Assembly: GCA_001724175.1 (NCBI GenBank)
Contig: MEDT01000048.1
Coordinates: forward strand, 1-46,617
Direction: 5' to 3'
Length of the DNA stretch: 46,617 nt
DNA from: Cytophagaceae bacterium SCN 52-12
Lineage (GTDB): Bacteria; Bacteroidota; Bacteroidia; Cytophagales; Spirosomataceae
The translations under genes were made by a program, and so were the position numbers. The notes under the pieces were generated by a model that ran no database searches, had not been told where the DNA came from, and saw only the letters and a program-made list of their open reading frames with translations. This document shows, one piece after another, positions 1 to 46,617 of the stretch; within the stretch, counting starts at the first letter, position 1, and each line of letters begins with the position of its first letter.

Positions 1-1775
1 TGCCTTCGCCGACACTCAACCTTATTCCCCAGGCAGACGGGTGCGAAGAGCTGAAATACCAGCTTGTGGATGCAACGGCAGGGGCGATCTATACGCTGAA
101 TGACTCCCTGATAGCGATTGCGGAGGAAAGGATCCTGGGCGTATCCGAAACACCTTATATCGTAAAGGGGGAAATTTCAAACGCATGCGGGGTAAAGACG
201 GAAATAGATACCTTTTATGTCCATTCCAAAGAGCCTGTAGAAATAACATCTCTCCCGTCCGACACCACGTTGTGCCTGGGCACCCAGCCTGTCGAGCTGA
301 GGGCGTCGCGGCAGGGAGGAGAGTGGTCGAGGGAGAGTATCCAGGTCATCGGGGGCAACACTGTATTCTTCCCGAACCAGGTCGGGGAGTTTGTCGTGAC
401 CTACAATGTAGGGACAGGTTTGTGCCTGTCTTCATCTGCCAGGAATGTGAAAGTTATCAACGAGCTTGCCAGGGCAAGCATCGGGATAGACGGATTGGAT
501 ACCGGCTGCTCTCCGACTTCGATTATCTTCTCAAACCGGTCTGAAGGCCATGACCAAGGTTTTACGTTGTGGGATTTTGGCGACGGGAGCCCCGAGGTGG
601 AAACCGGCAGGGACACGATATCCCATATTTTCACCGCCATCGACGACGAGACGATATACGCGGTGACGATGACGGTACGAAATGCCTGCGGGCTATCGGA
701 AAACAGGAGGAACATAAGGATATTGCCCAATACGATCAAGCCGTTGTTCGAGCTGTCGCAGGAGGAGATCTGCCCCAATGCGGATATGGTTTTTACGGAC
801 GCGACGGTGCCGTCTCCCACTAATTGGCTGTGGCATTTCGGCGACGGTACGAGGTCCAATCTTCCTAACCCGGTTCACCAGTTTTCAGCCCCCGGAGCCT
901 ATCGTGTTACCCTGGTAGCCGGCAACCAATGCGCTACCGATTCGGTTACGCACGTAGTATCTGTAGTAGTGCCTCCCGAGCCGTCTTTTACCGTCGTATC
1001 GGAACGGCTCTGCGAGGGGGAAGAAATTCAATTTGCGAATCAGACCGATACCCGGTATGGGTTTTTATGGGAGTTCGGGGAAGCAGGAGCAACCGATTCG
1101 CTGAATTTTGAACCGTCCCATGTGTATGCTTCCGACGGTCTTTACAATGTGAAGCTGACGATTTTTGACGGGAGCAAAGCCTGCGCTTCGTCAAAAGAAT
1201 TGCCTATAACGGTATTGCCGATGCTGAAAGCCGATTTTTCGGTGATAGTAGATGAAGATGCGTGCGAGCCGGCCCTGGTGAAATTTGAAAACCATACCCA
1301 GGCGGCGGATACGTGGCAGTGGGAGTTTTCCGACGGCACCACTACCCGCACCTCTCATGTGAAAGAGCCGCTGATCCCCTTTACCAGGGGTAATTATACG
1401 TTTCACCTGACGGCGTCGAGAGAGGGAGCATGCCCTTCTGAGGAAAGCAAGTCGGCTTATTTTGATTTTACGAGCTGTACAGTCGAGATCCCGGAAGCAT
1501 TCACGCCAAACGGGGATCTCCACGGAGACCGGTATACATTGTTCGGCAACGGGATAGACCGGATCATTTACATGCGTATACGCAACAGGTGGGGCGAGGT
1601 AGTGTATGAAATGAAGGACGTGCCGGCCGGCAGCCAGTCTGCCGGGGAGTCGTGGGACGGGACGAAAGGAGGGAAGCCGTTGCCCGCTGATATGTATGTT
1701 TTTGAAGCGAAGGTACGGTATAGAGACCAGACCGAATCGGATGTTGTCAGGGGGAATTTTTATCTGGTGAGGTAA
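1..1775 (+). CDS. PKD-repeat surface protein with type IX (type B) C-terminal sorting domain, 5' partial
   Basis: The frame is open to the left edge of the window, so this is the C-terminal part of a larger secreted protein; the GTG at 66 is internal and is not a credible start. At least four PKD-type immunoglobulin-like repeats are visible from their W-x-F-G/S-D-G cores: LWDFGDGS, LWHFGDGT, LWEFGEAG and WQWEFSDGT. The last ~95 residues (PEAFTPNGDLHGD, then RNRWGEVVYE, then WDGTKGGKPLPADMYVFEA) are the gliding-motility-type C-terminal domain (TIGR04131 class) that directs export through the type IX secretion system and non-covalent retention at the surface. The stop lies one base before the next ATG, so it is translationally coupled to a PorP/SprF gene, the usual partner for type B substrates. 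The role is probably adhesion or matrix building; the ligand is unknown. Confidence 0.9.
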   Translation, partial: PSPTLNLIPQADGCEELKYQLVDATAGAIYTLNDSLIAIAEERILGVSETPYIVKGEISNACGVKTEIDTFYVHSKEPVEITSLPSDTTLCLGTQPVELRASRQGGEWSRESIQVIGGNTVFFPNQVGEFVVTYNVGTGLCLSSSARNVKVINELARASIGIDGLDTGCSPTSIIFSNRSEGHDQGFTLWDFGDGSPEVETGRDTISHIFTAIDDETIYAVTMTVRNACGLSENRRNIRILPNTIKPLFELSQEEICPNADMVFTDATVPSPTNWLWHFGDGTRSNLPNPVHQFSAPGAYRVTLVAGNQCATDSVTHVVSVVVPPEPSFTVVSERLCEGEEIQFANQTDTRYGFLWEFGEAGATDSLNFEPSHVYASDGLYNVKLTIFDGSKACASSKELPITVLPMLKADFSVIVDEDACEPALVKFENHTQAADTWQWEFSDGTTTRTSHVKEPLIPFTRGNYTFHLTASREGACPSEESKSAYFDFTSCTVEIPEAFTPNGDLHGDRYTLFGNGIDRIIYMRIRNRWGEVVYEMKDVPAGSQSAGESWDGTKGGKPLPADMYVFEAKVRYRDQTESDVVRGNFYLVR

Positions 1776-1776
1776 T

Positions 1777-2775
1777 ATGGCGCAGAAAACTTTATCCTGG
1801 CTTCTCGTCATCTGCCTGTCGGCGCCTTTCGCATACGGGCAGGCGCCCCAGTTTTCGCAGTTCAATTCAGTGCCTGCGTATAACAACCCGGCATTGGTGG
1901 GCGACGCCAAAGTTCCGAGGCTGGCAGTGAATTTTCGAAACCAGTGGGCCACTTTAGGTACGGCTTTTAATACCGGCGTTGTCGCGTTTGATTCCTACGA
2001 TGAAAAGCGGGATATCGGCTGGGGCGGGTATGCGGTACAGGACCAGCGGGGCTCGATCCTGCAGAGCACCATGCTGGCAGGCCAGCTGTCGAAGCTCACC
2101 TATATCAACAGCAACAGGCAGCTGCGGCTCATAGGGGGAGTCCAGGCGGCCTGGGTATCTAACAGGTGGAATGCGGATAACCTGGTTTACGTTTCCGATC
2201 TTATGGGTTTGCCCGACCCTATAGCGCAGAATTCGCTGTCGGAAAACCGGCTTTCATTTTCACTGGGAAGCGTGCTGGAATTCGCACCCCTCGATAGCGA
2301 CCTGGCTTCGTGGTGGCTGGGCGCTGCCTGGCATCACGTTGCGGTAGATACCGACAAGTGGATGGGTCAGCGTTTTGGTGTGCAGGGCGGTTTGAGGCTT
2401 CCTTTTGATTCGCCGGGGATATTCGGCAATAATCTCGGTCATGACCTCGACAGGGAAACTGCGCTGAACCTCGGTTTTCATGCCAGGAAGCAGGGCAACC
2501 TGTACCAGATGGAGCTGGGTGGCAATATGGTTTACACACCGATGATCGTAGGAATGTGGTACAGAGGGCTTCTTACAGGCAGCCGCAGGGACGCCGTCAT
2601 ACCGACGCTGGGTTTTATCAGCGCTAACGTTATGTTCCAGGTCAGCTATGATATCCCGGTGTCGAGCCTCGGCCTGAATACCGGAGCGCTGGAGCTGACG
2701 CTATGGTATGGTTTCAGCGACCTGGTGTCGTTCCGGGGAAACAGCAGGAACGTCCGGAATTTTCTTAAATTCTGA
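1777..2775 (+). CDS. PorP/SprF family type IX secretion membrane protein
   Basis: 332 residues with a signal peptide (cleavage near AYGQAPQ). It carries the family N-terminal block QFSQFNSVPAYNNPALVG followed by RLAVNFRNQW, the hallmark of PorP/SprF outer-membrane proteins (TIGR03519). These are beta-barrels that associate with the type IX machinery and are often encoded directly after the type B substrate they help to secrete or anchor, as here. The start ATG is one base after the upstream stop, which argues for a two-gene unit. The C-terminus ends with an aromatic/basic strand (NVRNFLKF), consistent with an outer-membrane barrel. A terminator hairpin overlaps the 3' end of the gene. Confidence 0.92.
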   Translation: MAQKTLSWLLVICLSAPFAYGQAPQFSQFNSVPAYNNPALVGDAKVPRLAVNFRNQWATLGTAFNTGVVAFDSYDEKRDIGWGGYAVQDQRGSILQSTMLAGQLSKLTYINSNRQLRLIGGVQAAWVSNRWNADNLVYVSDLMGLPDPIAQNSLSENRLSFSLGSVLEFAPLDSDLASWWLGAAWHHVAVDTDKWMGQRFGVQGGLRLPFDSPGIFGNNLGHDLDRETALNLGFHARKQGNLYQMELGGNMVYTPMIVGMWYRGLLTGSRRDAVIPTLGFISANVMFQVSYDIPVSSLGLNTGALELTLWYGFSDLVSFRGNSRNVRNFLKF

Positions 2776-2787
2776 AAATCCCGGACG
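2751..2787. terminator. Bidirectional terminator hairpin between PorP/SprF and aldo/keto reductase genes
   Basis: Arms 2751-2764 and 2774-2787 pair over 14 positions with one mismatch around a 9-nt loop. The inner ends of the arms are TTTTC/GAAAA. The hairpin overlaps the last codons and stop of the + strand gene and lies just past the stop of the convergent minus-strand gene, so it can serve both. Confidence 0.7.
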
Positions 2788-2792
2788 CATGC

Positions 2793-3665
2793 CTACTTGG
2801 AAAGATGGTAAAGCTCGTACCAGTCGTCGTATGTCAGGCTGATAGCGGTGGCGCTGGCGGCATTCCTGATCCGGCTTTCGAGCGTAGATCCTATGATGGG
2901 TAAAGTGCCCAGGCGGATAAGCCAGGCTACCGCTATCTGTTCGAGGTTGGCGTCATACTTTGCGCCGATTTCGATGAGCTTTTCCCGTATCACCACAGCC
3001 CTTTCATCGGTGCCTTCCATGATCCTTCCGCCGGCCAGCGGCGACCAGGCCAGCGGCTTGCTGAAGCGCTGCTTGATAAAATCGATCCTGCCGTCGCTTA
3101 TCGCCGAGGTATTCATCAGGTTGAGCTCGATATGATTGGTGACGATGGGCTTCCTGAGGTAAGAGGCGAGCAGCTGATGCTGGAAGACCGAAAAGTTGGC
3201 TACCCCGATGTGCAGCGCCTTCCCCGAATTGACTATCTCGGCCAGGGCCATAGCCGTTTCTTCCGGGTCTGCCAGCAGATCGCTATGATGCAGCAAAACG
3301 ATGTCCAGGTAATCGGTTTTCAGTCTTTTCAGCGATTCGTCTATGCTTTGACGGATGTTCTTTCCGGAGGTATCGTAAATGTAGAATTTCCCGTTGGAAG
3401 ATTTCCGGATACCGCATTTGCTGAAAAGGACCAGGTCCTCCCTCCTGAAAGCGTTGTCCCGCATCACCTTCCCGAAGCATTCTTCAATGGTTGAATCGCC
3501 ATACACACCGGCGTGATCAAAAGTATTTATCCCGAGATCAAGACACAGGCGAACTGTTTGGTCAATTTTTCTGATCGTTTCGCCACCCTCGTCCTGCCAC
3601 CTCCAGAAACCGTAAATAGCTTCCGAAACTTTTGGTCCTGAATCGCTTAGACTGACTTTCTTCAT
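2793..3665 (-). CDS. Aldo/keto reductase (YdhF-like)
   Basis: About 290 residues from ATG at 3665; a TTG 11 codons upstream gives a longer frame but ATG followed by KK is the better start. The NAD(P)H-dependent reductase fold is shown by TFDHAGVYGD (catalytic Asp50 and Tyr55), FSKCGI (Lys83), DIVLLHHSD (His126 or His127), the substrate/cofactor barrel motif HIGVANFS, the conserved LAWSPLAGGR and the C-terminal cofactor motif PIIGSTLESRI. Overall order and length match E. coli YdhF-type oxidoreductases. It would reduce carbonyls of sugars or other small metabolites in the cytoplasm; the physiological substrate cannot be told. It lies alone between a convergent PorP gene and the PQQ-type dehydrogenase upstream on the same strand, from which it is separated by 64 bp. 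Confidence 0.9.
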   Translation of the reverse strand: MKKVSLSDSGPKVSEAIYGFWRWQDEGGETIRKIDQTVRLCLDLGINTFDHAGVYGDSTIEECFGKVMRDNAFRREDLVLFSKCGIRKSSNGKFYIYDTSGKNIRQSIDESLKRLKTDYLDIVLLHHSDLLADPEETAMALAEIVNSGKALHIGVANFSVFQHQLLASYLRKPIVTNHIELNLMNTSAISDGRIDFIKQRFSKPLAWSPLAGGRIMEGTDERAVVIREKLIEIGAKYDANLEQIAVAWLIRLGTLPIIGSTLESRIRNAASATAISLTYDDWYELYHLSK

Positions 3666-3729
3666 GGATGAATCGCACAATGGTTTTAATGGCTGCAAAA
3701 TACCCTATTTTATCAATGGGAAACAAATA

Positions 3730-5451
3730 CTAAGGAAATATGACCTTTTCCGTTACGATCCTGCCGGGGCTGATCAGGCGGGCGAGATAGATGCCGGAAG
3801 GAATATTTCCTGCCTCGAGCACGATCTTCCCGTGCCGGGATTCCAGCCCGAATTTCTGGATAGTCTGCCCCGAAAGGCTGACGAGCTCAAGCTGGTCGAA
3901 GGGGTCGGTGAGGCTTATATTGATCTTACCCTGCCCGATAATATTGGGAAGGATATAATGTTTGGCGGGAGACCCGGGTCGATTTCCGGCAACAGTCGCG
4001 GAAAAGGACGCTATCGCAGAATACTGGAAAGTGCCGTCGAGGTCCAACGCTTTGATCCTGTAGTAATACAGCTCCCCGGGGCTGGTAAATTCATCGTTAA
4101 AAGAATAATCCGCAGCTTCCCCGGAACCCTCTTTCCTGGAAACGCTTCCCAGGGCCGAAAACGAAACAGCATCGTTGCTGCGCTGGATCTCATAATGTGA
4201 AAAATCCCCGCTTTCCGTAACTGTCCACAGGAGGAGGGCGCCATTATTTTCGCCCGGGATTACCTTGAAGCTTGTAAATCTGACCGGCATAGGAACCGGA
4301 GGAGCAATGCGATACAGCGTGTTTGTTCCCCTGCCTACGGCGTATAGCTCCCCGTTTTCACTTTCTCCGAAATCGGCGATACCTGCAACTCCCACGCTTT
4401 CGTCGTTGAAGGCGAAGCTGTCTCCTGTTTTTGAAATTAGGTGGATCTTCTTGCTGTAATAGTCGGTTCCGATATAGTAACCATAAAGCTCAGGGAAAGC
4501 GCTTCCCCGGTAAACGACTCCGCCAATGACCGACTTAGTGGTATCGGTGATCTCATAATCTTTTACCGGGAACACGTAATCACCTTCGGAATCGCAGTCC
4601 TCCTCCCGGTAAGCAGCATTGCCTTCATAGCAGCGCCAGCCGAAGTTAGCCCCTTTCAGATCGCTGAAGACAATAGAATTGATTTCTTCGTAGGCGTTCT
4701 GGCCTACATCCCCTATCCATACATCGTTGTTCAGCCTGTCGAAGCTCCAGCGGAACGGGTTTCTCAGCCCGTAAGCATATACCAGGCTATTGGGAAACGG
4801 GTTGTCTGCGGGAATGAGATCCGGATTGTTTACATCCAGGCGGAGCAGCTTCCCGAGGTAGCTGCCGGTATTCTGAGCGTTATTGGAGGGATCTCCGCCG
4901 CTGCCTCCGTCACCCGTGGAAACATACAGAAAGCCACCGGGACCGAAGTGCATTTCCCCTCCGTTGTGGTTTGAATAGGTAGGGTGGGGAATGGTGATAA
5001 GAATGTGCTTTGTACCCATGTCGGCCCGGTAAGGGTCGTCGCCTGTTTCGTATCTCGAAATTTCAAGATTTCCGTCAGGATTCGTATAGAAGACATAGAA
5101 TCTTTTATTGGCGGAGTAATTGGGATCGAAAGCCATGCTGAGCAGTCCCTGCTCGCCGGTATTCGGAATGCTCCCTATATTGAAAAAGACGCCCCTGTCC
5201 ACAAAATTTTCATCGTCGGTCCTGTCCAGCACCTTGATCGTGCCTCCCTGCTGTACGATAAACAGCCGGTTGGTGCCGTCGCCGGCATGGACCACCTGGA
5301 CAGGTTGCTGGAGGCCTGTTGACACGACCGGCCTGGTAATGATTTCGGGAAAGGATTGCGCGCTGCACAGGCTGGCGGGTTCAAGGAAAGCGCAGAAAAC
5401 AGCCAGGGGACAAAGAAGTACCCTTAAAATTGAGCGGTGTAAGGTTTTCAT
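3730..5451 (-). CDS. Secreted PQQ-dependent sugar dehydrogenase-type beta-propeller with type IX (type A) sorting domain
   Basis: 573 residues from ATG at 5451 (MKTLHRS); the upstream extension is not needed because this ATG begins a good signal peptide ending near LCSAQS. Residues ~40-400 resemble the glucose/sorbosone dehydrogenase (GSDH/HHIP) propeller: VQVVHAGDGTNRLFIVQQGG, GEQGLLSMAFDP, NHNGGEMHFGPGGFLYVSTGDGG, GLRNPFRWSFD, WIGDVGQNAYEEIN and NFGWRCYEG. A fibronectin-like segment follows (ALLLWTVTESGDFSHYEIQ), then a type A sorting domain at the C-terminus (QTIQKFGLESRHG, IPSGIYLARLISPG, KVIFP). It is therefore exported by the Sec pathway and then the type IX system. Known relatives oxidise aldoses with PQQ and calcium, but some members are non-enzymatic, so the reaction is inferred only. 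Confidence 0.88.
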   Translation of the reverse strand: MKTLHRSILRVLLCPLAVFCAFLEPASLCSAQSFPEIITRPVVSTGLQQPVQVVHAGDGTNRLFIVQQGGTIKVLDRTDDENFVDRGVFFNIGSIPNTGEQGLLSMAFDPNYSANKRFYVFYTNPDGNLEISRYETGDDPYRADMGTKHILITIPHPTYSNHNGGEMHFGPGGFLYVSTGDGGSGGDPSNNAQNTGSYLGKLLRLDVNNPDLIPADNPFPNSLVYAYGLRNPFRWSFDRLNNDVWIGDVGQNAYEEINSIVFSDLKGANFGWRCYEGNAAYREEDCDSEGDYVFPVKDYEITDTTKSVIGGVVYRGSAFPELYGYYIGTDYYSKKIHLISKTGDSFAFNDESVGVAGIADFGESENGELYAVGRGTNTLYRIAPPVPMPVRFTSFKVIPGENNGALLLWTVTESGDFSHYEIQRSNDAVSFSALGSVSRKEGSGEAADYSFNDEFTSPGELYYYRIKALDLDGTFQYSAIASFSATVAGNRPGSPAKHYILPNIIGQGKINISLTDPFDQLELVSLSGQTIQKFGLESRHGKIVLEAGNIPSGIYLARLISPGRIVTEKVIFP

Positions 5452-5580
5452 GATGTTGTTGAGTTTGAAGTTTGAGAAAGTGTGAATATGACAGGCGGCA
5501 TGCCTGTCGGCACGCATTAGTTTGTGTATGGAGCCATTATAAAAAATCCGGCTGTTTTAACCAAATTTTCGATATATTAA

Positions 5581-5596
5581 CATCTTGAAAAAGATG
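5581..5596. other. Short hairpin in the 198-bp divergent region upstream of the carboxylase gene
   Basis: CATCTT, GAAA loop, AAGATG, followed by CTTTTCTG. It lies about 50 bp before the carboxylase start and 130 bp upstream of the divergent PQQ-type dehydrogenase start. It may act as an mRNA leader hairpin; no TAnnTTTG promoter match was found nearby. Confidence 0.35.
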
Positions 5597-5649
5597 CTTT
5601 TCTGTCCATTTTATGAAGGCGGATAATACCCGGATTACCAATACAAACG

Positions 5650-7263
5650 ATGTCTGATGAAAATTCAATAGAGGAGCTGTGCCATCTGCTGAAAGTAAAA
5701 AGGGAGGAGGTGCGCTTCGGAGGAGGCCTGGACAAGCTGGCCGCCCAGCATAAAAAGGGAAAGCTCACGGCGAGGGAAAGAGTGGCCTGCCTTCTCGACG
5801 ACCAGGAAAATTTTCTGGAAATCGGAGAATTCGCCGGTGACGGCATGTACCCGGAAGAAGGAGGGTGCGCTTCGGGCGGCGTCGTTGCCGGGCTGGGGTA
5901 CGTAGCAGGCAGGCTTTGTATGATCGTAGCCAACGACGCATCCGTAAAGGGAGGCGCCTGGTTTCCCGTTACAGCAAAGAAAAATCTGCGTGCGCAGGAA
6001 ATTGCGATGGAAAACCGTATCCCCGTGATCTACCTCGTCGACAGCGCCGGGATCTACCTGCCGCTGCAGGCCGATACATTTGCCGACAAAGAGCATTTCG
6101 GACGTATCTTCAGGAACAACGCCCGGATGACATCCATGGGCATTTTCCAGATCTCGGCCGTGATGGGAAGCTGTGTGGCCGGAGGCGCTTACCTTCCGGC
6201 CATGTCCGATGAAGCGCTCATGGTCGAAGGAACGGGTTCGCTTTTCCTGGCAGGACCTTACCTGGTCAGGTCGTCGATCGGGGAGGAAGCAGACCAGGAG
6301 CTGCTTGGCGGAGCCAGGATGCATAGTGAAATATCGGGCGTGATCGATAACCGTTATCCCGACGATAAGTCCTGCCTCGAAGCGGTGAGGAAACGGATCT
6401 CTACCCTTGCCAGGCCGCCAGGCGCGGGGTTTGACAGGATTGAACCGCGTTCTCCCAGGCTTCCGCCCGAAAGCCTTTTCGAGCTGCTTCCGGCCGACCG
6501 TCTCAAGCCATACGATACTTTTTTGCTGCTGGATTGCATAATAGATGAAGGGGGACTGGATGAATACAAGCCGGATTACGGGAAATCGCTCATTTGTGCA
6601 TACGCCAGGATCGACGGCTGGAGCGTAGGGATCGTGGCTAACCAGAGAAAGATGGTGAAATCAGGAAAGGGAGAGATGCAGATGGGGGGCGTTATCTATT
6701 CCGACGCCGCCGATAAGGCGGCCCGGTTCATTATGAATTGCAACCAGAAAAAGATCCCCTTGGTTTTTTTCCAGGATGTTACTGGTTTTATGGTAGGCAG
6801 CAGGAGCGAGCAGGGCGGCATTATCAGGGATGGTGCAAAAATGGTGAATGCCGTGGCCAACTCCATCGTACCTAAATTTACCGTCATCGTCGGGAATTCC
6901 TACGGTGCAGGCAATTACGCCATGTGCGGAAAAGCATATGATCCCCGCCTGATCTATGCCTGGCCTACCGCCCGGATCTCGGTCATGAGCGGCGCCACAG
7001 CAGCAAAAACCCTGGTGCAGATACAGGCCGCGACCCGGAAGGCAAAGGGAGAGGAGCTGTCGGCAGAAGAAGAAGATGCCCTCTTGCAGACAATTTCCGA
7101 GCGGTATGACGCGCAGCTTTCACCGTATTACGCAGCGGCAAGGTTATGGGTAGACGGCATTATTGATCCGCTCGAAACCCGGAAGGTAATTTCCATGGGC
7201 ATCGATACCGCCAATCATGCCCCTCTTGAAAACACATTTAATGTGGGTGTTATACAGGTTTAG
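5650..7263 (+). CDS. Acyl-CoA carboxylase, carboxyltransferase (beta) subunit
   Basis: 537 residues, the normal length for propionyl-/methylcrotonyl-CoA carboxylase beta chains. The N-terminal half has KGKLTARERVACLLDD, the oxyanion-forming SAGIYLPLQ and GSCVAGGAYLPAMSDE; the C-terminal half has FFQDVTGFMVG, NSYGAGNYAMCG, YAWPTARISVMSG and the terminal ISMGIDTANHAPLENT. The VDSAGIYLPLQ...DKEHFGRIFRN...MTSMGI block is closest to methylcrotonyl-CoA carboxylase, which transfers carboxybiotin CO2 to 3-methylcrotonyl-CoA in leucine breakdown, but substrate choice within this family is not safe to read from motifs alone. No biotin carboxylase or biotin carrier gene is adjacent, so the partner subunit must be encoded elsewhere. 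The start ATG gives the conserved N-terminal length. Confidence 0.92.
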   Translation: MSDENSIEELCHLLKVKREEVRFGGGLDKLAAQHKKGKLTARERVACLLDDQENFLEIGEFAGDGMYPEEGGCASGGVVAGLGYVAGRLCMIVANDASVKGGAWFPVTAKKNLRAQEIAMENRIPVIYLVDSAGIYLPLQADTFADKEHFGRIFRNNARMTSMGIFQISAVMGSCVAGGAYLPAMSDEALMVEGTGSLFLAGPYLVRSSIGEEADQELLGGARMHSEISGVIDNRYPDDKSCLEAVRKRISTLARPPGAGFDRIEPRSPRLPPESLFELLPADRLKPYDTFLLLDCIIDEGGLDEYKPDYGKSLICAYARIDGWSVGIVANQRKMVKSGKGEMQMGGVIYSDAADKAARFIMNCNQKKIPLVFFQDVTGFMVGSRSEQGGIIRDGAKMVNAVANSIVPKFTVIVGNSYGAGNYAMCGKAYDPRLIYAWPTARISVMSGATAAKTLVQIQAATRKAKGEELSAEEEDALLQTISERYDAQLSPYYAAARLWVDGIIDPLETRKVISMGIDTANHAPLENTFNVGVIQV

Positions 7264-7315
7264 CATTTTTTATGCGGATATTCGGGGACTTTTAAACTCC
7301 TACCTAACACCGAGT

Positions 7316-9235
7316 ATGATCAGGAAAACGTTGTTGCTACTGATGCAGGTTGCCTGGCTGCCCCTTTGCGGGCAACAGACCATGCCCTGGAAAGGATTTG
7401 AAAAAGTCAGCTTCGATTTTCACGGGCGGGAAGCCTGGTATGTCAGGCCTGCGGTTGCCCTCGAAGGAAAGCCCTGGGTCTGGCGCGCGCACTTTCCGGA
7501 CTGGCACACCGATATGGACAGCATTCTGGTCTCCAGGGGGTTTCATATAGCTTATGTAAATACCAATAACCTGTTCGGACATCCGTCAGCCCTGAACGTC
7601 TGGGACGATTTTTATGATTACCTGACCTCGGAAAAAGGTTTTTCAAAAAAAGTGGCGCTCGAGGCAGTCAGCCGCGGCGGCCTTTATGCTTACGAATGGG
7701 CCAAACGCAACCCTGAAAAAGTGAGCTGTATCTACGCCGAGGCGCCTGTCTGTGATCCGCGCAGCTGGCCTGGCGGAAAGGGAACAGGAAAGGGGGCTTC
7801 GAAAGACTGGCAGCAATGGCTTGCGCTGTTCGGGCTGGATGAAGAGTCGGCCCGCGACTTCAGTGATATCCCGCTCAATCACCTGGAAGGACTGGCAGCG
7901 TTTAAGGTTCCTGTTTTGCATGTCGTAGGCCCCCGGGACAAAGTAGTCCCCAACGAAGAGAATACCTGGCTCCTGATCGCGAATTATATAAAGGCGGGCG
8001 GCCCGGGCACGGTTTATACCCTGTCCAGGAGCGAGCAAAAAAACGACGGACATCATTTTTCAATCGAACACCCCGAAGTTTTTGCAAATTTTATTCAGCA
8101 AAACAGCTACCCGGTCAGGCCGTTGCTTCCAAGCGCAGGCTATATCCAGGTAAACGGCGGATTGGGAAAATCCACCGGGAAGTTTAAGACCCTGAAAACA
8201 GGAACGGTTGCATTCCTGGGCGGGTCAATTACGCATAACCCGGGTTGGCGGACAAAGACGATCCGGTATTTGCAGGAGCGGTTTCCGGAAACGAAATTTA
8301 ATTTTATATCGGCCGGTATCCCTTCTCTGGGCAGTACGCCGCATGCGTTCCGTTTTGGCAGGGATGTTTTGAGCCAGGGAGTTCCTGACCTGCTCTTTCT
8401 CGAAAGCGCTGTTAATGACCGCGGGAACGGGTTCAGCGAAAAGGCGCAGATAAGGGCCCTGGAAGGGATCTGCAGGCAGGCAAGGGCAAGCAACCCCGAT
8501 ATGGATATTATTCTGATGGCGTTTGCCGATCCGCACAAGAATGCCGATTGGGACGCCGGCAGAGAGCCGGCAGAGGTAACGGTCCACGAAAGAGTGGCCC
8601 GGCATTACGGCTTGCCCTACATCAACCTGGCCAGGGAAGTGTATGACAAGATAAAGGCCGGGGAGTTTTCCTGGGAATACGATTTTAAAGATCTTCACCC
8701 CTCACCCTTCGGGCAGGAGATTTATTTTGAGGCCATCAAAACATTGCTCAGGGCGCCGGCTCCGCCTGCCGCGCCTGAGGCTTCTCCCGGGCTTATGGAT
8801 GAGTTTTCGTACACAAAAGCGAATTATGAGGAAATCGGACGGGCAGAGAAGCTGAATGGTTTCAGATACGTAAGCGAATGGAAGCCTTCCGATCAGAAGC
8901 CGACCCGGAAAGGGTTCGTAGACGTGCCTGTGCTGGTTGGAGAGCAGGAAGGCGCTTCATTTGAATTCCCGTTTGAAGGACGGGCGGTAGGCATTGCGGT
9001 AGTCTCGGGTCCCGATGCCGGCGTGATCAGCTACAGTATCGACGGGAAAAAACCGCGGCAGCTCGATCTGCAAACCCAATGGAGCAACCAGCTGCACCTG
9101 CCGTGGTACCTGATGCTCGACGATGAGCTGAAACGGGGAAAGCACAGGCTTAAATTGACCCTGCTGCCGCGTAAAAGCACTTCTGCGACCGGCAGCAGCG
9201 CATGCCGGATCGTCTATTTTCTTGTAGCGGACTAA
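7316..9235 (+). CDS. Secreted two-domain esterase: alpha/beta hydrolase fused to SGNH/GDSL hydrolase
   Basis: 639 residues from ATG at 7316 (MIRKTLLLLMQ, signal peptide ending near CGQQ); the frame extends upstream into the carboxylase gene but without need. Residues ~25-265 form an alpha/beta hydrolase with a nucleophile elbow EAVSRGG (Ser119), acid GPRDKVVP (Asp208) and DGHHFS (His246 or His247). Residues ~295-480 form an SGNH hydrolase: AFLGGSITHN (Ser304), Gly in ISAGIPSLGS, FLESAVNDR (Asn367) and DFKDLHPSPFG (Asp459, His461). A C-terminal ~125-residue beta-rich part follows (SFEFPFEGRAVGIAV) and may be a carbohydrate-binding or jelly-roll module. Both active sites look intact. Related SGNH enzymes remove acetyl or other acyl groups from glycans, so a periplasmic glycan esterase is likely; the substrate is unknown. 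The stop overlaps that of convergent ispD by 3 bp. Confidence 0.85.
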   Translation: MIRKTLLLLMQVAWLPLCGQQTMPWKGFEKVSFDFHGREAWYVRPAVALEGKPWVWRAHFPDWHTDMDSILVSRGFHIAYVNTNNLFGHPSALNVWDDFYDYLTSEKGFSKKVALEAVSRGGLYAYEWAKRNPEKVSCIYAEAPVCDPRSWPGGKGTGKGASKDWQQWLALFGLDEESARDFSDIPLNHLEGLAAFKVPVLHVVGPRDKVVPNEENTWLLIANYIKAGGPGTVYTLSRSEQKNDGHHFSIEHPEVFANFIQQNSYPVRPLLPSAGYIQVNGGLGKSTGKFKTLKTGTVAFLGGSITHNPGWRTKTIRYLQERFPETKFNFISAGIPSLGSTPHAFRFGRDVLSQGVPDLLFLESAVNDRGNGFSEKAQIRALEGICRQARASNPDMDIILMAFADPHKNADWDAGREPAEVTVHERVARHYGLPYINLAREVYDKIKAGEFSWEYDFKDLHPSPFGQEIYFEAIKTLLRAPAPPAAPEASPGLMDEFSYTKANYEEIGRAEKLNGFRYVSEWKPSDQKPTRKGFVDVPVLVGEQEGASFEFPFEGRAVGIAVVSGPDAGVISYSIDGKKPRQLDLQTQWSNQLHLPWYLMLDDELKRGKHRLKLTLLPRKSTSATGSSACRIVYFLVAD

Positions 9236-9912
9236 TAATTTTTACCGGCCCTGATCAGCGCATCGGCTACCACGAGGTCTTCCGGCGTGGTAATCTTGAT
9301 GTTTCCATAGTCGCCTTCAATAAGGTGTACAGGATAGCCGGCATCTTCCACGACGCTTGCGCAATCGGTATAAGAGGGTTTGTAAGGTCTTTCGAAGGCA
9401 CTTTTCATCCATGACACCCGGAAGGCCTGCGGCGTTTGGACAAGCCTGAACTGCTCGCGGTCGGCCGGGGCGGAAGTGTCCCCGGTAGTGAGCTGCCGTA
9501 TGCTGTCCTTGAGAGGCACAGCCGTCACAGCAGCGCCGAGCCGGGATGCCGCTTCGTAGCTCCGGCTGATAAGAGCGGGCGTTACCAAAGGGCGTACCCC
9601 GTCGTGAACGGCTACCAGCGCCTCTTTTTCCGGGATGGCGCCGAGCCCGTTCTTGACCGAATGGAAGCGGGTTGCGCCGCCTTCCACGACCTGGTAAGAG
9701 ACAGCCGGACCTTTTTCTGAAACGATGTCATACCAGGCCCGGATCTGGGTAGCCGGCAATACAAGGATGATCCCGATATCTCCTGCCGACTCAAACGCTT
9801 CCAGCGTATGAAGCAAAACGGGCTTTCCGCAAAGCGGGAGAAACTGTTTCGGGGTTTCGCTTTTCATCCGGGAGCCGTTGCCGCCCGCCACTATGATTGC
9901 ATATCGTCTCAC
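9232..9912 (-). CDS. ispD: 2-C-methyl-D-erythritol 4-phosphate cytidylyltransferase (IspD)
   Basis: 226 residues, the usual length. It transfers CMP from CTP to MEP in the non-mevalonate isoprenoid pathway in the cytoplasm. Visible are the nucleotide-binding signature AIIVAGGNGSRM followed by PKQFLPL, the VHDGVRPLVT motif (Bacteroidota-type Gly for the usual Ala), VPLKDSI, LVQTPQAF, and the C-terminal family signature TDCASVVEDAGYPVHLIEGD then NIKITTPEDL. The last codon and stop overlap the stop of the convergent two-domain esterase. It lies 97 bp downstream of queA on the same strand; the gap is filled by repeat-like inverted sequence, so the two may not be co-transcribed. Confidence 0.97.
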   Translation of the reverse strand: MRRYAIIVAGGNGSRMKSETPKQFLPLCGKPVLLHTLEAFESAGDIGIILVLPATQIRAWYDIVSEKGPAVSYQVVEGGATRFHSVKNGLGAIPEKEALVAVHDGVRPLVTPALISRSYEAASRLGAAVTAVPLKDSIRQLTTGDTSAPADREQFRLVQTPQAFRVSWMKSAFERPYKPSYTDCASVVEDAGYPVHLIEGDYGNIKITTPEDLVVADALIRAGKNY

Positions 9913-9923
9913 CTGTATAAGGG

Positions 9924-10013
9924 GCTATCAGCTACAGTAGTCAGCTATCAACTCTTCGTCGCCGACGGGTTGTACACGATCAAACGCGCTGATAGCTGAT
10001 TTCTGACAGCTAT
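9924..10013. repeat. Inverted copies of a GCTGATAGCTGA-type intergenic repeat between ispD and queA
   Basis: TCAGCTATCA at 9941-9950 is the exact reverse complement of TGATAGCTGA at 9990-9999. The right-hand copy (9988-10013) aligns without gaps to 16201-16226; nearly all differences between them are transitions. The left-hand copy (9924-9950) is inverted and more diverged. The element reaches into the queA stop codon. It could form a long hairpin in the queA-ispD transcript. Confidence 0.65.
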
Positions 10014-11059
10014 AAAATAAGCATAACATCCCCGTAGGTAAAAAACCGGTATTTTTCCTTCAGAGCTGTTTCATAGGCTTTCATAATGAGATCATAGCCG
10101 CCAAACGCGCAGGCGTTCATCAGAAGGATAGACTCCGGCAGATGGAAATTGGTAAGCAGCGCCGATCCGATTTTAAAATCATACGGCGGAAAGATAAAGC
10201 GGTCAGTCCACCCTTCTACCGGCTTGACATGGCCGCTGGCGGAAACCGAAGATTCGATGGCCTTCAGCGATGTGGTCCCGACAGCGCATACTTTTTTGCC
10301 GGCGTCCAGCCCTGCGTTGATAATTTTGGCCGTCTTTTCCGTTATGGCAAAATTTTCAGAGTCTGTCTTATGCTTGGTCAGGTCCTCCACATCTACGTTG
10401 CGGAAAGTTCCCAGCCCGACGTGCAGGGTCAAAGGGGCAAAGTTGACCCCTTTCAGCTCCAGCCTTTTGGAAATAACTTTGGTAAAGTGCATTCCGGCCA
10501 TAGGAGCGGCAACCGCGCCCAGCTTGTCCGCGAAAATCGTCTGGAAGAGCTCGCGGTCTTCGGCAGTCACGGCACGGCGCGAAATAATTTCCGGGGGCAG
10601 GGGCGTCTCGCCGAGTTCGTTGACCATATTCATGAAGTCATCGTACGTACCGTCATACAGGAAACGGATCGTGCGTCCGCGGGAGGTAGTATTGTCGATC
10701 ACTTCCGCAACCAGCTCGCTGTCTCCGAAATATAGTTTATTCCCGACCCGGATCTTGCGCGCAGGATCTACGAGGACATCCCACAGGCGCATTTCCCTGT
10801 TGAGCTCACGGAGAAGGAATACCTCTATTTTGGCGCCCGTTTTTTCTTTTTGTCCGTAAAGCCGGGCGGGAAAGACTTTGGTATCATTGACAACCATTAC
10901 ATCCCCGTCTTCGAAATAATCGATGATATCGGAGAAAGACTTATGTTCGATAGCGCCGGATTTACGGTGAACTACCATCATCCGCGCTTCTCCGCGCTCT
11001 TTCGGGTGGAGCGCAATTAAACTCTGGGGTAGATCAAATTTGAATTCCGATAATTTCAT
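10010..11059 (-). CDS. queA: S-adenosylmethionine:tRNA ribosyltransferase-isomerase (QueA)
   Basis: 349 residues, typical length. It moves the ribosyl group of S-adenosylmethionine onto preQ1 in tRNA to form epoxyqueuosine. Clear family blocks are [12 protein letters not shown] then [112 protein letters not shown] (in shortened form) and the closing [13 protein letters not shown]. Here PMAGMHFT stands where many QueA proteins have PTAGLHFT, a conservative change common in Bacteroidota. A minus-strand TATTTTTG (11156-11149), a good -7 element, lies about 90 bp upstream but no clear -33 box accompanies it. Confidence 0.97.
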
Positions 11060-11460
11060 ATATGTGGAGCGACTCGACCCTTCGCGGTGCTGCCCTGGTG
11101 CAGACTTATGAGAGGTTCAAAATGAATTTTCACAAAAAAATAAGACCGCAAAAATAGTTTATTTTTTTGTTATCTGTGTATAAGAAAGGTTTTTTTTGGA
11201 CGTTCCGGACCGGTATTATTTTTTCCGGAACGCCGCCGGATGAAGGTAGTCAATAGGCTTCAGCATAACAAATCACAAGGAATAAAGCCTTTGAAGTTTG
11301 CAAATTGCCGTCATACGGGCCAAATAGGAATAATCGCACATTACCTGCAATGTATTGCTGTTGGCGATTTGCTGGTTTAAGATAAATAATTTGTTAAATT
11401 TGCTGGCGATCAGGAGGTTTGACCCTCTGTTTTTCCTACGTAACAGTATACAAAGAAAAA
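11060..11460. other. 401-bp divergent intergenic region between queA and the alpha-oxoamine synthase
   Basis: No protein-coding gene is visible. Contents: a possible queA -7 element on the minus strand (11156-11149), a hairpin with 8-bp arms CGTTCCGG (11201-11208) and CCGGAACG (11225-11232) around a T-rich loop, and a probable promoter for the rightward gene (11368-11402). The frame of the downstream gene is open back to a TTG at 11419, but that extension lacks conserved residues. Confidence 0.5.
11368..11402 (+). promoter_or_regulatory. Putative Bacteroidota-type promoter for the alpha-oxoamine synthase
   Basis: TAAATTTG at 11395-11402 matches the TAnnTTTG -7 consensus exactly. TTTG at 11368-11371 could be the -33 box, with a 23-bp spacer that is slightly longer than usual. 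The GTG start at 11461 would leave a leader of about 50 nt. Confidence 0.4.
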
Positions 11461-12729
11461 GTGGATATTTTTGAGAAACTGCGTAATAACTGGGGCGCGA
11501 TCGGAGCTTCGGTTCAGTTAGTGGATGGTCATCATTATTTTTCATTTCCGAAGCTGGAAGGAGAGCTGGGGCCTAAAATGCGGTTCAAAGGCCGGGAGGT
11601 CCTGAACTGGAGCCTGAATAACTACCTTGGCCTGGCCAATCATCCGGAAGTCCGTAAGGCTGACGCCGAAGCTTCTGCGGAGTGGGGGCTGGCCTATCCT
11701 ATGGGAGCCAGGATGATGTCAGGAAACTCGGATCTTCACGAGCTGTTTGAAAGAGAGCTCGCCGAATTTGTCGGTAAGAAAGATGCTTTTCTGCTGAACT
11801 ACGGGTATCAGGGCGTGGTCTCGATTATAGAGAGCCTCGTCGATTACCGGGATGTCATTGTCTATGATGCCGAATCGCATGCGTGTATCATAGACGGTAT
11901 CAGGCTGCATAAGGCTAAGATGGGGACTTATTATAAGTTCAATCATAACGACATGGACAGCCTGGAAAGGAATCTTGTAAGAGCGACCAGGCTTGCGGAG
12001 GAGAAAGGAGGAGGCGTCCTGGTGATCACTGAGGGGGTATTCGGGATGTCCGGAAAGGTGGGTGACCTCAGGTCGATCGTTGCTTTGAAAGAAAAATACT
12101 CCTTCAGGCTGTTCGTGGACGATGCCCACGGATTCGGGACAATGGGTCCTACCGGGGGAGGGGTCGGAGAGATGCTGGGAGTCCAGGATGGCGTCGACCT
12201 GTATTTTTCGACTTTCGCCAAATCAATGGCTGCGATAGGAGCCTTTGTTGCGAGCAATGACCCGGATATCATTATGTATCTGAAGTACAATATGCGTTCG
12301 CAGACCTATGCGAAGGCGCTGCCGATGCCATACGTTGTGGCGGGCAGGAGAAGGCTGCAGCTGATCAAGGAACTTCCTGAGCTAAGAGAAAGGTTATGGG
12401 AAAATGTCAGGGCGCTACAGGGCGGGCTCGTCGCCCGCGGCTTCGATATCGGTGAAACCGAATCGCCCGTGACCCCTGTATTTCTTCAGAGCGAAGGAGG
12501 CGTGCCGGAAGTGACGAGGATGGTACGCGACCTTAGGGAAAATCTAGGCGTATTTTGCTCGATCGTGGTGTACCCGGTAGTTCCGAAAGGACAGATTATG
12601 TTAAGGCTGATCCCTACGGCTGCCCATAGCCTTGAAGATGTGGCTTATACACTGGACGCTTTCAGCCTGCTGGCCGGGAAGCTTGCAAACAGGGAGTACC
12701 GCTCGGAGGAAGTGAAGCAGGAAGCATAG
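11461..12729 (+). CDS. Alpha-oxoamine synthase family PLP enzyme (serine palmitoyltransferase-like)
   Basis: About 422 residues from GTG at 11461 (start of IFEKLRNNWGAIG); a TTG at 11419 adds 14 unconserved residues. It is a fold-type I PLP acyltransferase: SLNNYLGLANHPEV, MGARMMSGN, DAESHACIIDG (PLP-stacking His), ITEGVFGMSG, FVDDAHGFGTMGPTGGG, and YFSTFAKSMAAIGAFVA with the Schiff-base lysine. Relatives condense an acyl-CoA with an amino acid (serine palmitoyltransferase, KBL, AONS). The sequence belongs to a Bacteroidota branch distinct from the classical SPT of Sphingobacterium and Bacteroides, in having PMGARMMSGN where those have AGSRFLNGT. It may take part in sphingolipid or related lipid synthesis, but acyl and amino-acid substrates are inferred. 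It is followed by its own terminator. Confidence 0.88.
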   Translation: MDIFEKLRNNWGAIGASVQLVDGHHYFSFPKLEGELGPKMRFKGREVLNWSLNNYLGLANHPEVRKADAEASAEWGLAYPMGARMMSGNSDLHELFERELAEFVGKKDAFLLNYGYQGVVSIIESLVDYRDVIVYDAESHACIIDGIRLHKAKMGTYYKFNHNDMDSLERNLVRATRLAEEKGGGVLVITEGVFGMSGKVGDLRSIVALKEKYSFRLFVDDAHGFGTMGPTGGGVGEMLGVQDGVDLYFSTFAKSMAAIGAFVASNDPDIIMYLKYNMRSQTYAKALPMPYVVAGRRRLQLIKELPELRERLWENVRALQGGLVARGFDIGETESPVTPVFLQSEGGVPEVTRMVRDLRENLGVFCSIVVYPVVPKGQIMLRLIPTAAHSLEDVAYTLDAFSLLAGKLANREYRSEEVKQEA

Positions 12730-12749
12730 GCTTTCAGCCTGCCGGATTT

Positions 12750-12775
12750 AAAAAAAGCCCTCAGGGCTTTTTTTT
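12750..12775 (+). terminator. Rho-independent terminator after the alpha-oxoamine synthase
   Basis: A-run plus GCCC, TCA loop, GGGC, then a run of T (12767-12775). The A and T runs extend the stem to 11 bp. Confidence 0.92.
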
Positions 12776-12894
12776 GCGGGTACGGCGAAGCAGGGCTGGT
12801 AAAGAAAAAATAGTTAATAGGCTTATTATCAATAACTTGTGCGTTTTTTCAAAAAAAACGTGGATTATTTAATGTGTTTTTTTGATAATTTCAA

Positions 12895-12924
12895 TTGGTC
12901 AATACGTTTAAATTGCTAAATTTC
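12895..12924 (+). promoter_or_regulatory. Putative promoter for the histone H1-like gene
   Basis: TAAATTTC (12917-12924) matches seven of eight positions of TAnnTTTG; TTG at 12895-12897 lies 19 bp upstream, the expected spacing. The surrounding 200 bp is strongly AT-rich, as often seen before abundant nucleoid proteins. Confidence 0.4.
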
Positions 12925-12986
12925 GACAAAAACGCCCTTTTTAGGGAAACAAGCCATTTTTTTCAACTAAACAACCATTAATAATC

Positions 12987-13163
12987 ATGGCAAGATTTGA
13001 TGAAGTAAAAAATCTAGTTTTGTCTCTAGAAGGAGATTTTGACAAGTTCTATAATAAGAACAATCAGGCTGCAGGTACACGCGTTCGTAAAGGACTTCAG
13101 GACCTGAAGAACCTGGCACAGGAAATTCGTACAGAGGTTCAGAATAAGAAGAACGAAGGCTAG
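12987..13163 (+). CDS. Histone H1-like (Hc1 family) small protein
   Basis: A 58-residue protein read from ATG at 12987. It starts MARFDEVKNLVLSLEGDFDK and carries the hallmark AAGTRVRKGLQDLKNLAQEI of the Bacteroidota histone H1-like family. It matches the conserved helical part of the chlamydial Hc1 family but ends without the long lysine/alanine-rich tail, so it is only mildly basic (11 K/R against 9 D/E). The probable role is nucleoid association. It sits alone, with an AT-rich upstream region and a strong bidirectional terminator downstream. Confidence 0.88.
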   Translation: MARFDEVKNLVLSLEGDFDKFYNKNNQAAGTRVRKGLQDLKNLAQEIRTEVQNKKNEG

Positions 13164-13191
13164 CAGACTTCTCTCGCAAAGAAATAATAAG

Positions 13192-13230
13192 TGCGCATTT
13201 GATAGCCCGGTGGCTCCGAATGCGCATTTT
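13192..13230. terminator. Bidirectional terminator between histone H1-like and MaoC genes
   Basis: Outer arms TGCGCATT (13192-13199) and AATGCGCA (13219-13226) pair perfectly; an inner AGCC/GGCT helix lies between them; a TTTT run follows on the + strand. The two flanking genes converge here. Confidence 0.8.
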
Positions 13231-13240
13231 ATTTGAGCTG

Positions 13241-13660
13241 CTATACCCGGAATTTTTCAGTATTCATCAGGGTAGCCACACCTACTGTACAGCGTTTCCC
13301 CGTTTCTTTATTTTTTATTTCCCCTTTTATTTGCGCCGTATGTTTGACAGGATCGATACTTTCGATCGTGAAGACCGCTTCATAGTCGGTATCCACAAAC
13401 ATAGGCCGCTGAAATTCAAGTGTCTGGCCTAAATACACAGATCCGAAGCCGGGGTAGATCGTGCCCAGCACTTTGGTAAAAATGCTTGCGCCGAGCATGC
13501 CATGTATGATGGGTTTTTTAAAAGGAGTGCCCGCAGCAAAGTCCGGATCAAGATGTAAAGGGTTGTTGTCGCCGGTAACAGCGGCAAAATTCTCGACGTC
13601 GTTTTGAGAAAACCTGAAATTGTGTGAAAAAGAAGCGCCTGCTTCTGCTTTGATCTCCAT
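13241..13660 (-). CDS. MaoC-like (R)-specific enoyl-CoA hydratase
   Basis: 139 residues forming a single hot-dog domain. The catalytic signature AVTGDNNPLHLD supplies Asp31 and His36 of (R)-hydratases, followed by PIIHGMLGASIFTKVLGTIYPG and the YLGQTLEFQRPM strand. It would hydrate trans-2-enoyl-CoA to (R)-3-hydroxyacyl-CoA or act on a related thioester in the cytoplasm. The length equals the PhaJ-type family. It lies 10 bp downstream of the POT transporter stop on the same strand, so the two are probably co-transcribed although no common pathway is evident. Confidence 0.9.
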   Translation of the reverse strand: MEIKAEAGASFSHNFRFSQNDVENFAAVTGDNNPLHLDPDFAAGTPFKKPIIHGMLGASIFTKVLGTIYPGFGSVYLGQTLEFQRPMFVDTDYEAVFTIESIDPVKHTAQIKGEIKNKETGKRCTVGVATLMNTEKFRV

Positions 13661-13670
13661 TATGTTGTCA

Positions 13671-15161
13671 TTATTCTATTCCGCCCATCCACTTTTTGAT
13701 AGGCTTATAAAAAACTAAAAGTAGAAGCGCCAGCCCGCCTGTGACCAGGAATACCTGGTTGAACAAATGCGGCATCTGCGCAACATTTTCCTCGTCAAAA
13801 TTACTGGCAAACAGCCCGGAAATCAAATTTCCCAGCGAGGCGGCCACAAACCATATGCCCATCAGCTGACTTACATACCGTTTGGGAGCAAGCTTTGTGA
13901 ATGAGCTGAGCCCGACCGGGCTCAGGCAAAGCTCTCCGATCGTGTGCAGGAGATAGGTAACAGCCAGGAATGCAGGTGATACCAGCTGGCCGCTCAGCGC
14001 TTCCTCCGCGGCAAACCGCATGATAAAGAAACCCGATGCAAGCAGCAATAAGCCGATGGCAAACTTAACCGGGATGGGCGGGTTGATGTTGCGCTGGGCC
14101 AGAAAAATCCAGAGAGCCGCTACGACAGGGGCAAGCGTCACGATGAAAAGCGGGTTGAAATTCTGGAACCAGCTCGAAGGAAATTCAAAATTCCCGATCG
14201 TCCGGAATGTGTGGCGTTCGGCAAAGATCTGGAAGGTCGTTCCCGCCTGTTCGAACCCCGACCAGAACAGTGCCGCCGTGAAGAAAAAGATAATGAGAAC
14301 ACCTACCCTTTTCTTTTCGACAGGTGATAGTCCGCCTGCAAGCAGGATATAGAAGAAATAGACGAGCGCTACCGAAACAATGATGACCCCCATCGCCTGG
14401 GCGAGCCCCTGAGCCGAGGTGACGTTGATATAGCCCGTAAGCTGAAGGACGGAAAGGAACACGACCAGTAAGGCGACCAGGCCGTAACCGAGCATTTTCT
14501 CCCTGCCATTAGCCGATGCGGCGGCGGTATCGCCGACCTTTTTAGCCGGGGGCATTCCTAACCCGCGCAGGTATTTATCACCGGCAAATTTAAACACAAG
14601 CAGGCCGAAAAACATACCCACGGCTGCCGCTCCGAAACCGTAGTGCCAGTTTACCTTCTGACCCAGGTAGCCGACAATGAGCATGCCGAGAAAGGAGCCG
14701 AGGTTGATACCGATGTAAAAGATGGAAAAGGCAGCATCCCGGCGCGCGCCGCCTTCCGGATAGAGCTCACCTACGATCGAGCTGATATTGGGCTTCAGCA
14801 GACCGGTGCCCAGCGCTACGACGGCAAGCCCGGTAAAGAACAGCGCGTTGGTACTGGGAATAGCCAGTATGATATGACCGATCATGATGACAATACCCCC
14901 GTAAAAAATAGACTTTTTCTGCCCGAGGATATTATCGGCTATCCATCCGCCCGGGAGAGAAAGCAGGTAGACGGAAGCCGTATATAACCCGTAAATGGCA
15001 CTTCCTTCCGCTACGCTCAGCGCCAGTCCTCCCCTGACCTGGTCTATCAGGTACATGAGCAGGATGGCACGCATTCCATAATAGCTGAAGCGCTCCCACA
15101 TTTCGGCAAAGAAAAGTACATACAAGCCTTTTGGATGTTTTTGCGAAATAGTTGTGTCCAT
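13671..15161 (-). CDS. POT/PTR family proton-dependent oligopeptide transporter
   Basis: 496 residues from ATG at 15161 (MDTTISQKHPKGLYVLFFAE); the frame extends 58 codons further up but without conserved or hydrophobic sequence. The POT signature EMWERFSYYGMRAIL (E-x-x-E-R-F-x-Y-Y, proton coupling) is in helix 1, then GGWIADNILGQKK, GTGLLKPNISS and the second PTR signature FSIFYIGINLGSF. At least twelve hydrophobic segments can be counted, and the C-terminal half has SPVGLSSFTKLAP. It is an inner-membrane importer of di- and tripeptides driven by the proton gradient. It is the first gene of a probable pair with the MaoC hydratase. Confidence 0.95.
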   Translation of the reverse strand: MDTTISQKHPKGLYVLFFAEMWERFSYYGMRAILLMYLIDQVRGGLALSVAEGSAIYGLYTASVYLLSLPGGWIADNILGQKKSIFYGGIVIMIGHIILAIPSTNALFFTGLAVVALGTGLLKPNISSIVGELYPEGGARRDAAFSIFYIGINLGSFLGMLIVGYLGQKVNWHYGFGAAAVGMFFGLLVFKFAGDKYLRGLGMPPAKKVGDTAAASANGREKMLGYGLVALLVVFLSVLQLTGYINVTSAQGLAQAMGVIIVSVALVYFFYILLAGGLSPVEKKRVGVLIIFFFTAALFWSGFEQAGTTFQIFAERHTFRTIGNFEFPSSWFQNFNPLFIVTLAPVVAALWIFLAQRNINPPIPVKFAIGLLLLASGFFIMRFAAEEALSGQLVSPAFLAVTYLLHTIGELCLSPVGLSSFTKLAPKRYVSQLMGIWFVAASLGNLISGLFASNFDEENVAQMPHLFNQVFLVTGGLALLLLVFYKPIKKWMGGIE

Positions 15162-15354
15162 ATCTCTGGTATAGGTTTTCCGAAGGATTCCTTTTTTGCA
15201 AGGTTGGCAGAAGAATGTTCTTCCTTTATCTTGCAATATAGCATAATTGCAAAATAATTTGGAAGCGGCTGGAAAAGTCGCTGAAAACCTCCACAGCCCT
15301 ATCGGATTAATAGTTAACTTTGAAGCCCCTGCCATAAGGCGGGATACAGGTTGT

Positions 15355-15879
15355 ATGGAACTGATTGCTTTCTATTTTTTTGCAGGTTTGGCCGTCGTTT
15401 CCGCGCTTTTCATTCTTTTTACAAGAAACCTGATGTACGCGGCTTTCGGGCTGTTCCTGACTTTCATGAGCGTAGCGGCCCTGTATGTTTTTGCAATGGC
15501 CGATTTCCTGGCGGTCAGCCAGATCATGATCTACGTAGGCGGGGTGCTGGTGCTGCTGGTGTTCGGGATCATGCTTACGCACCAGCATAAGGCCGGGCAA
15601 AGTACGCAGGCCAATTATGTTGAAGTTGAGAACGGGGGAATGCCGTTCCGGATTATCGTTTCCGTTGCCTTTTTTCTGCTTTTGATAAAAGTGATCACGG
15701 GTGCCGATTTTAAACTGGCAGGGAGCTACGTTGAGCAGAAATCAACGCTGCAGCAGCTCGGCATCCATCTTATGACATCCCACCTGCTCCCGTTTGAGAT
15801 CATAGCCGTGCTGTTGCTGGCAGTATTGCTCGGGGCGGGTTATATGGCGTTTAACAGGATTAAAAATTCAGGATCATGA
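15355..15879 (+). CDS. nuoJ: NADH-quinone oxidoreductase subunit J (NuoJ)
   Basis: 174 residues from ATG at 15355 (MELIAFYFFAG); the longer frame back to 15247 is unsupported. Five hydrophobic helices are visible, with the diagnostic helix-3 region MADFLAVSQIMIYVGGVLVLLVFGIML, including the pi-bulge-type YVGGVLVLLVF that is characteristic of complex I subunit J/ND6. It belongs to the membrane arm of complex I. TAACTTTG at 15315-15322 matches the TAnnTTTG -7 element, but no good -33 box is seen. Its stop overlaps the nuoK start (ATGA). No other nuo gene is present on either side. Confidence 0.95.
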   Translation: MELIAFYFFAGLAVVSALFILFTRNLMYAAFGLFLTFMSVAALYVFAMADFLAVSQIMIYVGGVLVLLVFGIMLTHQHKAGQSTQANYVEVENGGMPFRIIVSVAFFLLLIKVITGADFKLAGSYVEQKSTLQQLGIHLMTSHLLPFEIIAVLLLAVLLGAGYMAFNRIKNSGS

Positions 15880-16181
15880 TCCCTGTCAGTCATTTTCTGA
15901 TCGTAGCCGCCGCTCTTTTCTGCATTGGTCTGGCAGTAGCCCTGACCAAGAAAAACGCGATAGGGGTTCTTCTCGGGCTTGAATTGATGTTGAATGCGGT
16001 CAATATCAACCTGGTCGCTTTCAGCAGGCACGACCCGGGGCTGATCCGCGGACAATTGTTTGCGCTGTTTGTGCTGGTCGTAGCGGTTTGCGAAATAGCA
16101 ATAGCGCTGGCCGTCATCCTCCGGGTTTTTGACCACTATAAGACAATCGACCCGGATCGTATCGATAATCTCAGAGGCTGA
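15876..16181 (+). CDS. nuoK: NADH-quinone oxidoreductase subunit K (NuoK)
   Basis: 101 residues, the standard length, with three transmembrane helices. The conserved LLGLELMLNAVNINLVAF carries the buried glutamate (about residue 36) needed for proton pumping, and a second acidic site lies in VAVCEIAIALAVIL. The ATG overlaps the nuoJ stop by four bases, so the pair is translationally coupled. In most genomes nuoL, nuoM and nuoN follow; here a nuclease-like gene comes next after 55 bp that contain a dispersed repeat. Confidence 0.97.
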   Translation: MIPVSHFLIVAAALFCIGLAVALTKKNAIGVLLGLELMLNAVNINLVAFSRHDPGLIRGQLFALFVLVVAVCEIAIALAVILRVFDHYKTIDPDRIDNLRG

Positions 16182-16200
16182 ATTCTCAGCACGAAGCTAC

Positions 16201-16226
16201 GCTGACGGCTGACTTCCGATAGCTGA
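16201..16226 (+). repeat. Copy of the GCTGAYRGCTGA-type intergenic repeat after nuoK
   Basis: This 26-bp segment aligns without gaps to 9988-10013 between ispD and queA. About three quarters of positions are identical and nearly all differences are transitions (C/T or A/G). It lies between the nuoK stop and the next start. Confidence 0.55.
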
Positions 16227-16236
16227 TGGCCATTTT

Positions 16237-16803
16237 ATGAAGTACAAAATCTACCCTACGCTGCTGAACCTGTATGCCCGTTTCGAGAGAGGACTGGCTT
16301 CTGAGCAGGAGCTGCTGGACCGGATCAACCGGGTTCCGATCCCGCAGACGGAAGCCCAGGCAAAGGGCGTATGTTTCGAGGATGCTGTTTTAAAGGGAAT
16401 CGGCGAGGAGCTGTTCGACCCGGATGTTATCATCAGGTCGCGCGCCTTATTGCCGAAGCCGGTTGTGGCGACGCAGGTATATTGCGAATCGCTGATAGAC
16501 GAAGTGCTTTTTTATGGCTTTGTGGATGTCCTGGGGCATACGATGGCCGTAGACCTGAAGTCGACGGCAGCTTATACATCCTGCAGGTTTGCAGAAGATC
16601 ATCAGAACCTGTATCTGCCGGCGTTGTGTAAAAGGAGCGTCCATACCCTGAGATACATCATTACTGATTTTTCCGATGTGTATATGGAAGAATATAGCCT
16701 GGATTACGATTTCTCTCTCCAATACAGGCAGATAAAGGCTTTTATAGATTTCCTGGAAACGCATCGCGAACAGATTACGGACCGGCGGATATTCGCATGC
16801 TGA
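16237..16803 (+). CDS. PD-(D/E)XK nuclease superfamily-like protein
   Basis: 188 residues. An active-site pattern of the PD-(D/E)XK fold is visible: FEDAVLKG (Glu48 on the first helix), LFYGFVDVLG (Asp97) and AVDLKST (Asp106-x-Lys108), with an aromatic/hydrophobic segment HQNLYLPAL afterwards, resembling the RecB/Cas4-like arrangement in which a Tyr follows the core. No helicase or cysteine cluster is present, so it is a minimal single-domain nuclease. It might process DNA or RNA; a specific role is not apparent. It follows nuoJK at 55 bp and converges with the hybrid kinase. The start at 16237 (MKYKIYP) is the only good ATG. Confidence 0.65.
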   Translation: MKYKIYPTLLNLYARFERGLASEQELLDRINRVPIPQTEAQAKGVCFEDAVLKGIGEELFDPDVIIRSRALLPKPVVATQVYCESLIDEVLFYGFVDVLGHTMAVDLKSTAAYTSCRFAEDHQNLYLPALCKRSVHTLRYIITDFSDVYMEEYSLDYDFSLQYRQIKAFIDFLETHREQITDRRIFAC

Positions 16804-16822
16804 GCTCTGTTTCCCAGGAATT

Positions 16823-19800
16823 TTACTCCTTCATCCAGTCATCCAGCATATCCTTATAACCGGCTAAAAACGTTTCGAATGCGTCGACAAGCGCAGGTAT
16901 TGCACGGTCCAGTGTGGAAGTATCATTTGTCTTCAATCTCCCTTCGGCGTCCCTGGCTATGTCGGCGATCGCAGTTGCCCCTACTGTGCCGGCGCTTCCT
17001 TTGAGCGTGTGCAGGTGGCTCTTGACGGTAGGAATGTCTTTCTGCTCCCACGCCGCTACCGACTCGCTGACCAGGCCGGTCGATTCGTCGATAAAGTCTT
17101 CATATACCGACCATACGAGATCGGCGCCGCCGATAGACCTGAGCTGGTCGACAATTTCGCGGTCAAGCACCTCCGGGCCGGCCGCTTCGCCCGTACCTGT
17201 CTGATCGCCCGGCTGGCTGCCGGTTTCTCCGCCTCCTTTTTTGGTAAGCTCCGCTACTTTCTGAATGAGCTGCAGCGCCCTGATCGGCTTGGCGAGGTAG
17301 TCGTCCATACCCTGCCTGATAAACCGTTCCTGGTCTTCTTTCATCGAGTAGGCCGTCATGGCTACCACGGGCGGAAGCTGTTTTCCGAACCGCCTGCGGA
17401 GCTCGGCCGTCGTCTGGATGCCGTCCATATCGGGCATCTGGATGTCCATAAGAATGATGTCATACAGGGCGGAGGAACCCGCCGCCAGTTTTTCGACACG
17501 CTCTATCGCCTCAAACCCGCTGGCAGCCGCATCTACGACCGCTCCCGCCTTTTTGAGGATCTCCCCGGCGACCTTCCGGTTTACCGCGTTGTCGTCGACC
17601 AGCAGGACAAAAGGCTTTTGATCGCCGAAAGTATTTTCAATTGATTTTTCGCGTTCCCGGCCTCCCGGGGATTCGGGGACCATGCTGGTTTCTTCCGTTT
17701 CGAAGGTAAACCAGAACGTGCTGCCTTTTCCCTGGTCCGAGCTTACGCCGATATCGCCTTTCATGAGCTTGCAAAGCTGTTTGGAAATGGCCAGCCCCAG
17801 GCCCGTGCCGCCAAATGATTTCCTTGACGAATTGTCCACCTGCGTGAAGGAGGTGAAAAGCATTTTCTGGTCCTGCTCCGAGATCCCGATCCCGGTGTCG
17901 CTCACTTCGACCTTCAGCTTAAGCTTCCCTTTAGGCGGCGTGATGTCGGATATCACAATATTTACCTCGCCGTTTTCAGTAAATTTCAGCGCATTGGAAG
18001 TGAGGTTCGAGAGAATTTGCAGCAACCGGGTAGGGTCGGCAATGATGTACTTCGGAAGCTCGGTCCGTTTGGTGAAGCGGAGACTGTTGTTTTTGTTTTT
18101 TGCCGTCTGTCCGAACAGGGCAAGAAGCTTGGCGATGATGTCGTCGAGCTCCACAGGTACAGGGTGCAGCTCCATTTTCCCCGCCTCTATCTTGGAAAGG
18201 TCGAGGATGTCATTGAGAATATCGAGCAGCGTTTCCGACGATCGCTTGATGGTATGCACGTAGTCCTGCTGCTCGGGGTTGAGCCGGGTGCTGCCGAGGA
18301 GGTCGATCATTCCGATCACCCCGTTCATGGGAGTGCGGATCTCGTGGCTCATATTGGCCAGGAAGTCTTCCTTGACCTTGAGGAGCCGTTCCGCCTGCTC
18401 CTTTGCTTTCCTGAGGTCAAATTCGTTTTGCTTCAATATGGTGATATCGCGGGCCAGCACGGCAATTTCTACCGTGTCGCCCTTTTCGTTATTGAACATC
18501 AGCATATTGAACATATACTGGCGGATAGACCCGTCTTTAATCCGGAGCTCCCCTTCTATATTGCGCAGGCCACCCTGGCGCTTCAGCTTCCGGAACGAAT
18601 CGAGCATCAGCTTCCGGTCGGTAAAGAAATCCGTAATGGGCTTGTTGAGGACTTCGGCGGGCGTATAGCCGGTTCTTTTAAAAACAGACGGGCTGATCAT
18701 GGTGATGATCCCCTCGCGGGTCATCCTGCAATAGATATCCTGGAGGTTTTCAAAGATCCCGCGGAATTTCTCCTCATTCCGGCGCAGGCTGATCTCGGCT
18801 TCCTTCCGGCGGGTGATGTCGCGCGCAATGCCCGATACCTCTTCGATATTCCCTCCCGAAAGGAGGATCGGGTTGAGATGGAATTCCAGCCAGAGTTCGC
18901 TGCCTGTTTTCGTGTTGATCTTCATCTCGAAATACTGCGGAATCCCCTTAAAGGTCTGGCGATAATGGTTTTCCAGGCTTCTCCGGTTCTGTATGCCCAG
19001 CATCCTCCATCCCAGCTGGGCGCTGTTGCCGCTGGTGACCGTCCGGACATTTGCATTCTGCTCGATCAACTGCAGGTAATTTTTGTTAAAGGAGGTCAGC
19101 TGGAGGTTGCGGTTGACCGACCATATCATATGCGAGGTGCTTTCAAAGATAGCGTTGAGACGGGCTGCGAATTTATTCAGCTCTTCTTCGTGCTGCTTCC
19201 TTTCGATAGCCAGCGCGATCTGTCCCGAAATAAACTCCAGCAGCTCCAGGTCCCTCCGGTCGTAGGTATTCGGGCTGGTGTAGGATTTCACTCCGATGAT
19301 CCCGGTGATGCGATCGCCGATGCGGAGAGGCACGCATATCATTATTTTGGGCGTAACGCCATACAGGTACAGGCTGTTGGTGCGGGCGAGCTCCTCGATA
19401 TCGTTCTCGTACAGGAAAAGCGGCTTGTTGGACGCGATCGCATATTCGGTAACACCGGTTCCGAGCTTTCTGCGGGTAAATCTTACGCTTTTCGGGAAAT
19501 AGGCGTCGACATAATAGGGAAAGTAAATATAGCTCTCCCTGGCGTCGTAAAGCGCGATGAAGAAGTTGTTGGCGTCGATGATCTTTCCCAGCTCGTGGTG
19601 TATTTTCTGATAAAAGTCGTCGAGGTTAGGAGAGTTGATGGTCCAGCTTGCGATGCTGTAGTAAAGGTTCTGCGCCTTTTCTGCACGGTTCTTATCGGTG
19701 AAATCGTGCAAAATACACCGGAAAGCGGTCGGTCTCCCGTTGTCATAACGGCAGTTGACGCTTCCTGAAAGGAATATTTTTTTTCCCGACCTGCTGAGGA

Positions 19801-20446
19801 ATACCGTTTCGAAGTCCGGCATGGCCTCCCCTTCCCTGATGCGGTCGAGCTCATGGTAGGTCTGGTCGCGGTGATCGGGGTCGAGCACATCGTCGAGCGT
19901 AAGGGAGTTGATCTCCTGGAGATTGTAGCCCAGCACTTCGCACCACTCTTTATTGACAAATATAAACCGGCCTTCGAGCGTGATGAGAAAAATGATATCG
20001 CTCGTGTTTTCTACCAGGTCCTGGAGCTGGCTGTTGGACTTGGAAAGAGCCGCTTCCATTCTCCTTCTCCTCGTTATATCATCGCCGACGATCGTGAGGA
20101 ATTTCTCTTCGTTGTCCGAATCAAACTGCCATACCGAGTTGACCACCATTGTGCGCAGCGCGTGATGCCTGTCGTAGAAGCTGATTTCATTTCGCTCCAG
20201 GCGGGTGTGACCCTCGATCCCGTCGGTCAGCAGAAGGCGGATGTCTTCCCGCTGCTCTTCCGGGATGAGAAAATCGACAAAATTCCTGCCCATGAGCTCT
20301 TCGGGCGCCCAGCTGGTTTTCCGCAGGAGATAGGCATTCACCGACCTGATATCGAAATTGGTATCCAGCGTGAAGCCCAGCATGTTCAGGTAGGCGAGGG
20401 AGGCGTTGGCGGTTTGCCAGGTATGTATATCTGAAATCGTTTCCAT
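16823..20446 (-). CDS. Soluble hybrid sensor histidine kinase (PAS-PAS-GAF-PAS-PAS-HisKA-HATPase-REC-HPt)
   Basis: 1207 residues. Order from N to C: PAS ~20-128, PAS ~135-255, GAF ~265-415, PAS ~425-548, PAS ~555-672, coiled linker, HisKA with phospho-acceptor His701 in NMSHEIRTPMNGVIG, HATPase (N box NLTSNALKF, VSDTGIGIS, GGTGLGLAIS), receiver with Asp951-Asp952, phospho-acceptor Asp1001 in LMDIQMPDMDG and Lys1053, then an HPt domain with His1146 in HLHTLKGSAGTVGA. All phosphorelay residues are present. There is no signal peptide or transmembrane helix, so it senses a cytoplasmic cue, perhaps redox or a small ligand through PAS/GAF. No response regulator with an output domain is adjacent, so the final acceptor is elsewhere. 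It diverges from rsmA. Confidence 0.95.
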   Translation of the reverse strand: METISDIHTWQTANASLAYLNMLGFTLDTNFDIRSVNAYLLRKTSWAPEELMGRNFVDFLIPEEQREDIRLLLTDGIEGHTRLERNEISFYDRHHALRTMVVNSVWQFDSDNEEKFLTIVGDDITRRRRMEAALSKSNSQLQDLVENTSDIIFLITLEGRFIFVNKEWCEVLGYNLQEINSLTLDDVLDPDHRDQTYHELDRIREGEAMPDFETVFLSRSGKKIFLSGSVNCRYDNGRPTAFRCILHDFTDKNRAEKAQNLYYSIASWTINSPNLDDFYQKIHHELGKIIDANNFFIALYDARESYIYFPYYVDAYFPKSVRFTRRKLGTGVTEYAIASNKPLFLYENDIEELARTNSLYLYGVTPKIMICVPLRIGDRITGIIGVKSYTSPNTYDRRDLELLEFISGQIALAIERKQHEEELNKFAARLNAIFESTSHMIWSVNRNLQLTSFNKNYLQLIEQNANVRTVTSGNSAQLGWRMLGIQNRRSLENHYRQTFKGIPQYFEMKINTKTGSELWLEFHLNPILLSGGNIEEVSGIARDITRRKEAEISLRRNEEKFRGIFENLQDIYCRMTREGIITMISPSVFKRTGYTPAEVLNKPITDFFTDRKLMLDSFRKLKRQGGLRNIEGELRIKDGSIRQYMFNMLMFNNEKGDTVEIAVLARDITILKQNEFDLRKAKEQAERLLKVKEDFLANMSHEIRTPMNGVIGMIDLLGSTRLNPEQQDYVHTIKRSSETLLDILNDILDLSKIEAGKMELHPVPVELDDIIAKLLALFGQTAKNKNNSLRFTKRTELPKYIIADPTRLLQILSNLTSNALKFTENGEVNIVISDITPPKGKLKLKVEVSDTGIGISEQDQKMLFTSFTQVDNSSRKSFGGTGLGLAISKQLCKLMKGDIGVSSDQGKGSTFWFTFETEETSMVPESPGGREREKSIENTFGDQKPFVLLVDDNAVNRKVAGEILKKAGAVVDAAASGFEAIERVEKLAAGSSALYDIILMDIQMPDMDGIQTTAELRRRFGKQLPPVVAMTAYSMKEDQERFIRQGMDDYLAKPIRALQLIQKVAELTKKGGGETGSQPGDQTGTGEAAGPEVLDREIVDQLRSIGGADLVWSVYEDFIDESTGLVSESVAAWEQKDIPTVKSHLHTLKGSAGTVGATAIADIARDAEGRLKTNDTSTLDRAIPALVDAFETFLAGYKDMLDDWMKE

Positions 20447-20520
20447 GTAAGGCGGATCGCATTAACCCCGTATCGCGATTGAACTCAATTTATTAGCCAA
20501 TAAATCTAAGAATTAAAACC

Positions 20521-20528
20521 TATTTTTG
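20521..20528 (+). promoter_or_regulatory. Putative -7 element for the rsmA operon
   Basis: TATTTTTG matches TAnnTTTG exactly and would start transcription about 35 nt before the rsmA ATG. No -33 TTTG/TTG is found at the expected distance, so support is partial. Confidence 0.35.
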
Positions 20529-20569
20529 TCCAAATATTTGCATAGCCTCTGGTTTCAACCGGGGGAAAC

Positions 20570-21358
20570 ATGATGAAAGTAAGAGCAAAAAAACATCTTG
20601 GCCAGCACTTCCTCAAGGATATTCCGACTGCCGCAGCCATTGCCGGAGCACTGACCGGGCACCGGGGCTATGACAACGTGCTCGAGATCGGTCCCGGGAT
20701 GGGCGTGCTGACGCGTCACCTGCTGGAAGATCCCAGGTTCCGGACCTGGGTGATAGAGATCGACCGCGAATCGGTAGAATATTTAGAGAAGCATTACCCG
20801 GCGCTCGAAGGGCGGATCATCGAGGGCGATTTCCTGAAATGGCAGCCTGACGGTATGGGCGACGTGTTTGCAGTTATCGGGAATTTCCCCTATAATATTT
20901 CCTCACAGATTTTTTTCAGGATACTCCAATACAGGGACAGGGTGCCGGAGGTTGTCTGCATGCTGCAGAAAGAGGTGGCGCAGCGGATAGCCTCACCTCC
21001 GGGCAATAAGGATTACGGAATCCTGAGCGTACTATTGCAGGCTTTTTACAGGATCGAATACCTGATCACGGTACCACCCGGCATGTTTGCCCCGCCGCCC
21101 AAGGTCCAGTCGGGGGTTATCAGGTTGACCCGGAACGAAAAAACCCGGCTGGATTGTGACGAAAAGCTGTTTTTCTCCGTCGTGAAGACCGCCTTCAACC
21201 AGCGCAGGAAAATGTTGCGGAACGCGCTGAAGCCGCTTGGAAAGCCGCTTGGGCGGGATATTCCCGAGAATCGTTTTCTGGACCAGAGAGCCGAACAGCT
21301 CGACGTAAGAGATTTTGAAGAGCTGACCCGGCTGCTGTCGGGAGAAGCTATGGACTAA
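20570..21358 (+). CDS. rsmA: 16S rRNA (adenine(1518)-N6/adenine(1519)-N6)-dimethyltransferase (RsmA/KsgA)
   Basis: 262 residues. It dimethylates the two adjacent adenines of the helix-45 loop in 16S rRNA with S-adenosylmethionine during 30S assembly. Diagnostic blocks: KKHLGQHFLKD, the SAM-binding VLEIGPGMGVLT, VIEIDRESVEYL, catalytic motif IV VIGNFPYNISSQIF, KEVAQRI, PPGMFAPPPKVQSGVIRL, and FNQRRKMLRNAL. The start could be ATG 20570 or the ATG three bases later. It heads a tight run rsmA-mgtE-dtd-mazG-like with gaps of 19, -4 and 0 bp. Confidence 0.97.
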   Translation: MMKVRAKKHLGQHFLKDIPTAAAIAGALTGHRGYDNVLEIGPGMGVLTRHLLEDPRFRTWVIEIDRESVEYLEKHYPALEGRIIEGDFLKWQPDGMGDVFAVIGNFPYNISSQIFFRILQYRDRVPEVVCMLQKEVAQRIASPPGNKDYGILSVLLQAFYRIEYLITVPPGMFAPPPKVQSGVIRLTRNEKTRLDCDEKLFFSVVKTAFNQRRKMLRNALKPLGKPLGRDIPENRFLDQRAEQLDVRDFEELTRLLSGEAMD

Positions 21359-21377
21359 CGACCAACCGCACGAAGGT

Positions 21378-22733
21378 ATGTCAACATTTGAGCTAAGCAA
21401 GGAATACCTCGAACACGTTAATGAGCTGATAGCAGCCGAAGATCCGGAATCCCTCAGGGCGGAGATGGCGGAGCTCTTCCCGGCAGATATTTCGCTCATC
21501 CTCGATGAGCTCGAGACCCAGAAGGCAAGATACCTGCTGAACCTGCTCGATACCAGGCTGGGTGCTGAAATATTGGCAGGCATAGACCGGTCGGAACGGA
21601 AAGAATTCCTGAAGCATTTTACGTCCGAAGAGATAGCGCGGTACGTCAATCTTTTCGATTCGGATGACGCGGTGGATTTGCTGAACGACCAGCCTATCAG
21701 GGTCAGGGAGGAAGTGATCGCGTTGCTGGAAGACAGGGAGCAGGCCCGGTTCATTCTCGATTTGCTGCATTACGACGAAAACGTGGCGGGCGGTCTGATG
21801 CAGAAGGAGCTGGTAAAAGCCAATATCAACTGGACCGTAAACCAGTGTATCGAGGAAATCAGGAAACAGGCGGAAGACGTTCAGAAGGTATACGCCGTTT
21901 ACGTGGTAGACGACAACAATATTTTAAAAGGGCGGCTGTCGCTGAAGAAGATCGTACTGGCGAATAAGAATACGAAGGTTGAAAGCCTTTACGACCAGGA
22001 TATGATCTATGTGGAGACGTACCGTCCGGCCCAGGAAGTCGCCGAGCTGATGGAGCGCTATGACCTGGAAGCGATCCCCGTCGTGAACGTACAGGGGCGG
22101 CTGCTCGGCAAGATCACCATCGACGACGTGGTCGACGTGATCAAGGAGCTGGCAAGCTCCGATACCATGGCTATGGCCGGTATTACCGGGGATGTGGAGG
22201 AAGACGACACGATCTGGAAGCAGACCAGGGCGCGTCTTCCGTGGCTGCTGGTCGGGATGATAGGCGGGATGCTGGCTGCGAAGTTCATCGGCCTGTTCGA
22301 GAAAGACCTTTCGCTGGTGCCTGCCATGGCGGCGTTTATCCCGATCATCGGCTCGATGGGAGGGAATGTGGGCATACAGACTTCGTCGATCATCCTGCAG
22401 AGCCTGGCAGATAAATCGGGGCTGGATGAATCGCTGGGCCTCAGGCTGATCAGGATGTCGATGGTGGCCCTTATCAGCTCGCTCATTATCAGCACCATTG
22501 TTTTTGGGTTCAATATGCTGATGGGAAACGGCTTTCATCTGGCAGTGGTGGTATCGCTGGCTTTGATCGCCGTGATCTTCCTGGCGTCTTTCATGGGAAC
22601 CGTCACGCCTATTTTACTGGATAAGCTCGGCATTAATCCTGCCGTCGCTTCCGGCCCTTTTATCACCACGGCCAATGACCTGATCGGTTACGGCGTTTAT
22701 TTCGGGATTGCCCATCTTCTGCTCAAGCTATGA
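21378..22733 (+). CDS. mgtE: MgtE-type magnesium channel/transporter
   Basis: 451 residues in the standard MgtE layout. Residues ~1-125 form the acidic helical N domain (FPADISLILDELE), ~130-255 hold two CBS domains (KVYAVYVVDDNNILKGRLSL; YDLEAIPVVNVQGRLLGKITIDDVVDVI) that gate the pore in response to cytoplasmic magnesium, and ~280-451 contain five transmembrane helices, including FIPIIGSMGGNVGIQTSSII and the selectivity-helix region NPAVASGPFITTANDLIGYGVYF with the magnesium-binding Asp. It takes up magnesium across the inner membrane. The stop overlaps the dtd start by four bases. Confidence 0.97.
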   Translation: MSTFELSKEYLEHVNELIAAEDPESLRAEMAELFPADISLILDELETQKARYLLNLLDTRLGAEILAGIDRSERKEFLKHFTSEEIARYVNLFDSDDAVDLLNDQPIRVREEVIALLEDREQARFILDLLHYDENVAGGLMQKELVKANINWTVNQCIEEIRKQAEDVQKVYAVYVVDDNNILKGRLSLKKIVLANKNTKVESLYDQDMIYVETYRPAQEVAELMERYDLEAIPVVNVQGRLLGKITIDDVVDVIKELASSDTMAMAGITGDVEEDDTIWKQTRARLPWLLVGMIGGMLAAKFIGLFEKDLSLVPAMAAFIPIIGSMGGNVGIQTSSIILQSLADKSGLDESLGLRLIRMSMVALISSLIISTIVFGFNMLMGNGFHLAVVVSLALIAVIFLASFMGTVTPILLDKLGINPAVASGPFITTANDLIGYGVYFGIAHLLLKL

Positions 22734-23182
22734 TAGCGGTTGTTCAAAGAGTTTCGGAAGCCGAAGTCCGGATAAAAGAGAAGGTATACGGGGCCGTTCA
22801 GAAAGGCTTTGTCGTGCTGCTCGGCATTACCCATTCAGACACGAGGGAAGACCTTGAATGGCTCGGCAGGAAAATTGTCGCGCTTCGGGTATTCGGGGAT
22901 GAAGACGGGAAGATGAACCTGGACCTCGGCGCTGTCGGGGGTAACATCCTGCTAATCAGTCAGTTTACACTCCACGCCAGCACCAAAAAGGGAAACCGTC
23001 CATCGTTTATAGAGGCGGCCCGGCCTGAAACCGCCATACCGTTATACGAAGGAATGAAAGCTTTTCTGTCGGCCGAATTGGGGAGGGAAGTGGAAGCGGG
23101 AATTTTCGGCGCCGATATGAAAGTGAGCCTGGTGAACGACGGTCCTGTGACGATCATTATAGATTCTAAAAACCGGATTTGA
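22730..23182 (+). CDS. dtd: D-aminoacyl-tRNA deacylase (Dtd)
   Basis: 150 residues, standard length. It hydrolyses D-aminoacyl-tRNA (and Gly-tRNA-Ala) to recycle mischarged tRNA. Both active-site motifs are present: LLISQFTLHAS (S-Q-F-T-L) and LVNDGPVTIII (N-x-G-P-V-T). The N-terminal MIAVVQRVSEAEV is typical. The start ATG overlaps the mgtE stop and its own stop abuts the next ATG directly, so all three genes are translationally coupled. Confidence 0.97.
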   Translation: MIAVVQRVSEAEVRIKEKVYGAVQKGFVVLLGITHSDTREDLEWLGRKIVALRVFGDEDGKMNLDLGAVGGNILLISQFTLHASTKKGNRPSFIEAARPETAIPLYEGMKAFLSAELGREVEAGIFGADMKVSLVNDGPVTIIIDSKNRI

Positions 23183-23506
23183 ATGGAATTATCGGAAGCA
23201 CAACGCGAGGTAGATCAGTGGGTCAGGACCTATGGTGTCCGCTATTTTTCGGAGCTCACCAACATGGCAATTCTCACCGAAGAGGTAGGGGAGCTGGCAA
23301 GGATCATGGCGCGGACCTATGGAGACCAGTCGTTTAAAAAATCGGACCTGGGAAAAGACCTGGCCGACGAAATGGCCGACGTGCTGTGGGTGCTGATCTG
23401 CCTTGCCAACCAGACAGGGGTTGACCTTACGGATGCCTTCAGAAAAAATATGGAAAAGAAGACCGGGAGAGACAAGGACCGGCACAGGGAAAATCCGAAG
23501 TTGTAG
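23183..23506 (+). CDS. MazG-like nucleotide pyrophosphohydrolase
   Basis: 107 residues forming one MazG/all-alpha NTP-pyrophosphohydrolase domain. The metal-binding pattern is clear: LTEEVGELARIMAR (E-E-x-x-E) and DLADEMADVLWVLICLAN (E-x-x-D). Such proteins hydrolyse non-canonical or excess nucleoside triphosphates to monophosphates. The ATG follows the dtd stop with no gap. Substrate preference is not readable. Two small hairpins (23523-23535, and arms 23566-23571/23589-23594) follow the gene but neither has a strong T-run. Confidence 0.9.
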   Translation: MELSEAQREVDQWVRTYGVRYFSELTNMAILTEEVGELARIMARTYGDQSFKKSDLGKDLADEMADVLWVLICLANQTGVDLTDAFRKNMEKKTGRDKDRHRENPKL

Positions 23507-23666
23507 CACTTACAACCTGCCAACCGCGAAGCGGTGTCATGATTATAGAAAAACATGAAGATCCGATGTCGCCGGAACCCTGAAGGAGCGACATTTCATA
23601 CAATTGTCATGTTATTGACGCAAGCGCCAGGAAAGAATTTGCCCGTTTTTCCGTGAAATTTGCAGC

Positions 23667-24263
23667 ATGTCAAATCAGAATATTTCGGAGCAGATCAAGC
23701 AGGCGCGGAAGCGGGCCGGCCTTACCCAGCAGGACCTGGCCAATGAGACCGGGCTTTCGCTGCGCACGATTCAGAGAATAGAAAAAGGAGACCAGGAAGT
23801 AAGCGGCTATAGCTTAAGGCAGATCAGCGCCGCCCTGGAAGTTCCGCTCGAACAGCTCATCCTGCCCAACGTTAACCAGGTAAGGATCGAGACATCTTCC
23901 GTTTCTGCGGTAAAGGCGCTTTATTTATCGTCGTTGCTGTTTGTGATCAATCCGCTGCTGGGCATTATCGTCCCGGCTATCCTGAGCTATTCCAGGCCAT
24001 ACAGGGATGCCTTTTATAAGAAGCACTTCAGGTTTATGATTACCTATTTTGTAATCCTCAATATAGTGGTGTACGGCCTTATTGTGCTTTTTGCTCTCAA
24101 CGCTGTTCTCCGCATCAGCAGGTCTGAAACCTTGCTGTCGTTTATTTTCAGATTCCAGATACCGGCGATCCTCTTTTATTACGTCGGCACCATCGCTTTG
24201 ATGCTATACCGGTTTTTTACGTTGAGAAGCCGGAGCAGCGAAGCAGAACAGGCAACCGGCTGA
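23667..24263 (+). CDS. XRE-family helix-turn-helix protein with DUF4870-like membrane domain
   Basis: 198 residues. Residues ~8-65 are a lambda-repressor-type HTH (KQARKRAGLTQQDLANETGLSLRTIQRIEKG). Residues ~78-185 contain three or four hydrophobic helices in the arrangement of the DUF4870 family: FVINPLLGIIVPAILSY, then YKKHFRFMITYFVILNIVVYG, then AILFYYVGTIALMLYRF. It is thus a DNA-binding domain tethered to the inner membrane. It may sense membrane state or act on nearby genes; targets are unknown. A small CCGGCT/AGCCGG hairpin (24256-24269) overlaps the stop codon. Confidence 0.85.
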   Translation: MSNQNISEQIKQARKRAGLTQQDLANETGLSLRTIQRIEKGDQEVSGYSLRQISAALEVPLEQLILPNVNQVRIETSSVSAVKALYLSSLLFVINPLLGIIVPAILSYSRPYRDAFYKKHFRFMITYFVILNIVVYGLIVLFALNAVLRISRSETLLSFIFRFQIPAILFYYVGTIALMLYRFFTLRSRSSEAEQATG

Positions 24264-24303
24264 AGCCGGGAGCGCCATATTATCCCTCCTGCCGCGGGGA
24301 TTA

Positions 24304-24369
24304 AATTCGTGCGTTCGCGGCGAATTTACATGACAATCCGAACTATTAATTCGTGCTTTCGCGGCGAAC
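24304..24369. repeat. Tandem pair of 21-bp GC-core palindromic repeats before the serine hydrolase
   Basis: 24304-24324 and 24348-24368 are the same 21-bp sequence with one mismatch, 44 bp apart centre to centre. Each has TTCG...CGAA ends around a GCGG core and can form a small hairpin; the first is extended to seven perfect base pairs (AAATTCG/CGAATTT). They are candidate operator or REP-type elements. Confidence 0.7.
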
Positions 24370-24418
24370 TGCATAAAGCCAACACCTAACTGCTAACAGC
24401 TAAAACCTTTTTACTCAC

Positions 24419-25612
24419 ATGAAGTATTTAATGCTGCTATGGATTCCCCTGTTATCCGGCAGCCTGCCCGGACAAACAAAAAATGTAGTAAAGCTCGACG
24501 GTAGCACTGTTTCACCGGCCGAAATTGACGAAACAGCAGCGAGGCTCATGAAGGAAGCCAACGTACAGGGCCTGAACCTGGCTGTTTTGAATAACGGCAA
24601 AACCGTATTTATCAAATCTTACGGCTTCAGAAACAAGCCTCAGAATGCACTGTCGGACACCTCTACCATTGTATACGGCGCATCCTTCAGCAAGGCGGTG
24701 TTCGGATACCTGGTGATGAAGCTTGTGGAGGAAAAGGTGATTGATCTGGACACACCGCTGTATAAATACCTGGAAAGGCCGATTCCCGATTACGAATACT
24801 TTTCCGATTTAAAGAATGACGACAGGTGGAAATTAATAACCGCGCGAATGTGCCTGAGCCATACGACTGGTTTGCCGAATGTAAGATGGTTTAATCCTTC
24901 AACCAACGAAATGGACTCACTGGGCGTCATCAGGATTTATTTTACGCCGGGCAAAAAATACGCTTATTCGGGAGAGGGATTCAAGCTTCTGCAGTTAGCG
25001 ATAGAAGAAATCACCGGTAAAAATGTAGATGAGCTGGCCCGTGAAAGAATATTCCAGCCGCTGGGAATGACGAGGACCGGGTACATATGGCATGAGTCTT
25101 TCGGAGACGACAATGTTGCCGTGGGACATATGAATAACGGCGGCATAGACTTCAAAAGAAAGCGGACGGTGCCTGTTTCCGGCGGCTCTATGGTAACTAC
25201 TATTGCAGATTATGCCAGGTTTATAGAACATGTGATGCAGCAGAAAGGAATCAGCAAGAGCAGCTATGAGGAAATGCTGTCGCCGCAGATCGCTATACAT
25301 TCAAAAACGCAATTCCCGCCGATAACAGAGGAAACGACAACCGAGAATGATGCTATCCGCTTGTCGTACGGGCTTGGATGGGGACTTCTGAATTGCCACT
25401 ACGGCAGGGCATTTTTCAAAGAAGGGAACGGCGGCCCCTGGAGAAATTACAACATTAACTTCATGGATAAAGGCATCTCCGTCATTATAATGACCAACAG
25501 TGAAAACGGAGAGAGAATTTTCCAGGAGCTTCTGGAGATCTTGGCCGGCGATACCTGCATACCCTGGAAATGGCAGGGGTATGTTCCATATAACCAAAAG
25601 CCTACTCCTTAG
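24419..25612 (+). CDS. Secreted serine hydrolase, class C beta-lactamase/penicillin-binding protein fold
   Basis: 397 residues with a signal peptide (cleavage near PGQTK). Active-site motifs: S-x-x-K as Ser89-Phe-Ser-Lys92 in YGASFSKAVFG, the Y-S-G motif in KKYAYSGEGFKLLQ, and a third-strand GNGGPW in place of the K-T-G/H-x-G. LSHTTGLPN and FQPLGMTRTGY are typical family blocks. Members include esterases, D-amino-peptidases and true beta-lactamases; the variant third motif points to an esterase/peptidase rather than a lactamase, but this is inference. It converges with the siroheme-synthase-like gene, with the last 11 bp overlapping. Confidence 0.88.
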   Translation: MKYLMLLWIPLLSGSLPGQTKNVVKLDGSTVSPAEIDETAARLMKEANVQGLNLAVLNNGKTVFIKSYGFRNKPQNALSDTSTIVYGASFSKAVFGYLVMKLVEEKVIDLDTPLYKYLERPIPDYEYFSDLKNDDRWKLITARMCLSHTTGLPNVRWFNPSTNEMDSLGVIRIYFTPGKKYAYSGEGFKLLQLAIEEITGKNVDELARERIFQPLGMTRTGYIWHESFGDDNVAVGHMNNGGIDFKRKRTVPVSGGSMVTTIADYARFIEHVMQQKGISKSSYEEMLSPQIAIHSKTQFPPITEETTTENDAIRLSYGLGWGLLNCHYGRAFFKEGNGGPWRNYNINFMDKGISVIIMTNSENGERIFQELLEILAGDTCIPWKWQGYVPYNQKPTP

Positions 25613-26189
25613 GAGCGTTCTTTTTGACCAGGTTCTCCGTGATAGCGTTGAGCTCCTCTACTTTCTGGGCAAAATCGCCCTTGAGGTATTCCCTGACGGC
25701 GTTGAGCTGCTGCATCGCGGTTTCGAGGTTGTCGGGCAGCGCATCCGTCAGCACTTCCCGCAGCCGCTTGGCCAGGGTGGGAGAGAGCCCGTTGGTAGAG
25801 ATCGCGAGCTTCAGGTTGCCCTTCCGGACGATCGAGGACAGGTAAAAGTCGCAAAGATCGGGCGTATCGGCCACGTTTACCAGCAGGTGGCGTTCAGAGG
25901 CCATTCCCTTAATTTCGCGATTGAGGCCTGGAACATTCGTCGCCACGAATACCAGGTCTTTTCCGTCAAGGTCTTCCGGTTGGAAAGCTCTTTTTACCGC
26001 CCGGATCTGCGGTTTGGAATGTATCAGCTCCAGTATATCGGCCCGGATTTCAGGCGCTACAAGTGTAATGGCCGATTCAGGAGCATTTGCCAGTATGGCG
26101 GTTAGTTTTTCATGTGCGACATAGCCTCCTCCTACTACGAGGCTGTGCAATTTTTCGAGTTTGAGGAAAACCGGAAAAAGAGTGTTCAT
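25602..26189 (-). CDS. Precorrin-2 dehydrogenase/sirohydrochlorin ferrochelatase-type protein (CysG N-domain, Met8-like)
   Basis: 195 residues. The N-terminal Rossmann motif SLVVGGGYVAHEK binds NAD, followed by VFVATNVPGLNREI, LVNVADTPDLCDFYLSSIVRKGNLKLAISTNGLSPTLAKRLRE (shown in part), the classical signature of the siroheme-synthase N-terminal domain. It would oxidise precorrin-2 and insert iron to make siroheme, the cofactor of sulfite and nitrite reductases. The methyltransferase domain of full CysG is absent, as is normal in Bacteroidota. The start ATG overlaps the upstream gene's stop by four bases, so translation is coupled to the ImmA/IrrE-like gene. Confidence 0.92.
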   Translation of the reverse strand: MNTLFPVFLKLEKLHSLVVGGGYVAHEKLTAILANAPESAITLVAPEIRADILELIHSKPQIRAVKRAFQPEDLDGKDLVFVATNVPGLNREIKGMASERHLLVNVADTPDLCDFYLSSIVRKGNLKLAISTNGLSPTLAKRLREVLTDALPDNLETAMQQLNAVREYLKGDFAQKVEELNAITENLVKKNAPKE

Positions 26190-26911
26190 TCGCTTTCTTC
26201 TTCAGATGCCCCGAAAAGGTAATTCTCCAGGTCATCGGCGATGCTGGCATCATGGGAAATGAAAATCTCCTTCGTGCTTTTATTGGATAGCGGCCTCACA
26301 GAAGGGAAATCCCGCAGCTGGTCGTCGGTGATAATGTCGAGCTGAAAGGCCCGCGCCGCTATTTTGCTATAAGGAACCTTAAAGAAATCGGACATGTCGC
26401 CCGCCAGCGATGGGGTAAGCGGCGTACCGGGATCCGGCAAAAATGTTTTCATGTCCTTTTCAGGCATGAGCGCGTCAAGAACCAGCTGCTCGGCCCGGGC
26501 CCGCAAAGAATCTTCGAAAGTATAGGTCGTGTAGAGGCCCAGGGTAGCGGTCAGGAAGAAGATGGAAAAACGCCGCTCGTAGCTGTCGGATTCCGCATTT
26601 ACAAAAACCCATCCTTTCCCGTTGTAGATAGCCGAGAATCCCAGAAAATCAGGGGATTGGTTGAACACCCGGGCTATTTTGACTTGCTCGGGATAAGGAA
26701 GCCGGTGACCTATGATCCTGATCTCTTCCTGTCCCGACGAGATATCGGCAGTTTCACCTGCCGGCTCCAGCTCCCATTCGCGTCTCAGCAATTTGTCGAA
26801 CAGCTGCCGGGAGATGTCACGGTTGCTTTCATCGTTAATTACATAAATCATACGGTCGCCCCGTACTGAAAAATCAAGTCCAAGCTGATTTTTAGGTTGC
26901 TTTTTGGCCAT
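26186..26911 (-). CDS. Uncharacterised protein resembling a degenerate ImmA/IrrE-type metallopeptidase
   Basis: 241 residues, no signal peptide. I do not recognise a named family with certainty. Residues ~101-200 follow the ImmA/IrrE layout: a strand WVFVNAES, then ERRFSIFFLTATLGLYTTY where active family members have RFTLAHELGHLLLH, then an aligned helix ARAEQLVLDALMPE matching the EAxxFAAELLMP block, then FFKVPYSKIAARAFQLDII matching the f.VS..al..Rl..lgl block. The HExxH zinc site is replaced by LTATL (about residues 120-124), so it would be proteolytically inactive. It is the first gene of a coupled pair with the siroheme-synthase domain protein. A regulatory or scaffold role is possible, but unproven. 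Confidence 0.5.
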   Translation of the reverse strand: MAKKQPKNQLGLDFSVRGDRMIYVINDESNRDISRQLFDKLLRREWELEPAGETADISSGQEEIRIIGHRLPYPEQVKIARVFNQSPDFLGFSAIYNGKGWVFVNAESDSYERRFSIFFLTATLGLYTTYTFEDSLRARAEQLVLDALMPEKDMKTFLPDPGTPLTPSLAGDMSDFFKVPYSKIAARAFQLDIITDDQLRDFPSVRPLSNKSTKEIFISHDASIADDLENYLFGASEEESE

Positions 26912-26935
26912 AAGGAAAGCTAAGCATTACACAAA

Positions 26936-26967
26936 CAAATATACATGTAATCCTGTCGCAAATCAAT
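26936..26967 (-). promoter_or_regulatory. Putative promoter for the ImmA/IrrE-like / siroheme-domain operon
   Basis: On the minus strand TATATTTG (26943-26936) matches TAnnTTTG exactly, and TTG (26966-26964) lies 20 bp upstream. The start codon at 26911 leaves a leader of about 20 nt. Confidence 0.55.
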
Positions 26968-27017
26968 TGGCCTGAGCGTCCTTAGCCTATAAATTGAGCT
27001 CACGATAAGGGTTTTAA

Positions 27018-27626
27018 TTAATTTTTCCAGGAGAGGGTATTGATCAGCTCCATCATGTCTGTCTTCAGGTAGTCGATTACCGGGGCCAGGGAGTCGCCTT
27101 TATCGGCGGCGGGAAAGTAAATGGCGCCGCGCAGAAAATGACGGGTAGAATCGGTCGTATAGAACTGGTAGGGGCTCGGAACGTCGCCCAGAAGGCGGAA
27201 GACCGTCACGGTTTTTCCTTTCGGCGTTACCAGCACCTGTTCCTGTATCGCGGTAGCATGGGTCTGGTGCTTGGCAGCCAGCTTATAGCTGTCGTCGATA
27301 TATTCCTTCAGCAATTGCGGGTTATTGCGAACCTTCTTGTAAGTCAGCTGGATGTTGGCTTTGTATTTCGGATAATCAATGAAAATCCAGTCGGGCTCCG
27401 ACGGTGCGAACGAATCCGGCAATACCCGGGCATATTTGGAAATGAGGAAAGTATAAGGGTGCTTGTCAGGCACGGTTACATACGAATGTGCGGGCAGGTC
27501 GATCCGGGGGTAGCCCTTGGGCTTCGGGACGTACCCCTCGCTGCCTGAAGAAAAGCAGCCGTAGTTCAGGCCCGCCAGCAGCGCGACGGCAAAGACAAAC
27601 GCGAAGAAGGATGTTGATCTGGTCAA
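27018..27626 (-). CDS. gldD: Gliding motility lipoprotein GldD
   Basis: About 202 residues from TTG at 27626. The frame continues upstream to GTG 27674, but those codons form one arm of a long hairpin, so the TTG next to the hydrophobic signal (SFFAFVFAVALLAGLNYGC, lipobox-like Cys) is preferred; no ATG exists. The family signatures are strong: YVPKPKGYPRIDLP near the mature N-terminus, WIFIDYPKYKANIQLTYK, DDSYKLAAKHQTHATAI, YTTDSTRHFLRGAIYFPA and DSLAPVIDYLKTDMMELI. GldD is a lipoprotein required for gliding motility and the type IX system in Flavobacterium. It is not beside gldE/mutY/ssb, its usual neighbours. Confidence 0.93.
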   Translation of the reverse strand: MTRSTSFFAFVFAVALLAGLNYGCFSSGSEGYVPKPKGYPRIDLPAHSYVTVPDKHPYTFLISKYARVLPDSFAPSEPDWIFIDYPKYKANIQLTYKKVRNNPQLLKEYIDDSYKLAAKHQTHATAIQEQVLVTPKGKTVTVFRLLGDVPSPYQFYTTDSTRHFLRGAIYFPAADKGDSLAPVIDYLKTDMMELINTLSWKN

Positions 27627-27648
27627 CGCAATAAAAGTTATTTTAACA

Positions 27649-27707
27649 GCCGGCAGCCATTTCACGGAAACCACGCAGGAGGAGTTTCCGGTGAAATGGC
27701 TGCCGGC
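27649..27707 (-). terminator. Long intergenic hairpin between the secreted unknown and gldD
   Basis: Arms 27649-27671 and 27684-27707 are complementary over 23 bp with a single-base bulge; the loop is about 12 nt. On the minus strand it follows the stop of the upstream gene (27722), so it could terminate or protect that transcript, but it lacks a T-run. It covers the first codons of the longest gldD reading frame. Confidence 0.6.
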
Positions 27708-27721
27708 CGGACTTTCTATTA

Positions 27722-28321
27722 TTATTTCCCGATCATTTTTCCAAGGCTTTTGCCAAGCACGGCATAGGCTTCCTGGATACGGGTGCCGGTGTCGTAGTCG
27801 TACCCGCCGAAAGTTCTCCCCGGCGCGTTGACAAACGAGATGGTGGCAACGGGATTAGCGGGATCGTCCGTTTTGACGATGAGGGCTTCCCCGTCGATCC
27901 TGGCATTCTTCCTGGCGACATAGACGTTGAAACCGGGTTCGGTAAAGGTCGTCCTGATAACCAGGGTGTATTTGGCGGAAGGATTCGAGCCTACCTGGAT
28001 CCCCTGGGAATGCTTATTGAAAAGCTCTTCAAACTGCGGCTCAAAACGTTCCTGCCGGTCGCTTACCCATGACTGGGCCCATTTATCGCCTCTTCCTGCC
28101 TCTTTCTCATTGTATTCGGCGGTTTTTTTGGCTATATAATCTTCTTCCCGCTCAAATTTCCCGATTCCCATCGGACCGTACTGGTAGGTGACGTTAAGGG
28201 TCTTTTCCCCTTCGAGGGCCTTCAGGTCTCCCTGGGTTAGCTTAAGCTTCTGCGCGTAGGAATATTGTATCCCGGCGAACAGCGCGAGGACGGCAAAAAA
28301 GGTTTTTAACTTGGTGTTCAT
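27722..28321 (-). CDS. Secreted protein of unknown function, conserved-looking in Bacteroidota
   Basis: 199 residues with a clear signal peptide (MNTKLKTFFAVLALFAGIQYSYAQ). The mature part begins KLKLTQGDLKALEGEKTLNV and has repeated aromatic/charged segments (FEREEDYIAKKTAEYNEKEAG, WAQSWVSDRQERFEPQFEELF) and a beta-rich C-half (YTLVIRTTFTEPGF, GEALIVKTDD). No catalytic motif is seen and I cannot assign a family. It is probably periplasmic or attached to the outer membrane. An upstream minus-strand TACATTTG (28361-28354) is an exact -7 match without a clear -33 box. It lies between glmS and gldD, all on the minus strand. Confidence 0.75.
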   Translation of the reverse strand: MNTKLKTFFAVLALFAGIQYSYAQKLKLTQGDLKALEGEKTLNVTYQYGPMGIGKFEREEDYIAKKTAEYNEKEAGRGDKWAQSWVSDRQERFEPQFEELFNKHSQGIQVGSNPSAKYTLVIRTTFTEPGFNVYVARKNARIDGEALIVKTDDPANPVATISFVNAPGRTFGGYDYDTGTRIQEAYAVLGKSLGKMIGK

Positions 28322-28384
28322 TTCCGGTTTCTGTGATTTAGATTAGATTCGGACAAATGTAATCAATTTCGTATATACGATATT

Positions 28385-28454
28385 TTCCGTTCGCTAAAGA
28401 ACGCTCTTTGACGACGAATGCGTCTCTATGACGATGAATCTTTAGCGAACGGAA
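28385..28454. repeat. Inverted repeat with 15-bp perfect arms downstream of glmS
   Basis: Arms TTCCGTTCGCTAAAG (28385-28399) and its exact reverse complement (28440-28454) enclose 40 nt that contain two related copies of GACGAYGAAT (28410s and 28430s). It lies 19 bp past the glmS stop on the minus strand and upstream of the secreted unknown. It may be an end-of-transcript structure or a small mobile-type palindromic element. Confidence 0.6.
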
Positions 28455-28473
28455 GCTTGCAGGAAACAGGAAT

Positions 28474-30312
28474 TTACTCAACGGTAACGGATTTGGCCAG
28501 GTTTCTCGGCTGGTCGACATCGCGGCCTCTCATCACGGCGATGTAGTACGACAGCAGCTGGAGCGGTATGACGGAAAGCAGCGGGCTGATCATTTCATGC
28601 GATTCAGGGATTTCGATCACGAAATCCACCATTTTCGGGATCAATTCGTCGCCTTCGGTCACAATAGCGATGACACGGCCTTTGCGTGCTTTCACTTCCT
28701 GGATATTCGACACGATTTTTTCATAGGAGCTGTCGCGGGTAGCGATGAATATGACGGGCATGTCTTCGTCGATGAGCGCGATCGGTCCGTGCTTCATTTC
28801 TGCTGCCGGGTAGCCCTCGGCATGGATATAGGAGATTTCTTTAAGCTTGAGCGCCCCTTCCAGCGCTACCGGGAAATGTAAGCCTCTGCCCAGGTAGATA
28901 AAATTGCGGGCATACGTGAAGATATAGGCGATCTCCTTGATCTTTCCGGCATTTTCGAGTACCTGGCCTATCTGCCCGGGAAGGGCTGCGAGGCCTTCCA
29001 GCAATCCGGTAAAAACTTCGTCCCTGATGGTGCCTTTATGCCTTCCCAGCGCAATGGCCATCAGGGTAAGCACCGTCACCTGGGAAGTGAAGGCTTTGGT
29101 GCTGGCCACTCCTATTTCAGGGCCGGCATGGGTATAGGCTCCTGCATGGGTAGCCCGCGCTATAGACGATCCGACGGCGTTGCATACCCCGAATATGGTA
29201 GCGCCCCGTTCCTTTGCAAGCTCTATCGCCGCCAGCGTATCGGCGGTTTCGCCCGACTGGGAGATCGCGATGACCACGTCGTCGTGGTGAATGACCGGGT
29301 TCCTGTACCGGAATTCGGAAGCATATTCCACCTCCACATTGACCCGGGCCAATTCTTCAAAAAGATACTCGGCGACGAGTCCGGCGTGCCAGGAAGTGCC
29401 GCATCCCACGAGGATGATGCGCCTGGCCTCTACCAGCTTGTCGAAGTGGCCGGTGAGCCCGCCGAGCTGAAGCATACCCGTCGCAGGCTGTATCCTGCCG
29501 CGCATGCTGTCGGCCACCGAACGGGGCTGCTCGAAGATCTCCTTTAGCATGAAATGAGGATATCCTCCTTTTTCGATAGCCTCCAGCTCCAGCTCGATCG
29601 TCTGTACATAAGGCAGCTTTTCGGTATTGTCGAGGTTGACGATTTTAAGTCCGTGAGCGTTCACAACGGCTATTTCGTAATCGTCGAGGTACACGACATT
29701 TTTGGTATACTCGACAATCGGCGTAGCATCGGAAGCGAGGAAGTATTCCCCGTCGCCGATCCCGATCACAAGGGGGCTTCCTTTCCTGGCGGCAATGAGC
29801 TGGTCAGGGGCATCCTGGCTTAAAATGACAATGGCATAGGCGCCCACCACCTCCCTGAGCGCGATCCTAACGGCTTCCTCCAAGGGCTGACCGGTTTCTT
29901 TCCGGATGTCCTCGATAAAATGAATGAGCACTTCGGAGTCGGTGTCGCTCAGGAAAACGTGCCCCTTTTTCTCCAGGCGCTGCTTAATGGCGGCATAGTT
30001 TTCGATGATGCCGTTGTGGATCAGCGCCATTCTCCTGTCGGAAGAGAAGTGCGGGTGCGCGTTGACGTCGTTGGGTTCTCCGTGCGTTGCCCAGCGTGTA
30101 TGACCGATCCCGATCGTAGCGGTCAGACCGGCTGCGGAAGCCTCCGCCTCAAGGTCTGCCACTTTGCCCTTTTTCTTGAAAATGTTCAATGATCCATTTT
30201 CGAATACCGCCACGCCGGAGCTATCGTAGCCCCGGTATTCGAGCCGTTTTAAACCTTTAATAATTAAGGGGAAAGAAGGTCTGTCTCCCAGATAAGCAAT
30301 TATTCCACACAT
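28474..30312 (-). CDS. glmS: Glutamine--fructose-6-phosphate aminotransferase (isomerizing), GlmS
   Basis: 612 residues, the standard length. It makes glucosamine-6-phosphate from fructose-6-phosphate and glutamine, the first step to UDP-GlcNAc. The N-terminal class II glutaminase begins with the catalytic Cys after Met (MCGIIAYLGD), then GHTRWATHGEPNDVNAHPH and SDTDSEVLIHFI. Two SIS domains follow (ILVGCGTSWHAGLVAEYLFEEL; IAISQSGETADTLAAIELAKE; GPEIGVASTKAFTSQ) and the C-terminus ends in DQPRNLAKSVTVE with the loop that closes the active site. No glmS ribozyme is recognised upstream. It diverges from rpsL. Confidence 0.98.
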   Translation of the reverse strand: MCGIIAYLGDRPSFPLIIKGLKRLEYRGYDSSGVAVFENGSLNIFKKKGKVADLEAEASAAGLTATIGIGHTRWATHGEPNDVNAHPHFSSDRRMALIHNGIIENYAAIKQRLEKKGHVFLSDTDSEVLIHFIEDIRKETGQPLEEAVRIALREVVGAYAIVILSQDAPDQLIAARKGSPLVIGIGDGEYFLASDATPIVEYTKNVVYLDDYEIAVVNAHGLKIVNLDNTEKLPYVQTIELELEAIEKGGYPHFMLKEIFEQPRSVADSMRGRIQPATGMLQLGGLTGHFDKLVEARRIILVGCGTSWHAGLVAEYLFEELARVNVEVEYASEFRYRNPVIHHDDVVIAISQSGETADTLAAIELAKERGATIFGVCNAVGSSIARATHAGAYTHAGPEIGVASTKAFTSQVTVLTLMAIALGRHKGTIRDEVFTGLLEGLAALPGQIGQVLENAGKIKEIAYIFTYARNFIYLGRGLHFPVALEGALKLKEISYIHAEGYPAAEMKHGPIALIDEDMPVIFIATRDSSYEKIVSNIQEVKARKGRVIAIVTEGDELIPKMVDFVIEIPESHEMISPLLSVIPLQLLSYYIAVMRGRDVDQPRNLAKSVTVE

Positions 30313-30356
30313 AACGTTTTTTTTAAAAAAAATTAATAAGTAAGCTGTCTAAAGTC

Positions 30357-30388
30357 CAAATAAAGGCAGCAGCATATTTGCATCCAAA
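30357..30388 (-). promoter_or_regulatory. Putative glmS promoter
   Basis: On the minus strand TTTG (30388-30385) is followed after 20 bp by TTTATTTG (30364-30357), seven of eight positions of TAnnTTTG. Transcription would begin about 40 nt before the glmS ATG. Confidence 0.5.
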
Positions 30389-30445
30389 TTAAAGTGAGGC
30401 GGGTACGTACACTATTCAAAAATTTACTCCTATAATACAAAACAT

Positions 30446-30519
30446 GCCAGAGGTGGCGGCTTATGTTAGGGATATGGTTTGGAAACGGCCTCGAATTTGA
30501 TGAGATAATCCCCTCTGGC
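30446..30519. other. Unassigned structured segment closed by an 8-bp helix
   Basis: GCCAGAGG (30446-30453) pairs exactly with CCTCTGGC (30512-30519). Inside, GGAT (30470-30473) can pair with ATCC (30508-30511) and there is a TTTGGAAA palindrome (30478-30485). The span of 74 nt is tRNA-like in size, but it lacks the T-arm GTTCGAAT, the D-arm and an anticodon arm. It matches no riboswitch consensus I can recall. It could be a small RNA gene, a protein-binding palindrome or a remnant; strand unknown. Confidence 0.35.
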
Positions 30520-30558
30520 TTAGCGCTTCTCTCTTCACAATACTTTTATCTCCGCAGC

Positions 30559-30589
30559 TTTGATTGAAAAATATATTTACTTAATTTTG
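30559..30589 (+). promoter_or_regulatory. Bacteroidota-type promoter for rpsL-rpsG
   Basis: TTTG (30559-30562), 19-bp spacer, TAATTTTG (30582-30589): an exact match to both consensus boxes with ideal spacing. The leader would be about 65 nt. Confidence 0.8.
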
Positions 30590-30659
30590 CAGTCCGAATT
30601 TTTTTCGGGATGAATAACAATGGTTTCTTATTTGAAATTGTTAAAAATCAATCAATTAA

Positions 30660-31070
30660 ATGCCTACTATTTCACAATTAGTCCGTAAAGGAAGAGAGAA
30701 ACTGACGTGGAAGTCCAAGTCTCCGGCTCTGGATTCTTGCCCTCAGCGTCGTGGGGTGTGCACAAGGGTGTACACGACCACCCCCAAGAAGCCGAATTCG
30801 GCTTTACGTAAAGTTGCCCGTGTAAGGCTGTCAAACCAGAAAGAGGTGAACGCCTATATCCCGGGAGAAGGTCATAATCTGCAGGAGCACTCTATCGTAC
30901 TGGTACGCGGAGGCCGGGTAAAAGATTTACCGGGTGTGCGTTATCACATCGTACGTGGTGCCCTGGATACGGCCGGTGTCAACGGCCGCAGGCAGCGTCG
31001 TTCCAAGTATGGTGCCAAACGTCCGAAACCGGGACAGGTTGAAGCACCGTCAAAAGGTAAGAAGAAGTAA
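30660..31070 (+). CDS. rpsL: 30S ribosomal protein S12
   Basis: 136 residues. S12 sits at the decoding centre of the 30S subunit. Signature blocks [41 protein letters not shown] (in part), [27 protein letters not shown] and the basic tail are all present. The lysines of TTPKKPNS and the GGRVKDLPG loop, where streptomycin resistance mutations occur, are of the wild-type form. It is preceded by a strong promoter and followed after 118 bp by rpsG. Confidence 0.99.
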
Positions 31071-31188
31071 AAGCAATTCTCTCAGGCATTATAGTGAATT
31101 AGTAATTTTCTATAAAGGGAAGTAATCCTGGAATCAGGGTGAAAGAGTTGCCAAAACGAAACCTAATTTCAAAACATCATTTTCAGCA

Positions 31189-31656
31189 ATGAGAAAGGCA
31201 AAACCAAAAAAAAGATATCTGTTACCAGATCCTAAATTCCGTGATGTGCAGGTTACCAAGTTTGTGAACAACCTGATGTACGACGGTAAAAAGAGCCTGG
31301 CATATTCTATATTCTACGACTCGCTGGCTGTTGTGGAAAAGAAAACCAGCGAAAACGGGCTTGAAGTATGGCGTAAGGCGCTTAACAACGTGTCCCCGTC
31401 TGTGGAGGTGAAAAGCCGCAGGGTGGGCGGCGCTACTTTTCAGGTGCCTACCGAGGTACGCCCGGAGCGTAAGCAAGCCCTGGGGATGAAATGGCTGATT
31501 AACTATGCCCGTAAGCGCGGCGAAAAAACCATGGTGGACCGTCTTGCAGCCGAGATCATAGCGGCTTCAAAAGGCGAGGGCGCCTCAGTGAAAAAGAAAG
31601 ACGATACGCACAGGATGGCAGAAGCCAACAAGGCATTCTCGCACTTCCGCCTGTAA
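31189..31656 (+). CDS. rpsG: 30S ribosomal protein S7
   Basis: 155 residues. S7 organises the 3' domain of 16S rRNA. Family blocks: [60 protein letters not shown] and the C-terminal [15 protein letters not shown]. It follows rpsL, as in the str operon, but is closed 28 bp later by a strong terminator, and fusA, which normally comes next, is missing from this position. Confidence 0.99.
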
Positions 31657-31683
31657 TCGTCTGCAATGCATATATTCAGAAGA

Positions 31684-31710
31684 AGCCTCCGGAAACGGGG
31701 GCTTTTTTTA
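31684..31710 (+). terminator. Rho-independent terminator after rpsG
   Basis: AGCCTCC (31684-31690), GGAAAC loop, GGGGGCT (31697-31703), then a T-run to 31709; one T-G wobble. It ends the rpsL-rpsG unit and touches the stop codon of the convergent DUF5053 gene. Confidence 0.92.
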
Positions 31711-31953
31711 TTCCAAACGATCTGCTACCCGGCGTATCCTGTCAGACAGGTCGGTTAATGCGTCCTTAAATTGTTTGCGTTCCGCTTCCGTAAAGCCGCC
31801 CGGGCCGCCATTGCCGTCAGAGTCGGCTAATTTGTTATATATCCAGCTTGCAGATTTTCCAAAATACTGTTGAGCGATTTTGGCCCAGCTGATTTCCAAG
31901 GCTATATCCTCTATCTGTTTTTTGGTTGGTACTGCCTTTCCTACTGTTCCCAT
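31708..31953 (-). CDS. DUF5053 family small protein
   Basis: 81 residues. The core ISWAKIAQQYFGKSASWIYNKL, then GFTEAERKQFKDALTDLSDRIR, matches the DUF5053 family of Bacteroidota as I remember it: a helical protein in which a helix-turn-helix-like segment (AKIAQQYFGKSASWIYNKL) could contact nucleic acid. Function is unknown. It is the second gene of a small unit with the 42-aa gene upstream, both behind a consensus promoter. Such genes are often seen in accessory regions and near mobile elements, but no mobility gene is present here. Confidence 0.8.
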   Translation of the reverse strand: MGTVGKAVPTKKQIEDIALEISWAKIAQQYFGKSASWIYNKLADSDGNGGPGGFTEAERKQFKDALTDLSDRIRRVADRLE

Positions 31954-32002
31954 AGTTTTTAAATTTTATATGCCCGCCTTTATCAAAATATTGGTTGAAG
32001 TC

Positions 32003-32131
32003 TTATTTGTATAATAACCTTTCAAATAATTCTCGTATCCACCATTCCAATTCTATAGACGGGTTATGCCTGATTTTATTAAAATTCCTGATAGCCTCTA
32101 TTAATTCTGTTTCCTGTTCAGTTAGTTTCAT
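32003..32131 (-). CDS. 42-residue small protein upstream of the DUF5053 gene
   Basis: ATG at 32131 to a TAA at 32003-32005. The peptide starts MKLTEQETELIEAIRNFNKI and ends ELEWWIRELFERLLYK: a charged, amphipathic helical protein with two adjacent tryptophans. It is supported by an exact promoter about 25 bp upstream, a sensible start and its position 49 bp before the DUF5053 gene. Similar short proteins accompany DUF5053-type genes in Bacteroidota to my recollection. Function is unknown. Confidence 0.65.
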   Translation of the reverse strand: MKLTEQETELIEAIRNFNKIRHNPSIELEWWIRELFERLLYK

Positions 32132-32160
32132 AAATCCTTTAGCTTAAGTATGAGTATAAC

Positions 32161-32192
32161 CAAATATACTGTGGGTTTCCACAATTTCCAAA
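32161..32192 (-). promoter_or_regulatory. Bacteroidota-type promoter for the 42-aa / DUF5053 unit
   Basis: On the minus strand TTTG (32192-32189), 20-bp spacer, TATATTTG (32168-32161): both boxes match exactly. A start site near 32154 gives a leader of about 23 nt. Confidence 0.7.
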
Positions 32193-32327
32193 AAATCACA
32201 ACCACGATGAAAAAATGGCTCCATCGATATTCCGGAGACTTTCCAACCAAATCGCAGCCTGTCGTATCCTGGAGGTTACCGGAGGCGTTTAGCCCCCGGG
32301 GACTTTCACTTAGTTACTGCTATCTGT

Positions 32328-32936
32328 ATGAGAAAAATCAATACCCTCCGTTTTGTAGTATGGGCATGGGGAATGCTGTATGCCCTGCCGGGAACATCCC
32401 AAACTGGTCCTCATCAGTTCCTATTGGGAGCCGGAACGGCTTCATCTCGTCATTTCGAAACCATCGGCGTCTGGAAAGAGAGACTTGTCGGAGCAGGCAG
32501 CACGACTGTAAACTCTTCAGGAATCTATCATCTCGGCTACCGGTATACAGGAGCAGGGAGGCATTCGTTTGGTATACTGCTGGTTGGTGAAAGACAAAAC
32601 GTAAGGAAAACCGGCGGAACTCAGGATCCCGAAGCTTGGAAAAAGTATATAGCCCGGAAAGACATCTATCTGGCTGTGTTGCCGGACTACCGGTACAGCT
32701 GGGGGCTGCGACCCGGCGGCAGGTGGTATTCAGGAGCAGCTGCGGGAATTTCCCGGCATCAGCGAAAGGAAATGCATAACGACTTCAGTTTGGAGAAAGA
32801 GGAATATAGCAAAACTATATTTGCTTACCAGGTGACAGCCTTAGGGATGGAGTTCGGTAAAAAGCTCGGCGGATATATAGAGCTGGGCTACGGATACAAG
32901 GGCGTCTTGTCGGCAGGCGTAAAGTACGGATTCTGA
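32328..32936 (+). CDS. Predicted secreted or outer-membrane barrel-like protein
   Basis: 202 residues from ATG at 32328 with a signal peptide (MRKINTLRFVVWAWGMLYALPGTSQ). The mature part is rich in alternating aromatic/glycine strands (FLLGAGTAS, GIYHLGYRYTGAGRHSFGILL, YLAVLPDYRYSWGLRPGG) and ends GYIELGYGYKGVLSAGVKYGF with a terminal Phe, the pattern of a small outer-membrane beta-barrel. No family is recognised. It stands alone, followed by a very long terminator, and lies just before the sialic-acid-type locus, to which it may or may not belong. The 195 bp upstream hold no consensus promoter on this strand. Confidence 0.7.
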   Translation: MRKINTLRFVVWAWGMLYALPGTSQTGPHQFLLGAGTASSRHFETIGVWKERLVGAGSTTVNSSGIYHLGYRYTGAGRHSFGILLVGERQNVRKTGGTQDPEAWKKYIARKDIYLAVLPDYRYSWGLRPGGRWYSGAAAGISRHQRKEMHNDFSLEKEEYSKTIFAYQVTALGMEFGKKLGGYIELGYGYKGVLSAGVKYGF

Positions 32937-32950
32937 TAGAAGCTTACCGA

Positions 32951-32999
32951 CAAAAGAAGGCCCGGCATTCAGTTTTCCTGAATGCCGGGCCTTCTTTTG
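32951..32999. terminator. Perfect 22-bp terminator hairpin after the barrel-like gene
   Basis: Arms 32951-32972 and 32978-32999 are fully complementary with a 5-nt TTTTC loop. A-rich left end and T-rich right end (CTTCTTTTG) make it a bidirectional intrinsic terminator. It insulates the downstream GntR-SusCD locus. Confidence 0.9.
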
Positions 33000-33019
33000 C
33001 TATAAAAAACAATAAAAAA

Positions 33020-33051
33020 TTGTTGCAGTTATAAATTAATTTTTACATTTG
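33020..33051 (+). promoter_or_regulatory. Promoter for the GntR regulator and possibly the SusCD locus
   Basis: TACATTTG (33044-33051) matches TAnnTTTG exactly; TTG at 33020-33022 is 21 bp upstream. AACAATAAAAAATTGTT (33009-33025) is a palindrome overlapping the -33 box and is a possible operator. Confidence 0.6.
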
Positions 33052-33078
33052 TTCATCATAACCAATATGTAGGGCATA

Positions 33079-33792
33079 ATGAGAGAAGATTTAAAGACAA
33101 TTACGCTTGTTGACCAGCTTGAGGAAAAGCTTTTGCAATACATTCAGAGCTCGGATCTGAAGGAGGGTGATCCGCTGCCTTCCGAGTTTTTTTTCGCCGA
33201 GAAGTACAACGTCAGCAGGAACCTTGTACGGGAGAGCCTCAGCAGGTTGAAAATGCTGGATGTCATTGAATCCCGCAGGAAAAGAGGGATTGTAGTGAAG
33301 GAATCCAATCCTATGGCCAATTTCGTCAAGGTGGTCAAGCCCAATCTTCTGAGCGAACGCTCCATGCTGGACCTGATAGAGCTGCGTTGCGCGATGGAGA
33401 TCGGCATAGTGCCGATGATATTCCGGAACATCACGGACGAAGACATCAACGACCTGGAGGCGATCGTCAATAATGAATCCTATTCCAACGGGTACCGGGT
33501 CGGACCCGAAAGCGAAGCGAAGTTCCACACCCGGATTTACAAGATTGTGAATAACCAGGTCCTGCTCTCTTTCCTCAACGTGGTAGTGCCGATTTTTGCC
33601 TATACCAGCAGCAATTTCTCACAGTACGAGAAATTTACCGAAGAGCTGAAAAAGGCGAATAAAAACGTCAACCATAAAGATTTACTAAAGCATTTGAAAG
33701 ACAGGAACGAGGAGGGGTATAAGGTTGCGATCGAACATCACCTGCTGCCTTATGTGAACTATGTTCATGCTAGGAAGCAGACAATTGGCTAA
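33079..33792 (+). CDS. FadR-subfamily GntR transcriptional regulator
   Basis: 237 residues. Residues ~8-75 form the GntR winged helix (LKEGDPLPSEFFFAEKYNVSRNLVRESLSRLKMLDVIESRRKRGIVV, in part), and ~95-230 the all-helical FCD ligand-binding domain (LIELRCAMEIGIVPMI, KFHTRIYKIVNNQVLL, YKVAIEHHLLPYV) with His residues in metal-site positions. FCD regulators usually bind sugar acids or related carboxylates, which fits a locus containing a lyase of the sialic acid aldolase group; NanR belongs to the same subfamily. It likely represses the following SusCD operon until the inducer is bound. The gene is followed after 81 bp by susC, with a hairpin between. Confidence 0.92.
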   Translation: MREDLKTITLVDQLEEKLLQYIQSSDLKEGDPLPSEFFFAEKYNVSRNLVRESLSRLKMLDVIESRRKRGIVVKESNPMANFVKVVKPNLLSERSMLDLIELRCAMEIGIVPMIFRNITDEDINDLEAIVNNESYSNGYRVGPESEAKFHTRIYKIVNNQVLLSFLNVVVPIFAYTSSNFSQYEKFTEELKKANKNVNHKDLLKHLKDRNEEGYKVAIEHHLLPYVNYVHARKQTIG

Positions 33793-33798
33793 AAAAAA

Positions 33799-33826
33799 AT
33801 GAGCGAGGATGGCGGTCCTCACTCAT
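33799..33826. other. Hairpin between the GntR gene and susC
   Basis: ATGAGCGAGGA (33799-33809) pairs with TCCTCACTCAT (33816-33826) apart from one C-A mismatch; loop TGGCGG. An A-run precedes it on the + strand and no T-run follows, so on this strand it is more likely an attenuating or mRNA-stabilising structure than a terminator. No consensus promoter is seen between it and susC. Confidence 0.6.
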
Positions 33827-33873
33827 CAAAATAGATTACCTATTCTTAACTCAAACAGATAAAATGCAAAGTT

Positions 33874-36800
33874 ATGAATTCCCGTTTACTTTCAAAAGTC
33901 CCCCGGGTGCCGGGGGCGCATCCGGTTTTCCGAATGCTTCTTACCCTGCTGTGCTGCATGACCGCGTATGTGCTGTCGGCACAGCCCGTACAGGTAAAAG
34001 GCAAAGTAACCGACAGTCACGGTGAGCCCCTGATAGGGGTTAATATTTTAAGTGAGCAATCAGGAACAGGTACCATTACCAACCCCGAGGGTTTATTTGA
34101 GTTGGCTGCCGAAGCCGGAGACTGGCTGACTTTTTCCTTCATCGGCTACACGGCGCAGCGTATACAGATAACGAACCGTTCCGAGCTGTCTGTCGTGCTC
34201 GAGCAGCAGGCCAATGCCCTCGACGAAGTGGTGGCTGTAGGCTACGGTCAGCAGTCCCGGCGCTTTGTGACCGGCGCTGTCTCGAAGATTACGCCCGAAT
34301 TGATCGTAGACAGGCCCGTTTCCAATGTGGTTTCCGCCTTGCAGGGGAAGGTGGCAGGCGTCAATATTTTCAGCCAGAATTTTGCGCCGGGTTCCACACC
34401 CAATATCCGGATACGCGGCGGGTCGTCTATCAACTATTCCAATAACCCCCTGGTCATTATCGACGGCGTTCCCAGATCGATGACCGACATAAATCCCAAT
34501 GACATCGAGTCTATCGAAGTATTGAAAGATGCCTCTGCCACCGCCGTATACGGAGCCAGGGCCTCAAACGGGGTTGTTTTGATTACTACCCGTAGAGGTA
34601 AGGTAAGCCAGAGGCCTGAGATCGTCTTTCAATCGAGCATGAGCTACCAGCAGCACCATAAAGGCTACCCGCTGGTGAGCGGGGAGGAGTTCATCCGGTT
34701 GATACGGACCAATGCGGTAGGCTCCCCTTTTGAAAGCACGCTGTACGAAGACGGCCCTGCCAGCCACGTCAATGGCGACCGGTCGGTCTTTACGCCGAGA
34801 TGGCTGGAAGCAGGGGAAGCCGTTCCCGCCGGATGGCAGCAGATGACCGATCCCATCTTCCCGGATAAAACCATCATATTCCAGGAAAATGACCCGGTCG
34901 ATCTTTTGTTCAAGCCAGGCTTATGGCAGAATTATCACCTCGGAGCCACGGGTGGATCCGAAAAAATACGGTATGCCGGCAGCGTCGGGTATACCAGCGA
35001 CAATGGGACCGTAGCGGAGACCGGCTGGACCAGGCTGAGCATGGCGTCGAACGTGGACATCGATATAACCGACAAGCTGACATTCTCTTCAGGGGTGGGT
35101 TATACCAATACCCGGAATCCTACGGAATCATCATGGGTCAATTCGATAGGAAGGCAGCTGATCATGGCGCCGACCTGGCGCATAAGATACGACGACGGAA
35201 CGCCTGTGCCCGGCTTCAATGCGACTGCAACCCCGCCCCCGTTCTGGCGCGAAACCCGGGATTACGATCAATACCAGACAAGGCTCAATCTTGACGGGAG
35301 CCTGATATTCAGGCCATTGGAAGGATTGATGCTGAAGGGGAACGCATCTTATTACAGGTCGGATTTCGAAGACGAGTATTTTGAGAAATCGCACTTTTTC
35401 GCCCAGAACAGGAATGCCTATACCAACCAGAATATAGGCCAGACCCGGCAATTGGAGGCTATTGCCTCTTACAATACCAAGATCGGCGGAAGCCATGACA
35501 TCTCGTTTATGGCCGGCATATCCGATCTCTTCATATCATCAAGAGAACTGAGCCTGAGGGCCGACGGGGGCGCTACCGATATTATCCCTACACTGAATGC
35601 CGCTCCGAACAAGATAAACGCTTCTTCAGTTAAAACCGAAGAGTCGCTGATCGGGATGTTCGGCCGGATCGGTTATATTTATGAAGGAAAGTATCTTTTC
35701 CAGGCCTCTCTGAGAAGAGACGGCTCTTCCAAGTTCGGAGCGGGAAAAAAGTGGGGCTATTTTCCCGCGGTCTCTGCCGGATGGATTGTGAGCGAGGAGC
35801 CATTTATGAAAGATGTCGCGATGGTTGATAATCTTAAGCTTCGTGCCAGCTATGGTTTTACGGGCAATAACGCTATCGGTCCCTATACAGCCCAGGGGGC
35901 GTATAGCAGCGTACGCTATGCGCGTCAGGCAGGTCTTCGCGCCACTGCCATTCCCAACCAAAACCTGGGCTGGGAAAGGACGGGTCAGCTCGACGCAGGC
36001 ATCGATGTGGGGGCTTTCAGGAGGAAGCTGAATATCTCCTTTGACTACTATACGAAAATAACCGATAACCTCCTGTTCAGCAATCCTTTGCCCAATACTT
36101 CAGGCTTTTCTTCCATTACCACTAACATCGGCTCTGTAAAATTTTACGGAGTGGATCTCAGCGCGGAAGGGACGCTTGTGCAAACAGCGGATTTCAGCTG
36201 GAAACCGCGGCTTATTTACAGCCTGAACAGAAATGTCGTCCTGAAGCTTCCTGAAAATGACCGGGATAAAAACCGGATCGGGGGGTATTCCGTTCCGGGC
36301 GGAGACGACTTCGGCGGCATAGCCGAGGGAGAGCCGCTCAACAGCATCATCGGTTACAAGGCAGACTACATTATTGACAACCGGCAGCAGGCTGAAAATG
36401 CCCGTTATGACGAGCTGGCCCTGGGGATCAGCCTGGAGGACGGGACGGCCGTCAAAGGCAGGAAATTCCCGGGCGACTACGAATGGGCAGACCGCAATTC
36501 CGATGGTATTATCAATGAATACGATCAGTTTGTGCTGGGATATACCGTTCCGCATACTACGGGAGGTTTCGGTAACATGTTTTCATGGAAGGGTTTTGCC
36601 CTGGATATTTTTGTGGATTTTGCCCTTGGGCATTCTGCCATGGACAGGTACTGGATGTATTACAACAGCAATGCATTTGTAGGCAGGACCCGTCCGACAA
36701 AATATGTGCTGACGGATTCGTGGGAGAAAGAGGGCGACGCCGCTACAGCTTCCCTGCCTAAATTCTATGTGCAGGACCAGGGTATGCAATCCAATTATTA

Positions 36801-37068
36801 CCGGGACAGCGACCAGCGGACCTGGAAGCTGAACTACCTGTGCCTCAGGGAGGTAAAGCTTTCGTATGACCTTCCTCGTAGCTGGTTAAACCGGTCAGGG
36901 ATCAATAGCGTCAATATATTTGTCGCAGGCAACACCCTGGCTTACTTTACGAAAGAACGCCACGCCAGGGAGATCAATCCCGAATGGGGAACGACCAACA
37001 CCTATGACGCCGGGGCAGGGTATCCGGCGGTAAGAAAATTCAATTTCGGACTCAGAGTGGCACTATAA
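33874..37068 (+). CDS. SusC/RagA-type TonB-linked outer-membrane transporter
   Basis: 1064 residues. Signal peptide ~1-36 (ends VLSAQP); carboxypeptidase-D regulatory-like domain ~38-110 (VKGKVTDSHGEPLIGVNILSE, in part); the SusC linker LDEVVAVGYGQQ at ~116-126; plug domain ~128-240 (NPLVIIDGVP, NPNDIESIEVLKDASATAVYG); 22-strand barrel to the terminal FNFGLRVAL. There is no STN domain, so it is not a sigma/anti-sigma transducer. It imports oligosaccharides bound by its SusD partner across the outer membrane with TonB energy. It heads the transport and degradation genes of a probable sialic-acid-type locus; the gap to susD is 14 bp. Confidence 0.97.
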   Translation: MNSRLLSKVPRVPGAHPVFRMLLTLLCCMTAYVLSAQPVQVKGKVTDSHGEPLIGVNILSEQSGTGTITNPEGLFELAAEAGDWLTFSFIGYTAQRIQITNRSELSVVLEQQANALDEVVAVGYGQQSRRFVTGAVSKITPELIVDRPVSNVVSALQGKVAGVNIFSQNFAPGSTPNIRIRGGSSINYSNNPLVIIDGVPRSMTDINPNDIESIEVLKDASATAVYGARASNGVVLITTRRGKVSQRPEIVFQSSMSYQQHHKGYPLVSGEEFIRLIRTNAVGSPFESTLYEDGPASHVNGDRSVFTPRWLEAGEAVPAGWQQMTDPIFPDKTIIFQENDPVDLLFKPGLWQNYHLGATGGSEKIRYAGSVGYTSDNGTVAETGWTRLSMASNVDIDITDKLTFSSGVGYTNTRNPTESSWVNSIGRQLIMAPTWRIRYDDGTPVPGFNATATPPPFWRETRDYDQYQTRLNLDGSLIFRPLEGLMLKGNASYYRSDFEDEYFEKSHFFAQNRNAYTNQNIGQTRQLEAIASYNTKIGGSHDISFMAGISDLFISSRELSLRADGGATDIIPTLNAAPNKINASSVKTEESLIGMFGRIGYIYEGKYLFQASLRRDGSSKFGAGKKWGYFPAVSAGWIVSEEPFMKDVAMVDNLKLRASYGFTGNNAIGPYTAQGAYSSVRYARQAGLRATAIPNQNLGWERTGQLDAGIDVGAFRRKLNISFDYYTKITDNLLFSNPLPNTSGFSSITTNIGSVKFYGVDLSAEGTLVQTADFSWKPRLIYSLNRNVVLKLPENDRDKNRIGGYSVPGGDDFGGIAEGEPLNSIIGYKADYIIDNRQQAENARYDELALGISLEDGTAVKGRKFPGDYEWADRNSDGIINEYDQFVLGYTVPHTTGGFGNMFSWKGFALDIFVDFALGHSAMDRYWMYYNSNAFVGRTRPTKYVLTDSWEKEGDAATASLPKFYVQDQGMQSNYYRDSDQRTWKLNYLCLREVKLSYDLPRSWLNRSGINSVNIFVAGNTLAYFTKERHAREINPEWGTTNTYDAGAGYPAVRKFNFGLRVAL

Positions 37069-37082
37069 AAGGAATTACACCG

Positions 37083-38519
37083 ATGAAAAAAATAACAATG
37101 TTAGGCTTGTCGATGGCGCTCCTGGTCGGCTCTTCCTGCTCGAAGATTGAGCTGGCCCCGATCAGCACCATTGCAACAGGATCGATGTGGCGGACGGCCG
37201 ACGATGCGCTTTCGGCGAAGATCGGGATGTACAATCTGTTCAGAACGGCGTTTGCAGACAATTACCAGTGGTATACCGAATCCCGCACAGGGTTCTATAC
37301 CTTCGGAAGGTCGTTTTACGAGCGCTACAGGGCCCATTTCGACAACCGCCTGGATGCGGCTTCCCTGGGTTCGGACTGGAATGACTTCTATACGTTGATC
37401 AACCAGTGCAACCTGATCCTGAAATATGTTCCGCGTATAGACTTTACCGATGCGCAGCAGCAAAACCAGATTTTGGCTGAAGCCTATTTTATCAGGGCCT
37501 ACACCTATTTCTGGCTGGTGAGAATATGGGGAGAAATCCCGGTGCTGACCGTCCCTTTTGAGTCCGACGACCAGGAAAACCTGTATCCCGTCAGGGATCC
37601 TGAATCAATGGCGTGGGACCTGATTAAAAGTGACCTGGCGCAAGCTGAATCGCGGTATCCGGCCGGGCGGACCCAGCCGGCTTATCTGGCGAATCCCGGC
37701 GCGATCCTGATGCTGAAAGCCGATGTTTATTTATGGCTGCACAAGGTAAGAAAGGAAGCAGGAGCGCTCGCGACGGCCGAGGCTGCTGTTAATTCCGTTT
37801 TATCGGGCCAGTCTTACCAGTTGGAAAGCAGCTTCAGAGCGGTGTTCAGGAATGAATCAAACCGCGAGAATATTTTTACGATCTATAGGGAAGCGGAGGA
37901 AAGCGGCAGCAGCTGGTTTAACCTTACCATCTGGCGGGATGGGGATGTGCCGGTACAATATCATAACAACCCGGTGCCGGTAGGAGCGGACAACGTATAC
38001 GCCTTTTCGGACCTTGCCTGGAACCTGCTGTATGAGGATCCGGCAGATCAGAGAGCCGTTGAAACGATAGACAGCCTGGTCATTCCTCCCAACAGGGTTT
38101 TTCAATGGGGCGTGAAATATTCGGGCGAATATACAAGCCAGAGAAGGTGGGACCAGGATCAGCATGTCTACCGCTTTGCCGAAACCCTGATGTTTAAGGC
38201 GGAAATAGAGAATGAAAAAGGGAATTCCGCTTCTGCGGTTGAGTTTATCAACCGCGTGGCCCAAAGGGCCTACGGGAAAAGCGCCTACTATGATGCCGCC
38301 TTGTCGAAAGAAGAGGTCGATGAGGTGATATTGAAGGAAAGAGCCAAGGAGTTCTTTTTTGAGGGAAGGTACTGGTGGGACCTGATCCGTTTCGGTAAGG
38401 TTTTCGAAAAAGTACCGTCTTTGAAGGGCCGCGAAAATGAACAGAATGTATTGCTGTGGCCTGTGGCTTACAATACGATCAACAGGAATAACAAGATCGT
38501 TCAGACTCCCGGGTATTAG
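37083..38519 (+). CDS. SusD/RagB-family glycan-binding lipoprotein
   Basis: 478 residues. Lipoprotein signal MKKITMLGLSMALLVGSSC with a Cys at residue 19, then the SusD TPR-like fold: EAYFIRAYTYFWLVRIWGEIPVLT and the C-terminal block KERAKEFFFEGRYWWDLIRFGK followed by LLWPVAYNTINRNNKIVQTPGY. It is anchored on the cell surface, lids the SusC barrel and binds the incoming glycan. Its usual partner SusC is directly upstream. Confidence 0.97.
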   Translation: MKKITMLGLSMALLVGSSCSKIELAPISTIATGSMWRTADDALSAKIGMYNLFRTAFADNYQWYTESRTGFYTFGRSFYERYRAHFDNRLDAASLGSDWNDFYTLINQCNLILKYVPRIDFTDAQQQNQILAEAYFIRAYTYFWLVRIWGEIPVLTVPFESDDQENLYPVRDPESMAWDLIKSDLAQAESRYPAGRTQPAYLANPGAILMLKADVYLWLHKVRKEAGALATAEAAVNSVLSGQSYQLESSFRAVFRNESNRENIFTIYREAEESGSSWFNLTIWRDGDVPVQYHNNPVPVGADNVYAFSDLAWNLLYEDPADQRAVETIDSLVIPPNRVFQWGVKYSGEYTSQRRWDQDQHVYRFAETLMFKAEIENEKGNSASAVEFINRVAQRAYGKSAYYDAALSKEEVDEVILKERAKEFFFEGRYWWDLIRFGKVFEKVPSLKGRENEQNVLLWPVAYNTINRNNKIVQTPGY

Positions 38520-38540
38520 CAGCTTCTAATAATTTGACAC

Positions 38541-40559
38541 ATGAAGATCATAAAAACAGCCGTATACTTATTCATATTGGTTTTCCTGGTGGGTTATTCC
38601 CGGACAGGCACCGCGCAGGCTGCCCGCGACAGCATACAGGTCAGGAAGATCTGGAGCAACGGGTTTCACAATGCATTTACTTCTCTCCTGTATTTTGACA
38701 AGTATTTCTACTGCTCTTTCCGGCAGGGAAGCGGCCACGTAGGCGGAGATGACGGAGTCGTACAGATCATCCGGTCGAAAGACAGGGTAAACTGGGAATC
38801 TATAGCCGTGCTGAAAAAAGAGGGCTATGACCTGAGAGATCCCAAGCTATCCGTCACGCCCGATGGCAGGATCATGGTCATCATCGGCGGCTCGGTTTAT
38901 GACAACCGGAACCTGGTGAGCCGGCTTCCCCACGTATCTTTCTCCAACCGCTCGGGCAGCAATTTCTCGCATCCGCAGCCCGTCAGCATAGATTCCCGGA
39001 TAAAGACCGATACTGACTGGCTATGGCGGGTAACCTGGCACGGAAAAACGGGATACGGAGTGATTTACAGGTTGCCCCGGAAAATTTCCCTGGTAAAGAC
39101 CACCGATGGTATCAGCTATGAACTGGTAAAGGATTTCGAGGAAGTGGACCAGGATCCGAATGAAACCACCGTCCGTATCGCCCCGGGCGGGGAAATGTTC
39201 ATGATGGTCAGGCGGAGGACGGGGAAAGGGCTCTGGGGAAGGAGCATGCCGCCTTACCGGGATTGGAGCTGGACGGATACGGGGATCGATTTCGGCGGCC
39301 CGGACTTTGAAATGGTCCGCGATGACCTTTTTATTGCCGGAACAAGGGTCTATGAGAAGCCCGTTTACACCGGTATTTACCTGGCCGATAAAAAGGGACG
39401 GTTCCGGAAGATTTTCCGGCTGCCGTCGGGAGGAGATAACAGCTATCCCGGGTTTGTAGTGGCAAAGGACAGGATATACATGTCCTACTACTCTTCGCAT
39501 GAAGGTAATGCTTCGGTTTACCTGGCGGAGATACCGATGTCTGTTATCGATGAAGCTTTAAGCGCTCCTCCCGTTATCGAATCGGGGATGATATGGGATC
39601 AGGCGCCGCATAACGCGTTTACGGACCTGGCCCGCTTCAAAGGTAAATTTTATTGTGTATTCCGCGAGGGAGGCTCGCATGTGAGCGGCAACGACGGCAG
39701 CATCAGGGTCCTGGCTTCGGACACCGGTGGGGAGTGGGCGTCCGCTGCCCTGATCCGGGAAGAAGGGATCGATCTCAGGGACCCGAAATTGTCCGTCAAC
39801 CCTGACGGCAGGCTCATGATCATGTGCGGAGGCTCTAAATACGAAGACAAGGCGGTCAGGGAATGGCATACCAGGGTCCTTTTTTCGGAAAACGGTATCG
39901 ACTGGACGCCGCCGATGCGGATCACCGGCGTCCCTTCCAACAACTGGGCTTTCGGAATTACATGGAAGTCGGATACCGGGTTTATAGCGCCAAGGATATG
40001 CAGGACCGATCCTCAGACCATGCAGGTAGATCAGACGGGTACTCAGATAAAAGTGTACAAAACATCGGATGGGTTGAATTATGAGCCGGTAAGCGAAGAC
40101 ATAACCGCCGGTAACTTCGAATGCGGCAAAGGGTGCGGAGAAACCTCCATCAGGTTCAGGGACGACGGATCGATGGTGATCCTGGCGCGTCTGCCGGGCA
40201 AGGGGAAGTTCCTGTTCGGAGCACCTCCCTACGAAAAAGGATTTACTACGGCAGACATCGATCACGGTATGGGAGGACAGGCTTTCTTACCGCTCGAAAA
40301 CGGGTACTGGCTTATCGGGACGAGGGAATATGCATATGAAAGGCCGGGCGGCAGAGCCGGCACCGCCACTGTCCTGCTGGCGGCAGACGAAAACGGTATT
40401 TACAAAAGAGTAGCCGAGCTTCCTTCCGGCGGAGACACAGCCTACCCGGGCATGTTGAAATACAACGGGGAATTGTGGATGTCGTATTATTCTTCGCACG
40501 AAGGGAAATCAGCCATTTACATGTCCAGGATTCCGCTTGCAGGGCTACGGCCGAGATAA
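38541..40559 (+). CDS. Secreted protein of two tandem sialidase-like (BNR/propeller) modules
   Basis: 672 residues with a signal peptide (ends GTAQAA). Two homologous modules are plain: residues ~35-332 and ~349-665. Each begins HNAFT, continues FYCSFRQGSGHV or FYCVFREGGSHV, then DLRDPKLSV-PDGR and I/M-GGS-Y-, and ends LPSGGD, YPG, MSYYSSHEG and a final I-P. Degenerate Asp-box strands occur (SKDRVNWE, SENGIDWT, TSDGLNYE). Conserved arginines (about 61, 99 in module 1; 375, 413 in module 2) are candidates for carboxylate binding. It resembles proteins annotated as exo-alpha-sialidase family in Bacteroidota and Planctomycetes, which normally have a single module. It probably releases or binds a sialic-acid-like terminal sugar in the periplasm. 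It is 21 bp after susD, in the same operon. Confidence 0.82.
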   Translation: MKIIKTAVYLFILVFLVGYSRTGTAQAARDSIQVRKIWSNGFHNAFTSLLYFDKYFYCSFRQGSGHVGGDDGVVQIIRSKDRVNWESIAVLKKEGYDLRDPKLSVTPDGRIMVIIGGSVYDNRNLVSRLPHVSFSNRSGSNFSHPQPVSIDSRIKTDTDWLWRVTWHGKTGYGVIYRLPRKISLVKTTDGISYELVKDFEEVDQDPNETTVRIAPGGEMFMMVRRRTGKGLWGRSMPPYRDWSWTDTGIDFGGPDFEMVRDDLFIAGTRVYEKPVYTGIYLADKKGRFRKIFRLPSGGDNSYPGFVVAKDRIYMSYYSSHEGNASVYLAEIPMSVIDEALSAPPVIESGMIWDQAPHNAFTDLARFKGKFYCVFREGGSHVSGNDGSIRVLASDTGGEWASAALIREEGIDLRDPKLSVNPDGRLMIMCGGSKYEDKAVREWHTRVLFSENGIDWTPPMRITGVPSNNWAFGITWKSDTGFIAPRICRTDPQTMQVDQTGTQIKVYKTSDGLNYEPVSEDITAGNFECGKGCGETSIRFRDDGSMVILARLPGKGKFLFGAPPYEKGFTTADIDHGMGGQAFLPLENGYWLIGTREYAYERPGGRAGTATVLLAADENGIYKRVAELPSGGDTAYPGMLKYNGELWMSYYSSHEGKSAIYMSRIPLAGLRPR

Positions 40560-40579
40560 GAGCACCAAAATATCAGAGC

Positions 40580-41335
40580 ATGTTAATACGATCACTAAAG
40601 ATTCTGGCGGCTTTCACAATGCTGACAGGTTGCACAGTGCAAAAAAAACCGCGATACGATATCATTCTCTGCATCGGCCAGTCCAACATGGCTGGAAGAG
40701 CGGCGATGGCGCCTGCTGATACAGTCCCGTTGCAGCACGTGTTTTTATTCAATGAAAAGGATGAGTGGGAGCCGGCAAAGAACCCCTTGAACCGGTATTC
40801 TACCATTCGCAAGGAGATATCCATGCAGCGGCTCGGACCGGCCTGGACTTTTTCGAAAAGCCTCGTCGATGCATATCCCGGGAAAAACTTCGGACTCGTG
40901 GTGAATGTGCGGGGAGGAACGTCTGTAGACCTGTGGAGAAAAGGCAGCCATTACTACAACGAGGCCGTCATAAAAGCGCTCAAGGCTCAGAAAACGGGTA
41001 CCATCATAGGCGTCATCTGGCACCAGGGTGAGGCCGACAGGAATAAATGGGAAGGCTATACCGGGAAATTCTCTGACATGATCGCGCATTTGAGGCAAGA
41101 TCTGGGGATCCCGGATCTGCCGGTCGTGGTGGGGGAAATCGGGGATTGGAAAGGCAACTCCGGGTCGGTCAACGGGCAGATCCGGGCCATCCCGGGTAAG
41201 GTCCCTTTTACGCGGTGCGTGAGTGCAGACGGGCTGATGCACATGGGAGACACGCTCCATTTCAATACCGAAGCGCAGTATGAGCTGGGAAGAAGGTATG
41301 CAGCGGAGCTCATTCAACTGCTCAGGGTACGATAA
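40580..41335 (+). CDS. SASA-domain lipoprotein, sialate O-acetylesterase-type SGNH esterase
   Basis: 251 residues from ATG at 40580; the longer frame overlaps the preceding gene and has no conserved sequence. Lipobox FTMLTGC (Cys18). Active site: ILCIGQSNMAGR (Ser35), VVNVRGGTSVDLW, VIWHQGEADRN (the H-Q-G-E block of the family) and DTLHFNTEAQYELG with the C-terminal catalytic His. This is the sialic-acid-specific acetylesterase (SASA, PF03629) fold, which removes O-acetyl groups from sialic acids or from xylan-type glycans. In this locus, next to a sialidase-like protein and an N-acetylneuraminate-type lyase, de-O-acetylation of sialic acid is the likely role (inference from context). It is 20 bp downstream of the sialidase-like gene. 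Confidence 0.85.
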   Translation: MLIRSLKILAAFTMLTGCTVQKKPRYDIILCIGQSNMAGRAAMAPADTVPLQHVFLFNEKDEWEPAKNPLNRYSTIRKEISMQRLGPAWTFSKSLVDAYPGKNFGLVVNVRGGTSVDLWRKGSHYYNEAVIKALKAQKTGTIIGVIWHQGEADRNKWEGYTGKFSDMIAHLRQDLGIPDLPVVVGEIGDWKGNSGSVNGQIRAIPGKVPFTRCVSADGLMHMGDTLHFNTEAQYELGRRYAAELIQLLRVR

Positions 41336-41360
41336 AATAGCTGGTAACCTTATCTTACAC

Positions 41361-42050
41361 ATGAAACATTTTAAAATATGGCTGATTATTCTCCCTGTTT
41401 TGGGAGGAGCCTGGATCTGGCCGCAGCGGCTCCCCTTATGCTTTTTGATCGGAGACAGCATTTCAGTGCACTACAGACCTTACCTGGAAAAATTCCTGGA
41501 AGGGCAGGTACGCATCGAGAGAAAAAACGGCGATGAGGAGGCCCTGAAAAACCTCGATATACCGGCGGGAGCGAGCGGCGGAGATTCCAGGATGGTGCTC
41601 GATTTCCTGGAAGCGAAAATAAAGGATCCGTCGTTCAGGCCGGATTTCTTTCTTTTCAATTTCGGGTTGCACGACATTAAACGGAATCCGTCGAACGGCG
41701 ATCTCCAGGTCCCGCCGGATCAATATGAAGCCAACCTGAAAAAAGTGATCTCTCTCCTTAAATCGAAAAATATAAAGCCTGTCTGGATCAGGACGACGCC
41801 TGTCATGGACAGCCTCCACAACAGCCGGCAGCCTTCCTTCAGGAGGTATGCCAAAGACCTGGAAATATACAACAGGGTGGCCGACCAAACCTGTAAGAGC
41901 GAGCACGTACCGGTTATAGATCTGTATTCTTTCACAGTTAAGCATATTCCCCGCCATTATATAGATCACGTCCATTTTGACGAGGAGACACGCGCCTTGC
42001 AGGCCGCTTTCCTTGCCGGGGCGCTTCTAGGGCTGATGGCAGACAAGTGA
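41361..42050 (+). CDS. Small SGNH/GDSL hydrolase with N-terminal membrane anchor or signal
   Basis: 229 residues from ATG at 41361 (MKHFKIWLIILPVLGGAWIW, one hydrophobic segment). SGNH blocks: FLIGDSISVHY (nucleophile Ser33), GASGGDSRMV (Gly), FNFGLHDIKRN (Asn in the usual N-block position, but with N-F-G rather than G-x-N) and DHVHFDEE (Asp/His). It is a periplasmic esterase of unknown substrate, likely a second deacylase acting with the SASA-type lipoprotein. It lies 25 bp after the SASA gene. Confidence 0.8.
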   Translation: MKHFKIWLIILPVLGGAWIWPQRLPLCFLIGDSISVHYRPYLEKFLEGQVRIERKNGDEEALKNLDIPAGASGGDSRMVLDFLEAKIKDPSFRPDFFLFNFGLHDIKRNPSNGDLQVPPDQYEANLKKVISLLKSKNIKPVWIRTTPVMDSLHNSRQPSFRRYAKDLEIYNRVADQTCKSEHVPVIDLYSFTVKHIPRHYIDHVHFDEETRALQAAFLAGALLGLMADK

Positions 42051-42109
42051 TTTCCGGGGAATTAAACCAATAAAAAGAAAAGATGCATAGCATCGACCCA
42101 TTCTGTAGC

Positions 42110-42127
42110 CCCCGACTTCAGTCGGGG
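42110..42127. repeat. CCCCGAC-TTCA-GTCGGGG hairpin element
   Basis: Perfect 7-bp stem with TTCA loop, in the 127-bp gap between the SGNH gene and the lyase. The form CCCCGACTTCAGTCGGGG is a hairpin I recall as recurrent between genes in Bacteroidota. No T-run follows, so it is more likely an RNA-stability or REP-type element than a terminator. Confidence 0.6.
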
Positions 42128-42177
42128 CGGACGGGGGCGAATGATTGAAACACAATTAGTTAATTTTTTTTAAATAC

Positions 42178-43104
42178 ATGAAAGACAACCGTTTTACCGG
42201 GTTGATCGTGGCGACATTTTCGCCATTTGACCCCAAAGGGAATTTATATCCGGATGGAATCAGGGACTATGCGGAGTACCTCGTATCAAAAGGTGTCAGC
42301 GGGGTGTTCGTCTGCGGGACTTCCGGGGAGGGCTTGCTGCTGTCGGTAAGCGAGCGCATGCAGTTGCTCGAAGCGTGGATGCCTTATCAAAAGCATCTGA
42401 AGATCATTGCCCATGTCTCGACCCCGAATTATGTTGAAGCTTCTGTCTTGGCCGGGCACGCCGGGCAAGTCGGCGTAGACGCCATTGCCTGTATGGGACC
42501 GTGCTATCTTCCGCCGAAAGATCCGGAGGAGCTGGTTGAATTCAATCGTATTGTCGCCGCATCGGCGCCTGACATTGCCTATTATTACTATCATATGCCC
42601 CTGGTATCGGGAGTGCACATTAAGATGAACCAGTTCCTGAAAAAGATCGGGGACAGGATCCCGAATTTTTCCGGTATAAAGTTTACCGCCCCCGATATGA
42701 TGGACATGCAGGAATGCATACTAATGGATGGCGGGAAGTATGATATTCTACACGGGAGCGATGGGATTTTTTTAAGCGGGCTTACCGCAGGAGCGAAAGG
42801 GGGAATAGGGACTTCCTTTAATATCATTCCAGATGTCTTCCAGGAGATCATACAGGCGTACGAAGCGGGTAGCATAGAAGAAGCCCGGGAGCTGCAGATG
42901 CAGGCCGTCGGCGTTTTGAAAATCCTGCACAAGTACGGAGGATCGGTGGTCAGTACGAAGGCGATACTGAATATGATGGGCTTCGAGCTCGGGCCGTGCC
43001 GGCTTCCCCTGAAGAATCTTTCCGGGAATGAGCTTCTGGAATTGAAAGATGAACTGAATGCCATAGGTTTTTTTGACCGGTTTAAATATGCGGAAAATAG
43101 CTAA
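42178..43104 (+). CDS. N-acetylneuraminate lyase-type aldolase (DHDPS/NAL superfamily)
   Basis: 308 residues forming a TIM barrel. The class I aldolase residues are visible: FVCGTSGEGLLLS (the G-T/S-T/S-G-E carboxylate loop), YYYYHMPLVSGV (catalytic Tyr138) and PNFSGIKFTAP (Schiff-base Lys168), with LPLKNLS near the end. The YYYHxP motif, PCYLPP stretch and GPCRLPL tail resemble vertebrate-type neuraminate lyases more than DHDPS. It would cleave N-acetylneuraminate or a relative to ManNAc and pyruvate in the cytoplasm. Other members of the superfamily act on different 2-keto acids, so the exact sugar is not certain. The following symporter start overlaps its end by 17 bp. Confidence 0.87.
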   Translation: MKDNRFTGLIVATFSPFDPKGNLYPDGIRDYAEYLVSKGVSGVFVCGTSGEGLLLSVSERMQLLEAWMPYQKHLKIIAHVSTPNYVEASVLAGHAGQVGVDAIACMGPCYLPPKDPEELVEFNRIVAASAPDIAYYYYHMPLVSGVHIKMNQFLKKIGDRIPNFSGIKFTAPDMMDMQECILMDGGKYDILHGSDGIFLSGLTAGAKGGIGTSFNIIPDVFQEIIQAYEAGSIEEARELQMQAVGVLKILHKYGGSVVSTKAILNMMGFELGPCRLPLKNLSGNELLELKDELNAIGFFDRFKYAENS

Positions 43105-45520
43105 CGCGGTTGTCGTGGCCTTCATTTTGTTCCCCGGTTCCGGCTGCTTTCGCGGCAGTGACGATCAAACGGGGAAGGAGATCGCTGTTTCCAGGCTTGA
43201 GGAGGGGCTCGGTTCCGATTATTTCTGGGTCCGTGTCCACGCCCGTGAATTCCTGGCTCAGCTGCACCCCGGTATACAGACAGATACTTCATTCCGTGCT
43301 TTTTTAAAACAGCATGAGGCAATCCCCGGGGAGCGTATAGGGGCCTGGCGCGTTGGAGCGATGGCCGGTCCGGAGCATGATAAGGGCCGTTTCCTGGATA
43401 AAATAAAGGAAGCATACCTCGACACGGCCGGTACGGACAGGCTTCATGCGGCGGAGTCTCTGGCAAAGCTCGGTGTTGCTATAAAGGATATGCCCGGAGG
43501 AGTGATTCAAAGTGATATCGATTCAGGAGGGAAAATAAAGGGGTATATCCTCTGGGGATTATCGCTGCCGGCGACTCAGGATGCGGCGCCGGATTATAAA
43601 ATGCTTCTGGACGAATTTAAGAAAGGGGATGCCGGTACCTGCGAGTCGATTGCTTACGCGTTGACGAAGCTGCCTGCCCGTATGCCGGCGGAAGTATGGG
43701 AAGAGGTCAGGGAGCTCGCTACGGACAATCGCTGGTCAGAATTTGTAAGAAACAGGCTCAAATTGGCGCTATTCCTCAATTCAGAGAATCCTGGCCAGCG
43801 TGATGCGCTTAAAAAAGAAGTCGTGGATTTCCTTCAAAACGAGGATAAACGTTTGCAATATGCAGCTTGCGAAGCCCTTGCAGCTAAAGGAGACCGTCAT
43901 GATATAGCAGCGCTGGCAAAGATGGTGACGGATGAGCAGCCTGTCGGGCCCGGCAGCGAAGCCGATCCCGGTTTGGTCAAAGCTCATGCCGACGTCAGGA
44001 TCGCAGCGGCTTTTGCCTTGCTGAGCCTCGATAAGCAGACTCCCCGGAGCCCTTCCGGGTTAAGCGACCTGGATTGGGTAGTTATTGTGCTCTTCCTGGT
44101 CTGGATGGTAGGGATAGGCTTCTTTTATTCGATCAAATCGAAAAACAGCGATGACTATTTCCTGGGAGGGAGATCGATGAACCCGATCATGGTCGGTCTT
44201 TCGCTCTTTGCAACGCTGCTGAGCACGCTGAGCTACCTGGCCTATCCGGGTGAAATGATCAAGTACGGGCCGATGATGTTCTTCGGGATATTGGCTTACC
44301 CGATTGCCTATTTTCTTATCGCCCGGTTTATCATCCCGCGGATCATGGAGCTCAATGTCACGAGCGCCTATGAAATACTGGAGCTGAAGCTGGGCGCCAA
44401 GGTCCGCGACCTGGGGACCGTCTTTTTTCTGCTGCTCAGGTTTTTATGGATGGCTACCATTATTTATGCCACGATCAATACGGCGCTGATCCATATCCTG
44501 GGCTTTAGCCAGGACTTCGTACCGTGGGCCTGCCTGCTGCTATCCCTGATCACCGTTTTATATACAACCATGGGAGGGATGAAGGCGGTAGTGCTCACAG
44601 ATGTTATACAGTCGGTGATCATGTTTGCCGGAGCGGTTTTTACGATCGTTGTCATTTCTTTTGACTTCGGAAGCCTGACGGAATGGTTTCCGAAAAAATG
44701 GCTGCCGCATTGGCAGGAGATTACCTGGAAAGTAGACCTGAACCAGCGCATGACCGTCGGCAATATCATGGTGATGGCGCTCCTCTGGAAAGTCTGTACT
44801 TCCGGCTCTGACCAGATGGCGATACAGCGCTACCTGTCGACCAGGGATATTGCTTCGGCGAAGCAGTCCCTGAAAACATCCTTGTGGTCGAGCGCCGTAT
44901 TGCAGATCATCCTGGCGGTATTGGGGCTGGCGCTGGCGTCCTTCTTCCTGAAGCACCCGGAATCTCTCGGACCCGGGACAAGCGTATATGAAAATGCAGA
45001 CACGCTCTTTCCCAGGTTTATCCTGATCGGGCTGCCGGCGGGCATGACCGGCCTCGTGGTCGCAGCTCTCATGTCGGCCGCGATGTCAAGTTTATCATCC
45101 GGTCTTAATTCCTCTTCTTCAGTAATTTACGAAGATATCTGGATCAGGTATTTTCCCGGGTTCATGAAGCATATGCATCCATTGCAAAAAGTACATTGGA
45201 TTTCTGCGATTATGGGGGTAACGGTTTCGGTATGCAGCATGTTCGTAGGACATATCGAGGGTAACCTGCTGGACGTGGTTAATAAGGTAGTCAACCTGGT
45301 AGTGGCCCCGCTTTTTGTCTTATTCTTTATGGCTTTGTTTGTTCCGGGCGCGACGGAGACAGGGACTTTCTGGGGCGGGTTATTTTCGCTATTGATAGCC
45401 GTTTTAATAGCCTTTTTTGATTTTCTCAATCTTGGTGTCCTGATGATCCTGCCCGTTTCACTGGTCAGCGGGATTATCATGAGCACTTTATTAAGTTTTC
45501 TGAGCCGTATCCGTACCTGA
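43088..45520 (+). CDS. Sodium:solute symporter with N-terminal HEAT-like domain
   Basis: 810 residues from ATG at 43088 (MRKIANAVVVAFILFPGSGC, a lipoprotein-like or membrane-anchor signal); an ATG-less extension upstream is in the lyase gene. Residues ~25-325 are soluble and carry HEAT-like repeats (DRLHAAESLAKLGVA; LQYAACEALAAKGDRHDIAALAKM; ADVRIAAAFALLSL). Residues ~328-810 are a complete sodium:solute symporter (SSS) with about 12-13 helices: YFLGGRSMNPIMVGLSLFATLLSTLSYLAYPGE (in part), TTMGGMKAVVLTDVIQ, and LVVAALMSAAMSSLSSGLNSSSSV, the sodium-site region. It should import the sugar released outside. If the first segment is a signal, the HEAT domain is periplasmic. It forms an overlapping pair with the lyase, so sialic-acid-type substrate is inferred. 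Confidence 0.88.
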   Translation: MRKIANAVVVAFILFPGSGCFRGSDDQTGKEIAVSRLEEGLGSDYFWVRVHAREFLAQLHPGIQTDTSFRAFLKQHEAIPGERIGAWRVGAMAGPEHDKGRFLDKIKEAYLDTAGTDRLHAAESLAKLGVAIKDMPGGVIQSDIDSGGKIKGYILWGLSLPATQDAAPDYKMLLDEFKKGDAGTCESIAYALTKLPARMPAEVWEEVRELATDNRWSEFVRNRLKLALFLNSENPGQRDALKKEVVDFLQNEDKRLQYAACEALAAKGDRHDIAALAKMVTDEQPVGPGSEADPGLVKAHADVRIAAAFALLSLDKQTPRSPSGLSDLDWVVIVLFLVWMVGIGFFYSIKSKNSDDYFLGGRSMNPIMVGLSLFATLLSTLSYLAYPGEMIKYGPMMFFGILAYPIAYFLIARFIIPRIMELNVTSAYEILELKLGAKVRDLGTVFFLLLRFLWMATIIYATINTALIHILGFSQDFVPWACLLLSLITVLYTTMGGMKAVVLTDVIQSVIMFAGAVFTIVVISFDFGSLTEWFPKKWLPHWQEITWKVDLNQRMTVGNIMVMALLWKVCTSGSDQMAIQRYLSTRDIASAKQSLKTSLWSSAVLQIILAVLGLALASFFLKHPESLGPGTSVYENADTLFPRFILIGLPAGMTGLVVAALMSAAMSSLSSGLNSSSSVIYEDIWIRYFPGFMKHMHPLQKVHWISAIMGVTVSVCSMFVGHIEGNLLDVVNKVVNLVVAPLFVLFFMALFVPGATETGTFWGGLFSLLIAVLIAFFDFLNLGVLMILPVSLVSGIIMSTLLSFLSRIRT

Positions 45521-45527
45521 TGTAAAC

Positions 45528-45561
45528 TAAAATGAGCTGCCGGCGCCGGCAGCTCATTTTA
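45528..45561. terminator. Bidirectional terminator between the symporter and carB
   Basis: A 34-bp perfect palindrome: an AAAATGAGCTGCCGGC arm and its exact complement with almost no loop, flanked by A and T runs on each side. Genes converge here, so it ends both transcripts. Confidence 0.88.
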
Positions 45562-45586
45562 ACTGTAAAAAAAGAGTTGGGATACC

Positions 45587-46617
45587 CTACCTGCTCAGGT
45601 ACAAATTCCTCTCCCCGTATACTTTCTGAAAGAAATCGTCCGTGAGGTCTTCTATAAAATAGATCGCTTCTCCTGTAGACTTCATTTCAGGTCCGAGCTC
45701 TTTATTGACGTTCGGGAATTTATTAAAGGAGAACACCGGTATTTTAATAGCCCATCCGTTTTTATAGGGATTGAACTTGAAATCCGATATCTTCTTCACG
45801 CCGAGCATCAGCTTTGAAGCGTAGTTGACATAAGGTTCGCGGTAAGCCTTGCTGATGAAAGGCACGGTACGCGACGCTCTCGGGTTGGCTTCGATCACGT
45901 ATACGATGCCGTCCTTAACCGCAAACTGTATATTGATCAGGCCTTTGACCTGCATAGCCTTCGCTATTTTTTTGGTATGCTCTTCGATCTGCCTGATCTC
46001 GTCGGCGGAGAGGCCGAAGGTCGGCAGGGCCGCATGGGAGTCGCCGGAGTGGATCCCGGCAGGCTCGATATGCTCCATGATCCCGATAATGTAGGAATCT
46101 TCCCCGTCGCAGATAGCGTCGGCTTCCGCTTCGATAGCGCCTTCCAGGAAATGATCGAGTAGTATGGTATTGTCGGGGATGTCCTGGAGGATTTTGATGA
46201 CATGCTGTTCAAGCTCCTGCTCGTTGATGACGATCTTCATGCTTTGTCCGCCCAGTACATAGCTTGGCCTTACAAGAAGAGGGAACCCCAGCTCGCGGGA
46301 GAGTTCGGCGGCGGCGTCGGAAGTCCTGACGGTGCCGAATTTGGGATAAGGAATATCGAGATCTCTCAGCAAAGCCGAAAAGCGACCCCTGTCCTCAGCC
46401 CAGTCGAGGGAGTGAAAGCTGGTCCCGATTATTTTAATGCCGTATTTATCCAGTTTCTCGGCCATTTTCAAGGCTGTCTGGCCGCCAAGCTGCACGATGA
46501 CCCCTTCGGGTTTTTCATGCTCTATGATGTCGAAAACATGTTCCCAGAACACCGGCTCAAAATAAAGCTTATCTGAAATATCGGGGTCTGTAGATACTGT
46601 CTCGGGGTTACAGTTGA
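45587..46617 (-). CDS. carB: Carbamoyl-phosphate synthase large subunit (CarB), C-terminal part, 5' partial
   Basis: The frame runs off the right edge; a GTG at 46552 is internal, since NCNPETVSTDPDISDKLYF precedes it in frame. The visible part covers the second (carbamate) ATP-grasp half: GVIVQLGGQTALKMAE, FPLLVRPSYVLGGQSM, HIEPAGIHSGDSHAALP, and NIQFAVKDGIVYVIEANPRASRTVPF (in part). It makes carbamoyl phosphate for pyrimidines and arginine with CarA. It ends ELGPEMKSTGEAIYFIEDL, then ERNLYLSR, with no methylglyoxal-synthase-like allosteric domain; E. coli CarB has ~130 more residues. As I recall, this short form is usual in several Bacteroidota, so it is not a truncation. Confidence 0.96.
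   Translation of the reverse strand, partial: NCNPETVSTDPDISDKLYFEPVFWEHVFDIIEHEKPEGVIVQLGGQTALKMAEKLDKYGIKIIGTSFHSLDWAEDRGRFSALLRDLDIPYPKFGTVRTSDAAAELSRELGFPLLVRPSYVLGGQSMKIVINEQELEQHVIKILQDIPDNTILLDHFLEGAIEAEADAICDGEDSYIIGIMEHIEPAGIHSGDSHAALPTFGLSADEIRQIEEHTKKIAKAMQVKGLINIQFAVKDGIVYVIEANPRASRTVPFISKAYREPYVNYASKLMLGVKKISDFKFNPYKNGWAIKIPVFSFNKFPNVNKELGPEMKSTGEAIYFIEDLTDDFFQKVYGERNLYLSR

Follow-up and report, generated by a model that had tools for sequence, protein, structure and literature searches.

A candidate PUL-type operon for a sialic-acid-class sugar, likely other than plain Neu5Ac, in a Cytophagaceae MAG

Which sugar is consumed through an operon that brings together a sialidase-like protein, two esterases, an aldolase of the N-acetylneuraminate lyase (NAL) type and a sodium symporter, with no epimerase (NanE or AGE) or kinase gene found between positions 33079 and 45520? 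The question is posed by a contig (MEDT01000048.1) of Cytophagaceae bacterium SCN 52-12, whose 46,617 nucleotides are the window analysed here; the source genome is a 5.12-Mb MAG, 79% complete. According to a review, the specificity of sialate aldolases has been studied mainly on Neu5Ac (PMC10017367), and the locus offers a bounded, testable gene set for the bacterial use of non-Neu5Ac sialates.

Organisation and genomic setting of the operon

Eight intact genes on the + strand follow one another from 33079 to 45520, preceded by promoter- and operator-like elements:

33044-33051, +: TACATTTG, Bacteroidota-type -7 promoter element; the same element stands before the operator-like motif in loci L043 and L057, and variants of it in L042 and L007
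33066-33078, +: TATGTAGGGCATA, operator-like motif abutting the GntR start codon; TGTAGGRCATA is common to six GntR-NAL operons
33079-33792, +: GntR/FCD regulator, NanR-like (Pfam GntR and FCD; top NCBIfam model NanR, NF003011, 76.9 bits, below the cut-off of 260)
33874-37068, +: SusC/RagA TonB-dependent transporter (TIGR04056, 804 bits)
37083-38519, +: SusD lipoprotein, closest model NanU (NF033072, 165 bits, below the cut-off of 425)
38541-40559, +: secreted tandem sialidase-like propeller (N unit 38625-39560, C unit 39573-40556)
40580-41335, +: SASA/CE6-type esterase lipoprotein with an LTGC lipobox (PF03629, 189 bits, 8.6e-56)
41361-42050, +: second SGNH/GDSL esterase with a signal-peptide-like N terminus (PF13472/PF00657)
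42178-43104, +: NAL-type aldolase (DHDPS/NAL; N-acetylneuraminate lyase model, 5e-47)
43088-44038, +: HEAT-repeat domain with a lipoprotein-type signal, N-terminal part of the symporter
44048-45520, +: SSS sodium symporter (SSF; closest solved structure SiaT, 5nv9)

This co-directional set, given in a preliminary description together with intergenic gaps of 14, 21, 20, 25 and 127 bp and a 17-bp overlap of the NAL and SSS genes (NAL end 43104, SSS start 43088), was reproduced in full from the reading frames; the gap between GntR and SusC measures 81 bp. Two features went unmentioned there, namely the HEAT domain with its lipoprotein-type signal on the symporter and the closeness of SusD to NanU, a sialate-binding protein. 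Pfam and NCBIfam assign a family to every gene except the propeller, for which no significant match was obtained, and the GC content of the operon is level throughout. Upstream, near 32962, a T-rich tail follows an inverted repeat rich in GC, and a convergent carB at 45587 faces the 3′ end of the operon. The 127-bp gap 5′ of the lyase gene contains a perfect inverted repeat (CCCCGACTTCAGTCGGGG, 42110-42127), which is a possible attenuator or partial terminator.

By its gene content the locus is indeed a PUL of the sialic-acid or nonulosonate type, as had been proposed. The same genome carries, on contig C3, a canonical nan locus comprising SusCD, an AraC-type regulator, NanR, NAL, NanM, an MFS transporter (NanT), AGE and a GH33 that contains YRIP and Asp boxes; the activity of NanM is sialate mutarotation. 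In addition, a paralogue of the window locus is found on contig C183, with GntR, NAL, a HEAT lipoprotein, a single propeller, SusC and SusD. A single genome can thus house the canonical nan locus alongside a pair of distinct propeller-NAL loci. Because of the nan locus on C3, with its own GH33, NanM, NanT, NAL and AGE, the absence of epimerase and GH33 genes from the operon is not informative alone and was rejected as a stand-alone argument against Neu5Ac; the weight first laid on the missing epimerase and kinase is further reduced by the sister operons, which likewise have no epimerase gene. The proposed search for NanE, NagB or AGE elsewhere returned AGE (on C3 only) and NagB-family genes, while no NanE scored above the cut-off in the genome. 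NeuB, for nonulosonate synthesis of its own, gave no match in this 79%-complete MAG.

In comparison with the canonical nan PUL of Bacteroidota (NAL and AGE of Bacteroides fragilis, nanOU of Tannerella), the operon has in common a NanR-like GntR/FCD regulator, a NAL-class lyase, SusCD and a secreted propeller, whereas AGE, NanM, an MFS transporter and a GH33 with RIP are absent from it. Its own features are the HEAT-SSS protein, the non-canonical tandem propeller, two esterases and a different operator-like motif. The SusD of the C3 locus reaches only 43 bits with the NanU model.

The lyase, the hydrolases and the symporter

The lyase retains the Schiff-base Lys, Tyr137, Thr167, Asp191 and the GxxGE loop (as GTSGE), features that it shares, together with the fold family, with E. 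coli NanA and with the NALs 6h4e and 5afd, which are its closest solved relatives; its scores against KDG aldolases are lower. Unlike these NALs, it has Gly for Glu192 and Ser at position 190 in E. coli numbering (codons GGG at 42763-42765 and AGC at 42757-42759). As two separate codons differ, a sequencing error is unlikely to account for the change. Position 192 is Glu in 19 lyase homologues, one Gln excepted, and a search of 390 genomes from the order and 395 from the class turned up no close ortholog with S190/G192. E. coli NAL uses its Glu192 to bind O8/O9 of Neu5Ac, and significant Neu5Ac cleavage is seen with Glu or Gln only, these position-192 data being confined to the E. coli scaffold (PMC3014015). 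Side-chain specificity is known to depend on this residue, where the window lyase has its natural G192/S190 change, and the pocket is probably open at its C8/C9 end. A Mariniphaga NAL (L040:20260-20942) carries QEQ at 190-192, as against the usual YDE/HDE; it lies about 9 kb downstream of a propeller sister to the N unit of the window protein, in a locus that has a sulfatase.

The 672-aa protein described as a tandem sialidase-like protein does consist of two such propeller units. The AlphaFold model of the N unit (pLDDT 96) has the six-blade sialidase fold, with 5hx0 as the top Foldseek match, followed by GH33 sialidases; 5hx0 is Dfer_1899, a protein of unknown function from Dyadobacter, a genus of the same family as Larkinella. 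The reported absence of a RIP motif holds for the whole propeller family in a 60-sequence alignment, where an HNAFT/S-type sequence occupies the place of the (F/Y)RIP Arg. In what is, by spacing, the acid/base region, an invariant His that aligns to His45 of PA2794 stands instead of Asp. E180, R196, R241 and Y274 are invariant in the 60 sequences, and their order and spacing presumably correspond to the Glu, two Arg and Tyr of GH33, as in PA2794; in an hhalign comparison with the GH33 of the same genome, only E180 and R196 were aligned, at low probability. The invariant set is present in both units. With respect to GH33 sialidases, the fold is alike and the order of these four residues may match, whereas the RIP Arg is missing, His apparently replaces the acid/base Asp, the units are in tandem and no Pfam sialidase model matches significantly; we single out here a family of propellers whose active site is altered. 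PA2794 (2w38/3h6j) is the sole PDB sequence match, a weak one (E 3e-5 single, 0.005 profile), and is termed a pseudaminidase, with docking as support.

As to the esterases, the closest solved structures to the SASA protein, 2apj and 1zmb, are CE6-type enzymes and not proven sialate esterases, which weakens the earlier suggestion of a heavily O-acylated target. No solved structure related by sequence was found for the second SGNH/GDSL esterase.

The symporter shares with SiaT of Proteus mirabilis (5nv9) the SSS family, the Na2/Na3 serines (SSLSS), Asp182 and Ser60. It differs from SiaT in having Trp in place of the carboxylate-binding Arg135, with an Arg three residues earlier, Lys in place of Asn247, and an extra N-terminal HEAT domain. 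The invariant polar residues of this domain (H37, E40, R69, R74, D103, H106, E109 and K113) are placed on helices that seem equivalent in successive repeats, an arrangement suggestive of a ligand site. A fold search with the HEAT domain returned generic HEAT solenoids only, none below E 0.001. The domain is conserved and tied to sialate-type transporters, and a literature search for HEAT repeats with sialic acid symporters found no prior description of a conserved HEAT partner.

Recurrence of the gene set and identity of the sugar

Scanning with the propeller alignment yielded 80 loci (1.33 Mb), which are the best-scoring matches and not a random sample, some of them from near-identical species. 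A DHDPS/NAL-family gene is present in 22 of them, against about 1.6 expected from the density in the source genome (6 per 5.12 Mb). A HEAT protein, as a separate gene or a fusion, occurs in 16 loci, and each of these also has a NanT-like MFS or an SSS transporter. The arrangement GntR-NAL-HEAT-(SSS or MFS)-propeller-SusCD recurs across Bacteroidota. Specifically, sister operons comprise GntR, NAL, a fused HEAT-SSS, propeller and SusCD in Mariniphaga sediminis; GntR, NAL, HEAT, SSS, propeller and SusCD in a Bacteroidales MAG (L057); GntR, NAL, tandem propeller, SusCD and MFS in L042; and GntR, NAL, HEAT, tandem propeller, SusCD and MFS in Larkinella arboricola, so that the tandem propeller is common to the window, L042 and L. 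arboricola. Planctomycetes propellers also adjoin NAL-family genes. Since other families and phyla show much of the same set, the grouping is far beyond chance, and the core of what had been called an unusual enzyme set is not unique to this MAG. NanM-like sequence occurs in only three of the 80 loci, all from Planctomycetes and two of them clear NanM-SSS fusions; HEAT and NanM co-occur in none of the 80. In these loci (L047:4509-7151, L051:1321-3981 and L091:3035-5758) a NanM-type kelch, weak in L091, is fused to SSS, with a member of this propeller family and a DHDPS/NAL gene next to it.

Most of the 80 loci have other neighbours, such as sulfatases and Gfo/Idh, and no aldolase, so that the propeller family, judged by its gene neighbourhoods, is broader than sialate use. 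One relative (L036:9600-10640) lies inside a cluster of glycosyltransferases and methyltransferases, a setting from which the family may also serve glycan biosynthesis or trimming.

Gene content, homology, recurrence, the motif and the residue changes, all directly observed, point to a PUL-type operon by which a sialic-acid-class sugar (a 2-keto-3-deoxy-nonulosonate), likely not plain Neu5Ac, is scavenged from glycosidic linkage, a reading to which we assign a probability of roughly 0.6. The order of steps, the sites of export, repression and the identity of the sugar would then be as follows. Outside the cytoplasm, the two esterases would strip O-acyl groups and the tandem sialidase-fold propeller would cleave the ketosidic bond; the NanU-like SusCD pair would import the acid to the periplasm, the SiaT-like Na+ symporter with its HEAT domain would move it inward, and the NAL-class aldolase would convert it to pyruvate and a sugar. 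The NanR-like GntR/FCD protein would repress the operon at the promoter site, and the substrate would be Kdn-like, or a sialate with a substituted C7-C9 chain. Against this reading, the propeller may not be sialate-specific, given the other neighbours of most of the 80 loci; the loss of SiaT Arg135 from the symporter, the restriction of the position-192 data to one scaffold and the draft state of the genomes without AGE also count against it.

The early doubt that the sugar is Neu5Ac is strengthened by the G192/S190 lyase and by related genomes without AGE or NanE. In particular, in four drafts with NAL, HEAT, propeller and MFS (G114, 98% complete; G143, 88%; L055; L062) neither an AGE ortholog nor a NanE over the cut-off was detected, so that the lyase product there is probably other than ManNAc, unless a different epimerase is at work; L062 has a second, canonical-type NAL, likewise without AGE. 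We infer that Kdn or a side-chain-modified sialate would fit the operon best, Kdn being the simplest candidate because its lyase product, mannose, needs neither AGE nor NanE. For the window copy, a pocket that is probably open at C8/C9, together with two esterases, may indicate a sialate with a modified side chain. NanA of H. influenzae participates in Kdn breakdown (PMC7845648), and a review reports both a Kdnase and an aldolase specific for Kdn in Sphingobacterium (PMC10017367). As described there, the latter system would resemble the present one in belonging to Bacteroidota and in having a sialate-type aldolase that does not use Neu5Ac, a likeness drawn from the description.

A more far-reaching proposal can be put forward only tentatively. 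The HEAT-propeller-NAL module might be a dedicated, Bacteroidota-wide pathway for a sialate with a non-ManNAc lyase product, Kdn leading, whose propeller would form a new sialidase-fold hydrolase family without the RIP Arg and the acid/base Asp. The HEAT domain, in the place of the Planctomycetes NanM, may be sialate-handling or an anomerase, and the window copy, with its S190/G192 pocket and esterases, would be suited to a side-chain-modified form.

Other explanations start from the same evidence. The AGE, NagB-family genes and canonical nan locus of the same genome, the NanU-like SusD and the esterases would all be expected of an accessory locus that feeds Neu5Ac or O-acetylated Neu5Ac into the canonical pathway and draws on the AGE of C3, the lyase change being tolerated. 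This is rather doubtful in view of the position-192 data (PMC3014015) and of the several related genomes that have the module and no detectable AGE or NanE; in L. arboricola, moreover, the neighbour of AGE, at a distance of about 2 kb, is another NAL, of canonical type, and the HEAT-propeller locus lies elsewhere. A more specific form of the preferred reading names pseudaminic or legionaminic acid, which depart from Neu5Ac at C7-C9 and would thereby suit a lyase without Glu192; a pocket that is probably open towards C8/C9 is compatible with them, and PA2794, the closest solved propeller relative, has the His of the acid/base region too. We consider a locus for these microbial nonulosonates unlikely, since the PA2794 match is weak and the activity of that protein, as far as the available description goes, relies on docking, while Glu192 is kept in the sister lyases and the operon has no dedicated enzyme for a di-amino sugar product.

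The propeller might instead cut another ketosidic or uronic linkage, with the aldolase of a KDG-like, 2-keto-3-deoxy-acid type and the likeness to sialate systems a matter of distant ancestry. Most propeller loci have no NAL, Larkinella and Chitinophagaceae propellers are paired with a remote DHDPS protein, Gfo/Idh, SDR or PhyH, and a weak, sub-threshold match to GH43 exists. This explanation appears quite improbable, as the lyase has its closest relatives among true NALs and scores lower against KDG aldolases, the SSS protein is nearest to SiaT and SusD to NanU, and NanM-SSS fusions adjoin the propeller in Planctomycetes.

The operator-like motif and regulation

In each of the six GntR-NAL operons (window, L007, L042, L043, L044 and L057), TGTAGGRCATA either lies at the GntR start or shortly precedes it, with a TAnnTTTG-type promoter element near it in most of them. 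TAnnTTTG, by which TACATTTG was identified, is the consensus of the Bacteroidota-type -7 element. Whole-genome matches to TGTAGGRCATA number five, a count attainable by chance, and three of the five are at GntR genes. The C3 nan locus has another inverted motif, TATGTATAAC, and this difference suggests that the window operon and the C3 locus are regulated separately. The motif also stands 5′ of GntR in another PUL of the same genome, on contig C116, which weakens it as a sialate-specific signal. This GntR/FCD gene, the third to be preceded by the motif (L133, G000:C116:12000-18629), has as neighbours a 556-aa protein without a Pfam match, a TonB-type gene and a lantibiotic-dehydratase-like protein.
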